Part shown: positions 1 to 64,000 of the stretch, piece by piece
How positions within the stretch are numbered: position 1 is the stretch's first letter
Layout: each line of letters begins with the position of its first letter
Assembly (NCBI GenBank): GCA_003222395.1
Contig: QHWB01000044.1
Span: 124,001-188,000 of the forward strand
DNA: 64,000 nucleotides
Direction of reading: 5' to 3'
Source of the DNA: Acidobacteriota bacterium
GTDB lineage: Bacteria > Acidobacteriota > Vicinamibacteria > Vicinamibacterales > CAVVIG01
The notes under the pieces: model-generated
Seen by the model: the letters and a program-made list of their open reading frames with translations, nothing else
The model's database searches: none
What the model was told of the DNA's origin: nothing
Translations under genes and position numbers: made by a program

Positions 1-508
1 GCACCTGATTCGACGGCGCGCCCTCGGCGAGCTGCAGCAGCGTGATGACGTCGTCCTTCTTGTCCACGTAGCCGCCGGCCAGGCTGACCGCGCGGTCGAT
101 GACGTCCTTGTTGCTCACCGCTCCCGAGAGGACGATGCTGCGCCCGTTGGCGCGGGCTTCGATCTTCTCGTTCGGGAACAGCTCCTTGATCTGCGACGTG
201 AGGCGCGCCAGATCGCGCTGGACGTTGATCTCGTAGCGCTTGATCCCGCCCGCGCGGTTCCAGACGAACATCGAGATCGTGCCCGGCGTCTTGCCGTTGA
301 TCAGCAGTTCGCTCGGCGAGGTGACGAGCGCGTCGGCGATGTCGGCGCTGGTCAGCGACACGCGCGCGATCTGCATGCCGGTATCGACGATGGTGGATCG
401 CCCGACCGTCAGGCTCACGCTCTCGCCATCGGCGCCCGCGCCCGCGTAGACGATCGAACCGCTGGCGATGGCGATCAGCAGGATGAACAACTTCAGACGC
501 CGGCTCAT
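1..508 (-). CDS. cpaC: Tad/Flp pilus secretin CpaC/RcpA, N-terminal part (cut by window edge)
   Basis: This is the outer-membrane secretin through which the Flp pilus leaves the cell. Translated from the ATG at 508 on the minus strand, it starts MSRRLKLFILLIAIASG, a signal peptide. A pilus-assembly secretin N-domain follows, with the segments TVGRSTIVDTGMQIARVSLT and ELLINGKTPGTISMFVWN, then a BON-like stretch (IKELFPNEKIEARANGRSIV). About 169 residues are visible. The secretin pore domain lies beyond position 1. The start is 2 bases after the cpaB stop, so the two are co-transcribed. Family assignment rests on motif recognition and on its place next to cpaB. Confidence 0.85.
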   Translation of the reverse strand, partial: MSRRLKLFILLIAIASGSIVYAGAGADGESVSLTVGRSTIVDTGMQIARVSLTSADIADALVTSPSELLINGKTPGTISMFVWNRAGGIKRYEINVQRDLARLTSQIKELFPNEKIEARANGRSIVLSGAVSNKDVIDRAVSLAGGYVDKKDDVITLLQLAEGAPSNQV

Positions 509-510
509 GG

Positions 511-1374
511 CTACTCCTCGCGCACGACTTCGCGTGCCCGCTTGTCCCCACGGATGATTTCAACAGTCGCTTCCGGCAAAGCAGAGAGCGGCATCGGTTC
601 CGCCTTCGTCGTCGTGTGCGCCGCCGCCGTGCGCATCCGCGCCACGGCCGGCGCCGCGGCCGACGCGCCGATGAGCCCCGCAGGCCGGATGCCGCGCGTC
701 ACCGGCGTGTCCTTGTCCAGCGGATTCCGCAGCGCGAGCTGAATTCTTCCTTCGCTGCTCGCCAGCGTCAGCCGCTCGGCCTCGTCGGGATTCACCAGCA
801 GGGTCACGACGCTGACCGGGATCGGCTTGTTCTTGTCGGTTTCACGATCGATCTTCGTGCCTGCCGCCAGCACCTGCACGTTGGTCAGGATCACCTTCGA
901 GGTGATGGTCTCGTGCTTGTCGCTCGGGTTCAGCGTCACGACGACGTCCACGTGGGTGCCCGGCAGGACGTAGCCGGCGACGCCGATGACCTCGTTGACC
1001 TTCACCGACACGGCGCGGAGGCCCGCGGGAATCGCCGGCGGCAGACCCGCGCCCGCGTCCTTCGAGGCGAGCTTCATCGGCAGAATCGGCTCGTTCTGAA
1101 TGACAGGCAGAATCAGGCCGCGGCCCATCACGTCCTTCGGATCGGTGAACGCGCCGGCGGGTACGGCGTTGGCCGGCCAGTCGATGATCCGGATGTCGTC
1201 GCGCCCGAGCTCGGCGCCGACGTCGAGATCGGCGGCGGCCACGACGACCTGTTTGGTGGGAATGGTGACCGTCTTCGCCGGAATCCTGTTCACGTAGTTA
1301 TACGTGGCGAAGGCGAACACGCCGCCCACCGTGACGGCGAGCACCAAGACGATAAAGACGCGAATGCGGGCCAT
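511..1374 (-). CDS. cpaB: Flp pilus assembly protein CpaB/RcpC (SAF domain)
   Basis: This periplasmic Tad pilus component is thought to work with the CpaC secretin. The protein has 287 residues. An N-terminal membrane anchor (VFIVLVLAVTVGGVFAFATY) is followed by a SAF domain (VVVAAADLDVGAELGRDDIR) and a CpaB-type domain with VNEVIGVAGYVLPGTHVDVV. The C-terminal tail is Ala/Thr-rich and low in complexity. It lies between the tadE-like gene upstream and cpaC downstream. The 106-bp gap to the tadE-like stop is filled by a TTCGTACTTC-type repeat array. Confidence 0.92.
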   Translation of the reverse strand: MARIRVFIVLVLAVTVGGVFAFATYNYVNRIPAKTVTIPTKQVVVAAADLDVGAELGRDDIRIIDWPANAVPAGAFTDPKDVMGRGLILPVIQNEPILPMKLASKDAGAGLPPAIPAGLRAVSVKVNEVIGVAGYVLPGTHVDVVVTLNPSDKHETITSKVILTNVQVLAAGTKIDRETDKNKPIPVSVVTLLVNPDEAERLTLASSEGRIQLALRNPLDKDTPVTRGIRPAGLIGASAAAPAVARMRTAAAHTTTKAEPMPLSALPEATVEIIRGDKRAREVVREE

Positions 1375-1407
1375 GATGGTCCTCGGTTCTCCGATCCTCT
1401 GTTTGCT

Positions 1408-1476
1408 GCTTCGAACTTCCTACTTCGTGCTTCCTACTTCGTGCTTCCTACTTCTAACTTCGTACTTCTGACTTCC
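1408..1476. repeat. TTCGTACTTC-type short-period array
   Basis: The gap between the tadE-like gene and cpaB is built from degenerate 10-14 bp units of the type acttcgtgcttcct. It is one-directional here. The same family recurs at 23380-23476, where it forms a perfect head-to-head inverted pair. Confidence 0.75.
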
Positions 1477-1480
1477 AGAG

Positions 1481-1927
1481 TTACTGAGATTCGTTGCGCA
1501 TTTCAGCCGACGTGCTCATCGTGATGTCGTTTCCCATCGTGGTGCTCTGCGAGAACAGCTGCGCGATGGGATGGAGCACGATGAACTTGAACGGGTAGTT
1601 CACCGTGACGAGCGACGCCGTCGCCGTCTTGCCGCCGCCGAGGTCGATCGTCTTGGCCATGTCGACCGTGACGCTCGTGGCATCGATCCTGTCCTTCGGC
1701 AACTGCCCCGACGTCATGTACGCCGACACACGTGTCTGGGCGTCCGAGACGGTCGCGTTCGGCAGCACCGCGACGCGCGCCCCTTCGCGGGCGGCGTTGG
1801 TCAGCACCTGCCACGTCTGATAGGCGCGGCCGAACTCGAAGATCGACACCGACACCAGCAGGAGCAGCGGCAGCGTCATCGCCGCTTCGAGAAGCGCCTG
1901 GCCCCGTTCGTTTTTCACCATATGCAT
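1481..1927 (-). CDS. TadE-family pilus minor pilin-like protein
   Basis: This 148-residue protein begins MHMVKNERGQALLEAAMTLP, the standard prepilin-like start of TadE/TadG proteins (charged leader, then E in a hydrophobic helix LLLLVSVSIFEFGRAY). TadE-like pseudopilins are processed by the TadV peptidase and assist Flp pilus assembly. The start at 1927 lies 2 bases after the stop of the prepilin peptidase gene. A second in-frame ATG lies at 1921. A longer upstream reading frame would run antisense-like through the peptidase gene and was rejected. Its position between peptidase and cpaB is compact but not unusual. Confidence 0.85.
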   Translation of the reverse strand: MHMVKNERGQALLEAAMTLPLLLLVSVSIFEFGRAYQTWQVLTNAAREGARVAVLPNATVSDAQTRVSAYMTSGQLPKDRIDATSVTVDMAKTIDLGGGKTATASLVTVNYPFKFIVLHPIAQLFSQSTTMGNDITMSTSAEMRNESQ

Positions 1928-1929
1928 GG

Positions 1930-2448
1930 CTACGACCCCATCGCGGCGGCGAGCGCCCCGAGCGCGATCGCCGGCGCGTACGCGAACCGGTTGTTCTCCG
2001 ACGACCGTTCGATTTCCACCGCGACGGCGCCGCGCGTCGCCACGAGCGCCGCCGTGTTCGCCATCGTCGTCCGCAGGCGGCGGCGCCAAAGGGCGACCAG
2101 CACCGCGAGCGCGCCGCCGGCGATCGCAGAATAGAAAAACGCCATGACGACCGCGGACGGACCGAGCAGCGTTCCGAGCGCCGCGAGCAGCTTCACGTCG
2201 CCGCCGCCCGTCGCTCCAATCACGTAGCCGGGCAGCATCAGCAGGAGTCCGACGCCAAGTCCTGCGAGCGCGCCGCCGATGCCAGTCCCCGTTCCGTGCG
2301 TCGCTGCGAGCACGAGCCCGAGGGCGACGATCCCGAGCGTGAGCGGGTTTGGAACCCGCCGCACCCAGAGATCGATCGCGGCGCCCGAGGTGCCGCAGCC
2401 GGCGACAGCCGACACGAGGATGGGATCAAAAGTTCTGGGCAATGCCAT
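1930..2448 (-). CDS. cpaA: Prepilin peptidase, A24 family (CpaA/TadV)
   Basis: An inner-membrane aspartic peptidase that cleaves the leader from Flp and TadE-type prepilins. The 172 residues contain several hydrophobic helices. Both catalytic regions are visible: D26 in AAIDLWVRRVPNPLT and the second Asp in GATGGGDVKLLAALG. There is no N-terminal methylase domain, as expected for the short Tad-type enzymes. The start overlaps the end of the flp gene by 23 bases, so the two are probably translated from one message. The Arg-rich C-terminal tail follows the last helices. Confidence 0.9.
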   Translation of the reverse strand: MALPRTFDPILVSAVAGCGTSGAAIDLWVRRVPNPLTLGIVALGLVLAATHGTGTGIGGALAGLGVGLLLMLPGYVIGATGGGDVKLLAALGTLLGPSAVVMAFFYSAIAGGALAVLVALWRRRLRTTMANTAALVATRGAVAVEIERSSENNRFAYAPAIALGALAAAMGS

Positions 2449-2599
2449 TCCAAAACACCGTGGTGATTTGCTGGCCGACCGTGGTGACGGCCACCATCGC
2501 GACGACCGCTATCAACACGGCAAGAAGCCCGTATTCGAGCAAGTCCTGGCCGTCGTCCTGATCCGCGAAACGTGCGACGGCCGCAATCACGTTCTGCAT
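2426..2599 (-). CDS. Flp-family type IVb pilin (copy 1)
   Basis: A 57-residue pilin, start MQNVIAAVARFADQDDGQDL. The Flp signature is the Glu-Tyr pair in DLLEYGLLAVLIAVVAMVAV, with the hydrophobic assembly helix behind it. The start at 2599 was chosen because the family is 50-60 residues long; a longer frame to 2641 adds only charged residues. It is the major structural subunit of the Tad pilus or a paralogue, cleaved by the peptidase encoded just downstream. Confidence 0.92.
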   Translation of the reverse strand: MQNVIAAVARFADQDDGQDLLEYGLLAVLIAVVAMVAVTTVGQQITTVFWNGIAQNF

Positions 2600-2678
2600 T
2601 GGCGTTCTCCCTTGCTTCGGTCGTCGGTCGTCGGCCGCCACGCGAGTGGCGGCCGACGGACCGACGGACTGTCGACCA

Positions 2679-2849
2679 TTAGATAGCGGCCGCGATCTGC
2701 GTGAAGATCGTGCTGACCTTCTGTCCCGCCGTGGTGACCGCGAGGACCGCCACGAGGGCGATCAACGCCACGAGCAGCGCGTACTCGAGCAGGTCCTGCC
2801 CCGAGTCATCGCGAACGAGCGAGCGCAGCCGATTGATGATCAAATTCAT
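2679..2849 (-). CDS. Flp-family type IVb pilin (copy 2)
   Basis: A 56-residue pilin, start MNLIINRLRSLVRDDSGQDL, then EYALLVALIALVAVLAVTTA. It is a diverged paralogue of the neighbouring pilin. A clean ribosome site (GGAGGA, 2855-2860 on the minus strand) stands 5 bases before the ATG and fixes the start. It is the first gene of the visible Tad operon, so the promoter should lie in 2850-3238. Paired pilin genes are common in Tad loci; which is the major subunit cannot be told from sequence. Confidence 0.92.
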   Translation of the reverse strand: MNLIINRLRSLVRDDSGQDLLEYALLVALIALVAVLAVTTAGQKVSTIFTQIAAAI

Positions 2850-3238
2850 TTCCGTCCTCCGCGCGTTCCCTTGACGCGCAATACCGTGTGTGCGAAATGC
2901 GATCACGCGTTGTGCACGATCGCGCGACGGAGATGACAAAGGGCAACTGGTGTGCCACGCACTCGGAGTCATGCGCCGCAAAGGACTCTAAACGCCGTGA
3001 CGGTGCAGCAGTTAGCGACCGCCGCGGGCTGCGCGACCGGCGGGGAGCCGGTAACGGGGCGCGCGCGCCTTCGCGGCACATTCGTAACGACGCCGGCGAA
3101 ATTGGTGCGGATGGGCCGGTCGCGAAACAGAACACGCACTGGAAGACCCATATTGATCTGAGGAAATGGAGCGCACGCGAACCGGAACGCGAATTGCCCT
3201 CTAGGCGGTGTTCATGTGTCCGTGGAGGGAAGTGACAA
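2850..3238. promoter_or_regulatory. Divergent intergenic region, Tad operon / small membrane protein
   Basis: These 389 bases separate divergently transcribed units and must hold the Tad operon promoter and that of the rightward genes. The only element I can support is the GGAGGA ribosome site for the pilin. I see no convincing -35/-10 pair or sigma-54 box. Reading frames here have no recognizable protein content. Confidence 0.4.
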
Positions 3239-3523
3239 ATGGTGGCCCGGGCCCGGCGCACATTCGGCGAGGCGCTCATTTCGACCGGAGCGGTGGTGCT
3301 GCTCCTCCTGACGCTCGTCGCCATCGACGATCGCGTTCGCGAGCAGCTGTCGCTCAGATTCAGAACGACGCCCACCGCGGATCTGGTGAATGCAGGCACG
3401 CGGGTCCAGGACCTCGCGACCGTCGTGTTCTCGGCCGTGCGCGATCAATCGATCGCGCACGCGCCGCTGGTGATCTTCGTCGTCGCTGCGACGCTGCTCA
3501 CGGTCTTCATGCTGCGGACGTAA
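3239..3523 (+). CDS. Small membrane protein of unknown function
   Basis: A 94-residue protein with two hydrophobic segments, ISTGAVVLLLLTLVAI near the N-terminus and APLVIFVVAATLLTVFML at the C-terminus, separated by a charged loop. I do not recognize the family. It stands 3 bases before the next gene on the same strand, so the pair is probably one transcription unit divergent from the Tad operon. This location suggests, without proof, a role linked to pilus or envelope regulation. ATG and GTG starts are both possible; the ATG at 3239 is used. Confidence 0.6.
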   Translation: MVARARRTFGEALISTGAVVLLLLTLVAIDDRVREQLSLRFRTTPTADLVNAGTRVQDLATVVFSAVRDQSIAHAPLVIFVVAATLLTVFMLRT

Positions 3524-3526
3524 ACC

Positions 3527-4867
3527 ATGGCACTGATTCTTGCGATTGAACCGGACCGCCGTCAGGCGAACCAGCTGAACTCGATGGTGCGCGGCCGCCT
3601 CAGGGCCGAGCTCGTACTCGGCGACTCCGCCGAACGCGCGCTCGCCGCTCTGGGCGATCGCGTTCCCGATCTGATTCTGACGACAGCGCTGCTGTCGCCT
3701 AAGGACGAAACGGCGCTCGCCGAGCGGCTGCGGAAACTCGACGGCACCGCCGCCCACGTGCAGACGCTGACGATTCCGATGCTCGCATCGCCGCGCTCGC
3801 ACGCGTCGAGCGGCAGTCGCGGCGGCGTCCTGTCGGCGCTGATCGGCGACCGTCCTCAGAGCGCCATGATCGAAGGGTGCGACCCTGCGGTGTTCGCCGA
3901 GCAGTGCGCCGCGTATCTCGAACGCGCCGCTGCCGAGCGCGCATCGCACGCGCACCTGATCGACGAGCATTTCGAAGAACCGGCGCCTGCCGTCGAACGG
4001 CCGCAGGTCGTCCGGGAACCTGAGTTCGTCGAGGACTTCGTCTCGGTACAAGCCGAGACGCCGGTCGCCGCTGAGTCTCCGACGTGGCAGCCCTTCGCGG
4101 ATGTCGAGACATCTCCGGCAGCGCAGCTCTTCAGCGCTGCAGAAACATACGCGGAAGCCGAGCCCTTCAGGGCCGCTGAAGCAGCCTATCCGGTGCCGCA
4201 GCCCTTCAGGACTACCGAGACGTTCGCGGAACCGTTCGCCGCCCCGTCCGATGCGATGACGGATCTCGACGCAGCGCTCGACCTCGTGCTCGTCGGCGAC
4301 GACGCGGAGCAGGACCAGGCGATCGAGGAGCTCGAACAGAACGTGATCGAGCTCGACCTCTCGACCCTCGTCGAAGACGAGGACGCGATCGTCAAGGACT
4401 TCAGCATGCCCAACGATCCGACGGCAACCATCGCGTCGGCGGTGCTCGCGGTCGTCGAAGCCGAGGAACAGGCCGCGCGCGCGGCCCAGGCGCAGCCGGT
4501 CGCCGCGGTCCGTGTGGTCGAGCCGAAGAACCCAGTGGTTCAGCCGAAGAAGAAGATCGAGCGCGACGCGTCGATTCCCACCCGTCTCGGCGTCACGCAG
4601 CTCTGGCCGGCCATGGACAGCTACGTCGCCGAGCGACGGCCGGCGGCCGTGAGCCTCGACTCCGATGATTCGCTGGCGGCCACCGAAGCGGCTGCAGCGC
4701 CGCCGTCGTCCATGCCTGCGCCGGCACGCCGCCGACCCAAAGTCAAGCCGATCGAGGACGAATGGGGCTTCTTCGATCCCGATCAATGCGGCTTCGCCGC
4801 GCTCCTCGCCAAGCTCGAAGAGATCGCCGACGGCGACGACACGCCTGTCACCAGACGCCCGGCGTAA
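3527..4867 (+). CDS. Pseudo-receiver-like protein with long acidic/Ala-rich tail
   Basis: A 446-residue protein. Residues 1-85 (MALILAIEPDRRQANQLNSM, then PDLILTTALLSPKDE) follow the layout of a response-regulator receiver domain. The residue where the phospho-accepting Asp should be is Thr or Ala, so it would be a pseudo-receiver. Residues 150-400 are low-complexity, rich in Ala, Glu, Pro and Phe (repeated AEPF / PQPF / ETFAEPF patterns), with acidic helices. The C-terminus (IEDEWGFFDPDQCGFAALLA) looks ordered and may be a short binding motif. Function is unknown. Proximity to the Tad operon is the only functional hint. Confidence 0.55.
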   Translation: MALILAIEPDRRQANQLNSMVRGRLRAELVLGDSAERALAALGDRVPDLILTTALLSPKDETALAERLRKLDGTAAHVQTLTIPMLASPRSHASSGSRGGVLSALIGDRPQSAMIEGCDPAVFAEQCAAYLERAAAERASHAHLIDEHFEEPAPAVERPQVVREPEFVEDFVSVQAETPVAAESPTWQPFADVETSPAAQLFSAAETYAEAEPFRAAEAAYPVPQPFRTTETFAEPFAAPSDAMTDLDAALDLVLVGDDAEQDQAIEELEQNVIELDLSTLVEDEDAIVKDFSMPNDPTATIASAVLAVVEAEEQAARAAQAQPVAAVRVVEPKNPVVQPKKKIERDASIPTRLGVTQLWPAMDSYVAERRPAAVSLDSDDSLAATEAAAAPPSSMPAPARRRPKVKPIEDEWGFFDPDQCGFAALLAKLEEIADGDDTPVTRRPA

Positions 4868-4923
4868 CAGCCCCACCTAACCTGCTGATGTGAGTGAGGC
4901 GTCCGTGCCGACTGGGAGGGCGC

Positions 4924-7110
4924 CTACCCGCGCCACTTGAAAACTGAAAGGAGGTTCGAAAAATCGTCGGTCCAGATCGGACGACCCGCACGTGGCAGAA
5001 CGTGCTCCCAGCGCGTATCGTTCGCCAGTTCTTTCATCTGCTCACCGCCGCGAACCATGACGAGCCATCGCGAGGCGAACTTCCCGTTTGCGATATCGCC
5101 TTCGGTTAGCTTGAGATCGTCTCGCTCGAAGCAGACGAGCCCGTGAGTCATGCCTGCGTCAGCCAGGACCTGCTTCAACTCCACATATCGGCTTGAGATG
5201 TGGAACATCAATACCCCTGTCTCCGAAAGCTTCCGGGCGTACAAATCGAGCGCCTCACCAGTGAGCAGGTGCATCGGTATCGCATCCGAACTGAACGCGT
5301 CGAGCACGAGGAAGTCAAATCGGCGATCGGACGTGTCTGCAAGCTTCAATCGTGCGTCCCCGAGAACGACGTCTACATGCGCGGGAGAATCACTGAGATA
5401 TGTAAAGTAATGGGGATCGCGTGCAATCTCCACGACGCCGGGATCGATTTCAAAGAACGTCCAGTCCTCACCCGCGCGGCTGTATGCCGCCAACGTTCCA
5501 ATTCCAAGGCCGACGATGCCGACCCGGAGTTGCGGTTTGCGCTGAACACTCGCGAAGATCTGCCCGGCAGGTCCACTTCGGTGGAAGTACGCGGTCGGTT
5601 CCCGCCTTAAGGCCGGGTTTGTGCTCTGCATTCCATGAACGATGCCCCCGTGCACGAATCTACGTTGGCCGATCTTGGAATCAACCGTCACTCGGTGAAC
5701 ACTGAAGAAGCTGCGACTCCGGAAGACGACGTGCTCGTTCGCGCTCATGAAGGTGCTGCTCGCAATCATTAGCGCCGCGACGGCCGCGGCGAATCGTAAC
5801 GGGCGCCTCCGGAATCCGAATAGGACAACACCGGGTGCGACAAAAACCATGAGCACTCCGGCCACGGTCTTTGAATCGGCACCATGAAATGCGAACATCA
5901 TCGCCGCCGCCCCGGCGCCGAGCAACACAGGCAGCAACAGATCCATAAAGCGCGTCCATCGGCTCACGCTCGAAGATGCCGCCGGACGGAACAGGCAGGC
6001 GATGACCACGGCCAGCGGATACTCCAGTACGGTTTTGAATGCGACAGGTGCGATGACGGCGTTAAACAGTCCCCCGAGGCTTCCGCCAGTGGCAAGGCAG
6101 ACATAAAACGTGGTCAAGTACGCGGGCTGCGGTTTGTTCCGGGCGAGCTCGCCGTGACACACCATGGTCGCCACGAAAAACGTCGCCACGTGAAGAACGA
6201 TCTGCAGCGCCGGGGGCATTCGACTGTCAAAAATGATCAGACTGACGATCGGCACCACCAGAATCGGCAGCAGCCGGTCCATCAGAGCATGGGGCAGTAT
6301 CGAGCGCTCCATGAAGACCAGCACGAGCGTGAGCAGGTACAACCCAAGTGGCAGGATCCAGAGGAGCGGAATCGCGGCGATATCCGTCGTCAGAAATGTC
6401 GTGACGCCTAGCATCAGGCTCGAGGGCACGGCGGCGAGTACGATCCAGCGTACGAGCGTCGCCGTGGGAGGCGGGGCTTCAGCCACCGCGGTTTCGTCCA
6501 CCGGGTACAACTGACCCTTACCGAAGCCCCAACTCAACCAGGCCCACGCAGCACACGCAAGGCTCAGGAGGCCGAAGCCGACGTACGCCGTGGTCCATGT
6601 GGCGCTTTGCTGATGAAGCGTCAGGAATGGCTCGAGCAGCGCCGGGTACGCCACGAGCGCGAGCATGCTGCCAGCGTTACTCGCCGCGTAGAGCGCATAC
6701 GGGTTCGTTCTCCCTCCCGAAGCGATCCAGCGTTGCAGGAGCGGTGACGTCGACGAAACGACGAACAACGGCACGGCGGCCGTCCGCGCCAGTACCAAGA
6801 GCAGCCACGGAATAGGCGACCGATCGGCAGGCGGCGTCATCCCGGACGGCAGGATGACCGGCAGCGCGGCGATCGACAATCCCACGAGGGCCGTATGGAT
6901 AATCACCTGCCGCCGTTTGGTGAAAATGCGTGACAGCATGTGCGCGTATACGTATGCAGCCAGCAGTACGAGTTGATAGAACACCATGCAGGTGTTCCAG
7001 ACGGCGGGACTGCCGCCTAGAAGGGGCAGCATCATCTTGGCGATCATCGGCTCGACGATGAACAGCAATGCCGCACTTGTGAAGACCGTCATCGCAAACA
7101 GCGTAACCAT
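4924..7110 (-). CDS. Fused multi-TM / spermidine-synthase-like protein
   Basis: A 728-residue protein. The first ~450 residues are a polytopic membrane domain (start MVTLFAMTVFTSAALLFIVE, then GGSPAVWNTCMVFYQLVLL) of the type often annotated as fused MFS/spermidine synthase. The C-terminal ~250 residues are a Rossmann methyltransferase-like fold (VGIVGLGIGTLAAY, FFEIDPGVVEIA, VVLGDARLKL, FLVLDAFSSDAIPMHLL). True aminopropyltransferase activity is doubtful for this subfamily. The start at 7110 was chosen because AGGAG lies 7 bases upstream. Longer frames run into the neighbouring glycosyltransferase gene. Confidence 0.8.
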   Translation of the reverse strand: MVTLFAMTVFTSAALLFIVEPMIAKMMLPLLGGSPAVWNTCMVFYQLVLLAAYVYAHMLSRIFTKRRQVIIHTALVGLSIAALPVILPSGMTPPADRSPIPWLLLVLARTAAVPLFVVSSTSPLLQRWIASGGRTNPYALYAASNAGSMLALVAYPALLEPFLTLHQQSATWTTAYVGFGLLSLACAAWAWLSWGFGKGQLYPVDETAVAEAPPPTATLVRWIVLAAVPSSLMLGVTTFLTTDIAAIPLLWILPLGLYLLTLVLVFMERSILPHALMDRLLPILVVPIVSLIIFDSRMPPALQIVLHVATFFVATMVCHGELARNKPQPAYLTTFYVCLATGGSLGGLFNAVIAPVAFKTVLEYPLAVVIACLFRPAASSSVSRWTRFMDLLLPVLLGAGAAAMMFAFHGADSKTVAGVLMVFVAPGVVLFGFRRRPLRFAAAVAALMIASSTFMSANEHVVFRSRSFFSVHRVTVDSKIGQRRFVHGGIVHGMQSTNPALRREPTAYFHRSGPAGQIFASVQRKPQLRVGIVGLGIGTLAAYSRAGEDWTFFEIDPGVVEIARDPHYFTYLSDSPAHVDVVLGDARLKLADTSDRRFDFLVLDAFSSDAIPMHLLTGEALDLYARKLSETGVLMFHISSRYVELKQVLADAGMTHGLVCFERDDLKLTEGDIANGKFASRWLVMVRGGEQMKELANDTRWEHVLPRAGRPIWTDDFSNLLSVFKWRG

Positions 7111-7433
7111 CCGAACGCTCCTGGCGCATCGTTGTCTTTGGATAGAGCGCCCGCCCGGGAGCGCTGTGCGAGGCCGAGGCAACTGGAATGCCAAGGTGCT
7201 TACGGCCGCCCGTGACCTCGCGGAGAACAGCGCATCAGATTTGAGTGCGTAAGGTTCATCGTGACTGTGCTCTCTCGTGAACGCGTGCGAAGCCTTACGC
7301 ATGCGATTCTGAGACGGAGTGATCAGAGACCCTGAGGCCGGCGAACCGCACGAATACGTTTTCGAGGGTCGCTGATCACAATTGTGTCCACGCCTGCGGC
7401 CCCCTCTTGGTTCGACCGTCGGTGTATGTCTCG
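7111..7433. other. Intergenic region with two inverted repeats
   Basis: This gap of about 320 bases lies between two minus-strand genes. It holds two imperfect hairpins: TGCGTAAGG at 7246-7254 pairs with CCTTACGCA at 7293-7301, and GTGATCAG at 7319-7326 pairs with CTGATCAC at 7372-7379, extended by GACCCT/AGGGTC. No T-run follows on either strand, so neither is a typical intrinsic terminator. No gene is seen. Confidence 0.55.
7319..7379. repeat. Interrupted inverted repeat
   Basis: The arms GTGATCAG and CTGATCAC, each followed inward by one mismatch and GACCCT/AGGGTC, frame about 30 bases. It lies 55 bases downstream of the glycosyltransferase stop (minus strand), so it may mark the transcript end or be a protein-binding dyad. 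Confidence 0.5.
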
Positions 7434-9227
7434 TTACTCCTGCGGCAGCACGAGCGGTGTGAGCCGAAACGTCGATGGCTCCAGCACGTACGGCTTGCGA
7501 TCGGGCGCGAGAGCCAGCAGGCGCTTGTCGTCCGCGCCGCGATCGTAGACGACCCACGCGCGCGCCGACGCCAGGTCGGCCTCATTTCGCGTCACAGCCA
7601 GGTGCGGATTGTCAGACGGCGCGTAGCGAACGAAGACAATGGAATTGGAAGGCGCCGCGCGGATGACTTCCTCGGCGCGGCGATGGAACGCGTTCCGAAC
7701 GTCGATCGCAGCGCGCGCGCGCCAAAGATCCGTCAGGCAGAGCGGCAGGAGCAGGGCGGCGGCAAGAGCCGACGAGCGCGCGACTGCTGCGGACACCGGC
7801 GCGGCCGCGCTCGGTGCGCTCTCGCCCGTTATGCGGCTCGAAACGGGAACTCTGCACTCGTTTTCAGGAGCCGCATAACGGGCTAGGCGCGCCACAGGCG
7901 CGCCCGCCGGAGCGGAGCGGGGCAAGGAGCCCCCGCGAGCGACGGCGTGGGGGGCCCGCGGGGGCGAAGCCCCCCCGATCTGACTGGATTGGCCGAGCAG
8001 TCGCATCAGGCCGATGGCCGCGAGGAAGTGTAGTGCCGGCAGGAGCTCGAGATAGTACACGACCCAACCCGGCGGGTGCGCGAAAGCGAGATACGCGATG
8101 AAGAGGCTGGCGCTCACCACGAGCGCCAAGCGCGCCGCTCCTCGCGCACGGATCAGCGATCCGACCAGCAGTGCCCCGATCGCGAAACGCCACCCGAAGG
8201 AGTACGTAGCGAGCAGCGCGAGAACGCGTTGCGCGAACGCCACAGGAACTGCCGACGGCACGTACACTTCGTGCACCTCTCGCGACCACGCGTCCATCGG
8301 CAACAGCTCCGGCGGAAGCGGCCGGAGCGGCGGCGTCGGATCGATACCGAAACCTGGCTTGTCGAACGGAAAATACGTTCGTGAGTACAGAGAATACGGA
8401 TCGGTTCTCCAGTCTCCGAGCGTCTGTTGGTTCCAGATGAGCCCCACACCCAACAGCGCGATTCCCGCCAGGAGAGGCACCGCCGCAGGTCGAAACGTAC
8501 CGATCTCGATCAACCTGCGCAGGATGACGAACCCGAGCGGTGCGGCGAGCGCAACCATCGTCAATGGCCTCGCCTCGAAGCCCCATGCGAGGGCCGCGGC
8601 GACACCGAGCAGATAGATCTGTTTTCCCGATTCCAGCCAGAGGACGGTTGCGGCAGCAGCGGCAAGCCACATGACCGTGGTCGTGCTTTCCGAGAGATAG
8701 GACGTCGCCCATACGAGCGTCAGCGGCGCGGTCGTCCACAACATCCACGTGAGGAGCGCGGTCCACGCATTCGAGAGCCGCCGCGCCAGCCAGAAGGTCA
8801 GCGCCCCTGCAATGCCCGCGAGCAGCGCCGGCATCAGTCCGGGCATCCCGAGCCAGATTCCCGGGACGAGCATCATCGCGTGAGCAGGCGGGTACTTGGC
8901 GAACACCGCCGGCTCCACGAACACATGCATCTGCTCGAAGAACGCGGCGATCGGCGGCGGCGACGCCGTCCAGCGGCCTCGCGCGAAGATTTCCGCCTGA
9001 AGCAGGTACGCACGCTCGTCATGAATGACGCCGGGCTCACCAAACGATCGCCAGACGAAGCGCACGATGATGATCGTGACAAGTCCGAGCGCGGCGGGCG
9101 CCCACGGACTCCGCAGAAAGGCGGCTATTCGCGCGGGGCGCCACGTCCACGATCGAGCGGTGCGGCCGACAATCGAAAGTCCGAAAAGGATCGCGACGGC
9201 GAGGCACGCGTTGAGAAGAACACTCAC
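7434..9227 (-). CDS. GT-C fold membrane glycosyltransferase (ArnT/PMT-like, GT39-type)
   Basis: A 597-residue polytopic protein. The conserved extracytoplasmic acidic region (EPGVIHDERAYLLQAEIFAR) and following helices (KYPPAHAMMLVPGIWLG; TWMLWTTAPLTLVWATSYLS) are typical of polyprenyl-phosphate-sugar-dependent GT-C enzymes. It should transfer a sugar from a lipid carrier outside the membrane. The start is the GTG at 9227, right after the methyltransferase stop (9235). An unusual insertion of ~50 residues (positions about 417-467, rich in Ala/Pro/Arg) is encoded by palindromic repeat DNA at 7824-7978 and lies before the last helix. The gene may still be functional because the frame is kept. 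Confidence 0.75.
   Translation of the reverse strand: MSVLLNACLAVAILFGLSIVGRTARSWTWRPARIAAFLRSPWAPAALGLVTIIIVRFVWRSFGEPGVIHDERAYLLQAEIFARGRWTASPPPIAAFFEQMHVFVEPAVFAKYPPAHAMMLVPGIWLGMPGLMPALLAGIAGALTFWLARRLSNAWTALLTWMLWTTAPLTLVWATSYLSESTTTVMWLAAAAATVLWLESGKQIYLLGVAAALAWGFEARPLTMVALAAPLGFVILRRLIEIGTFRPAAVPLLAGIALLGVGLIWNQQTLGDWRTDPYSLYSRTYFPFDKPGFGIDPTPPLRPLPPELLPMDAWSREVHEVYVPSAVPVAFAQRVLALLATYSFGWRFAIGALLVGSLIRARGAARLALVVSASLFIAYLAFAHPPGWVVYYLELLPALHFLAAIGLMRLLGQSSQIGGASPPRAPHAVARGGSLPRSAPAGAPVARLARYAAPENECRVPVSSRITGESAPSAAAPVSAAVARSSALAAALLLPLCLTDLWRARAAIDVRNAFHRRAEEVIRAAPSNSIVFVRYAPSDNPHLAVTRNEADLASARAWVVYDRGADDKRLLALAPDRKPYVLEPSTFRLTPLVLPQE
7824..7978. repeat. Palindromic repeat element inserted in frame in a glycosyltransferase gene
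   Basis: A perfect 16-bp inverted repeat (GCCCGTTATGCGGCTC at 7824-7839, complement at 7868-7883, 28-base loop) is followed by a perfect 8-bp hairpin (GGCGCGCC at 7886-7893 and 7897-7904) and a G/C-rich block with more dyads. The whole block is in frame and stop-free in the host gene. The neighbouring protein sequence resembles normal membrane protein, whereas this stretch does not. Confidence 0.8.
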
Positions 9228-9234
9228 GGGACGG

Positions 9235-9930
9235 TCAGGCGCGCTTGCGGCAGAGCACCATGTACTGGGCGCCGGCTGGTACACGCGTCAGGGCCGGCTC
9301 GAGCGGCCGGAGCAGCGCGAGCGGACGTGGAAAGACAAAAAGAAAATCGGTCGTCATGATGTCGAATCCCGCGCTGTCCAGCAGCTTTCGGGCGTGGCGG
9401 GCCGACAACGTCTTCGCGTCACGGTCGAACGGAATCCGCCGCATGACCAATCGTGTGCCGGGATTCCACGGATTGTTCTCCCAGAGCGCGAAGTACCCCC
9501 GCGACGCCAGCGCGCGGCTGATGTACGCGAGCGCGTCGCCGCGAAGATCGGGTTCGATGTGATGAAACACGCCGTTGCAATAGACGAGATCGAACTCTCC
9601 GGCAGACTGTCCTTCGTCGATCGTGCTGAACTGCACGTTGGCGTCGGCGTAGTGGCGGCGCGCAAGATCGATGCTGTCGGCCGACACGTCCACACCTGTG
9701 ACGGACGCGGCCGGCAGGTGCATCAGGAGCTCCCGTGCCGTCGCTCCAGTCCCGCAGCCGTAATCAAGAACGTGCATCGGCCGGCAGCCGTGCTGCCGAA
9801 GCCTTGAAGACAGCCATTCGATCCGACGGTGCGCGAAGTATTCCTTCGATTCACCCGACAGCGACAGGCCGCGGTTCAACGCCGCGTCGTACGCAGCGGC
9901 GCAGGCATCGAACGCTGCCGGCTCGCTCAT
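9235..9930 (-). CDS. Class I SAM-dependent methyltransferase
   Basis: 231 residues with the canonical Rossmann motifs: motif I HVLDYGCGTGATAREL (about residues 54-69), the acidic residue after strand 2 in VTGVDVSADSIDLAR, and FDLVYCNGVFHHIEPD (motif IV-like). The substrate is unknown. The ATG overlaps the GT2 stop in an ATGA (9927-9930) and the next gene follows within 7 bases. It is therefore the middle gene of a glycosyltransferase operon and probably modifies the same glycan or lipid. Confidence 0.88.
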   Translation of the reverse strand: MSEPAAFDACAAAYDAALNRGLSLSGESKEYFAHRRIEWLSSRLRQHGCRPMHVLDYGCGTGATARELLMHLPAASVTGVDVSADSIDLARRHYADANVQFSTIDEGQSAGEFDLVYCNGVFHHIEPDLRGDALAYISRALASRGYFALWENNPWNPGTRLVMRRIPFDRDAKTLSARHARKLLDSAGFDIMTTDFLFVFPRPLALLRPLEPALTRVPAGAQYMVLCRKRA

Positions 9931-11174
9931 CGCCTTCGCATCGTCAGCAGGCTCATGAAGAAGCAGCCGAGGATCACCTGATAACCGAGCACGACGAGCG
10001 TGACGCCCGGCACGACGACACGCATCGTCTCCGCGTAGTCCAACCGGCCGAAGCCGTGGATGCGCCACACGTTGACCGCGGCCAGCAGCATGAGGCCGCC
10101 GACGAGCCCTGCGGCGATGCCGAGAAACAGCCCACGCTCCAGCGTCACGAGCCTGGAGAACCGCTGGACGCGCGGATCGTGCGGCAGGATGCCTTCGGTC
10201 ATCGCGAACGTCTTGGCAATGGCGGCGAAGAACATGCTCTGGGAGCCGCAGATGACCGCAAGGCTCGCAAACAGCAATGTATGCGCATCGAATGTGATTC
10301 CGCCGATCTTCATACCCGGCATCGCCACCGTGTAGCCGCCGATGCCCAGCACGATCAACATCAGACCAGGCAGGAGAAACAGCCGGCGCGGAGAGCACAT
10401 CAGGAAGAATCGCAGCGTTCGCCAGCCGTCGCGAAACGTCTTGAGGTGCGGCGGATGGCTCTTCCGGCCGTCGGGATGCAACGTAATCGGGACTTCGCCG
10501 ATCTTCGCGCCGGCGAGACTTGCCTTGATGATCATCTCGGTGGCGAACTCCATGCCCGTGCACCGCTGATCCAGACGTTGGTACAGCGCCTTCGTGAAGC
10601 CGCGGAGACCGCAGTAGACGTCGTGGACCGGCGCGCGGAACCATCGACGCGCGACGCGCGAGAACAGCGGGTTGCCAAGCCAGCGATGCAGCCGCGGCAT
10701 CGCGCCCGGCAGCACGCGTCCTCCGCCGGACCCGAGCCTGCACCCCTGCACGAGCTCGTCGCCGGCGCGCAGCCGCTGGACGAACTTCGGCAGCTCGCCG
10801 AAGTCGTAGCTGTCGTCGGCATCTCCCATGATCACGAACCGGCCGCGTGCCGCCGTGATGCCGCCCATGAGGGCGGCGCCGTAACCCTTGTCGGCCACGA
10901 GCACCACTCTCGCGCCGGCGTCGCGCGCGATGGCGACGGAGTCGTCCGAACTGCCGTTGTCGGCGACGACGACCTCGCCGACGATGCCGGCGTTCGCCAT
11001 GGCGGCATGCGCCCGGTGAATGCACGTCGCCACCGTGTCGGCCTCGTTGAGACAAGGCATGACCACGGTCAATTCGATGCCATCGCGCGCAGTCTCGTGT
11101 GGGAACGATGGAGTCGTGAGTGACTCTTCGTCGGCGTTCAAAAGGGCCGTGAAAGCTTGGCTGGTGTGCATCAT
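9927..11174 (-). CDS. GT2 family glycosyltransferase (polyprenyl-phosphate sugar synthase-like)
   Basis: 415 residues. The N-terminal GT-A domain has LTVVMPCLNEADTVATCI, GEVVVADNGSSDDSVAIA and the DXD-like FVIMGDADDSYDF. It is followed by helices from ~residue 240 (LLPGLMLIVLGIGGYTVAM and others). This layout matches dolichol-/undecaprenyl-phosphate mannose or glucose synthases with a C-terminal membrane part. Such an enzyme would load the lipid-linked sugar used by the GT-C enzyme two genes downstream. The first gene of the visible minus-strand operon; ATG at 11174 or 11171. Confidence 0.87.
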   Translation of the reverse strand: MMHTSQAFTALLNADEESLTTPSFPHETARDGIELTVVMPCLNEADTVATCIHRAHAAMANAGIVGEVVVADNGSSDDSVAIARDAGARVVLVADKGYGAALMGGITAARGRFVIMGDADDSYDFGELPKFVQRLRAGDELVQGCRLGSGGGRVLPGAMPRLHRWLGNPLFSRVARRWFRAPVHDVYCGLRGFTKALYQRLDQRCTGMEFATEMIIKASLAGAKIGEVPITLHPDGRKSHPPHLKTFRDGWRTLRFFLMCSPRRLFLLPGLMLIVLGIGGYTVAMPGMKIGGITFDAHTLLFASLAVICGSQSMFFAAIAKTFAMTEGILPHDPRVQRFSRLVTLERGLFLGIAAGLVGGLMLLAAVNVWRIHGFGRLDYAETMRVVVPGVTLVVLGYQVILGCFFMSLLTMRRR

Positions 11175-11404
11175 GGCTCGATCCCGCCGTGACGCTGCAA
11201 CTAAAACGCCAGTGTTTTCGCGTGGGAGCGAGGCGGGCCACGGTTATGGATGTCTCACGTTTTTGCCGTGCCCATTACGGATCTGTGCTGGAACGCGCGC
11301 GGTAGCCGAGCGTGATCTGCGGTGGATCGATGCATGCGCATCCGCCGCGCTGCGCATGCCTGTGTCGAAGCAGTCGGATCGTTGTTTGCCGTACGCCACA
11401 TGCA

Positions 11405-12637
11405 GTGACCGAAACGGCCCTGAGGGTCAACGCAGTCGCGCTCCGCGTGCTGACGCCGCGCCGGCTTCGCTTGTACCCGCTGGCGATGTTCGGGGGGGCC
11501 GCGATCGGATTCCTGGTGTTCCTTGCAGGAAGCAGTGGCCTGCGCGGGCTGGGCGGCGGACGCGTCGGCGGCGACTTCCCGGCGTTTTACGGCGCCGCAC
11601 GGATCATCCGGAGCGGTGACTGGAAAGGGATGTACGAGCCCGCGACGCTGCAGCGCGCGCAGGCGGAGTTCTTCCCCGATCAACCAGGCGGCTGGCTGAC
11701 ATTTCCCTATCCGCCATTCGTCGCGGCAGCCTACGTTCCGCTGACGCTGTTCTCCTTCAAAACGGCGTACGCGCTGCACTCGTTGATCATGGCGGCGTGC
11801 TGCGTTGCGGCGCTTGCACTGCTCCTTCCTGCGCTACCGCGACTCCGCGGATCGTTTCTGCCGTGCGCGGCAGCGACACTCACCTTTTATCCAATGGTCC
11901 GTGCCGTGATGGGCGGGCAAAACACCGCCCTCAGCCTGCTGTGCGCCTCGGGCGCGGCTGCGGCGCTGGCGCGCAGGAAAGATGTTCTCGCCGGCGTCTG
12001 GCTTGGTGCATGGATGTTCAAGCCGCAGCTTGCGCTGCCGGTCACAGTCGTTGTCGCGATCGCGGGACATCCGAAGGTTGTCGCGGGGGCAACGATCAGT
12101 GCCGCGACGCTGTACCTGGCCGGAGCGGCGATCAGCGAGCCGACGTGGCCGATCTGGTGGGTGCGCGACATCCTTCTTCCGTACGCTGCGGCCGGCCTGC
12201 CGCCCGACCTCCACAGTGGCGCCTCCTTCACAGAAGTCGCGCGCGAGCTCGGCATGCCGGCGCTCGGCTGGATTGCCATTGGCGTCGTCGTAGCGGTCAC
12301 GCTTCGGACGGTGTGGCGGACTCAACCCGCCCCCGTCGTGCTCGTCGGCATCGCATCGCCGTTCGCCGTCCTCGTCGCGCCGCATGCACTCTTCTACGAT
12401 GCCGGTCTTGCGATGATGGCGTTCGCCGCCGCTGCCGCCGTATCCGGCCGCACTGTTGTTCCGCTGTTGCTCGTCCTGTGGGCGCTCGCGGCGCTGGAGC
12501 CGATGCGGATGTACCTGCCGCTGCCGCCGAGCACCGTCGTGCTTCTCGGCTCGCTTCTGATATCGATCCGGATTGCTCGACGCGCCGCCGATGAAAGACC
12601 TCCTTTGGATGATTCCACATCATGCGCACTCGCTTGA
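11405..12637 (+). CDS. GT87/DUF2029-like membrane glycosyltransferase
   Basis: About 410 residues, mostly hydrophobic helices. The signature region GGDFPAFYGAARIIRSGDW, YEPATLQRAQAEFF and WLTFPYPPFVAAAYVPLTL is characteristic of DUF2029 (GT87, mannosyltransferase-type). The GTG at 11405 is taken as start; the frame continues further upstream to 11312 but with Arg/Cys-rich sequence unlike the family. It is divergent from the GT2 operon. Its end overlaps the start of the following broken gene. Confidence 0.75.
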   Translation: MTETALRVNAVALRVLTPRRLRLYPLAMFGGAAIGFLVFLAGSSGLRGLGGGRVGGDFPAFYGAARIIRSGDWKGMYEPATLQRAQAEFFPDQPGGWLTFPYPPFVAAAYVPLTLFSFKTAYALHSLIMAACCVAALALLLPALPRLRGSFLPCAAATLTFYPMVRAVMGGQNTALSLLCASGAAAALARRKDVLAGVWLGAWMFKPQLALPVTVVVAIAGHPKVVAGATISAATLYLAGAAISEPTWPIWWVRDILLPYAAAGLPPDLHSGASFTEVARELGMPALGWIAIGVVVAVTLRTVWRTQPAPVVLVGIASPFAVLVAPHALFYDAGLAMMAFAAAAAVSGRTVVPLLLVLWALAALEPMRMYLPLPPSTVVLLGSLLISIRIARRAADERPPLDDSTSCALA

Positions 12638-14069
12638 CGCCTCGGCTGATCGTCCGGCTGTCGTTCGCGTTCGTCGTCGCTGCGGTTCTGATTCCCGCCG
12701 TCCCCGACGTGGACTTATGGGGCCACACGTTGTTCGGCGGCGACATCGTGCACAGCCGCGCGATCCCGGCCGCCGACTCGTACGCCTTCACGAGCGACCT
12801 GCCGTGGGTGAATCACGAGTGGCTCAGCGAAGTCTGCATGTATGCCGCGTACGCGCTGGGCCCGGCGAGTCGGCGCTGGTCATCGCGATGGTGCTGGCGC
12901 TCGTTACTTATCCCAGAACTCAGCACGTTCGGCCGCAATTGTTCTCGCTGACCATGTTCGCCGTCCTGCTCTCGACGCTGATGGATTTCGATCGGACGCG
13001 CGCGGTCACCCGGTTGATTTCGATTCCCCTCCTGATGTTCCTCTGGGCCAACCTTCACGGCGGCTTCATCCTCGGGTTCGTGCCTGTCGGCATCTGGGCC
13101 GTTCTGTACGCGCTGGATCAGGACGCGCCCGTGGAAGTGCGGCTTGCGCCGGCCATTGCTCTCGTCGCCGCAGTCGTTGCCACGCTGATCAACCCGTACG
13201 GCGTCGGTCTGTGGAAGTTTCTCTGGCGCACGGTCAGCATGAATCGGCGCGATATCGACGAGTGGTGGTCCATCCTGAGCGCCGAGCGCGCGCTGCTCGT
13301 CTTGTGGTCGACGACCGCGCTGATTGCCATCGCGGGCGTCAGGTGGCACGGACGGCCGCTTCGATGGCCGCGCACCGGCCTCGTGGCCGTTCTTGCGCTG
13401 GCGTCGTTCCGAGTGAATCGTCTCGACGCGTTTTTCGCGATCGCGACCATCATGTTGTTCGGACAACCGCTGTCGAGATTCCTGACGAGGCGCGAGCGCA
13501 CCAGCCCGCCGAAAGAGCTGTCGCGCGCGTTCGTCACGGCAACCGTCGCCGCGGCGATGTGTACGGCCGCAGCCGTTCTCCTTCGCGCGCAGCCGGAGTC
13601 GAACGGCTGCGTCGATCGCGCGAGCTGGCTGCCCGAGCAGGACGCCACCGATTTCGTCGCGCGCAATCATCTGCACGGGCGGATGGTCGTGTTCTTCAAC
13701 TGGGGCGAATACGTGCTGTGGCAGTTCCGTCACGATTTGACGGTATCGACCGACGGCCGCCGCGAAACGGTGTACTCGGACCGCCAGATCAACGGCCATC
13801 TCGAGCTGTATCGCGGCACCGATTCAGGGCTGACGTACTTTCATCAGCTGAACGCGGATTACGCGTGGCTTCCGACTGAATCCCCCGCCGTCGACAAGCT
13901 GCGCGCTGAAGGGTGGGTGGAGATTTACGCGCGCGATCGTTCGGCGATTCTCGCGCGACCGTCACTCGTTCCGGCGGGCGGTTACATCGTCCCCGCCGCA
14001 CGATGCTATCCGGGGCCGGGCGCGCGGACGTCTCCACTGAGTGCCGGTTTTTGGCGCGTGACTTATTAG
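12622..14069 (+). pseudogene. Frameshifted multi-TM protein related to the 14066-15574 gene
   Basis: The ATG at 12622 opens a frame with DVDLWGHTLFGGDIVHS, PWVNHEWLSEVCMYAAYALG. These match the first 100 residues of the intact protein encoded by 14066-15574 (DADLWGHLTFGRDIVHA, PWINHEWLAEAVMWVAYSVA). At about 12860 the similarity jumps to another frame (ESALVIAMVLALV, then QHVRPQLFSLTMFAVLL) and continues to the stop at 14069. About 20-25 residues are missing at the jump compared with the relative. The gene therefore seems disrupted by a frameshift plus small deletion. A sequencing error alone would not explain the lost residues. Confidence 0.7.
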
Positions 14070-15574
14070 GGACCCGGAAACGTACGCGACACCGACGTCG
14101 GCTGGGATGTGCTGGTGGTTGCGCACGCCGGTCGCCTCGACAACAGCACCGAGCGGGGCCCGCTGAAGATCGGGCACCATCCGGACGCTTCGAGGCGGTC
14201 CACAACGCGCAACGTGGCAGGGAGCCACACGTAATCGGGATCCAACCGCGCCACTTCATCCAACGCCTCTGGTGCGTTCGTGTAAACGCGCCAGTGCCGT
14301 TCGCGCAGCTCCTCTGAGTACACGGTCTCGCGCCGACCATCCATCGACACGCGGATCGCGGGAGAGAAGTGCCAAATCGCGAGCTCGCCGTAGTCGAACC
14401 ACGTGAGCATCCTGCCGCGGATGTCGTGGGCCTTGATGAAAGCCGTCGCCTCGCGCTCGGGAAGCCACTCTCCATCCATTGCGAGCGTACGGCCGAACGC
14501 AGTGACCGCAACGGCGATGAGCGCGCCACATGTCACGATCGGCCGCCACCACGTGGCTGCCATGTTCAATCGCGTCGTTTCCTCGTTTCCGGTTGATCGC
14601 TGAATCCACGGCGGCATCAGGAACGCAACGGCAAGCGCGTAGAAACCGACCAGGCGAATGACACGGAACGACCCGACCGCGAACAACAGCACCACGAGAA
14701 GCGACGAGAGTGCCGGCGTGCGACGGCGCCTCCACGCGCCGCAGGCTGCAACGGCAGTTGGTATCGTCCACAACAGAAGGCCGACGAGCGGCACACGCAT
14801 CGCAGGCTGCCACTCGATGATATCGGCGCGAGCCGGACGAACGGTCTCCGTCAGGAAACTGAGCATCGATGCGCCGTACGGGTTGCACAGCGTCGCAAGT
14901 GCGGATGCGCACGCTGACGCGAGCAGCAGCACGCGGCTTCGCGTGGACCACGCCGGGTCGCGCCATGAGCACGCCACGAAGACGGCCAGCGTGCCGGCTC
15001 CGACGATCCACCCGCCATGAACGTTGACCCAGACCGCAAAAACGATCGGCGGCGCGAGCAGCCACCGTGTGCGCCCTTCGCGGGCACGATGAAGAACGAA
15101 CAGCAGCACCGCGAAGAGAAACATCGAGAATGCCTGCGGCCGAATGGTGGCGACGAGCGGCCACGTGCCGAGCGCAGTGAGGAACAGCGTGCCGTCCCGC
15201 ACCGCCGGGCGCAGCGGCTGGAGGCGCCACGTCGCCAGAAGCGCTAATCCGGCGGCGCACGCCAGAGTCAATTTCAGCGCGGTGAGGCCCGCCGCGCCGG
15301 CGACTGAGTATGCGACCCACATCACCGCTTCGGCGAGCCACTCGTGGTTTATCCACGGGCGATCGCTCGTGAACGAATACGGATCGGCGCTGTGAACGCG
15401 CCCGGCGTGGACGATGTCTCGCCCGAACGTCAAGTGACCCCACAGGTCAGCGTCGGCGCCCGTTCTTGCCAGGAAGCACACGATGACCAGAAGCGTGATG
15501 AAGGACAAGGCGCGCATCGCGAAATCGTTGCGAGGCGAGCTCGAAGTACGCACGGGAGATTCGGAAGCAATCAT
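14066..15574 (-). CDS. Polytopic membrane protein of unknown function (GT-C-like)
   Basis: Up to 502 residues. Hydrophobic helices alternate with conserved polar loops: DADLWGHLTFGRDIVHA, PWINHEWLAEAVMW, WVNVHGGWIVGAG, LCNPYGASMLSFL, and the C-terminal domain FDYGELAIWHFSP / SMDGRRETVYSEEL. The family is common beside glycosyltransferases, and a GT-C-like role is possible but unproven. A second start, ATG at 15517, would remove 19 residues before the first helix. Its 3' end overlaps the end of the broken paralogue by a few bases in convergent orientation. The two copies form an inverted duplicate, of which this one is intact. Confidence 0.7.
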   Translation of the reverse strand: MIASESPVRTSSSPRNDFAMRALSFITLLVIVCFLARTGADADLWGHLTFGRDIVHAGRVHSADPYSFTSDRPWINHEWLAEAVMWVAYSVAGAAGLTALKLTLACAAGLALLATWRLQPLRPAVRDGTLFLTALGTWPLVATIRPQAFSMFLFAVLLFVLHRAREGRTRWLLAPPIVFAVWVNVHGGWIVGAGTLAVFVACSWRDPAWSTRSRVLLLASACASALATLCNPYGASMLSFLTETVRPARADIIEWQPAMRVPLVGLLLWTIPTAVAACGAWRRRRTPALSSLLVVLLFAVGSFRVIRLVGFYALAVAFLMPPWIQRSTGNEETTRLNMAATWWRPIVTCGALIAVAVTAFGRTLAMDGEWLPEREATAFIKAHDIRGRMLTWFDYGELAIWHFSPAIRVSMDGRRETVYSEELRERHWRVYTNAPEALDEVARLDPDYVWLPATLRVVDRLEASGWCPIFSGPRSVLLSRRPACATTSTSQPTSVSRTFPGP

Positions 15575-15823
15575 GTGGTGGTTTGCTGCTGGGCGTCGGC
15601 GTCGTCCCGTTGTGCAAGCCGTGGGCCAGACGGATACCGTTCTCGGTCGCTGAAGGCGACGACTGGAACCGCGTTGCGTGGGACCGCGCGAGATTTCACG
15701 ATCGCTCGTGCGGGCACGACGTTTGCCGCTTCCTCGCGCGGCCCGCGCGGCCCACTCACTTAAATCGTTGATTCCACTGTCCGCGCGCGAGCGCGCGCGG
15801 CAGTTTCTGCCAGCGCGTGGCCG
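15575..15823. other. Divergent intergenic region with GC palindrome
   Basis: It separates the minus-strand membrane gene and the helicase operon. It holds a near-perfect GC dyad at 15781-15800 (CCGCGCGC ... GCGCGCGG), 23 bases before the helicase ATG, which could be an operator or hairpin in the leader. A 62-residue open frame at 15583-15771 has no protein-like features and was not called. Confidence 0.45.
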
Positions 15824-17608
15824 ATGCTGGTGGAGAAAATCACCACCGATCCGGCTGAAGCCCCACCCGTCACGCGTGGCGCGATCGTGCGAATGCGACG
15901 CGCGCAATGGCGCGTCGTCGACATCCGCCCGTTCGACGGATGCGCGATCGTCACGCTTGCCGGGCTCGCGCCGCCTCACGCCGGTCTCGAGCGGCGCGTC
16001 CTCACTCCGTTCGACACAATCGAGCCAATCGAAAGGACGCGACGCGCTCGCATTGTCAAGGCCGGCGCCTGGACGCGCGCGTGCCGCGCGCTCGTCGCGG
16101 GCGACACGCCGCCGGCGTCGCTGCGATCGGCGGCTCGCGCGCGGATCGATCTCCTCGCCCATCAGCTCGAGCCGGCGCTCGCCATCGTTCGCGGCCTCGG
16201 GTGCCGCGTGCTGCTCGCCGACGAAGTCGGCCTCGGCAAGACGATTCAGGCCGGCCTCATCGCGTCCGAGCTGCGCGAGCGCGGCGCGATCGATCGACTT
16301 CTCGTGCTCGCGCCCGCGGGGCTGCGCGAGCAGTGGGTCGCCGAGCTCCACGGCCGCTTCGCGATCGAGGCGACGCTCGTCGACGCGCATTCGCTGCGCC
16401 GCATCGCCTCCACGCTGCCGATTGACCTGAATCCCTGGACGACGCTGTCGGCCGCGGTTGCGTCGATCGACTACGTCAAGCGGCCGGAGGTCCTGCCCCT
16501 TGCCGCCCGGTGCCTGTGGGACCTCATCGTCGTCGACGAGGCGCACGCGTCGGCTGCCGATTCGGATCGCCGTGCCGCCGTGCACGCCCTGTGCGCACGC
16601 GCGTCGTACGTGCTCCTTCTGACCGCGACGCCGCACAACGGCGACGAGCGCGCGTTCGAGTCGCTGTGCGCGATCGGATCGATCGGCGACGAGCGCGACG
16701 ATCCGCTGCTCGTGTTTCGACGGACGCGGCACGATGCCGGCCTTGCGGCGCGGCGCCGCGTGCACGCGCTTCGCGTGCGGTCCTCCCCGGATGAACAGCG
16801 CGTTCATCGCGCGCTCGCGCGCTACAGCCAGGCGGTCCGCGCCGAACGCGGCGACGCGTGCCTCGCGCTGGCCGTGCTGCACAAGCGCGCGCTGTCGAGC
16901 GCGTGGGCGCTGGCCGAGTCGATCGATCGCCGCCTCGCGATGCTGGCGGCTCCCGCCGGGGCCGACGCCGGCGAGCAGCTGACGCTGCCGATGTTCGACG
17001 TGAACGGTGATTTCACGCCGGAAGACGATGCGCCGGCGTGGCCCGAGGGCGTCGGCCTGGCTGACGCCGATCGCGAGCGGCGGTTGCTCGGGCCTATCGC
17101 CGGCGCCGCCCGCGCAGCCGCCGCGCGCGAATCGAAAGTTGCCGCGCTCAATCGTCTGCTTCGCCGCATCGGTGAGTCGGTCGTCGTCTTCACCGAATAT
17201 CGCGACACGCTGCAGCACCTTCGCGCGCTGCTGCAACGGCCGTCCATCGCGCTGCACGGCGGCCTGACGCGCGAAGAACGTGCGTGCGCGCTGAACGCGT
17301 TCATCCATCGACCGGGATCGGTGCTGCTCGCGACAGACGCCGCGGGCGAGGGCTTGAACCTGCACCACAGCTGCCGGACGGTGATCAACCTCGAGCTGCC
17401 GTGGAATCCGATGCGGCTCGAGCAGCGCATCGGCCGCGTCGATCGCATCGGCCAGGCACATACCGTTCACGCATTTCACCTGATCGCCGACGGCGCCGGC
17501 GAGCTGCGGATCCTTCGCCGCCTCCGAGAGCGGATCGACGCCGCGAAAGCTGCCATCGGCGCGCCGGATCCGCTTGGCATCGTCGAGGTCGCGATCGATG
17601 AACTCTGA
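15824..17608 (+). CDS. SNF2/RapA-like DEAD/DEAH-box ATPase (DISARM DrmD-like candidate)
   Basis: A 594-residue SF2 helicase-type motor. Walker A is LADEVGLGKTIQAGLIASEL (about residue 132), the DEAH box VVDEAHASAADSD (about 236) is followed by motif III LLLTATPHNGDE, and the C-terminal RecA lobe carries VVFTEYRDTLQHL, DAAGEGLNLHHS and the arginine finger IGRVDRIGQAH (about 536). The arrangement is that of RapA/SNF2-like dsDNA translocases. It is the first of three overlapping genes with a small helper and an N6-adenine methylase, a combination seen in DISARM and related restriction-type systems. No DrmA, DrmB or DrmC is nearby, so this would be a minimal or unrelated system. Confidence 0.8.
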   Translation: MLVEKITTDPAEAPPVTRGAIVRMRRAQWRVVDIRPFDGCAIVTLAGLAPPHAGLERRVLTPFDTIEPIERTRRARIVKAGAWTRACRALVAGDTPPASLRSAARARIDLLAHQLEPALAIVRGLGCRVLLADEVGLGKTIQAGLIASELRERGAIDRLLVLAPAGLREQWVAELHGRFAIEATLVDAHSLRRIASTLPIDLNPWTTLSAAVASIDYVKRPEVLPLAARCLWDLIVVDEAHASAADSDRRAAVHALCARASYVLLLTATPHNGDERAFESLCAIGSIGDERDDPLLVFRRTRHDAGLAARRRVHALRVRSSPDEQRVHRALARYSQAVRAERGDACLALAVLHKRALSSAWALAESIDRRLAMLAAPAGADAGEQLTLPMFDVNGDFTPEDDAPAWPEGVGLADADRERRLLGPIAGAARAAAARESKVAALNRLLRRIGESVVVFTEYRDTLQHLRALLQRPSIALHGGLTREERACALNAFIHRPGSVLLATDAAGEGLNLHHSCRTVINLELPWNPMRLEQRIGRVDRIGQAHTVHAFHLIADGAGELRILRRLRERIDAAKAAIGAPDPLGIVEVAIDEL

Positions 17609-18326
17609 TCTGGGCGCCGCAGCCGTGGCCGAAGTCGAGCGGCTGACGGCCGCACGGACCCTGATGCGCGACGGCGACACGCTCGCGCTGACGCGCCTCG
17701 AGACCGAGGGGCCTTGGATCGGCATCGCTCGATCGAAGCTGAAGAGACGTCTGGGCGGGCGCCGATTGGAGATCTGGCGCGTCGGCTACGAAGACGCGTC
17801 TGGAGGGCTCGTCGAGTCGCGATTGGTCGTGCTCGCGATTCACGAACGCGAGCGCTCGCCTGAAAGGCTCGCGCTACGCGAAAGCCTCGCGCTATCGGAA
17901 AGGCTCGCCGAACCCGTCGCCGAATCTATCGCCACACCTGTAGCGCGAGCCTTTCAGGCGAGCGAAATCCGAGCCTTTCAGGCGAGCGAACTCCGAGCCT
18001 TTCAGGCGAGCGAAATCCAAGCCGTCATCGACTCCGCGATGGTCGAATGGCGCGACGCGGTCGCACGCGCTGTCGCGTCGTTCGCGTCCGCGCGGCTCGC
18101 ACGCGAAACGGCGATCGCCGCGTCGGCGGCGCCGGTGCGCTCAGCGCCGATTCAGACGGGACTCTTCGATCGGCGCGAAGAGCACGCGCATGCGGCCCTC
18201 GAAGAGGGACGTCGTAGCGTCTCGGAGGCACTCGCCGAACGCAAGGCGTCGGCGCAGCGCGCGGCCGCCCTCGTCGCAACCGCGCCCAAGCTCCTGCTGG
18301 TGATTGCCGGTGCTGGCCGGACTTGA
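17598..18326 (+). CDS. Helper protein of the helicase-methylase operon, unknown function
   Basis: 242 residues from the ATG at 17598, which overlaps the helicase stop by 11 bases. The N-terminal part (LGAAAVAEVERLTAARTLM, WIGIARSKLKRRLGGRRLEI) looks like a small alpha/beta domain. The C-terminal part is a helical segment with IQTGLFDRREEHAHAALEEG, a motif also found in C-terminal parts of large RapA-type helicases. It may therefore be a split-off helicase tail. The centre (about residues 85-140) is encoded by the hairpin repeat CGAGCCTTTCAGGCGAGCG and reads as three RAFQASE units, so it was probably not part of the ancestral protein. The 3' end overlaps the methylase start by 23 bases. Confidence 0.65.
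   Translation: MNSDLGAAAVAEVERLTAARTLMRDGDTLALTRLETEGPWIGIARSKLKRRLGGRRLEIWRVGYEDASGGLVESRLVVLAIHERERSPERLALRESLALSERLAEPVAESIATPVARAFQASEIRAFQASELRAFQASEIQAVIDSAMVEWRDAVARAVASFASARLARETAIAASAAPVRSAPIQTGLFDRREEHAHAALEEGRRSVSEALAERKASAQRAAALVATAPKLLLVIAGAGRT
17849..18016. repeat. Hairpin repeat family (GAGCCTTTCAGGC type) inside a coding region
   Basis: Several units (TCGCCTGAAAGGCTCGC, its decayed copies, and three direct copies of CGAGCCTTTCAGGCGAGCG spaced 27 bases) lie in frame within the helper gene. The two orientations face each other, so an inverted pair encloses about 50 bases. The core GCCT-TTC-AGGC is a small hairpin. The same family occurs at 25891-25920, 32868-32889 and, as a compensated variant, at 34021-34335. 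Confidence 0.85.
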
Positions 18327-21300
18327 CGGCTATCTCGTCTCGCACGCCTTTCTCGAACGGCGCGTCGCGATGCCGGCCGATGGACTGGCGGCGGACGCGC
18401 GGCGTCGGAACCTCGCGCAGTGGCGCGCATGGTCGGCCGCGCTCGGTCCGGCCTCGACGACGCGAGCGCTGCTTCAGAACGGAGCCGCGCCGCTCGCCGC
18501 CGCGCTCGGGTTCGATCCGCCCGCCGACATCCGCGAGCTGACTGCGGCGACGAGCGCCACGCTTCGACCGATCGGCAGCGCCGGGAGCGTCGGGTTGATC
18601 GTCGCGCCGTTCGGCGAGCGCCTCGATCCGCTCTGGCGCCCGGCGGTGAGCGAAGCGCTGCGGCGCGGCGCGAGCTGGTGCGTGCTCTTCAACGGCACAC
18701 ATCTCCGCATCGTCGACGCGAGCCGCCTCTATGCTCGCCGATATCTCGAGTTCGACCTCGATCTCGCCGTCGACGGTTCGCACACGCTGGCGGCGCTGTG
18801 GCTGGCCGCCAGTGCCGGCGCATTGTGCGGCGCCGCGGACGCCGGCGAATCGCTGCGCGCCTTGATCGCCGATTCCGACCATCACGCGGCGGCTGTGTGC
18901 CGCTCGCTGCGCGACGGCGTCCTCGCCGCCTCGTCAGGCATTCTCGGAGCGCTGACCGGCGGCGGGCGATCGCGACCCGTCCGGTCGCTCCACGACGGCT
19001 TCGAGCAGTCGCTGACGATCGTGTACCGCATCCTCTTCTTGTTGTTCGCCGAGGCGCGGTCGCTCGTTCCGCTGTGGCACCCGGTGTACCGCGAGAGCTA
19101 CAGCGTCGACGCGCTGCGCACAGCGGCCGCTGCCTCTCCTCACAGCGCCGGATGGTGGGACGCGCTGCGCGCGATGGCGCGCCTCGCTCACGCCGGCTGC
19201 CGCGCCGGAGAACTGCGCGTCACGCCGTTCAACGGCCGGCTCTTCGCGCCCGCACGCACGCCGCTCGCCGAACGGCGCGACCTCGACGACGAGGCGGCAC
19301 GTGGCGCAGTACTGGCGCTGTCGACGCGCCGCGCGCCGGACGGCGCCGGCCGCGAACGCATCTCGTATCGCGACCTCGGCGTCGAGCAGCTCGGCGCCGT
19401 GTACGAAACGCTGCTCGACTATCAGCCGTGCGCCGGACCGTCCGGCGTGACGCTGCAGCGGGGATCCGGCGTCCGCAAGGCGACCGGAACGTTTTATACG
19501 CCGCAGCCGATCGCGGAGTACGTCGTGCGCCGCGCGATCGGACCGCTCGTCCGCGATGCGACGCCCGAACGGATTCTCGGTTTGCGGATCGTCGATCCAG
19601 CAATGGGCAGCGGCGCATTTCTCGTGGCGGCGTGCCGCTACCTCGCATCTGCGTACGAGCAGGCGCTCATCGGCGCGGGACGCTGCCACGCGGCCGATCT
19701 CGGCGAGCGCGAGCGCGTCGCGATCCGGCGGCAAATCGCGGAGCGATGTCTGTACGGCGTCGATCTCAATCCAATGGCAGTGCAGCTCGCGCGCCTGTCC
19801 ATGTGGCTCGCGACGCTCGCCGCCGACCGTCCGCTGAGCTTTCTCGATCACCGCCTGCAGACGGGCGACAGCCTGCTCGGCGCATCGCTCGTACACCTCG
19901 CGCGCGCGCCGCACCGGCGCAAACGGTCGGGGAAATCCGATGCGCTCCCGCTGTTCGACGGCGAAACCGTGGCCGAGGCGCTGCGCGCGGCGCTGCCGGT
20001 GCGCTTCTCTCTGGAGGCGACGCCGAACGACACCATCGAGCAGGTGCGCGAGAAGGAGCGCGCGTACGCGGCGATCACCGCACGCGACGGCTTGCTGTCG
20101 CGCTGGAAGCGAATCGCGAACGTGTGGGCCGCCGCGTGGTTTTCGTCGCCCAATCGACCGGTGCCGGCCGCCGCGTTCGGCGCGCTGGGGGACGTCGTGC
20201 TCTCCGGCCGCGGCGCGCTGCCGCCGCGAACGGCGGAGGCTTATCTCAGCGCGGCGGAAGCGATCGCGTGCGCGCGGCGGTTCTTTCACTGGGAGCTGGA
20301 ATTCCCGGAAGCCTTCTTCGCCGTGGACGGCCGTCCGCTGTCCAACGCCGGGTTCGATGCGGTCATCGGTAATCCACCGTGGGACATGATTCGCGCCGAT
20401 ACCGGCGCAGCCGACGCCCGCGACCGCGCGCGTGTCGACATCGCGCCGCTTTTGCGGTTCACGCGCGACGCCGGGCTCTACTCGGCGCAATCCGACGGGC
20501 ACGCGAACCGGTACCAGCTCTTCGTCGAACGCGCGATCGCGCTCACGCGCGCCGGCGGCCGCATCGGCCTGGTGCTGCCGTCGGGTCTTGCGATCGACCA
20601 TGGCAGCGCGCCACTGCGCAGAATGCTTCTGAATCGATGCGACGTCGACGCGATCGTCGGCTTCGACAACCATCGCGGCGTGTTTCCGATCCACCGCAGT
20701 GTCCGCTTCCTGCTCCTCACCGCGACCGGCGGCGCGCCGACGCGGGCGATCGGCTGTCGTCTCGGCCTCGACGATCCGGCCGATCTCGAATCGGCTGGCG
20801 ACGAGCCGGCCGAGCAGTCGCCGTGGTATCCCGTGCAGGTGACGCCGGAGATGCTCGCGCGCCTGTCCGGACCGGCGCTGACCATTCCGAATCTGCGGAG
20901 CCCGGTGGACGTCGCCATCGCCGAGCGGGCGGCCGCGCTGTTCCCGCCGCTCGGCGATGCGGCCGGATGGAACGCCCGGTTCGGCCGCGAGCTGAACGCC
21001 ACCGACGATCGCGCGTTCTTCCATCCCGCGGACCCACACCGCGCCGATCGGCTGCCCGTTGTCGAGGGAAAACATCTCGATCCGTTTCGCGCGGCCGTCG
21101 GCCGGACCGAGCACGCGATCGCCGCATCGGACGCGCGCCGCCTGCTCGCGTCCGATCGCCACGAGCGCCCGCGCCTCGCGTATCGAGACGTCGCGAGCGC
21201 CACGAATCGCGTGACGCTCATCGCAGCCGTGCTGCCGGCACGGTGCGTGTCGACGCACACGGTCTTCTGTCTGCGCACGCCGCTGCCGGCAGGCGTGCAG

Positions 21301-21627
21301 CACTTCCTGTGCGGCCTCTTCAACAGCCTCGTCGTCAACTATCTCGTGCGGCTGCGCGTCACCACGCACGTGACGACCGCGACCGTCGAGCGACTGCCGA
21401 TTCCAACGTCGGAGATGGCGCCGGCGCGGATCCGGCAGGTCGCCGCGCTCGCGCGCCTGCTGGCCCGCCGCGACGATCCCGCGGCGTTCGCGCGCCTGAA
21501 CGCGCTCGTCGCGGCGCTCTATCAGCTGTCGGCATCAGAGTTCGAGCACGTTCTGGACACGTTTCCGCTGATTTCCACAGAGCTGCGACGGCAGGCGTTG
21601 CAGCTTTTCCAACAAGGCTCGGATTAG
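18304..21627 (+). CDS. Eco57I-like N6-adenine DNA methylase with degenerate N-terminal nuclease-like domain
   Basis: About 1105-1107 residues (TTG at 18304 or GTG at 18310). The methylase core has motif I IVDPAMGSGAFLVAACRY (about residue 430), YGVDLNPMAVQLARLSMWL, and motif IV DAVIGNPPWDMI (about 689). The C-terminal third resembles a target-recognition domain (RLRVTTHVTTATVERLPIPT). The N-terminal 200 residues have the WCVLFNGTHLRIVDASR and YLEFDLDL pattern of type IIG/type I nuclease domains, but I see no E-x-K catalytic pair. It may therefore be non-nucleolytic. Translationally coupled to the helper and helicase, it would mark host DNA while the helicase acts on unmarked DNA. Confidence 0.82.
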   Translation: MPVLAGLDGYLVSHAFLERRVAMPADGLAADARRRNLAQWRAWSAALGPASTTRALLQNGAAPLAAALGFDPPADIRELTAATSATLRPIGSAGSVGLIVAPFGERLDPLWRPAVSEALRRGASWCVLFNGTHLRIVDASRLYARRYLEFDLDLAVDGSHTLAALWLAASAGALCGAADAGESLRALIADSDHHAAAVCRSLRDGVLAASSGILGALTGGGRSRPVRSLHDGFEQSLTIVYRILFLLFAEARSLVPLWHPVYRESYSVDALRTAAAASPHSAGWWDALRAMARLAHAGCRAGELRVTPFNGRLFAPARTPLAERRDLDDEAARGAVLALSTRRAPDGAGRERISYRDLGVEQLGAVYETLLDYQPCAGPSGVTLQRGSGVRKATGTFYTPQPIAEYVVRRAIGPLVRDATPERILGLRIVDPAMGSGAFLVAACRYLASAYEQALIGAGRCHAADLGERERVAIRRQIAERCLYGVDLNPMAVQLARLSMWLATLAADRPLSFLDHRLQTGDSLLGASLVHLARAPHRRKRSGKSDALPLFDGETVAEALRAALPVRFSLEATPNDTIEQVREKERAYAAITARDGLLSRWKRIANVWAAAWFSSPNRPVPAAAFGALGDVVLSGRGALPPRTAEAYLSAAEAIACARRFFHWELEFPEAFFAVDGRPLSNAGFDAVIGNPPWDMIRADTGAADARDRARVDIAPLLRFTRDAGLYSAQSDGHANRYQLFVERAIALTRAGGRIGLVLPSGLAIDHGSAPLRRMLLNRCDVDAIVGFDNHRGVFPIHRSVRFLLLTATGGAPTRAIGCRLGLDDPADLESAGDEPAEQSPWYPVQVTPEMLARLSGPALTIPNLRSPVDVAIAERAAALFPPLGDAAGWNARFGRELNATDDRAFFHPADPHRADRLPVVEGKHLDPFRAAVGRTEHAIAASDARRLLASDRHERPRLAYRDVASATNRVTLIAAVLPARCVSTHTVFCLRTPLPAGVQHFLCGLFNSLVVNYLVRLRVTTHVTTATVERLPIPTSEMAPARIRQVAALARLLARRDDPAAFARLNALVAALYQLSASEFEHVLDTFPLISTELRRQALQLFQQGSD

Positions 21628-21642
21628 AGCACCGGAACAAGC

Positions 21643-22047
21643 ATGGACAAACCACAGAGACTCGGAGGCTCAGAGCTACGGGATATCAATTCGATGACGG
21701 ACGAGATCATCGGCGCCGCAATCGAAGTCCATCGCGCTCTCGGGCCAGGATTGCTCGAGTCAATCTACGAGACCGCGCTCTGCATTGAATTGCAGGACCG
21801 AGGATTGAAGTACGCGCGTCAGGTCTGTGTGTCCGCTCGCTACAAAGGACAAACCGTTGGAGAGTACCGAGTCGACTTGATCGTCGAGGATCGCGTCGTG
21901 GTCGAAGTGAAATGCGTGGCAAACATTACTCCAGTATTCGAGGCTCAGTTAATGGCGTACCTTCGACTGACCGGAAAGCGTGTCGGTCTGCTCATCAACT
22001 TCAACGCGCGACTAATCAAGGACGATTTGCGGAGAAAAATCATTTGA
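21643..22047 (+). CDS. GxxExxY family protein
   Basis: 134 residues. The family signature is plain in IIGAAIEVHRALGPGLLESI followed by YETALCIELQDRGL, then a PD-(D/E)XK-like core with RVDLIVEDRVVVEVKCVANI. The biochemical role of GxxExxY proteins is not established; the core suggests nucleic-acid binding or cleavage. The N-terminal ~17 residues (from the ATG at 21643) are encoded by a repeat unit; an internal ATG at 21694 would give a shorter product. The gene lies between inverted copies of an ACCACAGAGACACGGAG-type repeat and is followed by a large palindrome. Its AT content is higher than that of the neighbours, which suggests transfer. Confidence 0.88.
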   Translation: MDKPQRLGGSELRDINSMTDEIIGAAIEVHRALGPGLLESIYETALCIELQDRGLKYARQVCVSARYKGQTVGEYRVDLIVEDRVVVEVKCVANITPVFEAQLMAYLRLTGKRVGLLINFNARLIKDDLRRKII

Positions 22048-22241
22048 GCACAAGGCGTCGCACGACGCCGCGAAGCGGCGGGCAGTGAGAAAGAAGGCCG
22101 CGGAAACATGAAACACACGGATCAGAGTTTCATGTTTCCGCGGCCTTCTTTCTCACTGCGCCCGACCGGCTACGCCGGTCGGTCGTGCGACGCCTCGGAC
22201 CCTGTCAATGTCTCTGTGTTCTCCGTGTCTCTGTGGTTCTA
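21648..22241. mobile_element. Putative GxxExxY cassette bounded by inverted repeats
   Basis: Left end ACCACAGAGACTCGGAGG (around 21653-21670) matches, in inverse orientation, the right end around 22215-22237 (read on the minus strand, ACCACAGAGACACGGAGA). Between them lie the GxxExxY gene and the cloverleaf-like palindrome 22053-22195. No transposase or integrase is present. The mobility claim is inferred from the architecture and from the analogous four-helix-bundle cassette at 58595-59191. Confidence 0.5.
22053..22195. repeat. 143-bp multi-arm palindrome (cloverleaf/cruciform-like)
   Basis: The outer arms (14 bp, AGGCGTCGCACGAC at 22053-22066 and complement at 22182-22195) enclose three hairpins. 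The first is GCCGC-GAA-GCGGC (22067-22079). The second is a perfect 33-bp stem with a 12-base loop (22082-22114 / 22127-22159). The third is CGACCGGC-TAC-GCCGGTCG (22163-22181). The result is a four-way junction. No T-tract follows, so a simple terminator is unlikely. It starts 6 bases after the GxxExxY stop. Confidence 0.9.
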
Positions 22242-22547
22242 AATCTTGCGGTGAAACACGAGCGCGGCGACTGCTCCGATCACGAGCTCCAGCAGCACGA
22301 TCGAGGTGAGCACGGCGAACGGCCAGTCGCGCTCGAGGATGTACTCGATCGTCGACAGGACGACGCGCGCCGCGGGCGTCGCGATCAGGAAGAGGATGCC
22401 GATGTTCAACAGCCTCGCGCCCGCGCCGGGCTCCGGCCACGCGAGCGACAGCGGCAGCCCGATCGCCAGGCATACGATGCTCGTCACGACGCCGGTGCGC
22501 AACACGCGGCCGATGAGGATCTCGAATCTCGTGTCGCTGGATTTCAC
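22239..22547 (-). CDS. DUF1634 family membrane protein
   Basis: 102 residues from the GTG at 22547, which overlaps the TSUP stop in a GTGA. Three hydrophobic segments are visible: IGRVLRTGVVTSIVCLAIGL, LLNIGILFLIATPAARVVLS and FAVLTSIVLLELVIGAVAAL. DUF1634 proteins regularly sit directly after TauE/SafE-type exporters and are taken to be partner subunits. The C-terminus (ALVFHRKI) ends at the repeat that closes the GxxExxY cassette. Confidence 0.85.
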   Translation of the reverse strand: MKSSDTRFEILIGRVLRTGVVTSIVCLAIGLPLSLAWPEPGAGARLLNIGILFLIATPAARVVLSTIEYILERDWPFAVLTSIVLLELVIGAVAALVFHRKI

Positions 22548-23377
22548 CGTCCACCTCGCGTCAGCATCAGCAACGAGATGCTTCCGAGCACAGCCGCGAG
22601 CAGCAGCTTGAGAACCCGTACCGGGATGTTCGGCGACGCGCGCAGGCCGAGCCACGATCCCGCCTGCACGCCGAGGATCGCGGCGGCCGCCGCGACCGGC
22701 TGCAGTTGTCCGTTGCCGTAATAGATGATGGCGCCGCCCGTCGCCGTGACGCCGATCATGAACGCGCTCGTCGCCGCCGCGGCGCGAAGCGGCATGCCGC
22801 ACCACGCGTTCAGCACCGGCACCTTCATGAAGCCGCCGCCGATGCCGAGCAGCGACGACACGTTCCCCGCGATGAACGAAACGACGACGGCGAGCGGCAG
22901 CCGCCTGATCCGGTAGACGACCGTCGCGCCCGTTTCGGCGTCGAAGAAACGACCGCCGAGCCGTCCCGGATCGACGCGTGGGTCGGTGATCACGTTGCGC
23001 TGCGTCGACCGCGCGATCGTGACGACCGCCACCGCGCCCGTCACGAACGCGAACAGGCGCTGCAGCGTCGTCTGCGCGACGAGCTGTGCGGTGATGCCTC
23101 CGAGCACGCTGCCGGCGGCCGTCGCGACCTCGAGCAGCATGCCGAAGCGGAAGTTCATCAGGTTCATGCCCGCTCTGCCGGCGGTGACGCTGCTCGACGT
23201 GGCGATGACGGTGGTGAGGCTGATCGCCGCCGCCATCGCGATCGGAAATCCAAGGCCGAGATTGAGGAACGGGACGAGAAAGATGCCGCCGCCGAGCCCG
23301 AGCAGCGCGCCCGTGCTCCCGGCGACGGCGCCGGCGGCGAAGATGATCAGCGCAAGGGTTGGAGTAACGGCCGGCAT
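22544..23377 (-). CDS. Sulfite exporter TauE/SafE (TSUP) family permease
   Basis: 277 residues with about eight membrane helices. The duplicated TSUP motif is visible in both halves: GSTGALLGLGGGIFLVPFL and NVSSLLGIGGGFMKVPVLN. TSUP proteins export sulfite or organosulfonates or take up related anions; the substrate is not predictable here. The start MPAVTPTLALIIF at 23377 was chosen because the upstream frame is repeat DNA and has no membrane-protein character. A rhodanese gene lies upstream on the same strand, which agrees with sulfur metabolism. Confidence 0.9.
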   Translation of the reverse strand: MPAVTPTLALIIFAAGAVAGSTGALLGLGGGIFLVPFLNLGLGFPIAMAAAISLTTVIATSSSVTAGRAGMNLMNFRFGMLLEVATAAGSVLGGITAQLVAQTTLQRLFAFVTGAVAVVTIARSTQRNVITDPRVDPGRLGGRFFDAETGATVVYRIRRLPLAVVVSFIAGNVSSLLGIGGGFMKVPVLNAWCGMPLRAAAATSAFMIGVTATGGAIIYYGNGQLQPVAAAAAILGVQAGSWLGLRASPNIPVRVLKLLLAAVLGSISLLMLTRGGR

Positions 23378-23379
23378 CG

Positions 23380-23476
23380 AAAAGTTCGAAGTCAGAAGTT
23401 CGAAGTCAGAAGTACGAAGTACGAAGTACTGCAGTACTTCGGTACTTCGTACTTCAAACTTCAAACTTCGAACTTG
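23380..23476. repeat. TTCGAAGT-type head-to-head inverted repeat pair
   Basis: Direct units (gttcgaagtcagaa, gtacgaagtacgaa) run into their inverse complement, meeting at the perfect palindrome GTACTGCAGTAC near 23428-23439. The right arm overlaps the last codons of the small gene 23461-23682, which therefore ends RKFEV. Confidence 0.85.
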
Positions 23477-23682
23477 CGCGTCTGTGCAAGGTGACGCGTC
23501 GCCTTCTCGATGGCGACCCGCTCTGCTTCTTCGCGCGTCGGACCGTCGGCGCGCGCAAAGCGGGCGCCGGGGTCGACGTTCGCGATTATGCAGTGGTAGA
23601 CGTCGCCGAGCTTGTAGGTCTCGATCGTCACCTGCCATCCGCCGAGTTCCTGCTGCCGCCGCGAATAGTCTTCTGGCTTCAT
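23461..23682 (-). CDS. Small conserved-looking protein of unknown function
   Basis: 73 residues, MKPEDYSRRQQELGGWQVTI then ETYKLGDVYHCIIANVDPG and a helical C-terminus (TREEAERVAIEKATRHL). The pattern (a two-strand beta segment with HC, followed by an amphipathic helix) looks like a real small alpha/beta protein, but I do not recognize the family. The last five residues come from the intergenic repeat, which has replaced the original end. It lies between the TSUP and rhodanese genes on the same strand. Confidence 0.6.
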   Translation of the reverse strand: MKPEDYSRRQQELGGWQVTIETYKLGDVYHCIIANVDPGARFARADGPTREEAERVAIEKATRHLAQTRKFEV

Positions 23683-23696
23683 GAGATCACATCGAA

Positions 23697-23778
23697 CGCA
23701 GAGCGCCCGGAGGACGCAGAGAAAAAAACATCTCTCCGCGATCCCTGCGGTGCCTGCGGTGCCTGCGGTGCCTGCGTT
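23697..23778. repeat. CGCAGAG/CTGCGGTGC inverted repeat pair
   Basis: A left arm of AACGCAGAG / GACGCAGAG units faces a right arm of CTCTCCGCG and four GCCTGCGGT-type 9-mers around an A-run. On the minus strand this is downstream of nothing but upstream of the small gene. The central stem GGAGAGA/TCTCTGC with T-run might stop transcription from the rhodanese gene. Confidence 0.65.
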
Positions 23779-23787
23779 GGATCCTCG

Positions 23788-24624
23788 TCATTTCTCAACA
23801 GGCGCACCGACAAGGTTTCCCCATTCCGTCCACGATCCATCGTAGTTCTTCACCTTCTGGAACCCGAGCAGGTGCTTCAGCGCGAACCACGTGAGGCTCG
23901 ATCGTTCGCCGATGCGGCAGTACGCAATCACCGGCTGATCGCCCGAAATGCCCTGCGCCGAGTACAGCGCGCGCAGCTCGTCGAAGCTCTTGAACGTCCC
24001 GTCGTCGTTGCAGTTCTTGCCCCACGGGATGCTCTTCGCGCCTGGAATGTGTCCGCCGCGCTGACAGGTCTCCGGCAGACCGGGCGGCGAGAGAATCTCT
24101 CCCGTGAACTCCTGCGGGCTGCGCACGTCGACGAGCGCCGCCGCCTTCTTCTTCATGGCCTCCTGCACTTCCGGCAGGAACGCGCGGAGCGACGTGTCGG
24201 GACTCTTCGCCTTGTAGGTCTTGGAGGGGAACGACGTCTTGTCGGTGCTGAGATCGCGCCCTTCGGCGAGCCATTTCTTCCGGCCGCCGTCCATGATCCG
24301 CACGTCGTCATGGCCGTAGATCTTCAGCTGCCAGAACGCCCACGCGGCGAACCAGTTGTTGTTGTCGCCGTAGAGCACGATCGTCGTATCGTTGTCGATG
24401 CCGGTCTTCCCGAGCAGCTGTTCGAGCTTGTTCGGCGGCACGATATCGCGCACCACCGTATCGCACAGCTCAGTGGTCCAGTTCCACCCGGCGGCGCCGG
24501 GCACGTGGCCCTGATCGTACGCAGTCGTATCGACGTCCACCTCGACGACGCGGACGCCGGCATCGGTCGCGTGTTGCGCGACCCATTCGGTCGTCACGAG
24601 CACTGACGGCAACGTTGCAGGCAT
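23788..24624 (-). CDS. Thiosulfate/3-mercaptopyruvate sulfurtransferase (double rhodanese)
   Basis: 278 residues with two rhodanese domains. The first (residues ~8-130) contains VRVVEVDVDTTAYDQGHVPG and GDNNNWFAAWAFWQLKIYGH but no catalytic Cys. The second contains ALVDVRSPQEFTGE and the active-site loop VIAYCRIGERSSLTW, with the persulfide-forming Cys. It transfers sulfane sulfur, commonly from thiosulfate to cyanide or thiols. The start at 24624 is set by GGGAGGG a few bases upstream. It lies near a TSUP exporter, which fits sulfur handling. Confidence 0.93.
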   Translation of the reverse strand: MPATLPSVLVTTEWVAQHATDAGVRVVEVDVDTTAYDQGHVPGAAGWNWTTELCDTVVRDIVPPNKLEQLLGKTGIDNDTTIVLYGDNNNWFAAWAFWQLKIYGHDDVRIMDGGRKKWLAEGRDLSTDKTSFPSKTYKAKSPDTSLRAFLPEVQEAMKKKAAALVDVRSPQEFTGEILSPPGLPETCQRGGHIPGAKSIPWGKNCNDDGTFKSFDELRALYSAQGISGDQPVIAYCRIGERSSLTWFALKHLLGFQKVKNYDGSWTEWGNLVGAPVEK

Positions 24625-24683
24625 ATATCCCTCCCGTGAGCTGAGAATCATACGACACGAAGGTTACGGAGGACACGTCTCTA

Positions 24684-25730
24684 CTATTTCGGTGCCGACT
24701 GCACAACCCCGACGCTCGCAATCGTGTCCCCCTTTCTCAGCGACGGCAGCGCGCGTACGAACATGACGATGCCGGCCTCGGGTGAGACGATGTCCTGAAG
24801 CGGACGATTGAGGTAATCGGTCACCGATCCCAGCTTCGCGCCCTTTGCGACGTGCGAATCGCGATCGACGGCGGGATGAAACATGCCGTCGCGATCGGCC
24901 GACACCGAGACGACCTCGACCCAGACGGGACTCCGCACCGGCGCCGCCACCTGCCTGGTCATCTTCAGATGGCCCATGACGCGCATCACGCCATCGGCGA
25001 GCGTCTTCACTTCGTTCGGATCGACCGGACCGGAACGCCCCGCTTCAGCGGTGAACGACGGCTTGCCGCGCGTCGACGCGGTGTTCTCGAGGAAGCGCGA
25101 CGCGTTCGGGTCCTTCGGCCGATCGCGCGAGATGATGATGTGGTCGAGACCGAAGGCGAGCACCATGCCGCGCGAGATCTCGTCCTGCCGCTGATTGCCG
25201 GTCACCGTCCAGTAGCTGTACGGCCGGAGGTTCTCGTCCAGATCGCCGCCGTGGAGATCGATCAGGTGATCGCACTTCTCGACGACCTCCTTGGTGACCG
25301 CGAACGACGCGCGATCGGTCTGCGTCCCGCGGGCATTCCCCGGATAGAACCGGTTCATGCTCTTGTTGTCGACGGGGTTGACGTGCGGCGTGATCTTCTC
25401 GAACGACGCGATGTTGACGATGGGGACGAGCACGAGCGTGCCCGACAGCTCCACCGGGTTGACGCGCGCGATCAGATCCTCGACCGCCATGATCGACGCG
25501 TACTCCGATCCGTGTGAGCCGGCGACGACGGCGAGCACCGGCCCGGGGCGCGCGCCGTGAACGAGCGCCACCGGGATGTCGTATCCGGCGTCGGATCCCG
25601 CCGGTACTTTGATGGCGCCGTAGACTTTCTGTCCGCGCGACGCTGTCGCCGTGCCCACCGTGAACGTCTGCCGTGTGTCCGCCTGCGCCGCGAAGACGAA
25701 CGAGGCCAGTGCGCAAATGATTTGTTTCAT
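24684..25730 (-). CDS. Secreted succinylglutamate desuccinylase/aspartoacylase-family protein
   Basis: 348 residues. A short signal peptide (MKQIICALASFVFAAQA) precedes an M14-like deacylase domain. Zinc-site residues are in VVAGSHGSEYASI (H and E) and in CDHLIDLHGGDLDENLRPY (H). The C-terminal domain (VSPEAGIVMFVRALPSLRKG) is the beta-strand module of this family. Such proteins hydrolyse N-acyl amino acids or amide bonds. A secreted form is common in bacteria with many extracytoplasmic peptidases. The gene stands alone between repeat arrays. Confidence 0.85.
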   Translation of the reverse strand: MKQIICALASFVFAAQADTRQTFTVGTATASRGQKVYGAIKVPAGSDAGYDIPVALVHGARPGPVLAVVAGSHGSEYASIMAVEDLIARVNPVELSGTLVLVPIVNIASFEKITPHVNPVDNKSMNRFYPGNARGTQTDRASFAVTKEVVEKCDHLIDLHGGDLDENLRPYSYWTVTGNQRQDEISRGMVLAFGLDHIIISRDRPKDPNASRFLENTASTRGKPSFTAEAGRSGPVDPNEVKTLADGVMRVMGHLKMTRQVAAPVRSPVWVEVVSVSADRDGMFHPAVDRDSHVAKGAKLGSVTDYLNRPLQDIVSPEAGIVMFVRALPSLRKGDTIASVGVVQSAPK

Positions 25731-25810
25731 GTTTCTCTCGCCTGCCGAGTCGCTCGGCTGAAGGCCTCGCGCTACGACGCGGTCACGCCACTGCGTGGCA
25801 ACGCCACCGC

Positions 25811-25920
25811 CAATTGGTAGCGCGAGCCGCCGATTGGTAGCGCGAGCCGCCGATTGGTAGCGCGAGCCGCCGGTTGGTAGCGCGAGCCGCCGATTGGTAG
25901 CGCGAGCCTTTCAGGCGAGC
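25811..25920. repeat. 20-bp direct repeats, CGATTGGTAGCGCGAGCCGC
   Basis: Five copies in a row (starts near 25811, 25831, 25851, 25871, 25891). The last continues as CCTTTCAGGCGAGC and so joins the GAGCCTTTCAGGC hairpin family. An inverted partner (CTGAAGGCCTCGCGCTACG) lies at about 25759-25776. Confidence 0.9.
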
Positions 25921-26014
25921 GCGGCCGCACGCGCCGCGTAACTTTACAACCGTTTGCCGCAGTCAATATAGTTGGCGGCCTTGGGCGCCGAAGCGCCGGA
26001 GGCGCGAAGGCGGC

Positions 26015-27484
26015 TTGGACGGCGTGAAAACCTACACGCACCACATCAACGGCGAATTCGTTCCCGCCGGCACGTCGACGACGCTCGACGTGATCGATCC
26101 CGCAGCGGAGAGCGTCATCGCGCGCGTGCCCGACGGGAGCCGCGACGACGTCGATCGCGCCGCGGCGGCGGCGCGCGAGGCGTTCGACGCGGGACCGTGG
26201 AAGGACACGACTGCGCAGGATCGCGGGCGCATCCTCTTCGCGCTCGCGCGGATCGTGCGCGAGCGCGCGGCCGAGCTCGCCGAGCTCGAGACGCGCAACA
26301 CCGGCAAGCCGATCGTCGAAGCCGAATTCGACGTCGTCGACGTCGCGACGTGCTTCGAGTACTACGGCGGTCTCGCGACGAAGATCCACGGCGACGTCAT
26401 CCCGGTCCCCGACAACGCGATGAGCCTGGCACTGCGCGAGCCGATCGGCGTCGCGGGTCAGATCATTCCGTGGAACTACCCGCTGCTGATGGCGGCGTGG
26501 AAGCTCGCGCCGGCGATCTGCGCCGGCTGCACGATGGTGCTGAAGCCGGCCGAGCAGACGCCGCTGACGGTCCTCGAGCTCGCCTCGAGCTTCGCCGATG
26601 CCGGCCTGCCGCCGGGAGTCGTCAACATCGTCACGGGCGCGGGCGAAACAGGCGCGGCCATCGTCGCGCATCCCGGCGTCGACAAGATCGCGTTCACGGG
26701 CAGCGCCGAAGTCGGCAAGTCGATCATGCGCGGCGCCGCCGACACGCTGAAGAAGATCTCGCTCGAGCTCGGCGGCAAGTCGCCGAATATTTTTTTCGCC
26801 GACGCCGACTTCGAGGCCGCCGTCGAAGGCGCCCTGTTCGGCGTGTTCTTCAACCAGGGCGAAGTCTGCTCCGCCGGCAGCCGCATCCTCGTCGAGCGGC
26901 CGATTTACGGCCGGTTCGTCGACGCGATCGCCGAGAAGGCGCGCGCGATCAAAGTGGGTCCGCCGCTCGATCGCGAGACGAAGATGGGCGCGCTCGTCAG
27001 CCGCGAGCAGTTCGATCGCGTGCGTCGATACCAGGAGATCGGGAAGCGCGAGGCGAAGCTGGCCGTCGGCGGCGGCGCGGCGCGCGGCGCGGCGATCGAC
27101 CGCGGCTACTTCGTCGAGCCGACGATCTTCTACGACGTCGACAATTCGACGCGCATCGCGCGCGAAGAGATATTCGGTCCCGTCGCGTGCGTCATCCCGT
27201 TCGACGGCGAGGAAGAAGCCGTGAGAATCGCGAACGATACCTACTACGGCCTCGCCGCCGCCGTGTGGACCCGCGACATCTTCCGCGCGATGCGGACGGT
27301 AAAAAACCTTCGCGCCGGCATCGTGTGGGTGAATCATATGCAGCCGACCTACGTCGAAGCGCCATGGGGCGGCTACAAACAGAGCGGCATCGGCCGCGAG
27401 CTCGGCAAGTGGGGCGTGGAGGAGTACCTGAACGTCAAACAGGTGTATATCAATCTGTCGGAGCAGCCGATCGGATGGTATTAG
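26015..27484 (+). CDS. Aldehyde dehydrogenase (betaine-aldehyde dehydrogenase-like)
   Basis: 489 residues of the NAD(P)-dependent ALDH superfamily. Visible are the Asn-loop VAGQIIPWNYPLLMAAWKLA, the nucleotide-binding FTGSAEVGKSIM, the general base in LELGGKSPNIFF and the catalytic Cys in FFNQGEVCSAGSRI. The C-terminal EAPWGGYKQSGIGRELGKWG agrees with betaine/aminoaldehyde dehydrogenases. Starts at TTG 26015 or GTG 26024 are both possible. It could act on the aldehydes from the choline, betaine or polyamine routes; a Rieske oxygenase and a GcvT homologue lie about 7 kb downstream. Confidence 0.92.
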   Translation: MDGVKTYTHHINGEFVPAGTSTTLDVIDPAAESVIARVPDGSRDDVDRAAAAAREAFDAGPWKDTTAQDRGRILFALARIVRERAAELAELETRNTGKPIVEAEFDVVDVATCFEYYGGLATKIHGDVIPVPDNAMSLALREPIGVAGQIIPWNYPLLMAAWKLAPAICAGCTMVLKPAEQTPLTVLELASSFADAGLPPGVVNIVTGAGETGAAIVAHPGVDKIAFTGSAEVGKSIMRGAADTLKKISLELGGKSPNIFFADADFEAAVEGALFGVFFNQGEVCSAGSRILVERPIYGRFVDAIAEKARAIKVGPPLDRETKMGALVSREQFDRVRRYQEIGKREAKLAVGGGAARGAAIDRGYFVEPTIFYDVDNSTRIAREEIFGPVACVIPFDGEEEAVRIANDTYYGLAAAVWTRDIFRAMRTVKNLRAGIVWVNHMQPTYVEAPWGGYKQSGIGRELGKWGVEEYLNVKQVYINLSEQPIGWY

Positions 27485-27533
27485 CTGGTTGCTGGGGCTG
27501 GGGCTGGGGGCCGGTTGCTGGGGGCTGGCCCCA
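27484..27533. repeat. GGTTGCTGGGGCTGG-type array
   Basis: Degenerate units of GCTGGTTGCTGGGG fill the gap after the aldehyde dehydrogenase stop, which lies at the array start. A single orientation is seen, ending in GGCTGGCCCC. Confidence 0.7.
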
Positions 27534-27557
27534 CGTGACTTAAATAACGGAGGGGAT

Positions 27558-28109
27558 ATGAATTACTACGGCAGCAAAGAACTGGCGGCATCGTTTCGCA
27601 CCGTTCGGAACAACACGATCAAAATCGCGGAGGACATTCCCGAGAGCAAGTACGAGTTCCGTCCGGCGCCCGACACGCGCACGGTCGCGCAGTCGCTGAC
27701 GCACATCGCACTGTCGACGCGCTTTCAGCAGCGCCTCCAGACCAGCGGAGTCTCGGACCTGGCGACGGTGAATTTCCCAGACTTCTTCAAGGACATGGTG
27801 ACCGAGGAAGCGAAGCCGCGGACGAAGAGCGACATCATCGCGCTGCTGAAGAGCGAAGGCGACTCGTACGCCGCCTTCCTCGAAGGACTGTCCGAGGCGT
27901 TCCTGGCGGAGTCGGTCAAGATGTCGCCGCAGGGCGGAGGCGGCACGAAGACGCGCTTCGAGATGCTGCTCGGACCGAAAGAACACGAGATGCATCACCG
28001 CGCGCAGCTCATGACGATTCAGCGGTTGATCGGCCAGGTGCCGCATCTCACGCGTCAGATGCAGGACCGGATGGCTCAGGCGAACGCCGGCCAGCAGGCG
28101 CAGCGGTGA
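27558..28109 (+). CDS. DinB-family protein
   Basis: 183 residues. The start at 27558 follows GGAGGGG by 4 bases. The four-helix DinB fold is suggested by ELAASFRTVRNNTIKIAEDI and three His positions expected to bind metal: SLTHIALSTRF (first) and KEHEMHHRAQLMTIQR (second and third). DinB proteins include thiol-dependent transferases and many of unknown substrate. The last base pairs overlap the next gene in a GTGA, so translation is coupled to the hydrolase. Confidence 0.87.
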   Translation: MNYYGSKELAASFRTVRNNTIKIAEDIPESKYEFRPAPDTRTVAQSLTHIALSTRFQQRLQTSGVSDLATVNFPDFFKDMVTEEAKPRTKSDIIALLKSEGDSYAAFLEGLSEAFLAESVKMSPQGGGGTKTRFEMLLGPKEHEMHHRAQLMTIQRLIGQVPHLTRQMQDRMAQANAGQQAQR

Positions 28110-29098
28110 TTCGTGTTGTCGCTGCGGCGATCGTCGCGGCGGTGATGACGGCCGGCATGGCGGCGCACCCTTCGGCAGGCTCAGAGTGGCCCGAGCCTGT
28201 CGAAGGCCAGGTGCCGGCGGTTTCTCACGAGTACGCCGACGTCAACGGCGTGCGCCTCCACTACGCGCGCGCCGGGCGCGGACCGCTCATCGTCTTCCTC
28301 CACGGCTTCCCCGAATTCTGGTACGAGTGGCGCGACCAGCTCGCCGAGTTCGGCCGCGACCACACGGCGGTCGCGCCCGACATGCGCGGCTACAACCTGT
28401 CGTCGAAGCCGCGCGAGCTGTCCGAGTATCGGATGCCGTACCTCGTGTCCGATGTCCACGCGCTCGCCACCGATCTGCTGAAGGCGTCCGGCGGATCGAC
28501 GTTCACCCTCGTCGCCCACGACTGGGGCGGCGTCGTCGCCTGGGTCTTCGCGGCGCAGCATCCCGAGCTGCTCGACAGGCTCGTGATCATCAACGCGCCG
28601 CATCCGACGATCTTCGGCCGCGAGCTGCGCGACAACGCGGCGCAGCAGCAGGCGAGCCAGTACATGCTGATGTTCCGCGGCGAGCAGGCCGAAGCGACGC
28701 TCTCGGCGGACAGCTACGCGGGGCTCGTCAACGCCATCCTCGGCGAAGGGCTGAAGAACGGCACCGTCACCGAAGAGGACAAGAAGGCGTACATCGAGGC
28801 GTGGTCGCAGCCTGGCGCGCTCACGGGCGGCCTCAACTACTACCGCGCCGCCGCAGCCGGTCCGCCGCGACCGGGCGAGACGGCGTCGCCGCTGACGGCG
28901 CAGCCGCTGATGGTGCGCGTGCCGACGCTCGTCATCTGGGGCGAGAAGGACACGGCGCTGCTCACCGGCAACTTGAACGGTCTCGACCAATACGTGACGA
29001 AGCTGACGGTTCGCCGCATCCCGGACGCGACGCACTGGGTCGTGCGCGAGAAATCGGCCGAGGTGAACCGCGCGATCCGCGAGTTCCTGTCGCAGTGA
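28106..29098 (+). CDS. Alpha/beta hydrolase, epoxide-hydrolase-like, secreted
   Basis: 330 residues from the GTG at 28106. The N-terminal ~25 residues are a signal peptide; cleavage is plausible near GMAAHP. The next residues (AGSEWPEPVEGQ) are encoded by a well-known type of dispersed inverted repeat, not by ancestral gene sequence. The catalytic domain shows the oxyanion HGFPEFWYEW, nucleophile Asp in LVAHDWGGVVAW, and the late acid/base IPDATHWVVREKSAEVN. An Asp nucleophile and HGFPE are typical of soluble epoxide hydrolases. The end overlaps the DUF2461 gene start in a GTGA. Confidence 0.88.
   Translation: MIRVVAAAIVAAVMTAGMAAHPSAGSEWPEPVEGQVPAVSHEYADVNGVRLHYARAGRGPLIVFLHGFPEFWYEWRDQLAEFGRDHTAVAPDMRGYNLSSKPRELSEYRMPYLVSDVHALATDLLKASGGSTFTLVAHDWGGVVAWVFAAQHPELLDRLVIINAPHPTIFGRELRDNAAQQQASQYMLMFRGEQAEATLSADSYAGLVNAILGEGLKNGTVTEEDKKAYIEAWSQPGALTGGLNYYRAAAAGPPRPGETASPLTAQPLMVRVPTLVIWGEKDTALLTGNLNGLDQYVTKLTVRRIPDATHWVVREKSAEVNRAIREFLSQ
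28169..28206. repeat. CCTTCGRCAGGCTC inverted repeat inside a coding region
   Basis: CCTTCGGCAGGCTC (28169-28182) and GAGCCTGTCGAAGG (28193-28206) are 14-bp arms with one mismatch. This sequence type is a familiar dispersed repeat in many high-GC environmental bacteria (recollection, not searched). Here it is in frame just after the signal peptide. Confidence 0.85.
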
Positions 29099-29775
29099 GC
29101 GCGCCGCGATTCAAGCCGCAGGCGCTGAAATTCCTGCGCGCGCTCAAGCGCAACAACCGGCGCGACTGGTTCAACGCGCACAAGGACGACTACGAGACGC
29201 ACGTGCGCGAGCCGATGATTGCGATCATCGAGCAGCTCGCGCGCGACTTCCGCGAATTCGCGCCGGAGCTCGTCGCGACGCCGAAGGCGTCGCTGTACCG
29301 CATCTACCGCGATACGCGGTTCTCGCCGAACAAGGCGCCGTACAAGACGCACGCGGCCGCGGTGTTCCCGCCGCGCGGGCTGCCGAAGCACGAAGGCGCC
29401 GGCGTCTATTTCCATATCTCCCCGGACGGCGTCTGGGTCGGCGGCGGCATGTACTCGCCGCAGACGGCGCAGCTCGTGGCGGTGCGCGAGCACATCGCCG
29501 GGAACGTGCGGCGTCTGCGCGCCATCGTCGAGTCGCCGGCCTTCCGGCGTCACGTCGGCGCGCTCGAAGGCGAGCGGCTGCAGCGCGTGCCGCGCGGCTA
29601 TCCGAAGGACCACGCCGCGGCGGAATATCTGAAGTTCCGGCAGTTCCTCGCGGGGCGCGAGCTGCCGGCGTCGTTCGCCATCAGCCCGCGGTTCTACGAC
29701 ACGCTGCTGACGATCTTCCGGCAGGTCGTCCCGCTCACGCGGTTTCTCAACGCACCGCTCCTCGGCGACCGCTGA
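29095..29775 (+). CDS. DUF2461 family protein
   Basis: 226 residues from the GTG at 29095, in a GTGA overlap with the hydrolase gene. Family features: FLRALKRNNRRDWFNAHKDD at the N-terminus, SLYRIYRDTRFSPNKAPYKT in the middle, and GVYFHISPDGVWVGGGMYSP. The function of DUF2461 (TIGR02453) is not known. It belongs to an operon with DinB and the alpha/beta hydrolase. The stop is shortly before a 240-bp composite repeat. Confidence 0.9.
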   Translation: MSAPRFKPQALKFLRALKRNNRRDWFNAHKDDYETHVREPMIAIIEQLARDFREFAPELVATPKASLYRIYRDTRFSPNKAPYKTHAAAVFPPRGLPKHEGAGVYFHISPDGVWVGGGMYSPQTAQLVAVREHIAGNVRRLRAIVESPAFRRHVGALEGERLQRVPRGYPKDHAAAEYLKFRQFLAGRELPASFAISPRFYDTLLTIFRQVVPLTRFLNAPLLGDR

Positions 29776-29806
29776 CGGCGCCAGAGCATGAGTGGCGCGG
29801 GCTCCC

Positions 29807-30050
29807 GCGAGCATTCGATTAAGCGCCCGCGGCCCGAGCGAGGCGCCGGGGTCCCCAACGCGGCAGCCGCGTTGGGGTGGCCCGCCGGAGGGAAGCCCGG
29901 CGAAGCCGGGCCGCCGAGTGAGAGCGAGCGGGGGTGGGGCCCCGCGAGCATTCGATTAAGCGCCCGCGGCCCGAGCGAGGCGCCGGAGGGAAGCCCGGCG
30001 AAGCCGGGCCGCCGAGTGAGAGCGAGCGGGGGTGGGGCCCCGCGAGCATT
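29807..30050. repeat. 98-bp GC-rich repeat unit in tandem, with a nested 39-bp hairpin insertion
   Basis: Unit 2 (29944-30041) is 98 bp; unit 1 (29807-29943) is identical but carries an extra 39 bp at 29850-29888. The extra DNA is a hairpin (CCCCAACGCGG-CAG-CCGCGTTGGGG) and is flanked by a duplicated CGCCGG (29844-29849 and 29883-29888). A third unit begins at 30042 and stops after 9 bases, at the TTG start of the PilT-like gene. Each unit contains the dyad GCCCGGCGAAGCCGGGC. Confidence 0.92.
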
Positions 30051-31185
30051 GAAAAATGACACGGAGAATCTGGACGCGCTCGTCAAGGAACTGAACGCAG
30101 GCGTCCGCCGCGCTCCGCGGGAGGACGAGCATACGGCGCGCCTCCGCTCGTGGCTCGAGCAGGTCGTCGAGCGCAACGCGAGCGATCTGCTTCTCGTCGC
30201 GGGGGCGCCGCCCTCGGTGCGCATCGACGGGCTCGTGACGGCGCTCCACGAAGGTCCGTTGAGCAGCGAAGAGATCGACGACGCGATCGAGCCGGCGCTC
30301 CCGTCGCACGCGCGTCGCGCATACCGCGAGGCCGGCATCGCCGACGCCTCGTTTCGCGCGCCGACGCTGGGCCGGTTCCGCATCAACCTCCATCACGAGC
30401 GCGGACGCGCCGCCGCCGCCATTCGCCGGCTGCCGCCGACGCCGCCGAGACTCGCCTCGCTTGGACTGCCGGCAGCGGTCGAGATTCTTTCGCGACTGCC
30501 GCGCGGTCTCGTGCTGGTCGGCGGTCCCACCGGCTCCGGCAAGACGACGACGCTCGCGGCGCTCGTCAACGAGATCAATCATCGCGAGGCGAAGCACGTC
30601 ATCACGATCGAAGATCCGATCGAGTACGAGCACCCGCACGGCCGGTGCCTGATCGAGCAGGTCGAGATCGGCGTCGACGCGCCAGACTTTCCGACCGCGC
30701 TGCGCGCCGCCCTCCGCCAGGCGCCCGACATCATCGTCGTCGGCGAGATGCGCGATCCCGAGACGATGCAGATTGCGGTGACGGCGGGCGAAACGGGACA
30801 TCTCGTGTTCTCCAGCCTGCACACGACCGACGTGGCGACCACGGTCGCCCGCATCGCCGATTCGTTTCCGCTCGAGCGGCAGAACACGATTCGGCAGGAG
30901 CTCGCGATGGCGCTCGCGGCCGTCATGACGCAGACGCTGATGCCGAGAGTCGGCGGCGGCATCGTGCCGGCGGCGGAGATGCTGATCGTCGGCTACGGCG
31001 CGCGGCAGCACCTCCGCAAGAACGCGCTGCAGCATCTGCATCAGGAGATCACGATCACGCGAAAACAGGGATCTTTCACGTTCGAGGAGTCGCTCGCCGA
31101 GCTCGTGCGCCATGGGCTCGTCGATCGCAAGGACGCGCTCACGCGCGCGGGCCATCCCGAGGAGCTCGAGCGGCTGCTCGGGTGA
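30049..31185 (+). CDS. PilT/PilU-type twitching motility ATPase
   Basis: 378 residues from a TTG at 30049. Visible are the N-terminal PAS-like domain (VVERNASDLLLVAGAPPSVR), Walker A VGGPTGSGKTTTLAALVNEI (about 157), the Asp box IEDPIEYEHPHGRCLIEQ, Walker B DIIVVGEMRDPETM (about 230) and the His box ETGHLVFSSLHTTDVATTVA. PilT-class hexamers power type IV pilus retraction. No other type IVa pilus gene is nearby. The repeat unit at 29807-30050 runs into the start, so the original 5' end may have been replaced. Confidence 0.9.
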   Translation: MKNDTENLDALVKELNAGVRRAPREDEHTARLRSWLEQVVERNASDLLLVAGAPPSVRIDGLVTALHEGPLSSEEIDDAIEPALPSHARRAYREAGIADASFRAPTLGRFRINLHHERGRAAAAIRRLPPTPPRLASLGLPAAVEILSRLPRGLVLVGGPTGSGKTTTLAALVNEINHREAKHVITIEDPIEYEHPHGRCLIEQVEIGVDAPDFPTALRAALRQAPDIIVVGEMRDPETMQIAVTAGETGHLVFSSLHTTDVATTVARIADSFPLERQNTIRQELAMALAAVMTQTLMPRVGGGIVPAAEMLIVGYGARQHLRKNALQHLHQEITITRKQGSFTFEESLAELVRHGLVDRKDALTRAGHPEELERLLG

Positions 31186-31190
31186 CGTCG

Positions 31191-31583
31191 ATGCGCGTCA
31201 ACGCAGAGAACGCAAAGAACGCAGACCGGGAGATTTCGATCACGCGACCGGACATCGAGCGCGTCCATCGTCTGATAGCGCCGTACATCCGCCGCACGCC
31301 GGTCGTCGACGTCGACGGACGCGATCTCGGGATCGCGCACGCCCGCGTCACGCTGAAGCTGGAGCAGCTGCAGCGCGCCGGGTCGTTCAAGACCCGCGGC
31401 GCCTTCACGCATCTGTTGACGCGGCCCGTTCCTCCGGCGGGCGTCGTCGCGGCGTCGGGCGGCAATCATGGCGCTGCGGTGGCGTTCGCAGCGATGACGA
31501 TGAAGGTGCCGGCGAAAATCTTCGTGCCGGTCGTAGGTATCGTGGTCAGCGGTGGAAATACGGCCGCCGTGCGTTTCGATTGA
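31191..31583 (+). pseudogene. Threonine/serine dehydratase with large internal deletion
   Basis: 130 residues where about 320 are expected. The N-terminal part is good fold-type II PLP enzyme: LIAPYIRRTPVVDV, LEQLQRAGSFKTRGAF (PLP lysine), VVAASGGNHGAAVAFAAMTM, KVPAKIFVP. Then it jumps to VVGIVVSGGNTAAVRFD, the usual extreme C-terminus of this family. About 190 residues, including the Gly-rich phosphate-binding loop, are missing, with the frame kept; the junction is near 31533. It cannot be an active dehydratase. The 5' codons (AACGCAGAGAACGCAAAGAA) belong to another repeat family. The 3' end overlaps the convergent APC gene by 38 bases. Confidence 0.8.
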
Positions 31584-32919
31584 GGGCCACTTTGCGCACG
31601 ACGAAGAGCGTCGCTCCTCCCGTAAGCGCAATCAGCCCGCCGAGTAATTGCTCGCGCGTGGCGCCGAACGCGACCGCGATCGAAACGATCATCGCGACGA
31701 TCGGCACGACCGGCCCGAGCGGTATGACGAAGGTCGCAGGCCGCAGCCCGTCGGGACGCCGTCGCACCTTCAGCACAGCAGCGGCGCATCCCGCGTACAT
31801 GATCAGCCGCGCGACTGCGGCCACCACCGCGAGCTTGGCGAACGACCCGCTGAGGGCGAGCGCAAGGGCGACCGCCGAGGTGAAGAGCACGGCGTTCGCC
31901 GGCGTCCGATATCTCGGATGAACCCGTCCGAACCAGACCGGCAGCTGACCGTGTTCGGCGAGCGCGAAGATCATCCGCGCACCCGTCAGCACCTGCCCGG
32001 CGTTGTTGCCGGTCATCGACACGATCGACCCGGCTCCGACCAGCAGTGCGCCGCCGGCGCCGAGGAACACGGCGGCGGCATCCGCAACCGGCGTGCTGTG
32101 CCGCGAGAGATCGGGCAGCACGCCCTGCGCCACGGCCTGCGCCAGCGTCATGACCGCGGTGACCGACAGGATCGTCGCGACGAGCGCGAACGGGACGTCG
32201 CGGCGTGGATCGATCGTCTCGCCGCCAGGCACCGGGACCACTTCGTATCCGCCGTACATGAAGATCAGCAGCAGCGCGCCGCCGAGCGCCTGCCGGACGG
32301 TAAGCGGCGGCAGCCTCGTGAGACGCGCCGGCTCGACATACCACACGCCGACAATGATGAAGATGGCGAGCGGCATCAGCTTGGCGATCGTCAGCGCGTT
32401 GATCACCCACGCGCCCTGACGAATGCCGCGAATGTTGATCCAGGTGTGGGCCGCTGACAGCGCCACGATCAGCAGCGCGCGACGCCAGCCCGCGTCGATC
32501 GCCGGCCAGTAGTAGCCGAGGGCGACCGCCGTGCCGGCCATCACGGCCGACTGGCTTGCGGCACGCGTGAACCACTGCATCCACCCGACTTCGAATCCGA
32601 AGAAGTCGCCGAACGCATGGCGCGTGTAGAGATACGGTCCGCCGGTCCCTTCGAATCGGCTCGCGAGCTCGGCGAAGCATAGCGCGACAGACAGGGAAGT
32701 CAACCCGACGACGGCGACGCCGATCGGACCCCATGCTCCGATGACGCCGGCGATTTGCGACGGCAGCAGGAATATCGACACGCCGATGACCTGATTGACG
32801 CCGATCGCCGTCAGGTCCCAGCGTCCGAGCGCGCGCCGGAGCGTCGGGCTATGATCGATTTCCTGGAGCGCGAGCCTTTCAGGCGAGCGAGAGACCTCGG
32901 GCGAACGAATCCTATGCAC
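31546..32919 (-). CDS. APC-family amino acid permease
   Basis: 457 residues with about 12 hydrophobic helices. The first helix WDLTAIGVNQVIGVSIFLLP and the broken GIG-like segment, LCFAELASRFEGTGGPYLYT and YGGYEVVPVPGGETIDPRRD are typical APC motifs. It takes up amino acids or amines by proton symport. The N-terminal ~20 residues (from the GTG at 32919) include SPERLALQ, encoded by a copy of the GAGCCTTTCAGGC repeat. The start overlaps the start region of the divergent Rieske gene, so there is no free promoter space. The C-terminus overlaps the deleted dehydratase gene. Confidence 0.88.
   Translation of the reverse strand: MHRIRSPEVSRSPERLALQEIDHSPTLRRALGRWDLTAIGVNQVIGVSIFLLPSQIAGVIGAWGPIGVAVVGLTSLSVALCFAELASRFEGTGGPYLYTRHAFGDFFGFEVGWMQWFTRAASQSAVMAGTAVALGYYWPAIDAGWRRALLIVALSAAHTWINIRGIRQGAWVINALTIAKLMPLAIFIIVGVWYVEPARLTRLPPLTVRQALGGALLLIFMYGGYEVVPVPGGETIDPRRDVPFALVATILSVTAVMTLAQAVAQGVLPDLSRHSTPVADAAAVFLGAGGALLVGAGSIVSMTGNNAGQVLTGARMIFALAEHGQLPVWFGRVHPRYRTPANAVLFTSAVALALALSGSFAKLAVVAAVARLIMYAGCAAAVLKVRRRPDGLRPATFVIPLGPVVPIVAMIVSIAVAFGATREQLLGGLIALTGGATLFVVRKVALNRNARRPYFHR
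32868..32889. repeat. Single copy of the GCGCGAGCCTTTCAGGCGAGCG hairpin repeat
   Basis: It lies in the first codons of the APC permease gene and only 25 bases from the Rieske gene start, so it is both coding and in the shared divergent 5' region. Confidence 0.9.
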
Positions 32920-34029
32920 ACGACGCTCCCGCGCCGATTCTATGCGGATCCTGATTTCTACCGGAGCGAGCTGGAACGCTTTTATTTCAATCGGTGGATT
33001 TGCGCCGGCCGCGCCGATCAGCTCCCGAACAGCGGCGATTACTTTACACGCTCGCTCGCGGACGAAAGCATCATCGTCACGCGCGATTCAGCGGGCGCGA
33101 TTCACGCGCTGTTCAACGTGTGCCGCCACCGCGGCACGCGCCTCTGCGAGCAGGCCGAAGGCCGCTTCGTCGAGCGCATTCAATGTCCGTATCACGCGTG
33201 GACGTACGATTTGTCAGGACGATTGCTGGCCGCGCCTCACATGGCCGCAGGATTCTGCAAGGACGAGTACCCGCTGCATCGCGCGGGATGCGATGTCTGG
33301 GACGGCCACGTGTTCGTGCTCCTCCGTCCCGCCAATCCCGCCCATCCTCCCCTTCCCGCCCATCCTCCCCTTCCCGCCCTTCGAGATCAGCTGGGTGATC
33401 TGCCAGAGCGATTCGCGGCATACCGGATGGCCGACCTCCGTCTGGGCCGGCGCATCGTGTACGAGGTCAAGGCGAACTGGAAGCTGATCGTTCTCAACTA
33501 CAACGAGTGCCTGCACTGTCCGACGCTGCATCCGGCGCTCAACAAACTCCATCATTACCTCGGCGCCGACAACGTGACGCCGACGGCGTGCTACTGCGGC
33601 GGCGCGATGGGATTCAGAGACGGCGTCGAGACGATGAGCATGGACGGAAAGCGCCGGCGCGAATATCTGCCCGGGCTGAGCGAATCGCAGCGGCAACAGG
33701 TCGCGTACTACTCGATTTATCCAAACTTCCTGCTCAGCCTTCATCCCGATTACATCATGACGCACACGCTCTGGCCTCGCGCGCACGATCGAACCGAGAT
33801 CGTCTGCGAGTGGCATTTCCATCCCGACCAGATGGCGAAGCCCGACTTTCACATCGACGACGCCATCGAGTTCTGGGATCTCACGAACCGCCAGGACTGG
33901 TGGATCGCGGAGCAGTCGCAGGCCGGAATCAACTCGCGTGTATACCAGCCGGGGCCGTACTCGGAGCGCGAGGAGCTGCTCTGGTCGTTCGACGAGATCG
34001 TGAGACGAGAGGCAGAGCGGCTCGCCTGA
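32914..34029 (+). CDS. Rieske non-heme iron oxygenase, alpha subunit
   Basis: 371 residues. The Rieske [2Fe-2S] ligands are in VCRHRGTRLCEQ (about 69) and CPYHAWTYDLSG (about 91). The mononuclear iron site is in LNYNECLHCPTLHPALNKL (about 196). This belongs to ring-hydroxylating oxygenase alpha subunits, and the size and NYNECLHC motif suit the quaternary-amine (glycine betaine, choline, carnitine) branch. An insert RPANPAHPPLPAHPPLPALR (about residues 141-160) is encoded by a minisatellite. The stop codon TGA (34027-34029) belongs to the hairpin repeat that follows. A GcvT homologue is convergent downstream. Confidence 0.9.
   Translation: MHTTLPRRFYADPDFYRSELERFYFNRWICAGRADQLPNSGDYFTRSLADESIIVTRDSAGAIHALFNVCRHRGTRLCEQAEGRFVERIQCPYHAWTYDLSGRLLAAPHMAAGFCKDEYPLHRAGCDVWDGHVFVLLRPANPAHPPLPAHPPLPALRDQLGDLPERFAAYRMADLRLGRRIVYEVKANWKLIVLNYNECLHCPTLHPALNKLHHYLGADNVTPTACYCGGAMGFRDGVETMSMDGKRRREYLPGLSESQRQQVAYYSIYPNFLLSLHPDYIMTHTLWPRAHDRTEIVCEWHFHPDQMAKPDFHIDDAIEFWDLTNRQDWWIAEQSQAGINSRVYQPGPYSEREELLWSFDEIVRREAERLA
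33337..33388. repeat. In-frame CCCGCCCATCCTCCCCTT minisatellite in the Rieske gene
   Basis: Two and a half 18-bp units, pyrimidine-rich. They encode PAHPPL repeats between the Rieske domain and the catalytic domain. The same sequence type occurs at 35535-35613 and, as the purine strand, at 51768-51905. Confidence 0.85.
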
Positions 34030-34335
34030 AAGGCTCGCCCTACGCACGTCGCGCGAGGCTTTCAGCCGAGCGTGCTGTAGCGCGAGGCTTTCAGCCGAGC
34101 GTGCCGTAGCGCGAGGCTTTCAACCGAGCGTGCTGTCGCGCGAGGCTTTCAGCCGAGCGTGCTGTCGCGCGAGGCTTTCAACCGAGCGTGCTGTCGCGCG
34201 AGGCTTTCAGCCGAGCGTGCTGTCGCGCGAGGCTTTCAACCGAGCGCGCTGTCGCGCGAGGCTTTCAGCCGAGCGTGCTGTAGCGCGAGGCTTTCAGCCG
34301 AGCGTGCTGTAGCGCGAGGCTTTCAGCCGAGCGGC
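34021..34335. repeat. Ten 29-bp tandem hairpin units (GAGGCTTTCARCCGAG type)
   Basis: GAGGCTTTCAGCCGAGCG is repeated ten times with a strict 29-bp step (cores near 34056 to 34317), with G/A exchange at one site and TGC/CGC, TAG/TCG variants. It is preceded by one CTGAAAGGCTCGCC unit that provides the Rieske stop. The last unit provides the stop of the convergent GcvT-like gene. The core GGCT-TTC-AGCC is a hairpin. There are no unique spacers, so it is not a CRISPR array. Confidence 0.95.
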
Positions 34336-35522
34336 GGCGCGGTTTTTCGCGGTGGGTTGAAGAATGGCGTCTTCACGACCGTCGCAGGCACGCGATGGCG
34401 TACCGCTTCGACCGTCACCTCGAATTCGAGCAAAGCGCCTTCGGCGTCGTGCGGCGCCGACACGGTCGCGAGGGCGATCAACTTCTTCAGCACCGGCGAC
34501 CACGTCGTGGTGGTCGCCTTCCCGATCTGCCGTCCGTTCTTGTACACCGGCACGTGCACCCGCGAGGCGGCCGCCGCGAGCTGCGGCGCCAGCCCGAGAT
34601 CGTCGTACAGCTTCTCCACCGCCGGCCAGCTGATCTCGAGGCCGACGATGCGGCGCGCGGGGCCGCGGCGCTGTTCGTCGGCGAGCGGCGCGCGGCCGAC
34701 GAACGGACGTTTGTCGAGCTGCACGAGGCGGCCGAGCCCCATCTCGTAGGGCGAGTATTTCTGCGCCTCGATCAGCGCCTTCTTGCTGCTGTTGAAGTCG
34801 ACGTCGATGAGCAGCAGACCAGCCTCGACGCGCGCGACGTCGAGCGCGAGCATGCCGGCCGGATGAATGTCGAACGGCCGGCCGCCTTTCATGAGCGCAT
34901 CCCACACGTCGAGCGCGCGGGACCACGGCATCCAGATTTCGTATCCGAGATCGCCGGTGTAGCCGGTGCGCGAAATCTCGACGGCGACGCCGCCAATCGA
35001 GCCGCGCGTCATGCGGAAGTACTTCAGCGATCGGATGGGCGCGTCGGCGACGGCATCGAGCAGCCGGCCGGAGGTCGGCCCCTGCAGCGCGAGCGCGGCA
35101 ACGTGTTCCGAGATGTCTTCGATCGCGACGTCGAGCCCGATCGCGTTCTGCGTGAACCATCGAAGGCTGGGATCCGCCGCGGTCCAGCGAAATGTGTCCT
35201 CCGCTACGCGCGTCACAGTCCCGTCGTCGATGACCTTGCCGTGCTCGTCGCACCACGGCGTGTAATACACCTGACCAACGGCGAGCTTGTACGCGTCGCG
35301 CGTGATCACGCGGTCGACCAGCCTGACTGCGTCGCGGCCACGAACGAGATACTTGAACAGCGGCGAGACATCGATGAGCGCCGACGCGTTGCGGATCGCG
35401 TTGTACTCGTGCTCGTGATGCGCTTCGTACGCGCTGACGGCGTAGTAGCCGGACCACTCGCGATAGTTCAAGCTCTCGGCGAGCGCGAACGTGCGCTCGT
35501 GCACGGCGGTCCCGATGGGCAT
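34323..35522 (-). CDS. Aminomethyltransferase (GcvT/T-protein family)
   Basis: 399 residues of the folate-binding GcvT fold: SAYEAHHEHEYNAIRNASAL with DVSPLFKYLVRGRDAVRLVD, then ISRTGYTGDLGYEIWMPWSR, and the C-terminal beta barrel FVGRAPLADEQRRGPARRIVG. It is either glycine-cleavage T-protein or, more likely in this context, a related tetrahydrofolate-dependent demethylase (dimethylglycine or similar), because no gcvH or gcvP is nearby and a Rieske oxygenase is convergent. TATAAT stands 6 bases before the ATG at 35522, so the message may be leaderless. The stop codon is supplied by the 29-bp repeat. Confidence 0.88.
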   Translation of the reverse strand: MPIGTAVHERTFALAESLNYREWSGYYAVSAYEAHHEHEYNAIRNASALIDVSPLFKYLVRGRDAVRLVDRVITRDAYKLAVGQVYYTPWCDEHGKVIDDGTVTRVAEDTFRWTAADPSLRWFTQNAIGLDVAIEDISEHVAALALQGPTSGRLLDAVADAPIRSLKYFRMTRGSIGGVAVEISRTGYTGDLGYEIWMPWSRALDVWDALMKGGRPFDIHPAGMLALDVARVEAGLLLIDVDFNSSKKALIEAQKYSPYEMGLGRLVQLDKRPFVGRAPLADEQRRGPARRIVGLEISWPAVEKLYDDLGLAPQLAAAASRVHVPVYKNGRQIGKATTTTWSPVLKKLIALATVSAPHDAEGALLEFEVTVEAVRHRVPATVVKTPFFNPPRKTAPPLG

Positions 35523-35528
35523 TCGCGA

Positions 35529-35534
35529 ATTATA
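35529..35534 (-). promoter_or_regulatory. -10 element TATAAT of the GcvT-like gene
   Basis: A perfect TATAAT lies 6 bases before the ATG on the minus strand. Transcription would begin at or next to the start codon, which implies a leaderless mRNA. No ribosome site is seen. A -35 box is not evident in the GC-rich repeat upstream. Confidence 0.55.
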
Positions 35535-35613
35535 TGGGGCGGGAGGGGCGGTTCCCGCGCATCCTGCCTGTCCTGCCCATCCTGCCGTTCCCGCCCGTCC
35601 TGCCTCGGTGTCG
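35535..35613. repeat. TCCTGCCYGTCCTGCCC-type minisatellite, intergenic
   Basis: Degenerate 9-bp units (CCTGCCTGT, CCTGCCCAT, TCCTGCCGT, TCCCGCCCG) fill the divergent gap between the GcvT-like and amidohydrolase genes. It is the same family as the in-frame arrays at 33337-33388 and 51768-51905. Confidence 0.85.
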
Positions 35614-35633
35614 CCGACATAGAATCTCCGCAT

Positions 35634-36896
35634 ATGAAACAAGTGATCGTTGCCGGCGCGGCGGTGATCGTCTTCTGCGCTCAGATTGCGGCGCCGCCCG
35701 TGATTGCCGTTCGCGCGGCGCGGCTGATCGACGGGCGCGGCGGTCAGCCGATTGCGCCGGCGGTCGTAGTGATTCGCGGCGATCGGATCGAGGCCGCTGG
35801 AAGCGGCGTGACGATTCCGAGCGGCGCGCGCGTGATCGATCTCGGATCCGCGACGCTGCTGCCGGGCCTCATCGATCTCCACACGCATCTGACGAGCACC
35901 GGCATTCACTGGGAAGAGGAGTTGTTGAAGACGACACCCGGCCAGGCGGCGCTGCATGGCGCACACAACGCGTCGATCACGCTGATGGCAGGGTTCACGA
36001 GCTGCCGCGACATGGGACCGACGTGGCCGTACACCGATATCGATCTGCGAAAGGCGATCGACGAAGGGATCGTGCCCGGTCCGCGGCTCATGGTGTCGGG
36101 CAACTACGTGTCGCCGACCGGCGGCGCCGGCGATGCGCGCCAGTTCTCGATCTACGTCGACGTACCGATCGTCAGGAACCTCGCCGATGGTCCCGACGAG
36201 ATCCGCAGAGCGGTGCGAACGAACCTGAAGCAGGGCGCCGATTTCATCAAGATTCTCGGCACCGGCGCGGTGCTGTCGAAAGGCATTCCGCCGGGCGCGC
36301 AGTCCTACACCGAAGAAGAGATGCGCGTTGCCGTCGAAGAAGCGGCGAGATGGGGGAAGCACGTCGCGGCGCATCTGCACGGCACCGACGGCATCAAGGC
36401 CGGCATCCGCGCTGGCGTGCGCACGGTCGATCACGGCAGCATCATGGACGACGAGGCGGTCGCGCTGCTCAAAACACATCGTGCGTACTTCGTGCCGACG
36501 CTCTACACGAGCGAATCGATTTCGGGCAACGGGAACGTACCGGAGTCCGAAAAGGCGCGGTCGCGCGAGATCAAGGCGTTGAAGGACCGGTCGTTCCGGA
36601 TGGTGCTCGCGGCCGGCCTGCCCATCGGCTTCGCGACCGATGCCGCCGTCGTTCCGCACGGCGAGAACGCGCGCGAGTTCGCCTATCGCGTACGGCTCGG
36701 ACAGACGCCGATGGCCGCGATTCTGTCGGCGACGAAGACCGCCGCGGAGATCATGGAATGGAGCGACCGCGTCGGGACGATTGAAGCAGGCAAGCTGGCC
36801 GATCTGATTGCCGTGGCCGGGGATCCGCTGCGCGACATCACGGAGCTCGAACGCGTCACGTTCGTGATGAAGGGCGGCACCATATACAAACGTTGA
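35634..36896 (+). CDS. Secreted amidohydrolase (metal-dependent, imidazolonepropionase/prolidase-like)
   Basis: 420 residues. A signal peptide (MKQVIVAGAAVIVFCAQIAA) is followed by an amidohydrolase composite domain. Metal ligands: HTH in LIDLHTHLTS, carboxylated Lys probably in ADFIKILGTG, His in HVAAHLHGT and VRTVDHGSIM, Asp in IGFATDAAVVPHG. It hydrolyses amide or ester bonds of small peptides, perhaps Xaa-Pro or similar. TAGAAT ends 8 bases before the ATG at 35634, so a short or absent leader is likely. Its stop TGA (36894-36896) is the first three bases of a heptad repeat array. Confidence 0.88.
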   Translation: MKQVIVAGAAVIVFCAQIAAPPVIAVRAARLIDGRGGQPIAPAVVVIRGDRIEAAGSGVTIPSGARVIDLGSATLLPGLIDLHTHLTSTGIHWEEELLKTTPGQAALHGAHNASITLMAGFTSCRDMGPTWPYTDIDLRKAIDEGIVPGPRLMVSGNYVSPTGGAGDARQFSIYVDVPIVRNLADGPDEIRRAVRTNLKQGADFIKILGTGAVLSKGIPPGAQSYTEEEMRVAVEEAARWGKHVAAHLHGTDGIKAGIRAGVRTVDHGSIMDDEAVALLKTHRAYFVPTLYTSESISGNGNVPESEKARSREIKALKDRSFRMVLAAGLPIGFATDAAVVPHGENAREFAYRVRLGQTPMAAILSATKTAAEIMEWSDRVGTIEAGKLADLIAVAGDPLRDITELERVTFVMKGGTIYKR

Positions 36897-37030
36897 GATT
36901 GCAGATTGCAGATTTCTGATTTCAGATTGCAGATTTCAGATTGCAGATTTAATTTCAGATTGTTGTCGCTAATCAGCAATCTGCAATCTGCAATCTGCAA
37001 TCTGCAATCTGAAATCTGAAATCTGAATTG
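36892..37030. repeat. AGATTGC heptad array, inverted pair without cargo
   Basis: A left arm of GATTGCA / GATTTCA / GATTTCT heptads starts at the amidohydrolase stop codon. After about 20 irregular bases (tgttgtcgctaat) the inverse complement follows (AATCTGC ×5, AATCTGA ×3) up to 5 bases before the next ATG. The arms can form a long stem. The same heptad family is at 53411-53583, 58595-58672, 59140-59191 and 63918-64000. Confidence 0.92.
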
Positions 37031-37034
37031 TCAC

Positions 37035-38609
37035 ATGAAATATGACGCGGTGGTCATTGGCGGCGGCCACAACGGCCTGACCGCTGCGGCGTACCTGGCG
37101 CGCGCCGGCAGGAAGACGCTCGTTCTCGAGCGCCGCCACGTGCTCGGCGGCGCGGCCGTCACCGAAGAAGTGTTTCCCGGATTCCGGTTCTCGGTCTGTT
37201 CCTATGTCGTGTCGCTGCTGCGCCCGGAAATCATCCGCGACCTCGATCTGCCGCGGCATGGCCTGGAGATTCTGCCGCTCGACGGCACGTTCACGCCGAT
37301 GCCGAACGGCGACTACCTGTGGCGCGTGAACGACCACGCGAAGACTCGGCGCGAGATCGCGCGGCACTCGAGGCTCGACGCCGAGGCCTACGACGAGTAC
37401 GGCAAGGCGATGGTCGAGATGGCGAGGTTCGTCAAGCCGATCCTCAACATGACGCCGCCCGACCCGATGTCGCTCGATCCGCGCGAGCTGATGAAGCTGC
37501 TCTTCATGGGACGGCGCTTCCGTGCCCTCAACGACGTCGATCGCTACAACCAGGTGCAGCTGATGACGATGAGCGCGGTCGATTTTCTCGATCAGTGGTT
37601 CGAGACCGACGTGCTCAAGGCGACGATGTCGGCGTCGGGGATCATCGGCACGTTTCTCGGCGTCCGATCGCCGGGCACCGCGTACGTGCTGCTGCATCAC
37701 TACATGGGCGAGATCGACGGCGCGTTCCGATCGTGGGGGTTCGCGCGCGGCGGCACCGGCGCGATCTCGGACGCCATCGCGTCGGCGGCGCGCGAGGCCG
37801 GCGTCGAGATCCGCGTCCGGTCGCCGGTGGCGCGCATCCGGGTGAAGGACGGCCACACGACGGGTGTGGTGCTCGCCAACGGGGACGAGATCGCCGCGGA
37901 CCTCGTGCTGTCGAGCGTCGATCCGAACCTCACGTTCCTGAAGTTCATCGACGCGAAAGAGCTGCCCGGCGAGTTCCTCGACGAGGTGCGGCGCTACAAG
38001 TTCCGCGGCTCGTCCGGCAAGGTGAACCTGGCGCTCGACGCGCTGCCCGCCTTCCGGTGCCTGCCCGGCGACGGCCCGCATCTGCGCGGCGCGCTCTCGA
38101 TTTCGCCGAGCGTCGACTACCTGGAGCGGGCGTACGACCAGGCGAAGTACGGCGAATTCTCGCGCCGGCCGTACATCGACATGGTGATTCCGACGCTGAC
38201 CGATCCGTCGGTCGCACCGCCCGGCAAGCACATCCTGTCGTGCTTCGTGCAATACGCGCCGTACAAGCTCGCATCGGGAACCTGGGACGACGAGCGCGAG
38301 GCGTTCGGCGACACGGTGATCGACACGATCGCGGAGTACGCGCCGAACATTCGCGACATCATCCTTCACAGACAGGTGTTGACGCCGCTCGATCTCGAGC
38401 GCGAGTTCGGGCTCACCGAAGGAAACATCTTCCAGGGCGAGCTGACGCTCGAGCAGTTGTTCTTCGCGCGGCCGGTGCCCGGATGGGCGCAGTACAACAC
38501 TCCGGTTCGGAACCTGTGGATGTGCGGCAGCGCGACGCATCCGGGCGGCGGCATCATGGGCGCGCCGGGGCGCAATGCTGCCCTCCGCATCCTGGGGCAC
38601 CGGTCGTGA
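37035..38609 (+). CDS. PYROXD2-like FAD-dependent oxidoreductase (copy 1)
   Basis: 524 residues. The N-terminal dinucleotide fold (YDAVVIGGGHNGLTAAAYLA) and following LERRHVLGGAAVTEE bind FAD. Middle and C-terminal segments (FARGGTGAISDAIASAAREA; LVLSSVDPNLTFLKFI; LWMCGSATHPGGGIMGAPGR) are typical of the phytoene-desaturase-related PYROXD2 family. The substrate is not known for bacterial members; true carotenoid desaturase activity is unlikely without other crt genes. A paralogue follows immediately. The 5' region is a heptad repeat, so the promoter must be inside the repeat or further upstream. Confidence 0.88.
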   Translation: MKYDAVVIGGGHNGLTAAAYLARAGRKTLVLERRHVLGGAAVTEEVFPGFRFSVCSYVVSLLRPEIIRDLDLPRHGLEILPLDGTFTPMPNGDYLWRVNDHAKTRREIARHSRLDAEAYDEYGKAMVEMARFVKPILNMTPPDPMSLDPRELMKLLFMGRRFRALNDVDRYNQVQLMTMSAVDFLDQWFETDVLKATMSASGIIGTFLGVRSPGTAYVLLHHYMGEIDGAFRSWGFARGGTGAISDAIASAAREAGVEIRVRSPVARIRVKDGHTTGVVLANGDEIAADLVLSSVDPNLTFLKFIDAKELPGEFLDEVRRYKFRGSSGKVNLALDALPAFRCLPGDGPHLRGALSISPSVDYLERAYDQAKYGEFSRRPYIDMVIPTLTDPSVAPPGKHILSCFVQYAPYKLASGTWDDEREAFGDTVIDTIAEYAPNIRDIILHRQVLTPLDLEREFGLTEGNIFQGELTLEQLFFARPVPGWAQYNTPVRNLWMCGSATHPGGGIMGAPGRNAALRILGHRS

Positions 38610-38610
38610 G

Positions 38611-38660
38611 CCACGAAAAACGCGAAGACTCGAAACACACGAAAAGACCTCGTTTCGTGA
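38611..38660. repeat. CACGAAAA-type inverted repeat between oxidoreductase paralogues
   Basis: CACGAAAAACGCGAAGACTC and CACACGAAAAGACC face CTCGTTTCGTGAGTCG. It is a small head-to-head pair of another family, filling almost the whole gap between the two genes. Confidence 0.7.
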
Positions 38661-38670
38661 GTCGACCGTG

Positions 38671-40197
38671 ATGGGCCGTTCCCACGACGCCATCGTGATC
38701 GGCGCCGGTCACAACGGCCTCATCGCGGCGACGTTCCTCGCGAAGGCGGGGCTGAAGACGCTCGTCCTCGAGCGATCGGATCGAGTCGGGGGCTGCGCGT
38801 GGCTGTCGCATACCGCGTCGATCGATCCCGGCGTCATCCGCGCGCTCGATCTTGCGCGTCACGGCCTCGAGATCGTGCGACCCGATGTGAGCGCGTGTGC
38901 GCCGGACGTCGACGGCCGGCCGCCGCTGATGCTGTGGCGCGATCCCGCGAGAGCCGCTCAAAGCATCCGCGCGTTCTCGTCCAAAGACGCGGACCAGTAT
39001 CCGAAGTTCCTCGCGAGCTTCGCCCGCATCAGCGGGGTGCTGCGGGCGCTGTCGTCGGCGGCGCCGCCGTCGGTCGACGAACCGTCGCGCGCCGATCTGT
39101 TCGAGGCGCTCAAGGCCGGCCGCAGATTCCGCGCGTTGGGCAGGGCCGATGCGTACCGTCTGCTTCGCTGGATGCCGATGGCCGTCGCCGATCTCGCCGG
39201 CGAGTGGTTCGAGAGCGAACCGCTGCGCGCCGCCGTCGCCGCCGGCGGCATCCTCGGATCGTTTCTCGGGCCATGGTCGGCGGGAAGCGCCGCCGTGCTG
39301 CTGCTGCTCGGCGCGACCGAAGCGGACCCGATCGCGACCGGCTGGTTTGCGAAAGGCGGCGCCGCGGCGCTCGTCGACGCGCTGGCGGCGGCGGCGCGCG
39401 CGGCCGGGGTCCAAATCAGAACGTCTGCTGACGTCGCCCAGGTCGCAGTCGCCGGCGGCGGCGCCACCGGCGTCGTCCTCACGGGCGGTGAAGAGATCCA
39501 GGCGCGGGCGATCGTCTCGAGCGCAGATCCGAAGCGCACGTTCGGGCTCGTCGACCCGATTCATCTCGCGCCGGAATTCGTGCGGCGCGTGCAGAACATC
39601 CGCGGGCACGGCACGCTTGCGGCGGTCACGTACACCGTTTCAGCGCCGCCGCGGTTCACGAGCCTCGCCGCGCTCGATCCGCGCGAGCAGGCCGCAGCGC
39701 TCGCGAGCCGCGTTCGGCTCGGGCGCAACATCGATGCAATCGAGCGCGCGTTCGACGCCGCCAAGTACGGCAGCTTCTCGGACGAGCCGTGGGTCGAGCT
39801 CACCGCGTTCGACTCGACCGTGGCGGCGTACGTCCAATACGCGCCGTATCATCTCCGCGGCACGACCTGGGAGATGGAACGCGAGCGGCTGGCCAAGGTG
39901 ACGACCCAGGTCATCGCACGATACGCTCCCGGTTTCGAGGCGTCGGTGCTCGGGCATCAGGTGACAACGCCGCTCGATCTCGAAGGCAGCTATGGGCTGA
40001 CCGGCGGCCACATCTTCCACGGCGACCTCGCGCTCGATCAGCTGTTCGTCACGCGGCCGCTGCTCGGGTTTGCGCGCTACGGGACCCCGGTCCGCAACCT
40101 TTATATATGTGGGTCGGGGACCCACCCCGGGACGGGCCTCAACGGTCTGTCGGGGACACTGGCGGCGAGGGAGATCGTGAGGGCAATGAAGCGATGA
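38671..40197 (+). CDS. PYROXD2-like FAD-dependent oxidoreductase (copy 2)
   Basis: 508 residues from the ATG at 38671 (a GTG at 38668 adds one residue). FAD site: HDAIVIGAGHNGLIAATFLA and LERSDRVGGCAWLS. C-terminal signature: LYICGSGTHPGTGLNGLSGT. It is clearly homologous to the preceding gene over its full length but diverged, with a shorter N-terminal insert. The pair may form a heteromer or have different substrates. Its stop overlaps the M28 peptidase ATG (ATGA at 40194-40197). Confidence 0.87.
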   Translation: MGRSHDAIVIGAGHNGLIAATFLAKAGLKTLVLERSDRVGGCAWLSHTASIDPGVIRALDLARHGLEIVRPDVSACAPDVDGRPPLMLWRDPARAAQSIRAFSSKDADQYPKFLASFARISGVLRALSSAAPPSVDEPSRADLFEALKAGRRFRALGRADAYRLLRWMPMAVADLAGEWFESEPLRAAVAAGGILGSFLGPWSAGSAAVLLLLGATEADPIATGWFAKGGAAALVDALAAAARAAGVQIRTSADVAQVAVAGGGATGVVLTGGEEIQARAIVSSADPKRTFGLVDPIHLAPEFVRRVQNIRGHGTLAAVTYTVSAPPRFTSLAALDPREQAAALASRVRLGRNIDAIERAFDAAKYGSFSDEPWVELTAFDSTVAAYVQYAPYHLRGTTWEMERERLAKVTTQVIARYAPGFEASVLGHQVTTPLDLEGSYGLTGGHIFHGDLALDQLFVTRPLLGFARYGTPVRNLYICGSGTHPGTGLNGLSGTLAAREIVRAMKR

Positions 40198-42245
40198 AAA
40201 GGTGTGCGCTTCGTGGTGGAGCGTTTTGTGGTGTCGCGCTGTGTGGTGGAGGACTATGGGCCGCGGCGAGCGCATCCCCGCCGCCCGCAATTTACGGCTT
40301 CACTTCCCGCTCCTCCGCCGCCGAGCGTTCCATCGAACGCCGCTTCGTCACCATGCCGTCGCCGGCCAGGGCGCGCGAGGCGCATGCGTTTCTGACCGCC
40401 GAGCCGCACGTCGCCGGCACGCCGCGCGATCGCCTGCTTGCCGAATGGGTGCGCGACCGCTGGAAGGAGTACGGCCTCGAGCGCGTCGAAATTTCCGAAC
40501 ACGAGGTGCTGCTCCCCTACGCGGACGACGTACGCGTCGAGATGATGCAGGGCGAGCGCGTGTGGCGCGCGACGCTGAAAGAAGATCCGGTCCCCGGCGA
40601 TCCCTTTTCCGCAAAGGACGTCGGCGTCGCGTATCACGCGTACTCGGCTTCAGGCGACGTCACGGCTCCCGTGGTGTACGCGGCGAGCGGCAATCCCGCC
40701 GACTACGACTGGCTGCGCGACCACGGCATCGACATCAAAGGGAAGATCGCGCTCGTCCGCTATGCCGTTCCCTACAGTTACCGTGGATTCAAGGCGCTCA
40801 CCGCGGAGCAGCGCGGCGCCGCCGGCCTCCTCATCTACTCCGATCCTGCCGAGGACGGGTTCCGGAAAGGCAGAACGTATCCGGATGGCCCCTGGGGAAA
40901 CGAAAGCCACATCCAGCGCGGTGGAACGGTGTACGACTTCCGCGTACCGGGCGATCCGCTCACGCCGGGATGGGCGTCGCTGCCGGGTGCGAAACGGATT
41001 GCGGCGCGCGACGCCATCTCGCTGCCGAAGATCATCAGCGCGCCGCTGTCGTGGCGCGACGCGCGCGTCGTCCTCGAGACGATGCAGGGGCCGGCGGCGC
41101 CCGAGGCGTGGCAGGGCGGCATCCCGTCGCTGACGTATCGCGTCGGCCCTGGCGCCATGGTGCGGCTGCGCGTGCACAACGACGACAAGGTGCGGCCGAT
41201 CTGGACCGTCACCGGCCGCATCACCGGCGCAGCGAACCCGGACGACCTCGTCATCGTCGGGAACCACCGCGATGCGTGGGTGTACGGCGGCGTCGATCCC
41301 TCCAGCGGCACGGCGGCGCTGATGGAGCTCGCGCGATCGCTGGGCGCGCTCGCCAGACGCGGCGCGCGCCCGAAGCGCACGATCGTGTTCGGCAACTGGG
41401 ATGCGGAGGAATTCACCCTCACCTCGTCTACGGAATGGGGCGAAGAGCACGCGCGCGAACTGACCGATCACGCAGTGGCGTATCTGAACGTCGACATGGG
41501 CGTCCAGGGCACGACGTTCGACGCCACGGCGGTGCCGTCGCTCAACAGGGTGATCGGCGAATCGGCGGCGACGGCGCTCGGCGCGCGCGGGGCGTCGGTC
41601 GAGGTGAAGAATCGACTCGGAAGCGGATCGGATTACACCGTGTTCCTGAATTTTCTCGGCGTCCCGGTGGCCGACCTGATGTTTACCGGACCATATGGCG
41701 TCTACCACTCGATTTACGACAACCATCTGTGGATGGAAAAGGTCGGCGACCCGCAGTTCGCCCAGCACGCCACGATGACGCGTCTCTGGGGCATCATCGC
41801 GCTGCGGCTCGCGAACGCCGACGTGCTTCCGCTCGATTACGCGGCGTATGCGTCGCGCCTGCGCGAGTTCGTCAAGGAAATTACCGATCGGATGCCGGGG
41901 CCCGACCGCGCGGCGGTAACGCCGCTCGCGCAGGCGGTCGATCGTTTCAGCGCCGCCGCAGGCGAGATGTCGCGCCGCATCGATCGCGCGTTGAGCGATC
42001 CGGCTGAGCAACCGGCGACCAGTCGCGCCCTCATCGCCGTCGAGCGCGCGTTTCTCGATGCCGACGGCATCCCCGGCCGCCCATGGTATCGTCATCTGAT
42101 TTATGCGCCGAAGCCGACGTACGCGCCGGAGGTCCTGCCCGGTGTCGCCGAAGCGCTCGACGCCGGCGACCGCGCGCGGCTCGCATCACAGGTCGCGCGT
42201 CTGGCTGCCGCGCTGGACAGAGCTGCGGATGTATTGAGACGTTGA
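40194..42245 (+). CDS. Secreted M28 peptidase, PSMA/glutamate carboxypeptidase II-like
   Basis: 683 residues. Domain order: signal peptide, protease-associated domain (IKGKIALVRYAVPYSYRGFK), M28 catalytic domain, C-terminal helical dimerization domain. Zinc and catalytic residues: VIVGNHRDAWVYGGVDPSSG (His, Asp), FGNWDAEEFTLTSSTEWGEE (Glu pair), VAYLNVDMGV (Asp), PYGVYHSIYDN (His). Such enzymes release C-terminal Glu or other residues from peptides outside the cytoplasm. The signal peptide (RCALRGGAFCGVALCGGGLW) is encoded by a GTGGTGGAGC-type repeat. The start overlaps the oxidoreductase stop. Confidence 0.9.
   Translation: MKRCALRGGAFCGVALCGGGLWAAASASPPPAIYGFTSRSSAAERSIERRFVTMPSPARAREAHAFLTAEPHVAGTPRDRLLAEWVRDRWKEYGLERVEISEHEVLLPYADDVRVEMMQGERVWRATLKEDPVPGDPFSAKDVGVAYHAYSASGDVTAPVVYAASGNPADYDWLRDHGIDIKGKIALVRYAVPYSYRGFKALTAEQRGAAGLLIYSDPAEDGFRKGRTYPDGPWGNESHIQRGGTVYDFRVPGDPLTPGWASLPGAKRIAARDAISLPKIISAPLSWRDARVVLETMQGPAAPEAWQGGIPSLTYRVGPGAMVRLRVHNDDKVRPIWTVTGRITGAANPDDLVIVGNHRDAWVYGGVDPSSGTAALMELARSLGALARRGARPKRTIVFGNWDAEEFTLTSSTEWGEEHARELTDHAVAYLNVDMGVQGTTFDATAVPSLNRVIGESAATALGARGASVEVKNRLGSGSDYTVFLNFLGVPVADLMFTGPYGVYHSIYDNHLWMEKVGDPQFAQHATMTRLWGIIALRLANADVLPLDYAAYASRLREFVKEITDRMPGPDRAAVTPLAQAVDRFSAAAGEMSRRIDRALSDPAEQPATSRALIAVERAFLDADGIPGRPWYRHLIYAPKPTYAPEVLPGVAEALDAGDRARLASQVARLAAALDRAADVLRR
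40200..40258. repeat. CGTGGTGGAGCGTTTTGTGGTG repeat coding for a signal peptide
   Basis: Three degenerate units of 17-20 bp (cttcgtggtggagcg, ttttgtggtgtcgcg, ctgtgtggtggagga) make the hydrophobic part of the M28 peptidase leader. Confidence 0.65.
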
Positions 42246-42246
42246 A

Positions 42247-43848
42247 ATGGGATCACCAATGGAAACAGATACGAAGACGGCGCAAACCAAGATCACCTAC
42301 GCGACGATGACCGCGGATCGCATGGAGGATCTCCACCGCGAGCTCGACACCGCCATCGAGCGCGTCAAGTCGACGTTCGGCAGGAGCTATCCGCTGATGA
42401 TCGGCGGACGCGAAGTCCGCGCCGCGAGCGAGTTCGACGATCGCAGCCCGATCGACACGCGCATCCTGCTCGGCAAGTTTCAGAGCGCCGGGGGCGAGCA
42501 GGTGCGCGATGCGATTGCCGCCGCGAAGGCGGCATTCCCGGCGTGGAGCGCGCGTCCGTGGCGCGATCGCGTGGCGCTGCTGAAGAAGGTCGCCGACGCG
42601 ATCCGCAGCCACCGCTGGGAGCTCTCGGCGCTGATGGGATATGAAGCCGGCAAGAGCCGCCTCGAATGCGTCGGCGACGTCGAAGAGTCGGCTGATTTGA
42701 TCGAGTACTACTGCCACCAGATCGAACAGCACGACGGCTTCCAGGTGAAGCTCGGCGCGCTCGGGCCGGGCGAAGAGAACGCCAGCGTGCTGCGGCCGTA
42801 CGGCGTGTGGGCGGTCATCTCGCCCTTCAACTTCCCGCTCGCGCTCGCGGCGGGACCGTCAGGCGGCGCGCTCGTCGCAGGGAACACGGTCGTGTTCAAG
42901 CCGGCGTCGGTGACGCCGCTCCTCGGGTACAAGCTGTACGAAATGATGATGGAAGCCGGCGTGCCGGCGGGCGTCTTCAACTTCGTCACCGGAGGCGGCA
43001 GCACCGCCGGCCAGGAGCTCATCGACAACAAAGACATCGACGGCATCGTCTTCACCGGATCGAAGGACGTCGGCATGCACCTCATTCGCGACAACGCGTC
43101 GCGGCCGTTCCCGCGTCCGCTGATCATCGAGATGGGAGGGAAGAACCCCGCGCTCATCATGCGGTCGGCGGACCTCGACAAAGCGACCGACGGCGTCATG
43201 CGATCGGCCTTCGGCGCGCAGGGGCAGAAGTGCTCGGCATGTTCGCGTGTCTACGTGGCCAAACCGGTCCGCGACGAGTTCGTGAAGCTGCTCGTCGACA
43301 AGACGAAGAAGATCAAGATCGGCAACCCGCTCAATCGCGACGTGTACCTCGGCCCCGTCATCAACGAAGACGCGGTGAAGACCTACGAGCGCACGGTGGC
43401 GCGGGCCAGAGCGGAGGGCGGAACAATCCTCACCGGCGGCCGCCGGTTGACCGACGGCGAGCTCGCGCACGGATACTTCGTCGAGCCGACGATCATCGAC
43501 GGTCTGCCGACGAGGCACCCGCTGTTCTCGGAAGAGCTGTTCGTCCCGATCACTGTTCTCGGTGACGTGACGACCTTGGACGAGGCCATCGATCTCGCCA
43601 ACGGTACCGAGTACGGCCTGACGGCGGGCATCTTCTCGGAGGACGACCGCGAGATTCAGCAGTTCTTCGATCGGATCCAGGCCGGCGTGACGTACGCGAA
43701 CCGGCGCGCCGGCGCGACGACGGGCGCGTGGCCCGGCATCAATTCGTTCGGCGGCTGGAAAGCCAGCGGATCGACGGGCCGCGGGACCGGCGGTCCGTAC
43801 TACGTCCAGCAGTTCATGCGGGAGCAGTCGCGGGTCAGGATCCGCTGA
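42247..43848 (+). CDS. pruA: L-glutamate gamma-semialdehyde dehydrogenase (P5C dehydrogenase)
   Basis: 533 residues. It oxidizes glutamate semialdehyde to glutamate in proline and arginine breakdown. Family-specific segments are GVWAVISPFNFPLALAAGPS, FTGSKDVGMHLIRDNA, the base in IIEMGGKNPALIM, the catalytic Cys in GAQGQKCSACSRVYVA, and the C-terminal INSFGGWKASGSTGRGTG. The N-terminal extension (TYATMTADRMEDLHRELDTA) also fits P5CDH. ATG at 42247 or 42259 (METDTKT). It follows the M28 peptidase by 1 base, so it might use glutamate or proline released by that enzyme. Confidence 0.92.
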   Translation: MGSPMETDTKTAQTKITYATMTADRMEDLHRELDTAIERVKSTFGRSYPLMIGGREVRAASEFDDRSPIDTRILLGKFQSAGGEQVRDAIAAAKAAFPAWSARPWRDRVALLKKVADAIRSHRWELSALMGYEAGKSRLECVGDVEESADLIEYYCHQIEQHDGFQVKLGALGPGEENASVLRPYGVWAVISPFNFPLALAAGPSGGALVAGNTVVFKPASVTPLLGYKLYEMMMEAGVPAGVFNFVTGGGSTAGQELIDNKDIDGIVFTGSKDVGMHLIRDNASRPFPRPLIIEMGGKNPALIMRSADLDKATDGVMRSAFGAQGQKCSACSRVYVAKPVRDEFVKLLVDKTKKIKIGNPLNRDVYLGPVINEDAVKTYERTVARARAEGGTILTGGRRLTDGELAHGYFVEPTIIDGLPTRHPLFSEELFVPITVLGDVTTLDEAIDLANGTEYGLTAGIFSEDDREIQQFFDRIQAGVTYANRRAGATTGAWPGINSFGGWKASGSTGRGTGGPYYVQQFMREQSRVRIR

Positions 43849-43849
43849 C

Positions 43850-44332
43850 GTGGCGGGCGTGCCGTGGCACGAGCTGCTCGCACCGCTGCCGGCCGATGCG
43901 CTGCCGCGGCGTCAGCCGATCGCGGCGCCGGAAGTGCTCGCGCGGCCCGAAGCGGCGGCGATCGCGGACTGGCAGCAACTGATCGTCGAGCTGTCGGCCG
44001 GTTCCGCCGGCCTCCGCATCCTGCTCGTCGTCCTCGACGGAAGCGGCCGGCCGATCAGCGCGTCGGATGCGGTGCTGCGAACCGAAACCATCAGCGATAT
44101 CGGCGACGACGCGGCGGTGGCGGTCAGGCACGTGCACGAGAACATCGGCGGACGGTTCGAGGAGGATGGAAGCTTCCGCGGCACACGGTGGCGCACCGTG
44201 AGCGTCGACACCAACGGCGGCAAGCGCGAGATCCAGCAGTCGACGCCGTCGGAGCCGAGCGCCGCCGACGCGGAACGGCTGAAAGCGCTGGTCGACGACA
44301 TCGTGCGGCGAGGCCAGCCGGAGACGCGATAA
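43850..44332 (+). CDS. Hypothetical protein in the P5CDH operon
   Basis: 160 residues from the GTG at 43850, next to the pruA stop. Segments LRILLVVLDGSGRPISASDA and GGRFEEDGSFRGTRWRTVSV suggest a small alpha/beta protein. There is no signal peptide or membrane helix. I do not recognize the family. A role with P5CDH is suggested only by the tight spacing. The C-terminal helix (AADAERLKALVDDIVRR) looks genuine, so the frame is likely real. Confidence 0.6.
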   Translation: MAGVPWHELLAPLPADALPRRQPIAAPEVLARPEAAAIADWQQLIVELSAGSAGLRILLVVLDGSGRPISASDAVLRTETISDIGDDAAVAVRHVHENIGGRFEEDGSFRGTRWRTVSVDTNGGKREIQQSTPSEPSAADAERLKALVDDIVRRGQPETR

Positions 44333-44367
44333 GGTTATGTCCGGTTTCGGATAGTACGTAATCGTCA

Positions 44368-44925
44368 TCACGCGGGCGGCCGCGAGATCTCGTAATCCAG
44401 ATGCACGACGCCGTCCGGAAATTTCCTGACACCCTTCAGCTTCAGCGGCACGCGCCGGTGCCGCGGCGCGAGCAGCGGAATCCCCTCGCCGATGAGCGTC
44501 GGCACGATGTGGATGCTGAACGCGTCGATCTCGCCGGCGTCGAGAAACGACGCGATCAGCCCGCCGCCGCCCATCATCCAGATGTCCTTGCCGCGTACGG
44601 CGCGCAGCCGGCGCGCGAACGGCTTCACGTCCTCTGAAACGAACTCGACGCCGGGCGGCGGCGCGGCCGGCGGATTCCGCGAGAAGACGTAGTTCTTCAC
44701 TTTCGGGTCGAACGCAGCCCCCTTCACGCCCTGCCGCTGGAAGTCGAGCGCGACGTCGTAGGTCTTGCGGCCCCAGAGAATCGTGTCGATCGATCGGTAG
44801 AATTCGCCCATGCCGTAGCTGCCCTTCGGCCGCGGGCGCTCGTTGAGGAAGTCGACGCTGCCGTCCCAGCGCGCGATGAAGCCGTCGGCGCTGGTGGCGA
44901 TGCGGGCGATGATGCGGCGGCTCAT
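44368..44925 (-). CDS. Dihydrofolate reductase-family protein (RibD C-terminal fold)
   Basis: 185 residues. The N-terminus MSRRIIARIATSADGFIARW and SIDTILWGRKTYDVALDFQR, KDIWMMGGGGLIASFLDAGE, DAFSIHIVPTLIGEGIPLL follow the YwjB/RibD-type NADPH reductase pattern. Members are seldom true dihydrofolate reductases. The gene is convergent with the preceding operon. A well-formed promoter with a palindrome in its spacer is just upstream, so expression is probably controlled by a repressor. Confidence 0.88.
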   Translation of the reverse strand: MSRRIIARIATSADGFIARWDGSVDFLNERPRPKGSYGMGEFYRSIDTILWGRKTYDVALDFQRQGVKGAAFDPKVKNYVFSRNPPAAPPPGVEFVSEDVKPFARRLRAVRGKDIWMMGGGGLIASFLDAGEIDAFSIHIVPTLIGEGIPLLAPRHRRVPLKLKGVRKFPDGVVHLDYEISRPPA

Positions 44926-45280
44926 GTGCGGACTACCTGCAAAATGCCCTCGGCGGCGATTATAAATGAACGGACATTTACTAATCAAGAACAAAGTAAA
45001 CGCGCGTTCAGGAATCCGCGCCTTTCCGATTCGCGCGCGCTGCCGTCGACCCATGACGCCGGTCTGATTACGCTTCTGCACTTTTTTTTCGGAATCGTCT
45101 TCGAGCCCCTCCTTCACAGACGCTTACACGTTTTCCCGCCGTTGCACACGACCGCGTCAGCTCAACCGGCTTTCCTGACCGACTGGGACGATGGTCGCAG
45201 TGAGTTTGGGACGAAAGTTGGAGGGACACGAGCGGATTCTTACGATATTGTTGGTGCACCGTCAATTTCAGGAGGCAGGA
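44926..45280. other. Divergent intergenic region, partly AT-rich
   Basis: 355 bases. The left third is AT-rich and holds the DHFR-like gene promoter. The rest holds an eight-T run (45085-45092) without a stem and the AGGAGG ribosome site (45270-45275) of the secreted protein. I see no small gene. Confidence 0.5.
44959..44988 (-). promoter_or_regulatory. Promoter of the DHFR-like gene with palindromic operator
   Basis: On the minus strand: -35 TTGATT (44988-44983), 18-base spacer, -10 TATAAT (44964-44959), ATG 33 bases on. The spacer holds TAAATG-AACGGA-CATTTA (44963-44980), a 6-bp-arm palindrome overlapping the -10. That is where a TetR-type repressor would bind. The nearest TetR gene is at 46672. 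Confidence 0.6.
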
Positions 45281-46549
45281 ATGCGTGCACTTGCGGTAAC
45301 CGCAGCTCTCATAGGGGCCGTCTGGGCCACGGTCTCGGCGCAGGGCGCTGGGGACCGCGATCAGTTCTTCAAGGGCCAGGGGCGATGGATGCACCATTCC
45401 CTCAAGGGGATCCGTGGCCGCCATCCGAAGTCGAACAGCGGCTCAATCGATACCCTGGCCACATGGTCTTCATTCTTCGTGGCGGACGGAGTGGACTCGG
45501 TCGGAGTGCCGAAGTCGAACTGGCCGTTCACGATGGTCGGCCAGTCGCCGATCAGGCAGCGCGACGATCGACGCGGCCATGACGACGACGATCGCGGCGG
45601 CCGTACGACGTGGATTCCGGCGCCGATCATTCCCGTCAACCTCGAACTACATGAAGAGGATGGGTCAGTGCTGTTCATCGATGGCACGACTCACTTGCGT
45701 GACATGTTGAAGTCGCCGCTCTTCAGCTTGTCCGACTTCAGCTCGAGCCGCCGGCCGACGCAGTACGCCGACGCGATACAGCGTGCGCAGTTCTTCAGCC
45801 TACCGAACGTTGCGGAAGGTAATTGGCACACCATGCTGCTGCCGCGTATCGAACAGCCGCGCACCGTAGTCGTGGGACCGAGCGATCACATGATCACAGC
45901 GAACGACGACGGCACCTGCTGTCGCGCTGTAATAGTGAATATCGACGCCTTCCTGAAAGCGATGTTTCCGCCGACGCCGACCGACACAACGACGCTCATG
46001 GGCGCCGCCGAGAATGCGCGTCAGATCACGACACGCGACCTGTCGATATTTCTACTCAACAACGTGTTGTTCAATTCCAACAGCGATCCAACGTTTTTCG
46101 GGACCGGATTCCACAATTACGATTCCGAGCCGGGCAACGCGGCGAATGGTTGGCGCGAGAAACGGTACGTCATGGCAGCTTCGAGCTGGATCTCGCCGGA
46201 CCTCTTCGGCACCGTCGAATTCGCCGACATCGCTGCCCTCAGCCACGAAATCGCCGAGACGGTTAACGACCCGTTCGCTGAAAACGAGACACCGTGGTGG
46301 TCGTCCCCAATCAACTTCGTGTGCAATAACCTTCTGGAGGGCGCCGATGTGATCGAGACTGCGCCGATCGGCGAAACCTTCCCGATAGCGATGCCGAATG
46401 GAACGACGTATCACCCGGTCAACGTCGCGCTTCTTCCGTGGTTCGCCGGGATGAGCCCTTCGCCGGCGATTGACCACGCGTACAGCTATCCCAACATCGG
46501 AGTCCTCACGTCGCCCAACATGTCTCAAGCTCCCGGCTGCGGCATGTAA
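45281..46549 (+). CDS. Secreted protein with HExxE motif, unknown function
   Basis: 422 residues. A signal peptide (MRALAVTAALIGAVWATVSA) and AGGAGG upstream fix the start at 45281. The residues IAALSHEIAETVNDPFAENE contain a His-Glu-x-x-Glu motif, suggesting a metal site of a protease-like or lytic enzyme. An Asp/Arg-rich segment (QRDDRRGHDDDDRGGR) near residue 100 is low complexity. Cys residues (DDGTCCRAV, NFVCNN, APGCGM) may form disulfides. I cannot name a family with certainty; similar secreted proteins with SHEIAE occur in soil bacteria by memory. Confidence 0.6.
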   Translation: MRALAVTAALIGAVWATVSAQGAGDRDQFFKGQGRWMHHSLKGIRGRHPKSNSGSIDTLATWSSFFVADGVDSVGVPKSNWPFTMVGQSPIRQRDDRRGHDDDDRGGRTTWIPAPIIPVNLELHEEDGSVLFIDGTTHLRDMLKSPLFSLSDFSSSRRPTQYADAIQRAQFFSLPNVAEGNWHTMLLPRIEQPRTVVVGPSDHMITANDDGTCCRAVIVNIDAFLKAMFPPTPTDTTTLMGAAENARQITTRDLSIFLLNNVLFNSNSDPTFFGTGFHNYDSEPGNAANGWREKRYVMAASSWISPDLFGTVEFADIAALSHEIAETVNDPFAENETPWWSSPINFVCNNLLEGADVIETAPIGETFPIAMPNGTTYHPVNVALLPWFAGMSPSPAIDHAYSYPNIGVLTSPNMSQAPGCGM

Positions 46550-46655
46550 GCTGATCTGTGATCACGGGCAGAGCGGCCTCAACGATCGAGACTGCTCTGC
46601 CCGGCAGTCTGCCGCCCGCCTTCACGACGAATCCAGTCGAAACTGAACGACCGTT

Positions 46656-46661
46656 TATAAT
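46656..46661 (+). promoter_or_regulatory. -10 element TATAAT of the TetR gene
   Basis: TATAAT lies 10 bases before the ATG at 46672. The preceding bases AACGACCGTT form a short dyad next to it, and the context TTTATAATCGC is the same as at the DHFR-like promoter. A clear -35 is absent. Confidence 0.5.
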
Positions 46662-46671
46662 CGCGGGACCT

Positions 46672-47301
46672 ATGTGCCCGCGGCCGCGCGCGACGTCCGA
46701 CGCCGACATCCTCGGCGCCGCCCTGCGCGTCGTGTCGCGCATCGGACCTGGACTGACGCTGGCCCATGTCGCGAAGGAAGCGGGCGTCTCGCCGGCCACG
46801 CTGGTCCAGCGGTTCGGTTCGAAGCGGGGACTGCTGCTCGCCCTCACCGCCGGCAACAGCAGCGGCGTTGGCGCCGAGTTCGCGCGCATCCGGACCGCGC
46901 ACCGATCGCCGATCGCCGCCGTATACGCGGTCGCCGACTGTATGGCGGCGATGGCCGGAACGCCGGAGATGATGTCGAACAGCCTCGCCTTCCTGCAGAT
47001 GGACCTCACCGATCCCGATTTCCACAAGCACGCGCACGCGCACTCGCGCGCCATGCAGGGGGAGCTGAAATCGCTGCTCGACGAAGCGGTCCACGCCGGC
47101 GAGCTGCAGCGGTGCGATACGATGCGCCTCGCGCGCGCCGTCCAGGCGCTCATCGGCGGCTCGCTGCTGCAGTGGGCGATCGATCGCGACACGAAGGTCG
47201 TCGAGCGGCTGCGCCAGGATCTGGATACACTGCTCAAGCCGCGGCACTGTCCGCCGCGCGAGCGGCGCCGGCGGCCGCGCGGCACGATCGCGAGAGGATG
47301 A
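46672..47301 (+). CDS. TetR/AcrR-family transcriptional regulator
   Basis: 209 residues. The N-terminal helix-turn-helix is complete: ILGAALRVVSRIGPGLTLAH, VAKEAGVSPATLVQRFGSKRG. The C-terminal ligand/dimer domain is helical (SLAFLQMDLTDPDFHKHAHA, LLDEAVHAGELQRCDTMRLA). The start at 46672 follows a -10 box; a longer frame to 46558 has no matching sequence. The ligand is unknown. It may regulate itself, the MmgE/PrpD gene 4 bases downstream, and possibly the DHFR-like gene. Confidence 0.87.
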   Translation: MCPRPRATSDADILGAALRVVSRIGPGLTLAHVAKEAGVSPATLVQRFGSKRGLLLALTAGNSSGVGAEFARIRTAHRSPIAAVYAVADCMAAMAGTPEMMSNSLAFLQMDLTDPDFHKHAHAHSRAMQGELKSLLDEAVHAGELQRCDTMRLARAVQALIGGSLLQWAIDRDTKVVERLRQDLDTLLKPRHCPPRERRRRPRGTIARG

Positions 47302-47305
47302 GATC

Positions 47306-48937
47306 ATGACGCGGAAAGAATTTCTGAAGCTGACGTCGATGGCCGCCGCCGCTCCGGTTTCAGGCGCGAGCGGCGTCCGCGACTCTGGTGGCGTCCGCCT
47401 GCAGCCGGACTCCGCACAGCCCAGGCACGCGTTCCCGACCGGCGTCACCGCTGCGGTCGTCGAGTTCATCCAAAGCGCATCGTTCGATCGCATGCCGCAG
47501 AAAGCCACCGCCGAAGCGAAACGCTGCCTGATCGACGGCTTCGGCGTCGTGCTCGCCGGATCGACCGTTCGCGGAAGCGAGATCGTGCGCGAGCACGTCA
47601 CGACCCGCGCCTGCGGCTCGCGCGAGGAGAGCGAGTCAGCGCCCGCGGCCAATCAAGCCGATGTTCGGCGCAGCGCAGTTGCGGGTGGCGATGGGGCCCC
47701 ACGAGCCGTAAAAAATGTTGATGGTTTCGGCGACTCGACGATCCTCGGCCCGCGGAAAGCGTCCGCTTCTGCCGCGCAGGCCGCGCTCGCCAACGCGGCG
47801 AGCGGCCATGCGATGGACTACGACGACACGCAGCTCTCCTCCACTCCGGATCGCGTGTTCGGATTGCTGACGCATCCGACCGTGCCGGTGCTCGCCGCCT
47901 CGCTGGCCGTCGGCGAACGGCTCGGTGTGTCGGGCCGTGCCTTCCTCGAGGCCTTCCTCACCGGATTCGAGGTCGAATGCAAAATCGCCGAGGCGATCAA
48001 CCCGCGCCACTATGTCGGCGGCTTCCACAGCACCGGCACGATCGGCACCTTCGGCGCGGCGGCGTCGGCGGCGAAGCTGTTGAAGCTGACGCGGCCGCAG
48101 AGCGCCCATGCGCTCGGCATCGCGGCGAGCATGAGCAGCGGCCTCCGCGTGAACTTCGGATCGATGACCAAGCCGCTGCACGCCGGTCGCGCCGCGGAGA
48201 ACGGCGTCACCGCCGCGGAGCTCGCGTCGCGCGGCTTCACGGCCGGAGACGATGGCCTCGACGGGGAGTGGGGCTTCTTCCAGGTGATGGGCGGCGGCGC
48301 CGATCTGTCGCGCATCGTGCCGGCGCTCGGCAAGCCGTTCTCAATCGTCGATCCCGGCGTGTCGTTCAAGCCGTACCCCTGCGGCTCGCTCGGACACCCG
48401 ACGATGGACGCGATGCTGAAGCTGGTGACGGATCACGACGTCAAGCCCGATCGGATCGCGCGCGTGCGCGTGCGGGCGGGCTCGAACATCCTGAACCCGC
48501 TGCGCTACAAAACGGCGAAGAGCGAGCTCGAAGCCAAGTTCTGTCTGCCGTTCATGATGGCGAGCATCGCGCTGAGGCGCCGCGCCGGCATCCGCGAGTT
48601 CACCGACGAGTTCGTATCGTCGCCGGCGGTGCAGGCGATGATGAGCCGCGTCGACACGGTGTTCGATCAGGCGATCGAAGCGCGCGGCTTCGACAAGATG
48701 CGCAGCATCGTGGAAATCGATCTCGCCGATGGACGAAAGCTGTCGCAGCCCTCGGACGAGCGCTATCGCGGAGGACCGGAGCGTCCGTTCACGCGCGAGG
48801 AGCTGCACGAGAAATTCACCGACTGCGCGAGCCTGATTCTGTCGAGCGATCGGATCAAGCGCGCGCTCGATGCGATCGAGTCGGTCGATCAGCTGAAGAG
48901 CATCCGCGACCTCACCGCTGCGCTCGTCCAGGCGTAA
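47306..48937 (+). CDS. MmgE/PrpD-family protein with repeat-derived inserts
   Basis: 543 residues. A Tat-like start (MTRKEFLKLTSMAAAAPVSG) precedes a 2-methylcitrate-dehydratase-like fold: KRCLIDGFGVVLAGS, ASGHAMDYDDTQ, THPTVPVLAASLAVGERLG, GGFHSTGTIGTFGAAASAAK, KPLHAGRAAENGVTAAELA, KPYPCGSLGHPTMDAMLKL. The family isomerizes or dehydrates organic acids (PrpD, cis-aconitate decarboxylase). Two stretches do not fit: SGGVRLQPD near residue 30, and about 32 residues around 106-138 (REESESAPAANQADVRRSAV ...). Both are encoded by repeat DNA and keep the frame. The second sits just before the active-site ASGHAMDYDD region. Confidence 0.85.
   Translation: MTRKEFLKLTSMAAAAPVSGASGVRDSGGVRLQPDSAQPRHAFPTGVTAAVVEFIQSASFDRMPQKATAEAKRCLIDGFGVVLAGSTVRGSEIVREHVTTRACGSREESESAPAANQADVRRSAVAGGDGAPRAVKNVDGFGDSTILGPRKASASAAQAALANAASGHAMDYDDTQLSSTPDRVFGLLTHPTVPVLAASLAVGERLGVSGRAFLEAFLTGFEVECKIAEAINPRHYVGGFHSTGTIGTFGAAASAAKLLKLTRPQSAHALGIAASMSSGLRVNFGSMTKPLHAGRAAENGVTAAELASRGFTAGDDGLDGEWGFFQVMGGGADLSRIVPALGKPFSIVDPGVSFKPYPCGSLGHPTMDAMLKLVTDHDVKPDRIARVRVRAGSNILNPLRYKTAKSELEAKFCLPFMMASIALRRRAGIREFTDEFVSSPAVQAMMSRVDTVFDQAIEARGFDKMRSIVEIDLADGRKLSQPSDERYRGGPERPFTREELHEKFTDCASLILSSDRIKRALDAIESVDQLKSIRDLTAALVQA
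47622..47718. repeat. Repeat element inserted in frame in the MmgE/PrpD gene
   Basis: It shares AGCGCCCGCGGCC and the GGGGCCCC...GAGC...AAAAATG end with the 98-bp unit at 29807-30050, so it is a shortened relative. Its length keeps the reading frame. Confidence 0.7.
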
Positions 48938-48982
48938 CCGAAATGTCCGTACGTGCAGACGCCGCCCTCCGACGGAACTTCC

Positions 48983-49486
48983 CTACCCGGCTGCAGCTTC
49001 ACCAAGCAGCTTTTCCACGATCACCACGTCGCGCCATTGGCCGTGGAGCTTGCCGTGGCGGCAGTAGGTGCCGACGACGCGGAAGCCGACGCGCTCGTGC
49101 AGGCGGATGCTGGCTGTGTTCTCGCTGAAAATCCGCGAACAGAGTTTCCAGAAGCCGCGGCGCTCGTATTCCTCGATCAGCGCTTCGAGCGCCGCGCGGC
49201 CGGCGCCGAGCCCGCGCGACGCGCGCTCGACATAGACCGAATGCTCGGCGATGCCGGCGTAGGCCCTCCGCGCGCGATACGTGCCCGCTCCGGCCCAGGC
49301 GACGATGCGTCCCTCGCGTTCGACAACGACGGTCGGATACTTCTCGCCCTTCTCGCGCAGCAGCTCCGCCATCTGCTCGGCCGATCGCGCGTCGGTTTCG
49401 AAGGTCGCGACGGCGTCCTCGATTCCCTCGTTGTAGATCCGCACGATATCGGCCGCATCGCCGGCGCGCGCGAGCCGCACGATCAC
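48983..49486 (-). CDS. GNAT acetyltransferase, ArsN1/phosphinothricin acetyltransferase-like
   Basis: 167 residues from the GTG at 49486 in a GTGA overlap with the SDR stop. Features: IYNEGIEDAVATFETDARSA, RARRAYAGIAEHSVYVERAS, RGLGAGRAALEALIEEYERR (acetyl-CoA loop R-G-x-G-x-G/A) and GTYCRHGKLHGQWRDVVIVE. These match phosphinothricin/arsinothricin N-acetyltransferases, which detoxify glutamate analogues by acetylation. The natural substrate here is unproven. Confidence 0.85.
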   Translation of the reverse strand: MIVRLARAGDAADIVRIYNEGIEDAVATFETDARSAEQMAELLREKGEKYPTVVVEREGRIVAWAGAGTYRARRAYAGIAEHSVYVERASRGLGAGRAALEALIEEYERRGFWKLCSRIFSENTASIRLHERVGFRVVGTYCRHGKLHGQWRDVVIVEKLLGEAAAG

Positions 49487-50259
49487 GAGTTGCGGAGTTC
49501 CTGCATCCGGCGGACGATGCCCGGCATGACGCGCCGCGGCGTCACGCGGGGCGCGAATGCGGTCAGCTTGTTCAGCAACCCGGGAATGGCGATCGGCGTG
49601 CCGGCCATCATCGCGCGGTACCCCGCTTCGGCAACCTCGCGCGACGTCGGCAGCTTTCGTCCGGCGACGAGCTTCGACTCCTCGATGTGTGCGCGCGCTT
49701 GAAAGCCCGATGCGGTCGGACCCGGACACAGCGCGGTCACGCTCACCCCGGTTCCCTTCAGCTCCTCGCCGATCGCTTCGCTGAATGACAGCACGTACGC
49801 CTTCGTCGCGTAATAGACCGCCATCAGCGGGCCGGGAACGAAGGCGGCCGTCGAGGCGAGGTTGAGAATGCGGCCGCGCCCGCGCGCGATCATCGGCGGC
49901 AGCAGCCGCTTGGTCAGCTCCGTCAGCGCGACGATGTTCACCTGGATCATCGCGAGCTCGCCGTCGAGCGGCGTTTCCGCGAAGCGGCCGAACGTGCCGT
50001 AGCCGGCGTTGTTGACGAGGATGTCGACCTCCAGGCCGAGCTGCCGGACCCGTTCGGCGAGCGCCGCCACGGCGCCCGGCGCGGCGAGGTCGCTGGCGAT
50101 GGCGTGCGCGCGGACGCCGGCGCCCTCCAGCTCGCGCGCGAGCGCCTGCAGCGCGTCGGCTCGGCGTGCCACGAGGACGACGTCGTGCTTGTGCGCTGCG
50201 CATATTCGAGCCAGCTCGAGTCCGATTCCGCTCGATGCGCCAGTGATCAAGGCAGGCAT
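49483..50259 (-). CDS. Short-chain dehydrogenase/reductase
   Basis: 258 residues. Nucleotide site LITGASSGIGLELARIC, structural NNAG in DILVNNAGYGTFGRFAE, catalytic Ser-Tyr-Lys in LNLASTAAFVPGPLMAVYYA with TKAYVLSFSEAIGEEL. It is of the DltE/YqjQ-like classical SDR group with unknown substrate. The start at 50259 is preceded by CATAAT 10 bases upstream on the minus strand. Coupled to the acetyltransferase gene. It is divergent from the M14 peptidase gene, only 50 bases away. Confidence 0.9.
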   Translation of the reverse strand: MPALITGASSGIGLELARICAAHKHDVVLVARRADALQALARELEGAGVRAHAIASDLAAPGAVAALAERVRQLGLEVDILVNNAGYGTFGRFAETPLDGELAMIQVNIVALTELTKRLLPPMIARGRGRILNLASTAAFVPGPLMAVYYATKAYVLSFSEAIGEELKGTGVSVTALCPGPTASGFQARAHIEESKLVAGRKLPTSREVAEAGYRAMMAGTPIAIPGLLNKLTAFAPRVTPRRVMPGIVRRMQELRNS

Positions 50260-50309
50260 AATGGCTAAGATTATGCGATTCCGCACGCCGATATGCAGGT
50301 GAGGTTTCA

Positions 50310-53300
50310 ATGAAGAAGACCATCGCGCTGGCGTTCGTCGTTGCCGCGTCGTCATCTCTCGTCGCGCAGCAGACGTTCGTCCGCGATCCGAAGGTTCCGA
50401 TCGATCAGCAGTACACCGCGAAGATCAAGGAGTACACCACCGAGCCGTTCTTCACGTCGCCGCTCGTCGACTACCTGCCCGCGTCGAAGACGGTTCCGAC
50501 GCCGAAGGCGGTGCTCGGCGACATCGCCGGCGCGCCCGGCAGGCTGCCGTACGCCGAAGAGGTCTATCAGTACATGCGCATGCTGGAGAAAGCGGCGCCG
50601 CAGCGCGTGAAGGTGTACTCGATCGGCAGGACCGAAGAAGGGCGCGAGATGATCGCCGTGGCGATTGCGTCCGACCAGATCATGGCGAAGCTCGAGGAGA
50701 ACCGCGAGCGCCTGGCGAAACTCGGCGACCCGCGCACGATCAACATGGACGACGCGCAGGCGGAGACGCTCGTGCAGCAGTCGACGCCCATCTACTACAT
50801 CACCGGCACGATTCACTCGCCGGAAACGGGCGCGCCCACGGCGCTGATGGAGCTCGCCTATCGCCTCGTCGTCGACGATCACGAGTACATCAAGTCGATC
50901 CGGAACAACCTGATCACGCTCATCACGCCGGTGATCGAGGTCGACGGCCGCGACAAGATGGTGGACGTGTACAAGTGGCACCTCGCTCACCCGGGTCAGA
51001 ACTGGCCGGGCCTCGTCTATTGGGGAAAGTACGTCGCGCACGACAACAACCGCGATGCGATGGGCGTCACGCTGAAGCTCACCGAAAACGTGCTGAACGT
51101 ACACAACCACTGGCATCCGCAGGTGCTGCACGATCTCCACGAGTCGGTGCCGTATCTCTACGACAACACCGTGGGCGACGGACCGTACAACGCGTGGATC
51201 GATCCGATCCTCGCCGACGAGTGGCAGATGATCGGCTGGAACAACGTGTCGGAGATGACGAAGTTCGGCATGCCGGGCGTGTTCACGCACGGCAACTTCG
51301 ACACCTGGTCGCCGGGCTACCTGATGTTCATCGCCGCGCTCCACAACGGCATCAGCCGTCTGTATGAAACGTTCGGCAACGGCGGCGCCGACACAGTCAC
51401 CCGCGAGCTGCGTCCCGACGAGTACGCGCGCACCTGGTACAAACAGAATCCCCCGCTGCCCAAGACGACATGGTCGCAGCGCAACAACAACAACTACGAG
51501 CAGACCGGCGTGTTGACGGCGCTGCACTACTTCGCGGCGAACAAGCAGCTGTTCCTCCGGAACTTCTACACGAAGAGCAAGCGATCGATCCTGAAAGCGA
51601 AGACTGAAGGTCCCGCTGCGTACGTGCTGCCGGGCGACGACCCGCACCCGGGCCTGCAGGCGGACCTGTTGCGCGTGCTGCAGAAGCAAGGCGTCGAGAT
51701 TTCGCGCGCGACCTCGTCGTTCACCGTCACCGTGCCTGGAAAGCGCTCGAACGCCCGACCGGCGACGACGACAGACGGGCAGGAGGGGCGGGACGGACAG
51801 GACGCGAGCGCGCGCGGTCCGAACGGCCAGGACAGGCGAGAAGGGCAGGACAGGCGGGAAGGGCAGGACAGGCGGGAAGGGCAGGAAGGGCGGGAGAGGC
51901 GGGATCAACCGACGACGCGCACGTTCCCGGCCGGTTCGTACATCGTCCGCATGGATCAGCCGTACAGCCGCATTGCCGATGCGCTGCTCGACTATCAGTA
52001 CTGGAGCCCCAACGATCCGCAGCGCACGCCGTACGACGACACCGGCTGGACGTTCCCCGAACTCTTCAACACGCAGGCCGTTCGCGTCGTCGACATCAAA
52101 GTCCTCGACGCGCGGATGGAAAAGGTGACGGACGTTCGCGTGAAAGGCGGAGTGACCGCCTCCGGATCGATCTTCCTCGTCAACCACAACGCGGACCTTG
52201 GACTGGTCGCTCTGCGCTACAAGTTCAGGGACGCGTCGTTCGAAGCCGCCGAAGAACCGTTCGACGCCGCCGGCCGGAAGTTCAACCGGGGATCGTTCAT
52301 CGTGAAAAACGTGTCGTCCTCGGACATGCAGAAGGCCGCAGCCGATCTCGGACTGCAAGTGGACGCGGTCGGCGCCGCGCCGTCGGTGAAGACGCATCCG
52401 CTGCGCGCGCCGCGCGTCGCGATTCTCCACACGTGGCTCAGCACGCAGACCGAAGGGTGGTGGCGCCACGCCTTCGACGACGCGCAGGTGCCGTTCACGT
52501 ACATCAACACGCAGCAGGCTGCGAAGGACGACAACCTGAACGCGAAGTACGACGTCATCGTCTTCGCCCCGGTCGGCCGCGGGCCTGAAGCGATCGTCAA
52601 CGGCATGCCGATGTGGAGCAACCCGCTGCCGTGGAAGAAAACGGCGGAGACGCCGAACCTCGGATCCGAAGATCAGACCGACGACATGCGGCCGGGACTC
52701 GGATGGAGCGGCGTCGCGCACCTGCAGGACTTCGTGCGGAAGGGCGGACTGCTGCTCACATCGATGGACACCTCGGAGCTCGCCGTCTCGGCGGGTTTCA
52801 CGCCCGGTCTTTCGGTCGCCGCGCGCCAGCGGCTGCGCATCGTCGGCAGCGTCGTGCGATCGAAGATGGTCGACAACACGAGTCCGCTCGCGTACGGCTA
52901 CACCGACAACCTCGCCGTCTGGTGCGACAACGGGCCGATTTTCAACGTGTCGAACATCTTCGGCGCGCGCGCCGGGCGTCGGCTCGGTCCCGACGACGGC
53001 GGCAATCGTCCGACGGGACGCGGCACCGCCGAAGACATCGACGTGCCGCAGGGGCGCCTGGCGATTGACGTGCCGCAGGAGCCTCGGCCCGAAACGTGGC
53101 AGGCCGTGCCGGTCACCGAGGAACAGCTGCGCAACGGCATCAACGTGATTCCGCCGGCGCTGCGCCCGCGCGTCGTGCTGCGATACGCCGACACGCGCGA
53201 TCTGCTCGTCTCCGGTCTCGTCGAAAACGGCGGCGAGATCGCGCAGCACCCCGCGGTCGTCGACGTGCCGCTCGACAAAGGGCACGTCGTCGTGTACTCG

Positions 53301-53408
53301 AACAACCCCATCTGGCGCGGCGAAACCGAAGGAAGCTACTTCCTCGTCTTCAACGCGCTGCTGAACTTCGACCAGCTGAACGCGGGACGGAAGCTGGACC
53401 CGAAATGA
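50310..53408 (+). CDS. Secreted M14-family zinc carboxypeptidase
   Basis: 1032 residues. Signal peptide MKKTIALAFVVAASSSLVAQ. The M14 domain has RVKVYSIGRTEEGREMIAVA, the first zinc site ITGTIHSPETGAPTAL (His, Glu), VIEVDGRDKM and the second His in VLHDLHESVPYL. The C-terminal half (residues ~560-1000) is a class-I glutaminase-like/ThuA-like fold (PRVAILHTWLSTQTEGWWRH, KYDVIVFAPVGRG) that is common in this large subfamily. An Arg/Gly/Gln insert of ~46 residues (near 487-532) is encoded by a purine-rich minisatellite. It digests peptides outside the cytoplasm. Confidence 0.9.
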   Translation: MKKTIALAFVVAASSSLVAQQTFVRDPKVPIDQQYTAKIKEYTTEPFFTSPLVDYLPASKTVPTPKAVLGDIAGAPGRLPYAEEVYQYMRMLEKAAPQRVKVYSIGRTEEGREMIAVAIASDQIMAKLEENRERLAKLGDPRTINMDDAQAETLVQQSTPIYYITGTIHSPETGAPTALMELAYRLVVDDHEYIKSIRNNLITLITPVIEVDGRDKMVDVYKWHLAHPGQNWPGLVYWGKYVAHDNNRDAMGVTLKLTENVLNVHNHWHPQVLHDLHESVPYLYDNTVGDGPYNAWIDPILADEWQMIGWNNVSEMTKFGMPGVFTHGNFDTWSPGYLMFIAALHNGISRLYETFGNGGADTVTRELRPDEYARTWYKQNPPLPKTTWSQRNNNNYEQTGVLTALHYFAANKQLFLRNFYTKSKRSILKAKTEGPAAYVLPGDDPHPGLQADLLRVLQKQGVEISRATSSFTVTVPGKRSNARPATTTDGQEGRDGQDASARGPNGQDRREGQDRREGQDRREGQEGRERRDQPTTRTFPAGSYIVRMDQPYSRIADALLDYQYWSPNDPQRTPYDDTGWTFPELFNTQAVRVVDIKVLDARMEKVTDVRVKGGVTASGSIFLVNHNADLGLVALRYKFRDASFEAAEEPFDAAGRKFNRGSFIVKNVSSSDMQKAAADLGLQVDAVGAAPSVKTHPLRAPRVAILHTWLSTQTEGWWRHAFDDAQVPFTYINTQQAAKDDNLNAKYDVIVFAPVGRGPEAIVNGMPMWSNPLPWKKTAETPNLGSEDQTDDMRPGLGWSGVAHLQDFVRKGGLLLTSMDTSELAVSAGFTPGLSVAARQRLRIVGSVVRSKMVDNTSPLAYGYTDNLAVWCDNGPIFNVSNIFGARAGRRLGPDDGGNRPTGRGTAEDIDVPQGRLAIDVPQEPRPETWQAVPVTEEQLRNGINVIPPALRPRVVLRYADTRDLLVSGLVENGGEIAQHPAVVDVPLDKGHVVVYSNNPIWRGETEGSYFLVFNALLNFDQLNAGRKLDPK
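51768..51905. repeat. In-frame GGGCAGGACAGGCGGGAA minisatellite in the M14 peptidase gene
   Basis: 18-bp units GGGCAGGACAGGCGGGAA occur nearly exactly three times, flanked by decayed copies, and encode GQDRRE repeats. The purine strand is on the coding side. It is the same family as 33337-33388 and 35535-35613. Confidence 0.92.
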
Positions 53409-53410
53409 TG

Positions 53411-53583
53411 CTGAGATTGCTGATTTATGATTGCTGATTGCTGATTGATTGCTGATTGATTGCTGATTGATTGCTGATTGCTGATCGATTCCAGACTCGA
53501 AGCTGCCGACGAGCGTCTAAATTGCCAATCAATCAGCAATCGACAATCAGCAATCAGAAATCTGCAATCTGCAATTTCGAATT
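53411..53583. repeat. GATTGCT heptad inverted pair with a short spacer
   Basis: The left arm (CTGAGATTGCTGATT, then GATTGCTGATT units) begins 2 bases after the M14 stop. The right arm is inverted (AATCAGCAATC, AATCTGCAATCTGC). Between them lie about 35 unrelated bases with a small dyad (CTCG...CGAG). This is a cargo-free version of the 58595-59191 cassette. Confidence 0.9.
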
Positions 53584-53593
53584 GGAGAACCCG

Positions 53594-55282
53594 ATGGTGC
53601 GAGTGGCTTCATTCGTTGTGGCCGTTCTTCTCGCTGCCGGGTCGGCGGCGTCTCAGCAAGTCGTCTTCCAAACCATGCCCGGGGTTCCGCAGGGACCGGC
53701 GCGCGACACGTCGCAGCAGAAGCCGGGGACGGCGATCGTGCGCGGCCGCGTCTTTGCCGCCGACAACGGTCAGCCGCTGCGCAAGGCGCAGGTCCGCATC
53801 ACCGCGCCCGAGCTTCGTGAGAACCGTCTCACGACGACGGATGCCGAAGGACGATACGAGTTCAAGGAGCTGCTTGCGGGCCGCTACACGGTGACGGCGA
53901 GCAAAGGCAGTTACGTCACGTTGTCGTACGGTCAGACGCGTCCGCTCGAGCCGGGCAAGCCGCTCGAGATCCTCGACAAGCAGACCGTCGAAAAAGTCGA
54001 TCTGATGCTGCCGCGCGGCGGCGTCATCACGGGACGCGTCGTCGACGAGTTCGGCGATCCGGTCTCCGACGTGATGGTGTCGGTGCAGCGGTATCAGTTC
54101 ATGCAGGGACGGCGGCGGTTGATGCCCGCGGGGCGCAACGGCATGACGAACGATGTCGGCGAGTTCCGGCTGTTCGCCATCCCGCCGGGTCAGTACTACC
54201 TGTCGGCAACGCTGCGAAACATGATGGGCTTCGGCGCCGAGAGCGACGATCGCTCCGGCTACTCGCCGACGTATTTCCCGGGGACGCCGAACGTAGCGGA
54301 AGCGCAGCGCGTGACGATTCGCGTCGGTCAGATATTGAGCGATATCAACATGGCGCTCGTGCCGACGCGAACGGCAAGGATCTCGGGCACTGCTGTCGAC
54401 TCGCAGGGACGGCCGATGTCGGGGATGGTGATGGCGGTGCCGAAGGGCGAGTTCATGGGCATGTTCGGTCCGCCCGCGCAAATCCGTCCCGATGGATCGT
54501 TCTCGATCGGCGGCCTCTCGCCAAACACGTACACGGTGCAGGTGATGGGGCCGTCAGGACCCGACAACGAGTACGCCTCCGCGGAAGTCACGGTCAGCGG
54601 CGACGACGTCACGGCGGTTCAGCTCGTCGCAACGAAACCGATCCTCGTCGCCGGGCGCGTAATCGTCGATCCCGCGGCCGCTTCGTCGTTGCGGCCGTCG
54701 TCGGTGCGGCTGATGGCGCAGCCGGCCGTGATGGACGGCATGATGATCAACATGCTGCCGCCGTCGACCGTCAGCGACGATTTCGGCTTCGAGGTCAAGA
54801 CGCGTCCCGGCAAGATGCGCCTCGCATTCGGCGGACCGCCGCTGCCCGGGTGGTCGATCCGCGCCGTGCGCTATCACGGCGAAGACGTCACCGACAGCGG
54901 CATCGATTTCAGGCCGGGGGAGAACGTTTCCGACGTCGAGGTCGAGCTGACGAATCGCATGAGCGACGTCTCGGGGCTCGTCACCAACGGCCGCGGCGAC
55001 GCGGTGAAGGACTACACGGTGATTGCGTTCGCGCAGGATCGCGACCGCTGGACGATCGCCAACCGCTACGTCCGCAACGCGCGGCCCGATCAGGACGGGC
55101 GCTTCAAGCTGACCGGGCTGCCGCCAGGCGATTACTTCGTCGTCGCGCTCGATTCGGTCGATGGCACCGAGTGGATGGACCCGGAATTCCTCGATTCAAT
55201 CAAGACGAAGGCGTCGTCTTTTTCTCTCGGAGACGGGGAGACGAAGACGCTCGATCTGAAACTCAACACGACGTCGTCATGA
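53594..55282 (+). CDS. Secreted carboxypeptidase-regulatory-like domain protein (paralogue 1)
   Basis: 562 residues. Signal peptide MVRVASFVVAVLLAAGSAAS. Repeated beta-sandwich (CarboxypepD_reg-like) modules: IVRGRVFAADNGQPLRKAQV, ARISGTAVDSQGRPMSGMVM, ISGxx-type modules, and LTTTDAEGRYEFKELLAGRY. The C-terminal segment (GRFKLTGLPPGDYFVVALDS, SLGDGETKTLDLKL) is shared with the next two genes. No catalytic residues are seen. Such proteins are probably surface or periplasmic binding modules. It overlaps the next gene by ATGA. Confidence 0.85.
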   Translation: MVRVASFVVAVLLAAGSAASQQVVFQTMPGVPQGPARDTSQQKPGTAIVRGRVFAADNGQPLRKAQVRITAPELRENRLTTTDAEGRYEFKELLAGRYTVTASKGSYVTLSYGQTRPLEPGKPLEILDKQTVEKVDLMLPRGGVITGRVVDEFGDPVSDVMVSVQRYQFMQGRRRLMPAGRNGMTNDVGEFRLFAIPPGQYYLSATLRNMMGFGAESDDRSGYSPTYFPGTPNVAEAQRVTIRVGQILSDINMALVPTRTARISGTAVDSQGRPMSGMVMAVPKGEFMGMFGPPAQIRPDGSFSIGGLSPNTYTVQVMGPSGPDNEYASAEVTVSGDDVTAVQLVATKPILVAGRVIVDPAAASSLRPSSVRLMAQPAVMDGMMINMLPPSTVSDDFGFEVKTRPGKMRLAFGGPPLPGWSIRAVRYHGEDVTDSGIDFRPGENVSDVEVELTNRMSDVSGLVTNGRGDAVKDYTVIAFAQDRDRWTIANRYVRNARPDQDGRFKLTGLPPGDYFVVALDSVDGTEWMDPEFLDSIKTKASSFSLGDGETKTLDLKLNTTSS

Positions 55283-56916
55283 TCGTGCGCGCGCTCGTCG
55301 CTGGCACGCTGCTGCTGCTCCCGTCGGCCGTTCCGGCGCAGCCGCCCGCGCGGGACAATCCTCCTCCGACCGGCACGGCGATCGTTCGCGGCCGCGTTGT
55401 CGCCGCTGCCACCGCGCATGGGCTCGCAAAGGTGACCGTGCGCGCCATGTCGCCACCGCTTCGACTGAACAAAGCGGTCCTCACGGATGCGAGCGGACGC
55501 TATGACATCGGCGAGCTGCCTGCCGGGCGCTATTCGATCACGACGACGAAGACCAACTACGTGCCGGCCGTGCACGGTCAGCTCCGTCCGCTTGGTCCCG
55601 GCAAACCGATCGACGTCGCGAACGGCGCGGTCGTCGATCATGTCGATTTCGCGCTGCAGCGAACCGGCGTCATTTCGGGAACGATCGTCGACGAATTCGG
55701 CGATCCCGCCGCGGTCGTGCAAGTCGCGCCGATGCGGTACATGTTCTTCAACGGAGAACGGCGACTGCAGATCGCCGGACCATCGAGCATGACGAATGAT
55801 CTCGGAGAGTATCGGCTCTTCGGGCTCTTCCCCGGGCAGTACTACGTCTCCGCGACGCTGCGCAACAACAATTTCGGAAGCGAGAGCACCGAGCCGACGA
55901 CATACGCGCCGACGTTCTTCCCGGGCACCGGCAGTTCGGCCGACGCGCAGAGGCTGATCGTCGCCGCCGGTCAGACTCTCAGCGGCATCAACATCACGCT
56001 GATACCCGTCATCGCCGCGCGCGTCAGCGGGACGGTGCTCGACACGCAAGGGCGGCCGCTCGCCAACGCAGGCGTCGACCTGATGCCGCGGGTCGGTTTT
56101 GCGCCGTCGGCCGGTGGCGCGTCGACGCGTTCCGACGGCACGTTCGTCATCAGCGGCGTCCCGCCCGGAGAGTACGCGTTGCGCGCGTCCGTGCAGGGAC
56201 AGCAGGAGGAGTACGCGCTCGCCGACGTAACGGTCGCCGGCGGCGACGTGAGCGGCGTGCAGCTCGTCGCGACGAAGTCAACACCGATTCGCGGCCGGAT
56301 CGTCTTCGAGCCGGGAAAGGGGAAGCCGCCTGTCGGGCCCGCGGTCCGGGTCACGGCCGTGCGCCCGTTTCCGATGGTTGGCGTCCCGGGCACGACCACC
56401 GGCAGGGAGGACGGCAGCTTCGAGCTGAAGACCGCATCGGGCCACGCGCACATCCGCGCCGCAGTGTTGGGCAGCGGCGACTGGCGGCTGAGCCATGTGC
56501 TCGTGAACGGCGTCGACGTGATCGACACCGGCCTCGACATTCCCGGTGGTGGCGGCTCCGTCGACAACGTGCTCGTCGAGCTGACGTCGCGTCACACGGA
56601 GATTTCAGGATCGGTCGTGGATGCGGCCGGCGATCGCGTTCGCGACTGCGTCGTCGTCGTGTTCGCGCAGGATTCGCAGCGATGGACGGGACCGACGCGC
56701 TATGTCGCTGCGACGCGGCCCGATCAGGAAAGCGTATTCCACGCGCGCCTTCCTGCGGGCGACTACTTCGCGGCTGCGTTCGAGCATCCCGAGCCGCAGG
56801 TGCCGACCGATCCGGAAGTCCTCGCGCAGCTGCGCGATCGCGCGATTCCGTTGTCGATTGCCGACGGAGAGACGAAGAAAGTGGAGCTGAAGCTCAGTCA
56901 GCCTCCGGTGTACTGA
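55279..56916 (+). CDS. Secreted carboxypeptidase-regulatory-like domain protein (paralogue 2)
   Basis: 545 residues from the ATG at 55279, overlapping the stop of paralogue 1. Signal peptide MIVRALVAGTLLLLPSAVPA. Same module order as paralogue 1: AIVRGRVVAAATAHGLAKVT, LTDASGRYDIGELPAGRYSI, GVISGTIVDEFGDPAAVVQV, YAPTFFPGTGSSADAQRLIV, ARVSGTVLDTQGRPLANAGV. The C-terminus has SIADGETKKVELKLSQPPVY. The level of identity suggests old tandem duplication. The function is unknown; translational coupling to paralogue 1 suggests a joint role. Confidence 0.85.
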   Translation: MIVRALVAGTLLLLPSAVPAQPPARDNPPPTGTAIVRGRVVAAATAHGLAKVTVRAMSPPLRLNKAVLTDASGRYDIGELPAGRYSITTTKTNYVPAVHGQLRPLGPGKPIDVANGAVVDHVDFALQRTGVISGTIVDEFGDPAAVVQVAPMRYMFFNGERRLQIAGPSSMTNDLGEYRLFGLFPGQYYVSATLRNNNFGSESTEPTTYAPTFFPGTGSSADAQRLIVAAGQTLSGINITLIPVIAARVSGTVLDTQGRPLANAGVDLMPRVGFAPSAGGASTRSDGTFVISGVPPGEYALRASVQGQQEEYALADVTVAGGDVSGVQLVATKSTPIRGRIVFEPGKGKPPVGPAVRVTAVRPFPMVGVPGTTTGREDGSFELKTASGHAHIRAAVLGSGDWRLSHVLVNGVDVIDTGLDIPGGGGSVDNVLVELTSRHTEISGSVVDAAGDRVRDCVVVVFAQDSQRWTGPTRYVAATRPDQESVFHARLPAGDYFAAAFEHPEPQVPTDPEVLAQLRDRAIPLSIADGETKKVELKLSQPPVY

Positions 56917-56923
56917 TTCCCGG

Positions 56924-57010
56924 GCAGGCCTGAAGGGCTGCGCTACCGATGATTGCTATTGCTGCAGCGACATTAACGCTGCTCGCAGCGCAGCCCTTCA
57001 GGGCTGCTGC
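56924..57010. repeat. GGCCTGAAGGGCTGCGC inverted pair around a gene start
   Basis: Left copy 56924-56947 (GCAGGCCTGAAGGGCTGCGC) and inverted right copy 56985-57010 (GCAGCGCAGCCCTTCAGGGC) enclose 37 bases with the ATG of paralogue 3. The right copy codes for the end of its signal peptide (QPFRAA). The core CCCTGAAGGG is a variant of the CCTTTCAGG hairpin family. Confidence 0.8.
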
Positions 57011-58598
57011 CGACCAGGCGTCGCCACGAACCGCGACGGCGACGATTCGCGGTCACGTCACGGCCGCCGACACGGGACAGCCGATTCGCAGAGCGCAGGT
57101 GCGCCTCACACAGATATATCCACCGTTCACTCCGTTAAGCATCGTTGGTCGAGCGGTCATGACGGATGCCGACGGCGCTTACGAATTCACGGCGCTGCCG
57201 GCCGGCCGCTACAACCTGTTCATCTCGAAGGCCGGTTATGTCGGCGCGCCGTGGGGACAGCAGCGTACCGGCGAAGGCGGAGAGCCGATCGACGCCGCCG
57301 CCGGCCAGACGATCGATCACGTCGACTTCGCGCTGCAGCGCGGCGGCGTTATCACCGGCCGCATCTTCGACGAGTTCGGCGAGCCGTTGTCCGGGATTCA
57401 AGTGTCGGTCATGCGCAATCAGCCGATGAACGGTCAGCGTCAGCTGATGGCGATGTCGAGCGAGCAGACCAACGATCTCGGCGAGTTCCGGATCTACGGC
57501 CTCGCGCCCGGTCAGTACTACGTGCAGGCGGCGTGGAGGAGGTTCGGGCCGGGCGATCCGACATCGCCGGACCGCACCGGCTATCCGCCGACGTTGTTTC
57601 CTGGAACGACCGACGCGGGCGCCGCTCAGCGATTCACGATCGGTGCGGGGCAGACGATCGGCGATCTCGTGATGGCGCTGTCACCGATCAAGGCCGTGCG
57701 AGTCGAAGGCACCGCGATCGATTCGAACGGACGGCCGCTCGCCAACGCGCTTCTGACGATCTCGCAGGAAACGAGCACGTCCGGCTACTCGTCGGGACAG
57801 AGCGTCAGCCCCGAGGGCAAATTCACGCTGACGAACGTCACGCCCGGCGAGTACACCCTGCGTGTCCAGACGAACGACGATCGAAAACAGGTCGCGACGA
57901 TGAAGCTGGCCGTCGGGGCGGAAGACATCAGGGACGTTCGGCTCGTTGCCTCGCCGCCGTCGACGATCTCCGGACGCATCGTGATCGATCCGGCGCAGGC
58001 AGCGTCGATGCCGGTCACCACGTTTTCGGTGAGCACATACTCCGTCGACCCACCGGTGACGGTCTATATCAGCGCGCCGCCCGTGAGGGTCGCCGAGGAT
58101 CTGACGTTCGAGCTGACGCCTCCTTCAATCGGACGACACGCCATCAGTGTCATCAACCTCCCGACCGGCTGGTCGGTCCGCAGCCTGCGCGTCAACAACA
58201 TCGATGTCACCGACGAGGGCATCGAGCTGAAGCCGAACGAGCGCATCTCCGGCGTCGAAGTCGAGCTGACAAATAAAGCGACGACGATCTCCGGAATCGT
58301 GAAGGACGGCAGAGGCGGACCGGCGAAAGAGTGCTGGACGCTCGTCTTTCCGGTAGACAGCAAACGCTGGAAGCCGAACTCACGATACATGAGAGCCTGG
58401 CGTGCGGCTGAGGACGGCCGATTCAGAGCCGCTGGGCTGCCGCCGAGCGATTACTACATCATCGCGCTCGACAAAATGGAGCCTGGTCAGAACAACGATC
58501 CGGAGTTCCTCGAGCGCATCCGCCCGAGAGCGACGAGCTTCTCGCTGGTCGAGGGCGAGACGAAGACGCTGGAGTTGAAGGTGAACATGGTCTTCTGA
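56949..58598 (+). CDS. Secreted carboxypeptidase-regulatory-like domain protein (paralogue 3)
   Basis: 549 residues. A short leader (MIAIAAATLTLLAAQPFRAA) partly encoded by a repeat; cleavage likely near ADQA. Modules match the two upstream genes: ATIRGHVTAADTGQPIRRAQ, MTDADGAYEFTALPAGRYNL, GVITGRIFDEFGEPLSGIQV, GYPPTLFPGTTDAGAAQRFT, VEGTAIDSNGRPLANALLTI. The C-terminus has SLVEGETKTLELKVNMVF. The stop TGA (58596-58598) is the first codon of a heptad repeat arm. Lower GC in codons 30-40 (CAGATATATCC) suggests recent change. Confidence 0.85.
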   Translation: MIAIAAATLTLLAAQPFRAAADQASPRTATATIRGHVTAADTGQPIRRAQVRLTQIYPPFTPLSIVGRAVMTDADGAYEFTALPAGRYNLFISKAGYVGAPWGQQRTGEGGEPIDAAAGQTIDHVDFALQRGGVITGRIFDEFGEPLSGIQVSVMRNQPMNGQRQLMAMSSEQTNDLGEFRIYGLAPGQYYVQAAWRRFGPGDPTSPDRTGYPPTLFPGTTDAGAAQRFTIGAGQTIGDLVMALSPIKAVRVEGTAIDSNGRPLANALLTISQETSTSGYSSGQSVSPEGKFTLTNVTPGEYTLRVQTNDDRKQVATMKLAVGAEDIRDVRLVASPPSTISGRIVIDPAQAASMPVTTFSVSTYSVDPPVTVYISAPPVRVAEDLTFELTPPSIGRHAISVINLPTGWSVRSLRVNNIDVTDEGIELKPNERISGVEVELTNKATTISGIVKDGRGGPAKECWTLVFPVDSKRWKPNSRYMRAWRAAEDGRFRAAGLPPSDYYIIALDKMEPGQNNDPEFLERIRPRATSFSLVEGETKTLELKVNMVF

Positions 58599-58672
58599 GA
58601 TTGCTGATTTCAGATTGCTGATTGCTGATTGATTGCTGATTGATTGCTGATTGATTGCTGATTGATTTATTG
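58595..58672. repeat. Left heptad arm (GATTGCTGATT units)
   Basis: About ten GATTGCT/GATT units starting in the stop codon of paralogue 3 and ending in the stop codon of the four-helix-bundle gene. Confidence 0.93.
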
Positions 58673-59071
58673 CCGCGGGTGACGCCGGGCATGTGGATCC
58701 GGATCGCCGCGTTTTAGTGCTTCGCTCGCTGTGATGCTGGATGCGGCGAGTATCGCGCATAACTGGTCGGCTTCGTCCAACAGCTCCGCGCACCGGGGAC
58801 TTTTCGACAGGGCGCCCTCACCGATAATCTCGAGCCAAAACGCTGACTCGTCCGCTTCCTCGAGTGCGATGTTGATTCGTGCGATGAATTCCGCGCGCGA
58901 CCGAGATCTGCGCGTCGCACGGTAATTGGCCCCCACACCGGTTCCAGAGCGCCGTAATTGATCGCCGATGTCGCGACATTCATCGGTATTCGCCAACGTC
59001 CTCACGAATCCCAGAAAATCGAGAGCGAACTTCTTCGTTCGCGCCTTCAGCACCTCTTTGTCGAATTCCAT
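58667..59071 (-). CDS. Four-helix-bundle protein (S23/IVP, bAvd-like)
   Basis: 134 residues from the ATG at 59071 (alternatives at 59083 and 59137). The family pattern is clear: VLKARTKKFALDFLGFVRTL, DIGDQLRRSGTGVGANYRAT, SRAEFIARINIALEEADESA, FWLEIIGEGAL. Relatives occur in intervening sequences of 23S rRNA genes, and the structurally similar bAvd protein assists diversity-generating reverse transcriptases by binding RNA. Here there is neither rRNA nor reverse transcriptase. The basic, Arg-rich surface suggests RNA binding. The gene lies wholly between inverted heptad arms and is antisense to its neighbour upstream. Confidence 0.9.
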   Translation of the reverse strand: MEFDKEVLKARTKKFALDFLGFVRTLANTDECRDIGDQLRRSGTGVGANYRATRRSRSRAEFIARINIALEEADESAFWLEIIGEGALSKSPRCAELLDEADQLCAILAASSITASEALKRGDPDPHARRHPRQ

Positions 59072-59139
59072 GGAATGGCGCATTTGCAGAATGCGCGCCG
59101 CGTCGATATCGCGCGCGCAAGTCGGTTCAACCGCCATTG

Positions 59140-59191
59140 AATCCAATCAACAATCAATCAGGAATCTGAAATCTGCAATCAGCAATCTCAG
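59140..59191. repeat. Right heptad arm, inverted
   Basis: AATCAACAATCAATCAGGAA, AATCTGAAATCTGCAATC and AATCAGCAATCTCAG are inverse complements of the left-arm units. It ends 8 bases before the stop of the acetyltransferase gene. Confidence 0.93.
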
Positions 59192-59198
59192 AACCCTG

Positions 59199-60170
59199 TC
59201 AAAAGAGATCTCCATACCAATAGAACACGTCTGCCGCCGACAGTGGTGTCGCGCGCGTGCCGCGCGCGGTGAGCGGCCGGATCATCATCACTGCCTTGGA
59301 TGGCCGCTCGCCGACGATCTCGATCTGCGGCGGGCGGAATCCGGCCGGCAGCCACGCCCTGATCGACGGGCGCCGCTCTGCGGGATCGCGAGCGAGCAGC
59401 CCTTGCAGGATCGCGCCGGCTCGCGCGCCCGCCGGATCGCGGTCGTCGGCTTCGTCGAGCGTCCATTCCGATCCGCGCACGCGGACGACGACGTAGGCGC
59501 ACGCGCTGCCGCCCTCCTCGGCGACGAAGAACTGCACGGCGCGCGCACCCGGAGCGTCGAGACCCGCCATCATCCGCTTCTTCGCGATCGCGTAATGAAT
59601 GAGATCGCGATCGCGAGCGAGGTGGAAGCGATACCGGAACGCGCGCACTTCGTTCATCGCGGCGAGATCGGTCAGGTCGCGATCCTCACCGGTCCGCACG
59701 AGCACGGCCGGCGCGCCGTGCCGACTCGATTCGACGACCCGCAGGGCGAGGTCGCAGGTGGGAATCGGGGTGAAGCCCAGCCGCGCGTAGTACCCGGGAT
59801 CGATTTCCGAGAACAGCAGCGCGAGATCGCAGCCGTCCGCGGCGGCACGTTCGATGAGCCGTTCGATCAGCGCGCGTGCATGACCGCGGCCGCGATGGCG
59901 CGGTTGGGTAAACACCGCGCCGATCCCGCAGGCTCGAATCGCGCGGCCGTCGAGCGTCGCGTCGAAGAGATATTCCTTTGCGCTGGCGAGCATCTGTCCG
60001 CCGTCGACGAGCGCCCAGTGGCGAAGATGCGCGCGGCCCCACGGCGTCGTGCGTTGCGCGGCGTTGTATTTCGCGTACGCTCTGCGGCTGAGCCCTTCGC
60101 TCCAGATTTCGAACGTCGACGCGAGAATTTCGTCGAGGAGCGGCCCTTCGGCCGCCACCAGCGCGATCAT
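59199..60170 (-). CDS. GNAT-family N-acetyltransferase (two-domain, Eis-like size)
   Basis: 323 residues. The N-terminal GNAT domain has IRACGIGAVFTQPRHRGRGH with ARALIERLIERAAADGCDLA and LLFSEIDPGYYARLGFTPIP. A second, less conserved GNAT-like half follows (ACAYVVVRVRGSEWTLDEAD). The size and the RRxGxGx acetyl-CoA loop resemble Eis-type or predicted amine acetyltransferases. Its ATG overlaps the stop of the D-aminoacylase gene (ATGA at 60170-60167). It may modify the amine products of that enzyme, but this is a guess from coupling. Confidence 0.8.
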   Translation of the reverse strand: MIALVAAEGPLLDEILASTFEIWSEGLSRRAYAKYNAAQRTTPWGRAHLRHWALVDGGQMLASAKEYLFDATLDGRAIRACGIGAVFTQPRHRGRGHARALIERLIERAAADGCDLALLFSEIDPGYYARLGFTPIPTCDLALRVVESSRHGAPAVLVRTGEDRDLTDLAAMNEVRAFRYRFHLARDRDLIHYAIAKKRMMAGLDAPGARAVQFFVAEEGGSACAYVVVRVRGSEWTLDEADDRDPAGARAGAILQGLLARDPAERRPSIRAWLPAGFRPPQIEIVGERPSKAVMMIRPLTARGTRATPLSAADVFYWYGDLF

Positions 60171-61687
60171 CGCGCCGGCGAGCCGGGAGGCGCCGGCGAT
60201 CCGCCGCGGCGGAGCGCGCGGCCGGGCCGCGCGGACGTCATCCTGCCGTTGTCGAGCACGATCTCGCCGTTGACGATGACGTGCGAGATGCCGATCGGCG
60301 ACTGCGCGGCGTTTCCAGGCACGCCGCGATCCTGGATCGCCGCGGGGTCGAAGATCGTAAGGTCCGCCTTCTTTCCGACCGCGACAACGCCGCGATCGGG
60401 CATCCCGAGCTGCGCAGCCGAGCGCCCCGTCATCTTCGCGACCGCGTCCGGCAGCGCGATCGCCTCGAGATCGCGGACGTAGCGCGCGAGCACGCGCGGA
60501 AACGTGCCGTAGCCGCGCGGGTGACGGCCGGTGAGCGAGCCGTCGGAGCAGACCAACACGAGCGGGCTCTTCACGAACGTCGTCAGATCGTCCTCCGACA
60601 TCGAGGTCGCGATGACGCCGGTGCCGGGCCCCGCTTCCCGCATCATCTCGATCGCCGTCGTCACCGCATCTTTGCCGCGCGCCTCGGCGATCTCGGCGAG
60701 CGTCTTCCCGTTCAGCGACGCGTCGGGCCGGTAGCTCGTGATCAGCACGTTTCCGGCGCCGCCGATGTCGTTCAGCCCTCTCTCCCACGCGGCGCGGCTC
60801 TCGAAGTCGCGCGTCTCGATCAGCACGTACATCGACGACTGCCAATACGTGTACGGATACCAGTCGGCCATCACCTTCACGCCTTCGCGGCGCGCGTCCT
60901 CGAGAATCTTCAGCCCCTCCGCGGCACGTCCCCAGACCGGCTTCACGCCAAGCTTGATGTGCGAGATCTCGACCGGAATATGGTTACGACGGCCGATCTC
61001 GATCGCTTCGCGCCACGCCGCGAACGCCCCCTCGTTCTCGTTGCGGACGTGGCTCATGTAGTAGCCGCCGTACTTCGCGACGACCGCGCCGAGCGCAACG
61101 AGCTCGTCGGTCTTCGAGTAGAAGCCCGGGTCGTACTCGAGGCCGCTCGACAAGCCGATCGCGCCGTCCTGCATCCCGCGATCGACGAGCGCCTTCATCG
61201 TCTCGATTTCGGCGGCCGTCGCCGCGCGCTTGTAGTCACCGCCCATGACCGCCTTGCGGACCGTGCCGTGACCGACAGCGGTCGCGTAGTTGATCGCCGG
61301 ACGCAGGCGCGCGAGCCGCTCGAAGAAGTCGGCGATCGGAAGCTCGCTGCCGCCGTCCTGTCCGACCACTGCCGTGGTGATCCCCTGCAACACCTGCGTC
61401 GATGCATCGGGCATCTCGTCGAGGCCGCGATCGGCGTGGCTGTGCATGTCGATGAACCCGGGAGCGACGACTTTGCCCGCGGCATCGATGACGCGCTCGC
61501 CGGATTGCGGCGAAAGCGAGTCGGCGACCGCGACGATCGCGTCGCCTGCGACCCGCACGTCGGCTCGCCGCGCGGGGATGCCGGTTCCATCGATGAGCTG
61601 TGCGTGCTGAATCAGAATGCCCGGCGGACGTGGGTTCCCCTGTGCAAACACGAGCAACAGGCCCAAAAAAATGACACGGATTGTCAT
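60167..61687 (-). CDS. N-acyl-D-amino-acid deacylase (D-aminoacylase), secreted
   Basis: 506 residues with a signal peptide (MTIRVIFLGLLLVFAQG). Amidohydrolase features of the D-aminoacylase group: VVAPGFIDMHSHADRGL (HxH), GLSSGLEYDPGFYSKTDELV, YYMSHVRNENEGAF (His), EISHIKLGVKPVWG (His) and VLVCSDGSLTGRHPRGYGTF (Asp). These release fatty or other acyl groups from N-acyl-D-amino acids. TACAAT is 9 bases before the ATG on the minus strand. It is coupled to a GNAT gene. Confidence 0.9.
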   Translation of the reverse strand: MTIRVIFLGLLLVFAQGNPRPPGILIQHAQLIDGTGIPARRADVRVAGDAIVAVADSLSPQSGERVIDAAGKVVAPGFIDMHSHADRGLDEMPDASTQVLQGITTAVVGQDGGSELPIADFFERLARLRPAINYATAVGHGTVRKAVMGGDYKRAATAAEIETMKALVDRGMQDGAIGLSSGLEYDPGFYSKTDELVALGAVVAKYGGYYMSHVRNENEGAFAAWREAIEIGRRNHIPVEISHIKLGVKPVWGRAAEGLKILEDARREGVKVMADWYPYTYWQSSMYVLIETRDFESRAAWERGLNDIGGAGNVLITSYRPDASLNGKTLAEIAEARGKDAVTTAIEMMREAGPGTGVIATSMSEDDLTTFVKSPLVLVCSDGSLTGRHPRGYGTFPRVLARYVRDLEAIALPDAVAKMTGRSAAQLGMPDRGVVAVGKKADLTIFDPAAIQDRGVPGNAAQSPIGISHVIVNGEIVLDNGRMTSARPGRALRRGGSPAPPGSPAR

Positions 61688-61701
61688 GTTGCGCCGATTG
61701 T

Positions 61702-62409
61702 ATGGCAGTTCAAGTCGATCAGTTCGCAATCCGCGCCGGCCGGTCGAGCGACAGGGTGTCGGCGCTGTTCGAGCGCGCGTACGGCATGTCGCCCGACAGC
61801 GTGCTGAACGGCACGGGGCGCGAAACCTTCGACGCGATCCGGTTGCTCAAGATCGCCGATCCCGCGCAGTACGAACCCGAGCATGGCGCCGATTATCCCC
61901 GCAGCCCGTTCGGCCAGGCTCTGCGGCAGATCGCGCAGCTCACGAAAGCGAACGTGGGACTCGAAGTCGCGTTCGCCGACGTCGGCGGCTGGGACACGCA
62001 CGTGAATCAGGGCGCCGCGCAGGGGCAGCTCGCGTCGCGTCTCGACGATTTCGCGCGGTCGATCGCGGCGCTCGTCTCCGACCTGGGCGATCGCATGGCC
62101 GACACGGTCGTGCTGACGATGTCGGAGTTCGGGCGTGCGGTCAAGGAGAACGGAAACCGCGGCACCGATCACGGCCACGGCAACGCGATGCTCGTCATCG
62201 GCGGGGGCGTCGGCGGCGGCCGTGTATACGGCGCGTGGCCAACTCTCGACGTCGATCGGCGCTACGATGGACGCGACCTCGCGGTGACGACCGACTTCCG
62301 CGACGTGTTCGCCGAAATCGTCGTCAGGCATCTCGGCGTCGGCGACGCGCGCGCCATCTTTCCCGGCTATCGCGTGTCGGCGGCGCGGTTCGCCGGCCTT
62401 TTCGCGTAG
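61702..62409 (+). pseudogene. DUF1501 protein lacking its N-terminal half
   Basis: 235 residues, homologous only to the C-terminal half of DUF1501 proteins (usual length about 400 or more): GTGRETFDAIRLLKIADPAQ, NVGLEVAFADVGGWDTHVNQ, DTVVLTMSEFGRAVKENGNR, GTDHGHGNAMLVIGGGVGGG. The Tat signal and first ~180 residues are missing. The frame is open from an ATG at 61702, but only 14 bases separate this from the divergent D-aminoacylase start, so a deletion has fused the two. An expressed fragment cannot be excluded. No partner DUF1800 gene is present. Confidence 0.75.
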
Positions 62410-62412
62410 CGG

Positions 62413-62418
62413 TACAAT
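62413..62418 (+). promoter_or_regulatory. -10 element TACAAT of the D-threonine-aldolase-like gene
   Basis: TACAAT ends 7 bases before the GTG at 62426. No ribosome site is seen, which fits a leaderless message. It lies only 4 bases after the stop of the DUF1501 fragment. Confidence 0.5.
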
Positions 62419-62425
62419 CATCGGC

Positions 62426-63538
62426 GTGCGGCTCGAAGATCTCCCGACACCACAGGTCGTGATCGATCGCCGGCGTCTCGTCGCCAACATGGATCGCGTC
62501 CAGCAGCTGGCGTCCGCGGCGGGGATGCAGCTGCGCCCCCACGCGAAAACGCACAAGTCGCCGATCGTCGCGAAGTGGCAGCTCGATCGGGGCGCGTCCG
62601 GCATCTGCTGCGCCAAGGTCGGCGAGGCCGAGGTGTTCGTCGGCGCCGGCTTCGACAGCGTCCGGCTGCCGTATCCTGTCCACCCGTCGAATGCGCCGCG
62701 TCTGCTCGCCCTGATGGACTACGCGGCCCTTTCGATCATCGTCGATCACCTCGAGGTCGCCCACGGCTGGTCAGAGGCGATGCGGGCCGCGGGCCGGACG
62801 CTCGACGTGCTCGTCAAGGTCGACGTCGGCTTTCACCGCTGCGGAATCGATCCGAAGGGCGACCCGATTGGCTTCATTCGGGCGATTGCGTCGATGCCCG
62901 GGCTGCGATTGCGCGGATTGCTCAGCCACGCCGGGCACGGGTATCAGGCATCGTCGGAGGAGCAGCTGTGCGCCGTCGCCCGGCAGGAAGTCGAAACGCT
63001 GATCGACATTCGCGATCGCGCCGCGGCGTCGGGCATCGCGCTCGATGAAATCTCGGTCGGCGCCACGCCCACGCTCCGCTTCAGCGTGCGCCAGCTCGGC
63101 ATCACCGAGCTGCGTCCCGGCAACTACGTGTACTTCGATCGCACGCAGGTGGCGCTCGGCGCCGCGACATTCGACGACTGCGCGCTGACGGTGCTCGCGA
63201 CGGTCGTCTCGAAGCCGGCGAAGGATCGAATGGTGCTCGACTCCGGCAGCAAGACGCTGACCAACGATCAGGCGCGCGGCATCACCAGGATGCCGGGGTT
63301 CGGCGCGGTGCTGGACGCGAACGGCCGCGTCGACGAGACGCTGACGATCGAACGCCTCTCCGAGGAGCACGCGACGGTCCGCGTCGACGGCCTCACGACG
63401 CTCGAGCCCGGCGATCGCGTGCGCATCGTGCCGAATCACGCGTGCGTCGTCTCGAACCTCGTCGACGTGGTGCGGCTGGTCGAGGGCGATCACGTCGTCG
63501 ACACGCTTCCGATTACGGCTCGTGGACGGATTACCTAG
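62426..63538 (+). CDS. D-TA family PLP enzyme (D-threonine aldolase/D-serine dehydratase-like)
   Basis: 370 residues from the GTG at 62426. The alanine-racemase-like barrel holds the PLP lysine in LRPHAKTHKSPIVAKWQL. Further motifs are GICCAKVGEAEVFVGAGFDS, VLVKVDVGFHRCGI, RGLLSHAGHGYQ and the C-terminal metal site PNHACVVSNLVDVV with H and C. The family cleaves D-threonine or dehydrates D-serine. It lies near the D-aminoacylase, suggesting D-amino-acid use. Confidence 0.9.
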   Translation: MRLEDLPTPQVVIDRRRLVANMDRVQQLASAAGMQLRPHAKTHKSPIVAKWQLDRGASGICCAKVGEAEVFVGAGFDSVRLPYPVHPSNAPRLLALMDYAALSIIVDHLEVAHGWSEAMRAAGRTLDVLVKVDVGFHRCGIDPKGDPIGFIRAIASMPGLRLRGLLSHAGHGYQASSEEQLCAVARQEVETLIDIRDRAAASGIALDEISVGATPTLRFSVRQLGITELRPGNYVYFDRTQVALGAATFDDCALTVLATVVSKPAKDRMVLDSGSKTLTNDQARGITRMPGFGAVLDANGRVDETLTIERLSEEHATVRVDGLTTLEPGDRVRIVPNHACVVSNLVDVVRLVEGDHVVDTLPITARGRIT

Positions 63539-63620
63539 AACGTTCTTGAGATATAGTCACTCAGCGTCAGCGCGAACGAAATCAACTATCCACCTCTTTC
63601 GTTGACGGTGTGACGATTCG

Positions 63621-63920
63621 ATGGCGGACAACAAGGAAAAACGGCAACTCGGAGACGCGCTCGGCCTGGTCGAAACGCGCGGGCTCGTCGGCATGATCGA
63701 GGCGGCGGATGCGATGGTGAAGGCGGCGAACGTCGTCTTCGTCGGGTGGCAGAAAGTCGATGCCGGCCTCGTCACCGCGATCGTGCGCGGCGACGTCGGA
63801 TCGGTGAAGGCGGCAACCGATGCGGGCGCCGCCGCCGCGCGGCGCGTGGGCGAGCTGGTCGGCGTCCACGTGATCCCGCACCCCGCGGACGACCTCGAGA
63901 AAATCTTTCCTATCTCCTGA
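63621..63920 (+). CDS. Bacterial microcompartment shell protein (BMC-H)
   Basis: 99 residues with a single BMC domain: [60 protein letters not shown] and [15 protein letters not shown]. This matches hexamer-forming shell proteins such as PduA, EutM and CcmK. The short basic N-terminus (MADNKEKRQ) is normal. It is the only microcompartment gene inside the window, and the rest of the locus, if any, should be to the right. A heptad repeat begins at its stop codon. Confidence 0.93.
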
Positions 63921-64000
63921 AATTGCTGATTGCAGATTGCAGATTGCTGATTGATTGCTGATTGATTGCTGATTGATTGCTGTTGATTGCTGATTGAATT
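63918..64000. repeat. Heptad repeat arm at the window edge
   Basis: GATTGCAGATTGC and GATTGCTGATT units begin directly at the BMC-H stop (TGA at 63918-63920) and run to the window end in the same orientation as the other left arms. An inverted right arm, with or without cargo, is expected beyond 64000. Confidence 0.93.

Follow-up and report, generated by a model that had tools for sequence, protein, structure and literature searches.

The window (the whole 64-kb stretch of DNA analyzed here) contains a gene of the GxxExxY family that lies between the genes for an Eco57I/MmeI-like DNA methylase and a DUF1634 protein and is enclosed by two facing arms of short tandem units (Table 1). The left core arm, AACCACAGAGACTCGGAG (21650-21667), recurs in inverted form as CTCCGTGTCTCTGTGGTT at 22221-22238, with 17 of 18 positions identical. 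With up to 3 mismatches allowed, ACCACAGAGACACGGAG occurs at two sites only in the 64 kb, against an expectation of 0.13, and none of 100 shuffled windows gave two hits. The outer ends of the cassette, 21650 and 22238, lie exactly between the stop codons of the two neighbors, and since the cassette starts 22 nt past the methylase stop and ends one base before that of the DUF1634 gene, neither neighbor is interrupted. The cassette has a GC content of 0.56 vs. 0.66 for the window. The original prediction of a GxxExxY gene flanked by facing arms is borne out by these arms and by a match of the product to TIGR04256, and the block that it placed at 21648-22241 stands as a cassette, with its limits corrected to the above ends. 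The interval between the gene and the right arm holds a nested palindrome, whose perfect 33-bp stem is GCAGTGAGAAAGAAGGCCGCGGAAACATGAAAC and of which no second full copy was found elsewhere in the genome.

Table 1 Features of the GxxExxY locus and of a four-helix-bundle cassette in the 64-kb window
Feature	Positions	Strand	Remarks
Upstream neighbor, Eco57I/MmeI-like DNA methylase	18304-21627	+	stop codon 22 nt ahead of left arm
GxxExxY gene (predicted PD-(D/E)XK nuclease, PDDEXK_3)	21643-22047	+	134 aa; family domain from internal ATG 21694
Left terminal arm	21650-21675	+	three 8-nt units, CCACAGAG-ACTCGGAG-GCTCAGAG, the third weaker
Nested palindrome, gene-to-right-arm interval	22053-22195	.	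14-bp outer arms, GC-rich hairpins, perfect 33-bp inner arms
Right terminal arm	22212-22238	-	inverted; minus strand reads AACCACAGAGACACGGAGAACACAGAG; third unit weaker
Downstream neighbor, DUF1634 protein	22239-22805	-	convergent; stop codon directly abuts right arm
Four-helix-bundle gene (TIGR02436) cassette	58593-59193	-	domain 58739-59044; facing GATTGCT arrays 58593-58642 and 59144-59193

The gene product and its start codon

The product of the gene matched TIGR04256 (E=3.8e-43, 146.5 bits against a cut-off of 35) and PF13366 (PDDEXK_3; E=1.5e-42, 145.1 bits against a cut-off of 22). The PD-(D/E)XK residues (E, D, E-x-K) and the RecB-type Q are all present, as E39, D78, E88, K90 and Q102, and are conserved in at least 106 of 108 proteins. 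An AlphaFold2 model (29 family members) has a pLDDT of 93; in a Foldseek search with it, lambda-type exonucleases and Cas4 SSO0001 scored best, with E about 2e-3. VIA-align of the model gave Z=10.0 over 98 residues for Cas4 SSO0001 and Z=7.1 for Hjc, where values below 8 are not distinctive. A PDB sequence search with the family profile returned no match up to E=1, and PADLOC gave a weak match to Cas4 (E=0.0099). The conserved catalytic residues together with the Cas4-like predicted fold suggest that the nuclease site is intact, and the GxxExxY protein is likely to be a Cas4/RecB-like PD-(D/E)XK nuclease.

It had also been proposed that the N-terminal codons derive from the left arm. This applies only if translation starts at ATG 21643 and is doubtful, as the domain begins at codon 18, the in-frame ATG 21694. 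Since this ATG sits where the domain begins, arm-derived N-terminal codons are probably a matter of start-codon choice. Among 75 framed homologues, 56 have an in-frame start codon behind the last arm unit and before the domain, mostly within 15 nt. At loci where both neighbors could be called, both are co-directional in 32 cases and both opposite in 2 (p=7e-8). These data suggest that GxxExxY is expressed by read-through from a host operon, and the purine-rich arm could act as a Shine-Dalgarno sequence.

Arms at GxxExxY loci and at four-helix-bundle loci

A cross-phylum set of 80 GxxExxY loci was collected from genome contigs with one consensus query. The set covers about 20 phyla overall, and the 67 loci carried into a tree represent 18 named phyla, an archaeon included. 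Left and right arms share one consensus, TTCACCACAGAGACACAGAG. Anchored on the first unit it reads TTcACCaCAGAGaCaCaGAG, identically left and right, and no conservation beyond it was found in this alignment. An inverted arm-to-arm match with a score of at least 16 was present at 59 of 74 testable loci compared with 1 of 231 shifted controls. The same score was much rarer in direct orientation (19/74), and 42 of 222 mismatched locus pairs reached it; the direct matches arise in part because complete hairpins adjoin some genes, and the mismatched pairs lie above zero because the arm sequence is identical in different phyla. The inverted arrangement thus prevails over direct flanks or none at all, and facing arms are a standing trait of GxxExxY loci in relatives, as had been proposed.

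By motif, both arms point inward at 57 of 79 cross-phylum loci and 23 of 59 Acidobacteria loci, as opposed to 0 of 116 shifted controls. Other Acidobacteria loci have arm variants such as CACAGATT, AACGGAG or CACGAAA. Many GxxExxY genes of genus g24 carry the CACAGATT arm, not CACAGAG (L186, L187, L193 and L194), and at locus L060 the arms consist of a TCAAGAG-type unit that is also repeated nearby in direct orientation. When upstream flanks were compared with reverse-complemented downstream flanks in genomes of the same family, a strong inverted match was seen at nearly every testable locus, and direct-orientation matches were mainly background. The median length of 75 elements is 455 bp (414-697). 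Flank matches at 75 loci are at the level of shuffled pairs, and target-site duplications were not found. The facing-arm frame is a general property of GxxExxY genes and no local accident. Simple tandem repeats may arise by chance or expand by slippage beside unrelated genes, and the units are indeed short and tandem, but their facing position on both sides, a motif identical across phyla and controls near zero refute such an origin, to which we assign a negligible probability.

Loci with more similar proteins have more similar arms (Mantel r=0.39 in Acidobacteria and 0.18 across phyla, p=0.002 each, kinship ignored). At equal protein identity, arms within one genome resemble each other no more than arms of different genomes do, and therefore arms are not homogenized by the host. 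Arm variants track the protein and not the host genome, a pattern that would also result if the whole unit had descended from a common ancestor.

The original prediction saw one cassette principle with two unrelated cargo genes, the second encoding a four-helix-bundle protein (TIGR02436). Such genes from the same family do lie between facing tandem arrays, at 22 of 28 testable loci vs. 0 of 56 shifted controls, but the cassette is not the same. Whereas GxxExxY arms are one cross-phylum sequence, the six four-helix-bundle genes of the source genome have six arrays (TCAGCTG, GGGCGGGA, GGGCAGA, GATTGCT, GGGTAATT and GGGATTT), with units of 7-9 nt that vary from copy to copy, and the GxxExxY motif with both arms inward was found at 1 of 28 four-helix-bundle loci. 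The plan of the two frames is common, the arm specificity is not. At 23380-23470 the window also has a gene-free heptamer array (GAAGTTC/GAAGTAC) that inverts at CTGCAG and forms a frame like those of the four-helix-bundle genes.

The protein encoded in intervening sequences (IVS) of 23S rRNA is TIGR02436; these sequences are short elements with inverted ends whose mobility has long been suspected (PMC4990558). With the IVS and its S23p protein the GxxExxY cassette shares a size of 400-500 nt, inverted ends, one small ORF, a sporadic occurrence and a proposed horizontal spread (PMC4990558). In contrast to the IVS, it lies outside rRNA, between the Eco57I-like methylase and DUF1634 genes, its ORF is a PDDEXK_3 protein instead of the S23p four-helix bundle, and its arms are conserved in sequence with no sign of RNA-level constraint between them. 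An alternative explanation is that, like the IVS, the element acts as RNA, forming a stem-loop whose ends would be processed by RNase III so that the host transcript is spared, with a separate role for the nuclease. The inverted ends are able to pair, the element is placed co-directionally with host genes, the whole element folds with z=-10.3 relative to shuffles (largely owing to its private inner palindrome), and the four-helix-bundle protein of the parallel frames is a known IVS protein (PMC4990558). However, the differences between the arms are not biased toward G-U (at 79 loci, 87 are wobble-compatible and 97 are not), so that RNA pairing is rejected as the force keeping arms alike, and the conservation of their primary sequence across phyla exceeds what pairing alone needs. 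We consider this explanation improbable.

Gene-less arm elements and signs of mobility

In the source assembly (7.7 Mb, 118 contigs), a single GxxExxY gene was found but 81 sites near CACAGAGACACGGAG, mostly arranged as gene-free facing pairs with a spacing of 70-240 bp. Parsing of the gene-less elements yielded 12 inward-facing pairs, the one outward-facing case being a weak and unrelated match. Some share internal sequence (L017 and L020, 77% over 157 nt; L020 and L022, 82% over 113 nt), which makes these gene-less elements copies of each other; with the gene cassette they have the arms alone in common. Gene-less elements elsewhere contain different nested palindromes, arranged like Russian dolls, as if inserted in the loops of older palindromes. 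In Gemmatirosa, a GxxExxY gene is flanked by two complete gene-less arm hairpins.

Of the 119 class genomes examined, 29 of 47 with the gene but 8 of 72 without it contain 8 or more arm sites (Fisher p=7e-9, kinship ignored); a reversed-pattern control for these counts is not independent, as it matches the same tandem arrays. Arm-rich genomes without the gene include G083 (51 sites) and G054 (34), and gene-bearing genomes with few matches to the arm pattern used are G048, G081 and G082. With the arm types of genes assigned by eye and kinship ignored, CACAGAG sites are concentrated in those genomes of the family whose gene has a CACAGAG arm (p=1e-4), and CACGAAG sites are more numerous where the gene has a CACGAAG arm (p=0.008). 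Exceptions are G015, G017 and G018, with many CACGAAG sites and no gene of that arm type recovered from assemblies that are 79-87% complete. The dispersed gene-less sites are mostly of the arm type of the resident gene. In one contig region (G001:C53:2785-10897), CACGAAG pairs form a long series on one strand at a spacing near 29 nt; elsewhere the pairs face each other.

A RAYT/IS200-type (Y1, HUH) transposase might instead move the gene-less elements, with the GxxExxY gene as a passenger. Y1_Tnp genes occur in 79 of the 119 genomes, that of the window among them, but had no effect on arm number either with or without GxxExxY (p=0.54 and 0.20; 119 genomes), whereas the effect of GxxExxY persisted in both Y1 strata (p=5e-5 and 0.002). 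In genome G001, 151 arm sites were counted but no hit to Y1_Tnp. Transposition by such enzymes is thus a very unlikely source of the hairpins.

The GxxExxY gene is present in 21 of 27 genomes of the same family and 47 of 119 of the class, in up to 8 copies per genome, and fragments and stop-containing copies exist. In the protein tree, where few branches are well supported, the six Verrucomicrobiota rows all stand apart and the 18 phylum labels require 30 changes vs. a minimum of 17. GxxExxY genes were also seen on contigs of archaeal bins, Altarchaeum and Methanothrix (L122 and L083, the latter armless), where binning errors are possible. Spread by phages or plasmids was rejected, as the gene was absent from all 50,697 phage records and was found in 8 of the 72,556 for plasmids, of which eight a number are chromosome-sized replicons.

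A test for sites lacking the whole block had been suggested, and one such site was found, by comparison of two Sphingomonas species only. In S. parapaucimobilis the unit sits between fabD and fabG, which in S. paeninsulae are about 30 nt apart; this comparison between species shows an insertion, undated. A copy in Bacteroides finegoldii lies between radA and the gene for a FAD protein and has the same arms. Prevotella nigrescens was ruled out as an empty-site source, being a relative without the entire region.

The arms could alternatively be sites of autoregulation or termination, the gene-less copies being regulatory or REP-like sequences used by the host and the nuclease a host or defense protein that does not mobilize them. 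The location of the arms at the start and stop codon, the start codon that usually comes right after the final arm unit, and the low-scoring hit to Cas4 in PADLOC would fit such a role. However, arm type goes with the protein and not with the genome, the gene is sporadic and decaying, and, unlike most defense genes, it is missing from the above phage records and nearly so from the plasmid records. We regard a purely regulatory function of the arms as unlikely.

A candidate selfish element

The repeat frame around the gene in about 20 phyla, together with gene-less frames in gene-bearing genomes, points to a likely, previously undescribed tiny selfish element. The explanation that we favor, with somewhat better than even confidence, is a minimal selfish element in which facing tandem-repeat arms surround one RecB/Cas4-like nuclease gene and which operates in a REP/RAYT-like manner. 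The element consists of two facing arms, each of two or three tandem units of 8-9 nt, enclosing the single nuclease gene. From this anatomy we infer mobilization by the nuclease, which would recognize its own arms, be they in duplex, cruciform or single-stranded hairpin form, and would cut at the arms or at the target. Host repair or replication would then copy the unit into new intergenic sites, and gene-less copies would be mobilized in trans.

REPINs, which are dispersed inverted doublets, owe their spread to a nuclease encoded beside its cognate repeats (PMC3116915, PMC8266576). As in REP/RAYT systems, a nuclease gene is found with its own short palindromic repeats (PMC3116915, PMC8266576), and gene-less inverted hairpin doublets are dispersed whose repeat type matches the resident nuclease. 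In contrast to RAYTs, which are Y1 HUH transposases, the GxxExxY enzyme is a predicted PD-(D/E)XK nuclease and lacks the defining HUH character; its arms are tandem 8-9-mers, and its gene is multi-copy and sporadic, whereas RAYTs are single-copy and housekeeping-like. By analogy, REP/RAYT is the closest working model of the GxxExxY element, which we do not class as a RAYT. Terminal inverted repeats and dispersed gene-less copies are also found in IS elements and MITEs, but the GxxExxY element has no transposase of a known class (its single ORF is PDDEXK_3) and no target-site duplication. Heptamer repeats have been reported, with no framed gene, as GGGNATC in Xanthomonas and Nostoc (PMC4692102) and TAACTGA in Beggiatoaceae (PMC4679880). 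These are likewise short tandem intergenic units, and one four-helix-bundle frame here has GGGATTT, but the GxxExxY arm is another, fixed motif. In the open-licence literature, we found no link of GxxExxY or PF13366 to flanking repeats.

A broader proposal, for which we see slightly less than an even chance, is that the cassettes form a new class of autonomous mobile elements of about 430 bp, whose sole protein, a RecB/Cas4-like nuclease, recognizes the mirrored tandem-repeat ends of its own element; this class would spread across bacterial phyla and archaea and drive the gene-less hairpins, the four-helix-bundle/IVS frames being a parallel second class with facing arrays of like plan.

GxxExxY proteins are annotated without function in many genomes, and the CACAGAG/CACGAAG-type repeats around their genes yield many spurious N-terminal extensions and hypothetical proteins. 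If nuclease and repeats are one system, both would be explained as a selfish element built on a Cas4/RecB-type nuclease and not on a transposase. It would provide a new protein-DNA recognition pair and a link to the old question on the nature of 23S rRNA intervening sequences and the S23 protein.

Follow-up and report, generated by a model that had tools for sequence, protein, structure and literature searches.

S23 four-helix-bundle genes are mostly enclosed by inverted heptad arrays: a possible two-part repeat–protein system

A stretch of 64,000 nt from an Acidobacteriota contig (hereafter the window) contains a small gene for an S23-like four-helix-bundle protein between two inverted arrays of 7-nt repeats, and this layout raises the question of whether the protein and the repeats belong to one system. 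To our knowledge, no function has been assigned to S23/IVP proteins since they were first found in rRNA intervening sequences (IVSs), and we know of no accepted origin for the abundant heptad repeats of bacteria. The original prediction for this locus proposed a small mobile or self-structured cassette, mobilized in trans, in which the protein binds the repeats.

The layout at the locus was found to be as that prediction had described it. The outer 15-nt ends (CTGAGATTGCTGATT, positions 58595–58609) have their exact inverse complement at 59177–59191, the complete inverted repeat comprises 50 nt with 90% complementarity (58593–58642/59144–59193) separated by 501 nt, and the S23 gene is the only content of the cassette (Table 1). 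The arm score at this locus was 35, compared with a best score of 15 among 200 dinucleotide shuffles. The left array extends to approximately position 58672 with an 11-nt super-unit (GATTGCT + GATT), and the S23 stop codon (58667–58669) does lie inside the arm, where the left array degenerates on its inner side. The features that had been overlooked are the stop codon of the neighboring gene in the outer left arm, the gene-less array pairs in the window and the dispersal of the unit throughout the genome. The product of the gene, 159 aa from a TTG (59146) or 156 aa from an ATG (59137), matched both PF05635 (E = 2.6e-11, 44.1 bits against a curated cut-off of 33.8) and TIGR02436 (E = 5e-19, 68.5 bits against a cut-off of 24), and by Pfam and NCBIfam it is a genuine member of the S23/IVP family. 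In an AlphaFold model (pLDDT 83) the protein has four helices; the best PDB matches of the model were 2rld and 2gsc, followed by the Avd structures of diversity-generating retroelements (DGRs; 8ub7, 8ub8 and 4dwl, target TM 0.75–0.83), and the predicted fold is that of an S23-kind four-helix bundle. There were no Rfam matches in the window at the gathering threshold, and the flanking genes are protein genes.

Table 1. Features of the focal cassette and gene-less inverted array pairs in the window
Feature	Position	Strand	Remarks
Gene-less inverted pair, AAGTWCG-type unit (AAGTTCG/AAGTACG/AAGTCAG)	23382–23475		
Gene-less inverted pair, GATTGCT-type unit	36895–37029		Spans from stop codon of amidohydrolase gene to 6 nt upstream of next start codon
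Gene-less inverted pair, GATTGCT-type unit	53411–53575		44 nt between arms; begins 3 nt past stop codon
Left arm, GATTGCT/GATTTCA units, G-strand array	58593–58672	+	Repeat search and TRF; partner 59144–59193
Stop codon (TGA) of left neighbor, in outer end of left arm	58596–58598	+	ORF 56949–58598, CarboxypepD_reg
S23/23S_rRNA_IVP/four helix bundle protein gene	58667–59146	–	PF05635, TIGR02436
Right arm, inverse array, CAATCAG/AATCTGA units	59144–59193	–	50 nt, 90% complementary to 58593–58642
Gene-less inverted pair, GATTGCT-type unit	63918–64000		Begins in stop codon; right arm outside window, C25:188041–188074

We searched 60 relatives of the source genome, which belong to other genera, 49 with and 11 without S23 genes (up to 17 copies per genome). 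Combining 30 loci from these relatives with 80 that came from 84,980 scanned species genomes and with loci retrieved later yielded 175 S23 loci with sufficient flank. All were scored by one scheme, in which a score of at least 14 was taken to indicate arms. Inverted arms were detected at 144 of the 175 loci (82%), compared with direct arms at 21/175 (12%), arms swapped between S23 loci in 28/700 cases (4%), random windows of the source genome in 6/500 and PIN-domain genes from the same relatives in 1/30; likewise, inverted arrays of 7–9 nt matched by TRF accompanied 19 of 30 S23 genes and 0 of 30 PIN genes. The original prediction had anticipated GATTGCT arms at other S23 genes; the arms are indeed there, but the unit varies from locus to locus and is not always GATTGCT. 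It had also counted S23 genes without arms as contrary evidence, and such genes do exist, detectable arms being absent at 31 of the 175 loci (18%), a minority. We considered whether the arm-poor loci are rRNA IVSs and ruled this out, as rRNA was present at 0 of 20. Hosts of the S23 loci include Acidobacteriota, Bacteroidota, Chloroflexota, Planctomycetota and Verrucomicrobiota, and further Pseudomonadota, Bacillota, Actinomycetota, Patescibacteria and ANME-1 archaea; on Nostocales plasmids, among others, arms were found at 6/6 places read. Several S23 genes of one genome were each found between arms of their own unit (this comparison relied partly on loose, illustrative alignment scoring). Enclosure by inverted heptads is accordingly the rule for S23 genes, at about four in five, in bacteria and some archaea, and this general rule, rather than the single locus available to the original prediction, is the real finding.

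Two individual loci may be mentioned. An S23 element of Vreelandella sedimenti (L127, 2843–3500) has a right arm of 94 perfect ACTCACA copies (658 nt) and an imperfect left arm. Two plasmids from one strain of Calothrix brevissima (AP018208 and AP018209; L304 and L305) share an S23 cassette with AGGGTGT arms, which adjoins a phage-integrase gene.

The arms share a distinct anatomy. Their period is 7 nt in 132 of 144 cases, occasionally 8 or 9. Read inward, the upstream arm has more G than C in 135 of 144 cases and more C than G in 8, and pooling of the units gives approximately G-A-N-T-C-R-G. Arm lengths of 29–35 nt account for 113 of 234 arms, with a mode of 31 nt and a sharp peak at 30–32 nt; an arm of 31 nt corresponds to four full periods plus approximately three bases, or to five unit cores. 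The solved S23 relatives 2GSC (XCC0516 of X. campestris) and 2RLD contain five chains each. In TRAP, one short repeat is bound per subunit, and by analogy with that protein we infer that one heptad may be bound per S23 subunit. An S23 protein homopentamer is cited in PMC4990558.

We also analyzed where the elements are placed. At 90 of 139 S23 loci, the start of the upstream arm lies no more than 20 nt from the stop codon of an ORF of at least 150 codons, compared with 23 of 688 shifted positions, and the S23 gene mostly runs in the same direction as the upstream gene (90 versus 44 stop codons). In the Ramlibacter group, the gap between carA and carB is 0–8 bp in most genomes read and 425–444 bp in three; the extra DNA is an S23 element, the first unit of which provides the carA stop codon, and in one genome of the Lysobacteraceae the same junction is occupied by an S23 element of a different unit. 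The carA–carB comparison revealed no clear target-site duplication, and the three filled genomes were not grouped in a tree of 326 bp of carA, which is too weak to distinguish repeated gain from loss. In Hymenobacter, the content of one operon gap depends on the species: the gap is occupied by an S23 element with either TTAGAAC or AGTAGTG/AGTATTG arms, by a gene-less heptad hairpin of 115 bp or by different hairpin inserts, or it is only 76–82 bp long. These cases of presence and absence indicate that the elements come and go at fixed sites, which speaks against the possibility, named in advance as a refutation, that the arms are kept at a site irrespective of the gene. As a separate observation, the Hymenobacter gap (L310–L339, before a thiolase gene) takes unrelated hairpins too, such as AGTTCCCCTCCTTGGAAAGGAGGGG, and is a hotspot for short inserts generally.

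The combination of terminal inverted repeats with presence or absence at a site, by which IS and MITE elements are recognized, is thus found for S23 elements, the presence/absence being seen in the relatives of the element and not at the window's own site. However, many S23 elements of Lysobacteraceae are orthologous over approximately 3 kb, and since most lie at orthologous places, movement of the gene itself is rare. No near-identical cassettes that had jumped recently were found among the loci compared; cassette pairs of high identity, considered as candidates, were overlapping stretches or had identity that continued into the flanks, i.e. orthologous sites. In Lysobacteraceae the locus is mostly inherited in place instead of hopping, so that the term 'small mobile cassette' describes the elements incompletely.

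The repeats are not confined to S23 genes. The pattern GATTKCWGATTKCWGATT, which represents the GATTGCT-type unit, occurs 160 times in the 7.74-Mb assembly, against 0 for a reversed control, and in most cases a forward array was closely followed by a reverse array. Convergent, G-rich 7-nt pairs of the Xanthomonas type are dispersed at gene ends. The first three S23 genes found in the source genome all lie between inverted arrays (units GATTGCT, GTAATTGG and GGGCARA, respectively), and the units at its S23 genes further include AGCTGTC and one of 9 nt. In a survey of 400 kb of this genome, which contained approximately twenty inverted pairs, all five pairs with a spacing of 490–572 nt coincided with S23 genes, and no S23 hit was matched to the pairs 2–150 nt apart. 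Several of the units in S23 arms of this genome recur in gene-less pairs. Such gene-less copies fit the proposal of mobilization in trans.

Other arrays in the window are noted here for completeness. Those of 9-nt, G/C-rich units at 33327–33382, 35553–35605 and 51770–51904 (types TCCCGCCCA, TCCTGCCCG and GGCAGGAAG) resemble the 9-nt arms of another S23 gene in the source genome (C14:611322–612079), and tandem arrays of 29, 24 and 20 nt at 34048–34333, 17946–18023 and 25807–25908 are not of the heptad kind, one example being GTCGCGCGAGGCTTTCAGCCGAGCGTGCT with 9.9 copies. A C-strand array of ACTTC heptads at 1406–1477 belongs to the AAGTWCG family; it has no inverted partner nearby and is possibly half an element.

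The relationship between repeat unit and S23 protein was examined in 119 Lysobacteraceae genomes, 54 with and 65 without S23 genes, using arrays of GGGAATS or GRGATTS; these raw counts ignore phylogeny. Arrays of GGGAAT/GRGATT were found in 42 of 54 genomes with S23 genes and in 14 of 65 without (P = 6e-10, kinship ignored), and at least 100 array matches were found in 19/54 and 0/65, respectively (kinship again ignored). Nine genomes without S23 had at least 10 array matches, and some S23 genomes had no arrays of the two tested units. Within this family, the arm unit of the S23 gene tracks the type of array dispersed in the genome (rho = 0.56, P = 0.004, n = 25). Protein identity was correlated with unit similarity in three separate sets (Mantel rho = 0.20, 0.69 and 0.50; 0/500 permutations in each). 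In a separate comparison of residues with heptads, the top z-scores were 3.5–4.8, uncorrected for multiple tests. Co-variation of arm units with the protein is expected if the protein recognizes the repeat; linkage and shared ancestry partly explain it, and the retention of similar 7-nt units at protein identities of 55–70% hints at recognition, short of proof. Since the arms are general for S23 genes, are gained or lost at orthologous sites and have units that co-vary with the protein, the view that the locus is a cassette, and not a chance layout, is upheld.

Considering the observed association of S23 genes with arms, the period, polarity and 30–32-nt length of these arms, their placement at stop codons, presence/absence at sites, gene-less copies, co-occurrence and co-variation, we propose, with a probability of roughly 60%, that these genes and repeats constitute a two-part repeat–protein system similar to REPIN/RAYT, in which an S23 pentamer recognizes the heptad arms. 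Arrays of approximately five or more 7-nt units would form convergent inverted pairs, spread at gene ends and mostly gene-less; one or a few pairs would enclose an S23 gene, and the focal locus would represent this protein-coding form. The pentameric product most likely recognizes heptads of its own type on the inward-reading, G-rich strand, with approximately one unit per subunit, and might promote the retention of the pairs or their copying into new sites, as RAYTs do for REPINs, so that gene-less pairs would depend on the gene-bearing pairs as their source. Cutting of the strand would be the missing step, as S23 proteins have no known activity of this kind, and the substrate could be either RNA or single-stranded DNA hairpins.

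A different agent of copying would be a reverse transcriptase, with the S23 protein as an Avd-like accessory that acts while the element is copied through RNA. The resemblance of the predicted fold to DGR Avd favors this explanation, and help to a retroelement was implied by the original comparison with Avd. However, a search with the RVT_1 profile (PF00078) found matches in 15 of 49 relatives with S23 genes and 2 of 11 without (P = 0.71), and none in two genomes that each consist of a single contig and carry 10 and 6 S23 genes. Within the reach of this profile, a reverse transcriptase as an obligate partner is thereby refuted in general, many S23 genomes having no match, and we regard the retroelement explanation as highly improbable; in the source genome, the PF00078 matches are located on other contigs (C8 and C96). 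The Y1/RAYT transposase was also considered as an obligate partner and rejected: Y1_Tnp (PF01797) was found in 39 of 49 relatives with S23 genes and 4 of 11 without (genomes G000–G059, P = 0.008), but genomes that carry 17 and 8 S23 genes lack it. Its excess in S23 genomes may reflect partnership or the general load of mobile elements, and the only match in the source genome is on another contig (C106). No transposase related to S23 elements was identified in the PF00078 and Y1_Tnp comparisons.

The arms might instead act only in the transcript, as in an rRNA IVS, closing a long stem about the S23 mRNA, with RNase III cutting this stem and the S23 protein binding its own RNA for autoregulation or stabilization, with no role in DNA movement. 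Such an element is consistent with the folding of the focal sequence into a stem with paired arms (–236 to –240 kcal/mol), with the predominant orientation of S23 genes along the upstream gene and with the IVS of Coxiella, in which terminal inverted repeats, an S23 ORF, heptamers and RNase III excision occur together (PMC4990558). But rRNA is absent both from the window and from the 20 arm-poor loci, and purely cis-acting autoregulation leaves unexplained why the abundance and type of gene-less arrays track S23 genes by genome. We consider this explanation rather unlikely as the main account; it could be true alongside the repeat–protein system, the dispersed copies remaining outside its reach. 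It is less probable still that slippage came first, with convergent heptads being ordinary hairpins of gene ends (terminators or mRNA ends) and S23 genes being passengers that landed there. Bacteria have an excess of heptads, slippage of the polymerase is a proposed origin (PMC4692102, PMC4679880), and array length does vary, up to the 94 perfect units of one right arm. Slippage, however, predicts neither convergent pairs, nor the inward G strand, nor the sharp length of 30–32 nt, and it is opposed by the finding that each of several S23 genes in one genome is flanked on both sides by its own unit, by the tracking of unit and protein, and by the lack of arrays in most S23-less genomes.

The repeat–protein system thus remains our preferred reading, and it ties two long-unexplained features, S23 proteins and heptad repeats, into one system under a rule that spans approximately twenty phyla. 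The predicted target sequence of each S23 protein stands in its own flanks, which makes recognition testable, and the naturally co-varying pairs of unit and protein could supply nucleic-acid binders that are readable and possibly programmable. The rRNA IVSs with S23 ORFs, the heptads of Xanthomonas, Nostoc and Beggiatoaceae, and the S23 fold are already known. The inverted-heptad rule, the five-unit length and the genome-level link of S23 genes to dispersed pairs were not found earlier in the literature searched, where the only previous link between S23 and heptads was the Coxiella case, in a search that missed most subscription journals. There is a fair chance that S23 elements deserve a class of their own. 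The wider claim, that S23 proteins read tandem heptads as pentamers, with one unit for each subunit and five units to an arm, and that together with dispersed pairs they form an unrecognized class of system in bacteria and some archaea, with rRNA IVSs and the Xanthomonas and Nostoc heptads as special cases, is put forward tentatively, at somewhat less than even odds.

Among known systems, the 23S rRNA IVSs with S23 ORFs of Coxiella, Leptospira and Brucella are similar in that an S23-family ORF is bounded by terminal inverted repeats, the folding of which yields a stem, and in Coxiella three tandem GACAGAT heptamers, variable in number, precede the ORF (PMC4990558). The window element shares the ORF between terminal inverted repeats, but it is inserted between protein genes and not in a 23S rRNA helix, each of its arms is a heptad array throughout, and relatives with the same unit but no gene are dispersed. 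In Xanthomonas, convergent GGGAATC heptads form 70 pairs in Xcc and 75 in Xac, mostly 0–50 bp after stop codons and at sites mostly common to both (Rehm 2015, PMC4692102); that study treated them as simple G-quadruplex repeats and mentioned neither S23 nor four-helix proteins. They appear to be of the same kind as S23 elements, the arms of which are GGGAAT/GGGATT in Lysobacteraceae, and X. campestris is the source of the solved S23 protein 2GSC. The TAACTGA repeats of Beggiatoaceae and other heptanucleotide repeats are likewise abundant intergenic arrays, but they are reported as direct repeats before start codons, with no S23 link described (PMC4679880). DGR Avd (4DWL, 8UB7) shares the fold of S23 by structure comparison, whereas sequence identity is approximately 8–10%, S23 needs no reverse transcriptase, and the DGR combination of reverse transcriptase with template and variable repeats was not found. 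In REPIN–RAYT systems, a vertically inherited gene is accompanied by dispersed inverted pairs that are more numerous where the gene is present (PMC8049555, PMC3116915). The S23 system likewise consists of a vertically inherited protein gene and dispersed inverted repeat pairs, with an analogous excess of pairs in Lysobacteraceae genomes that have the gene (kinship ignored); however, its repeats are heptad arrays instead of REP palindromes, and the gene flanked by them encodes not a RAYT (an HUH transposase of the Y1_Tnp family) but S23, a four-helix bundle without known nuclease activity.
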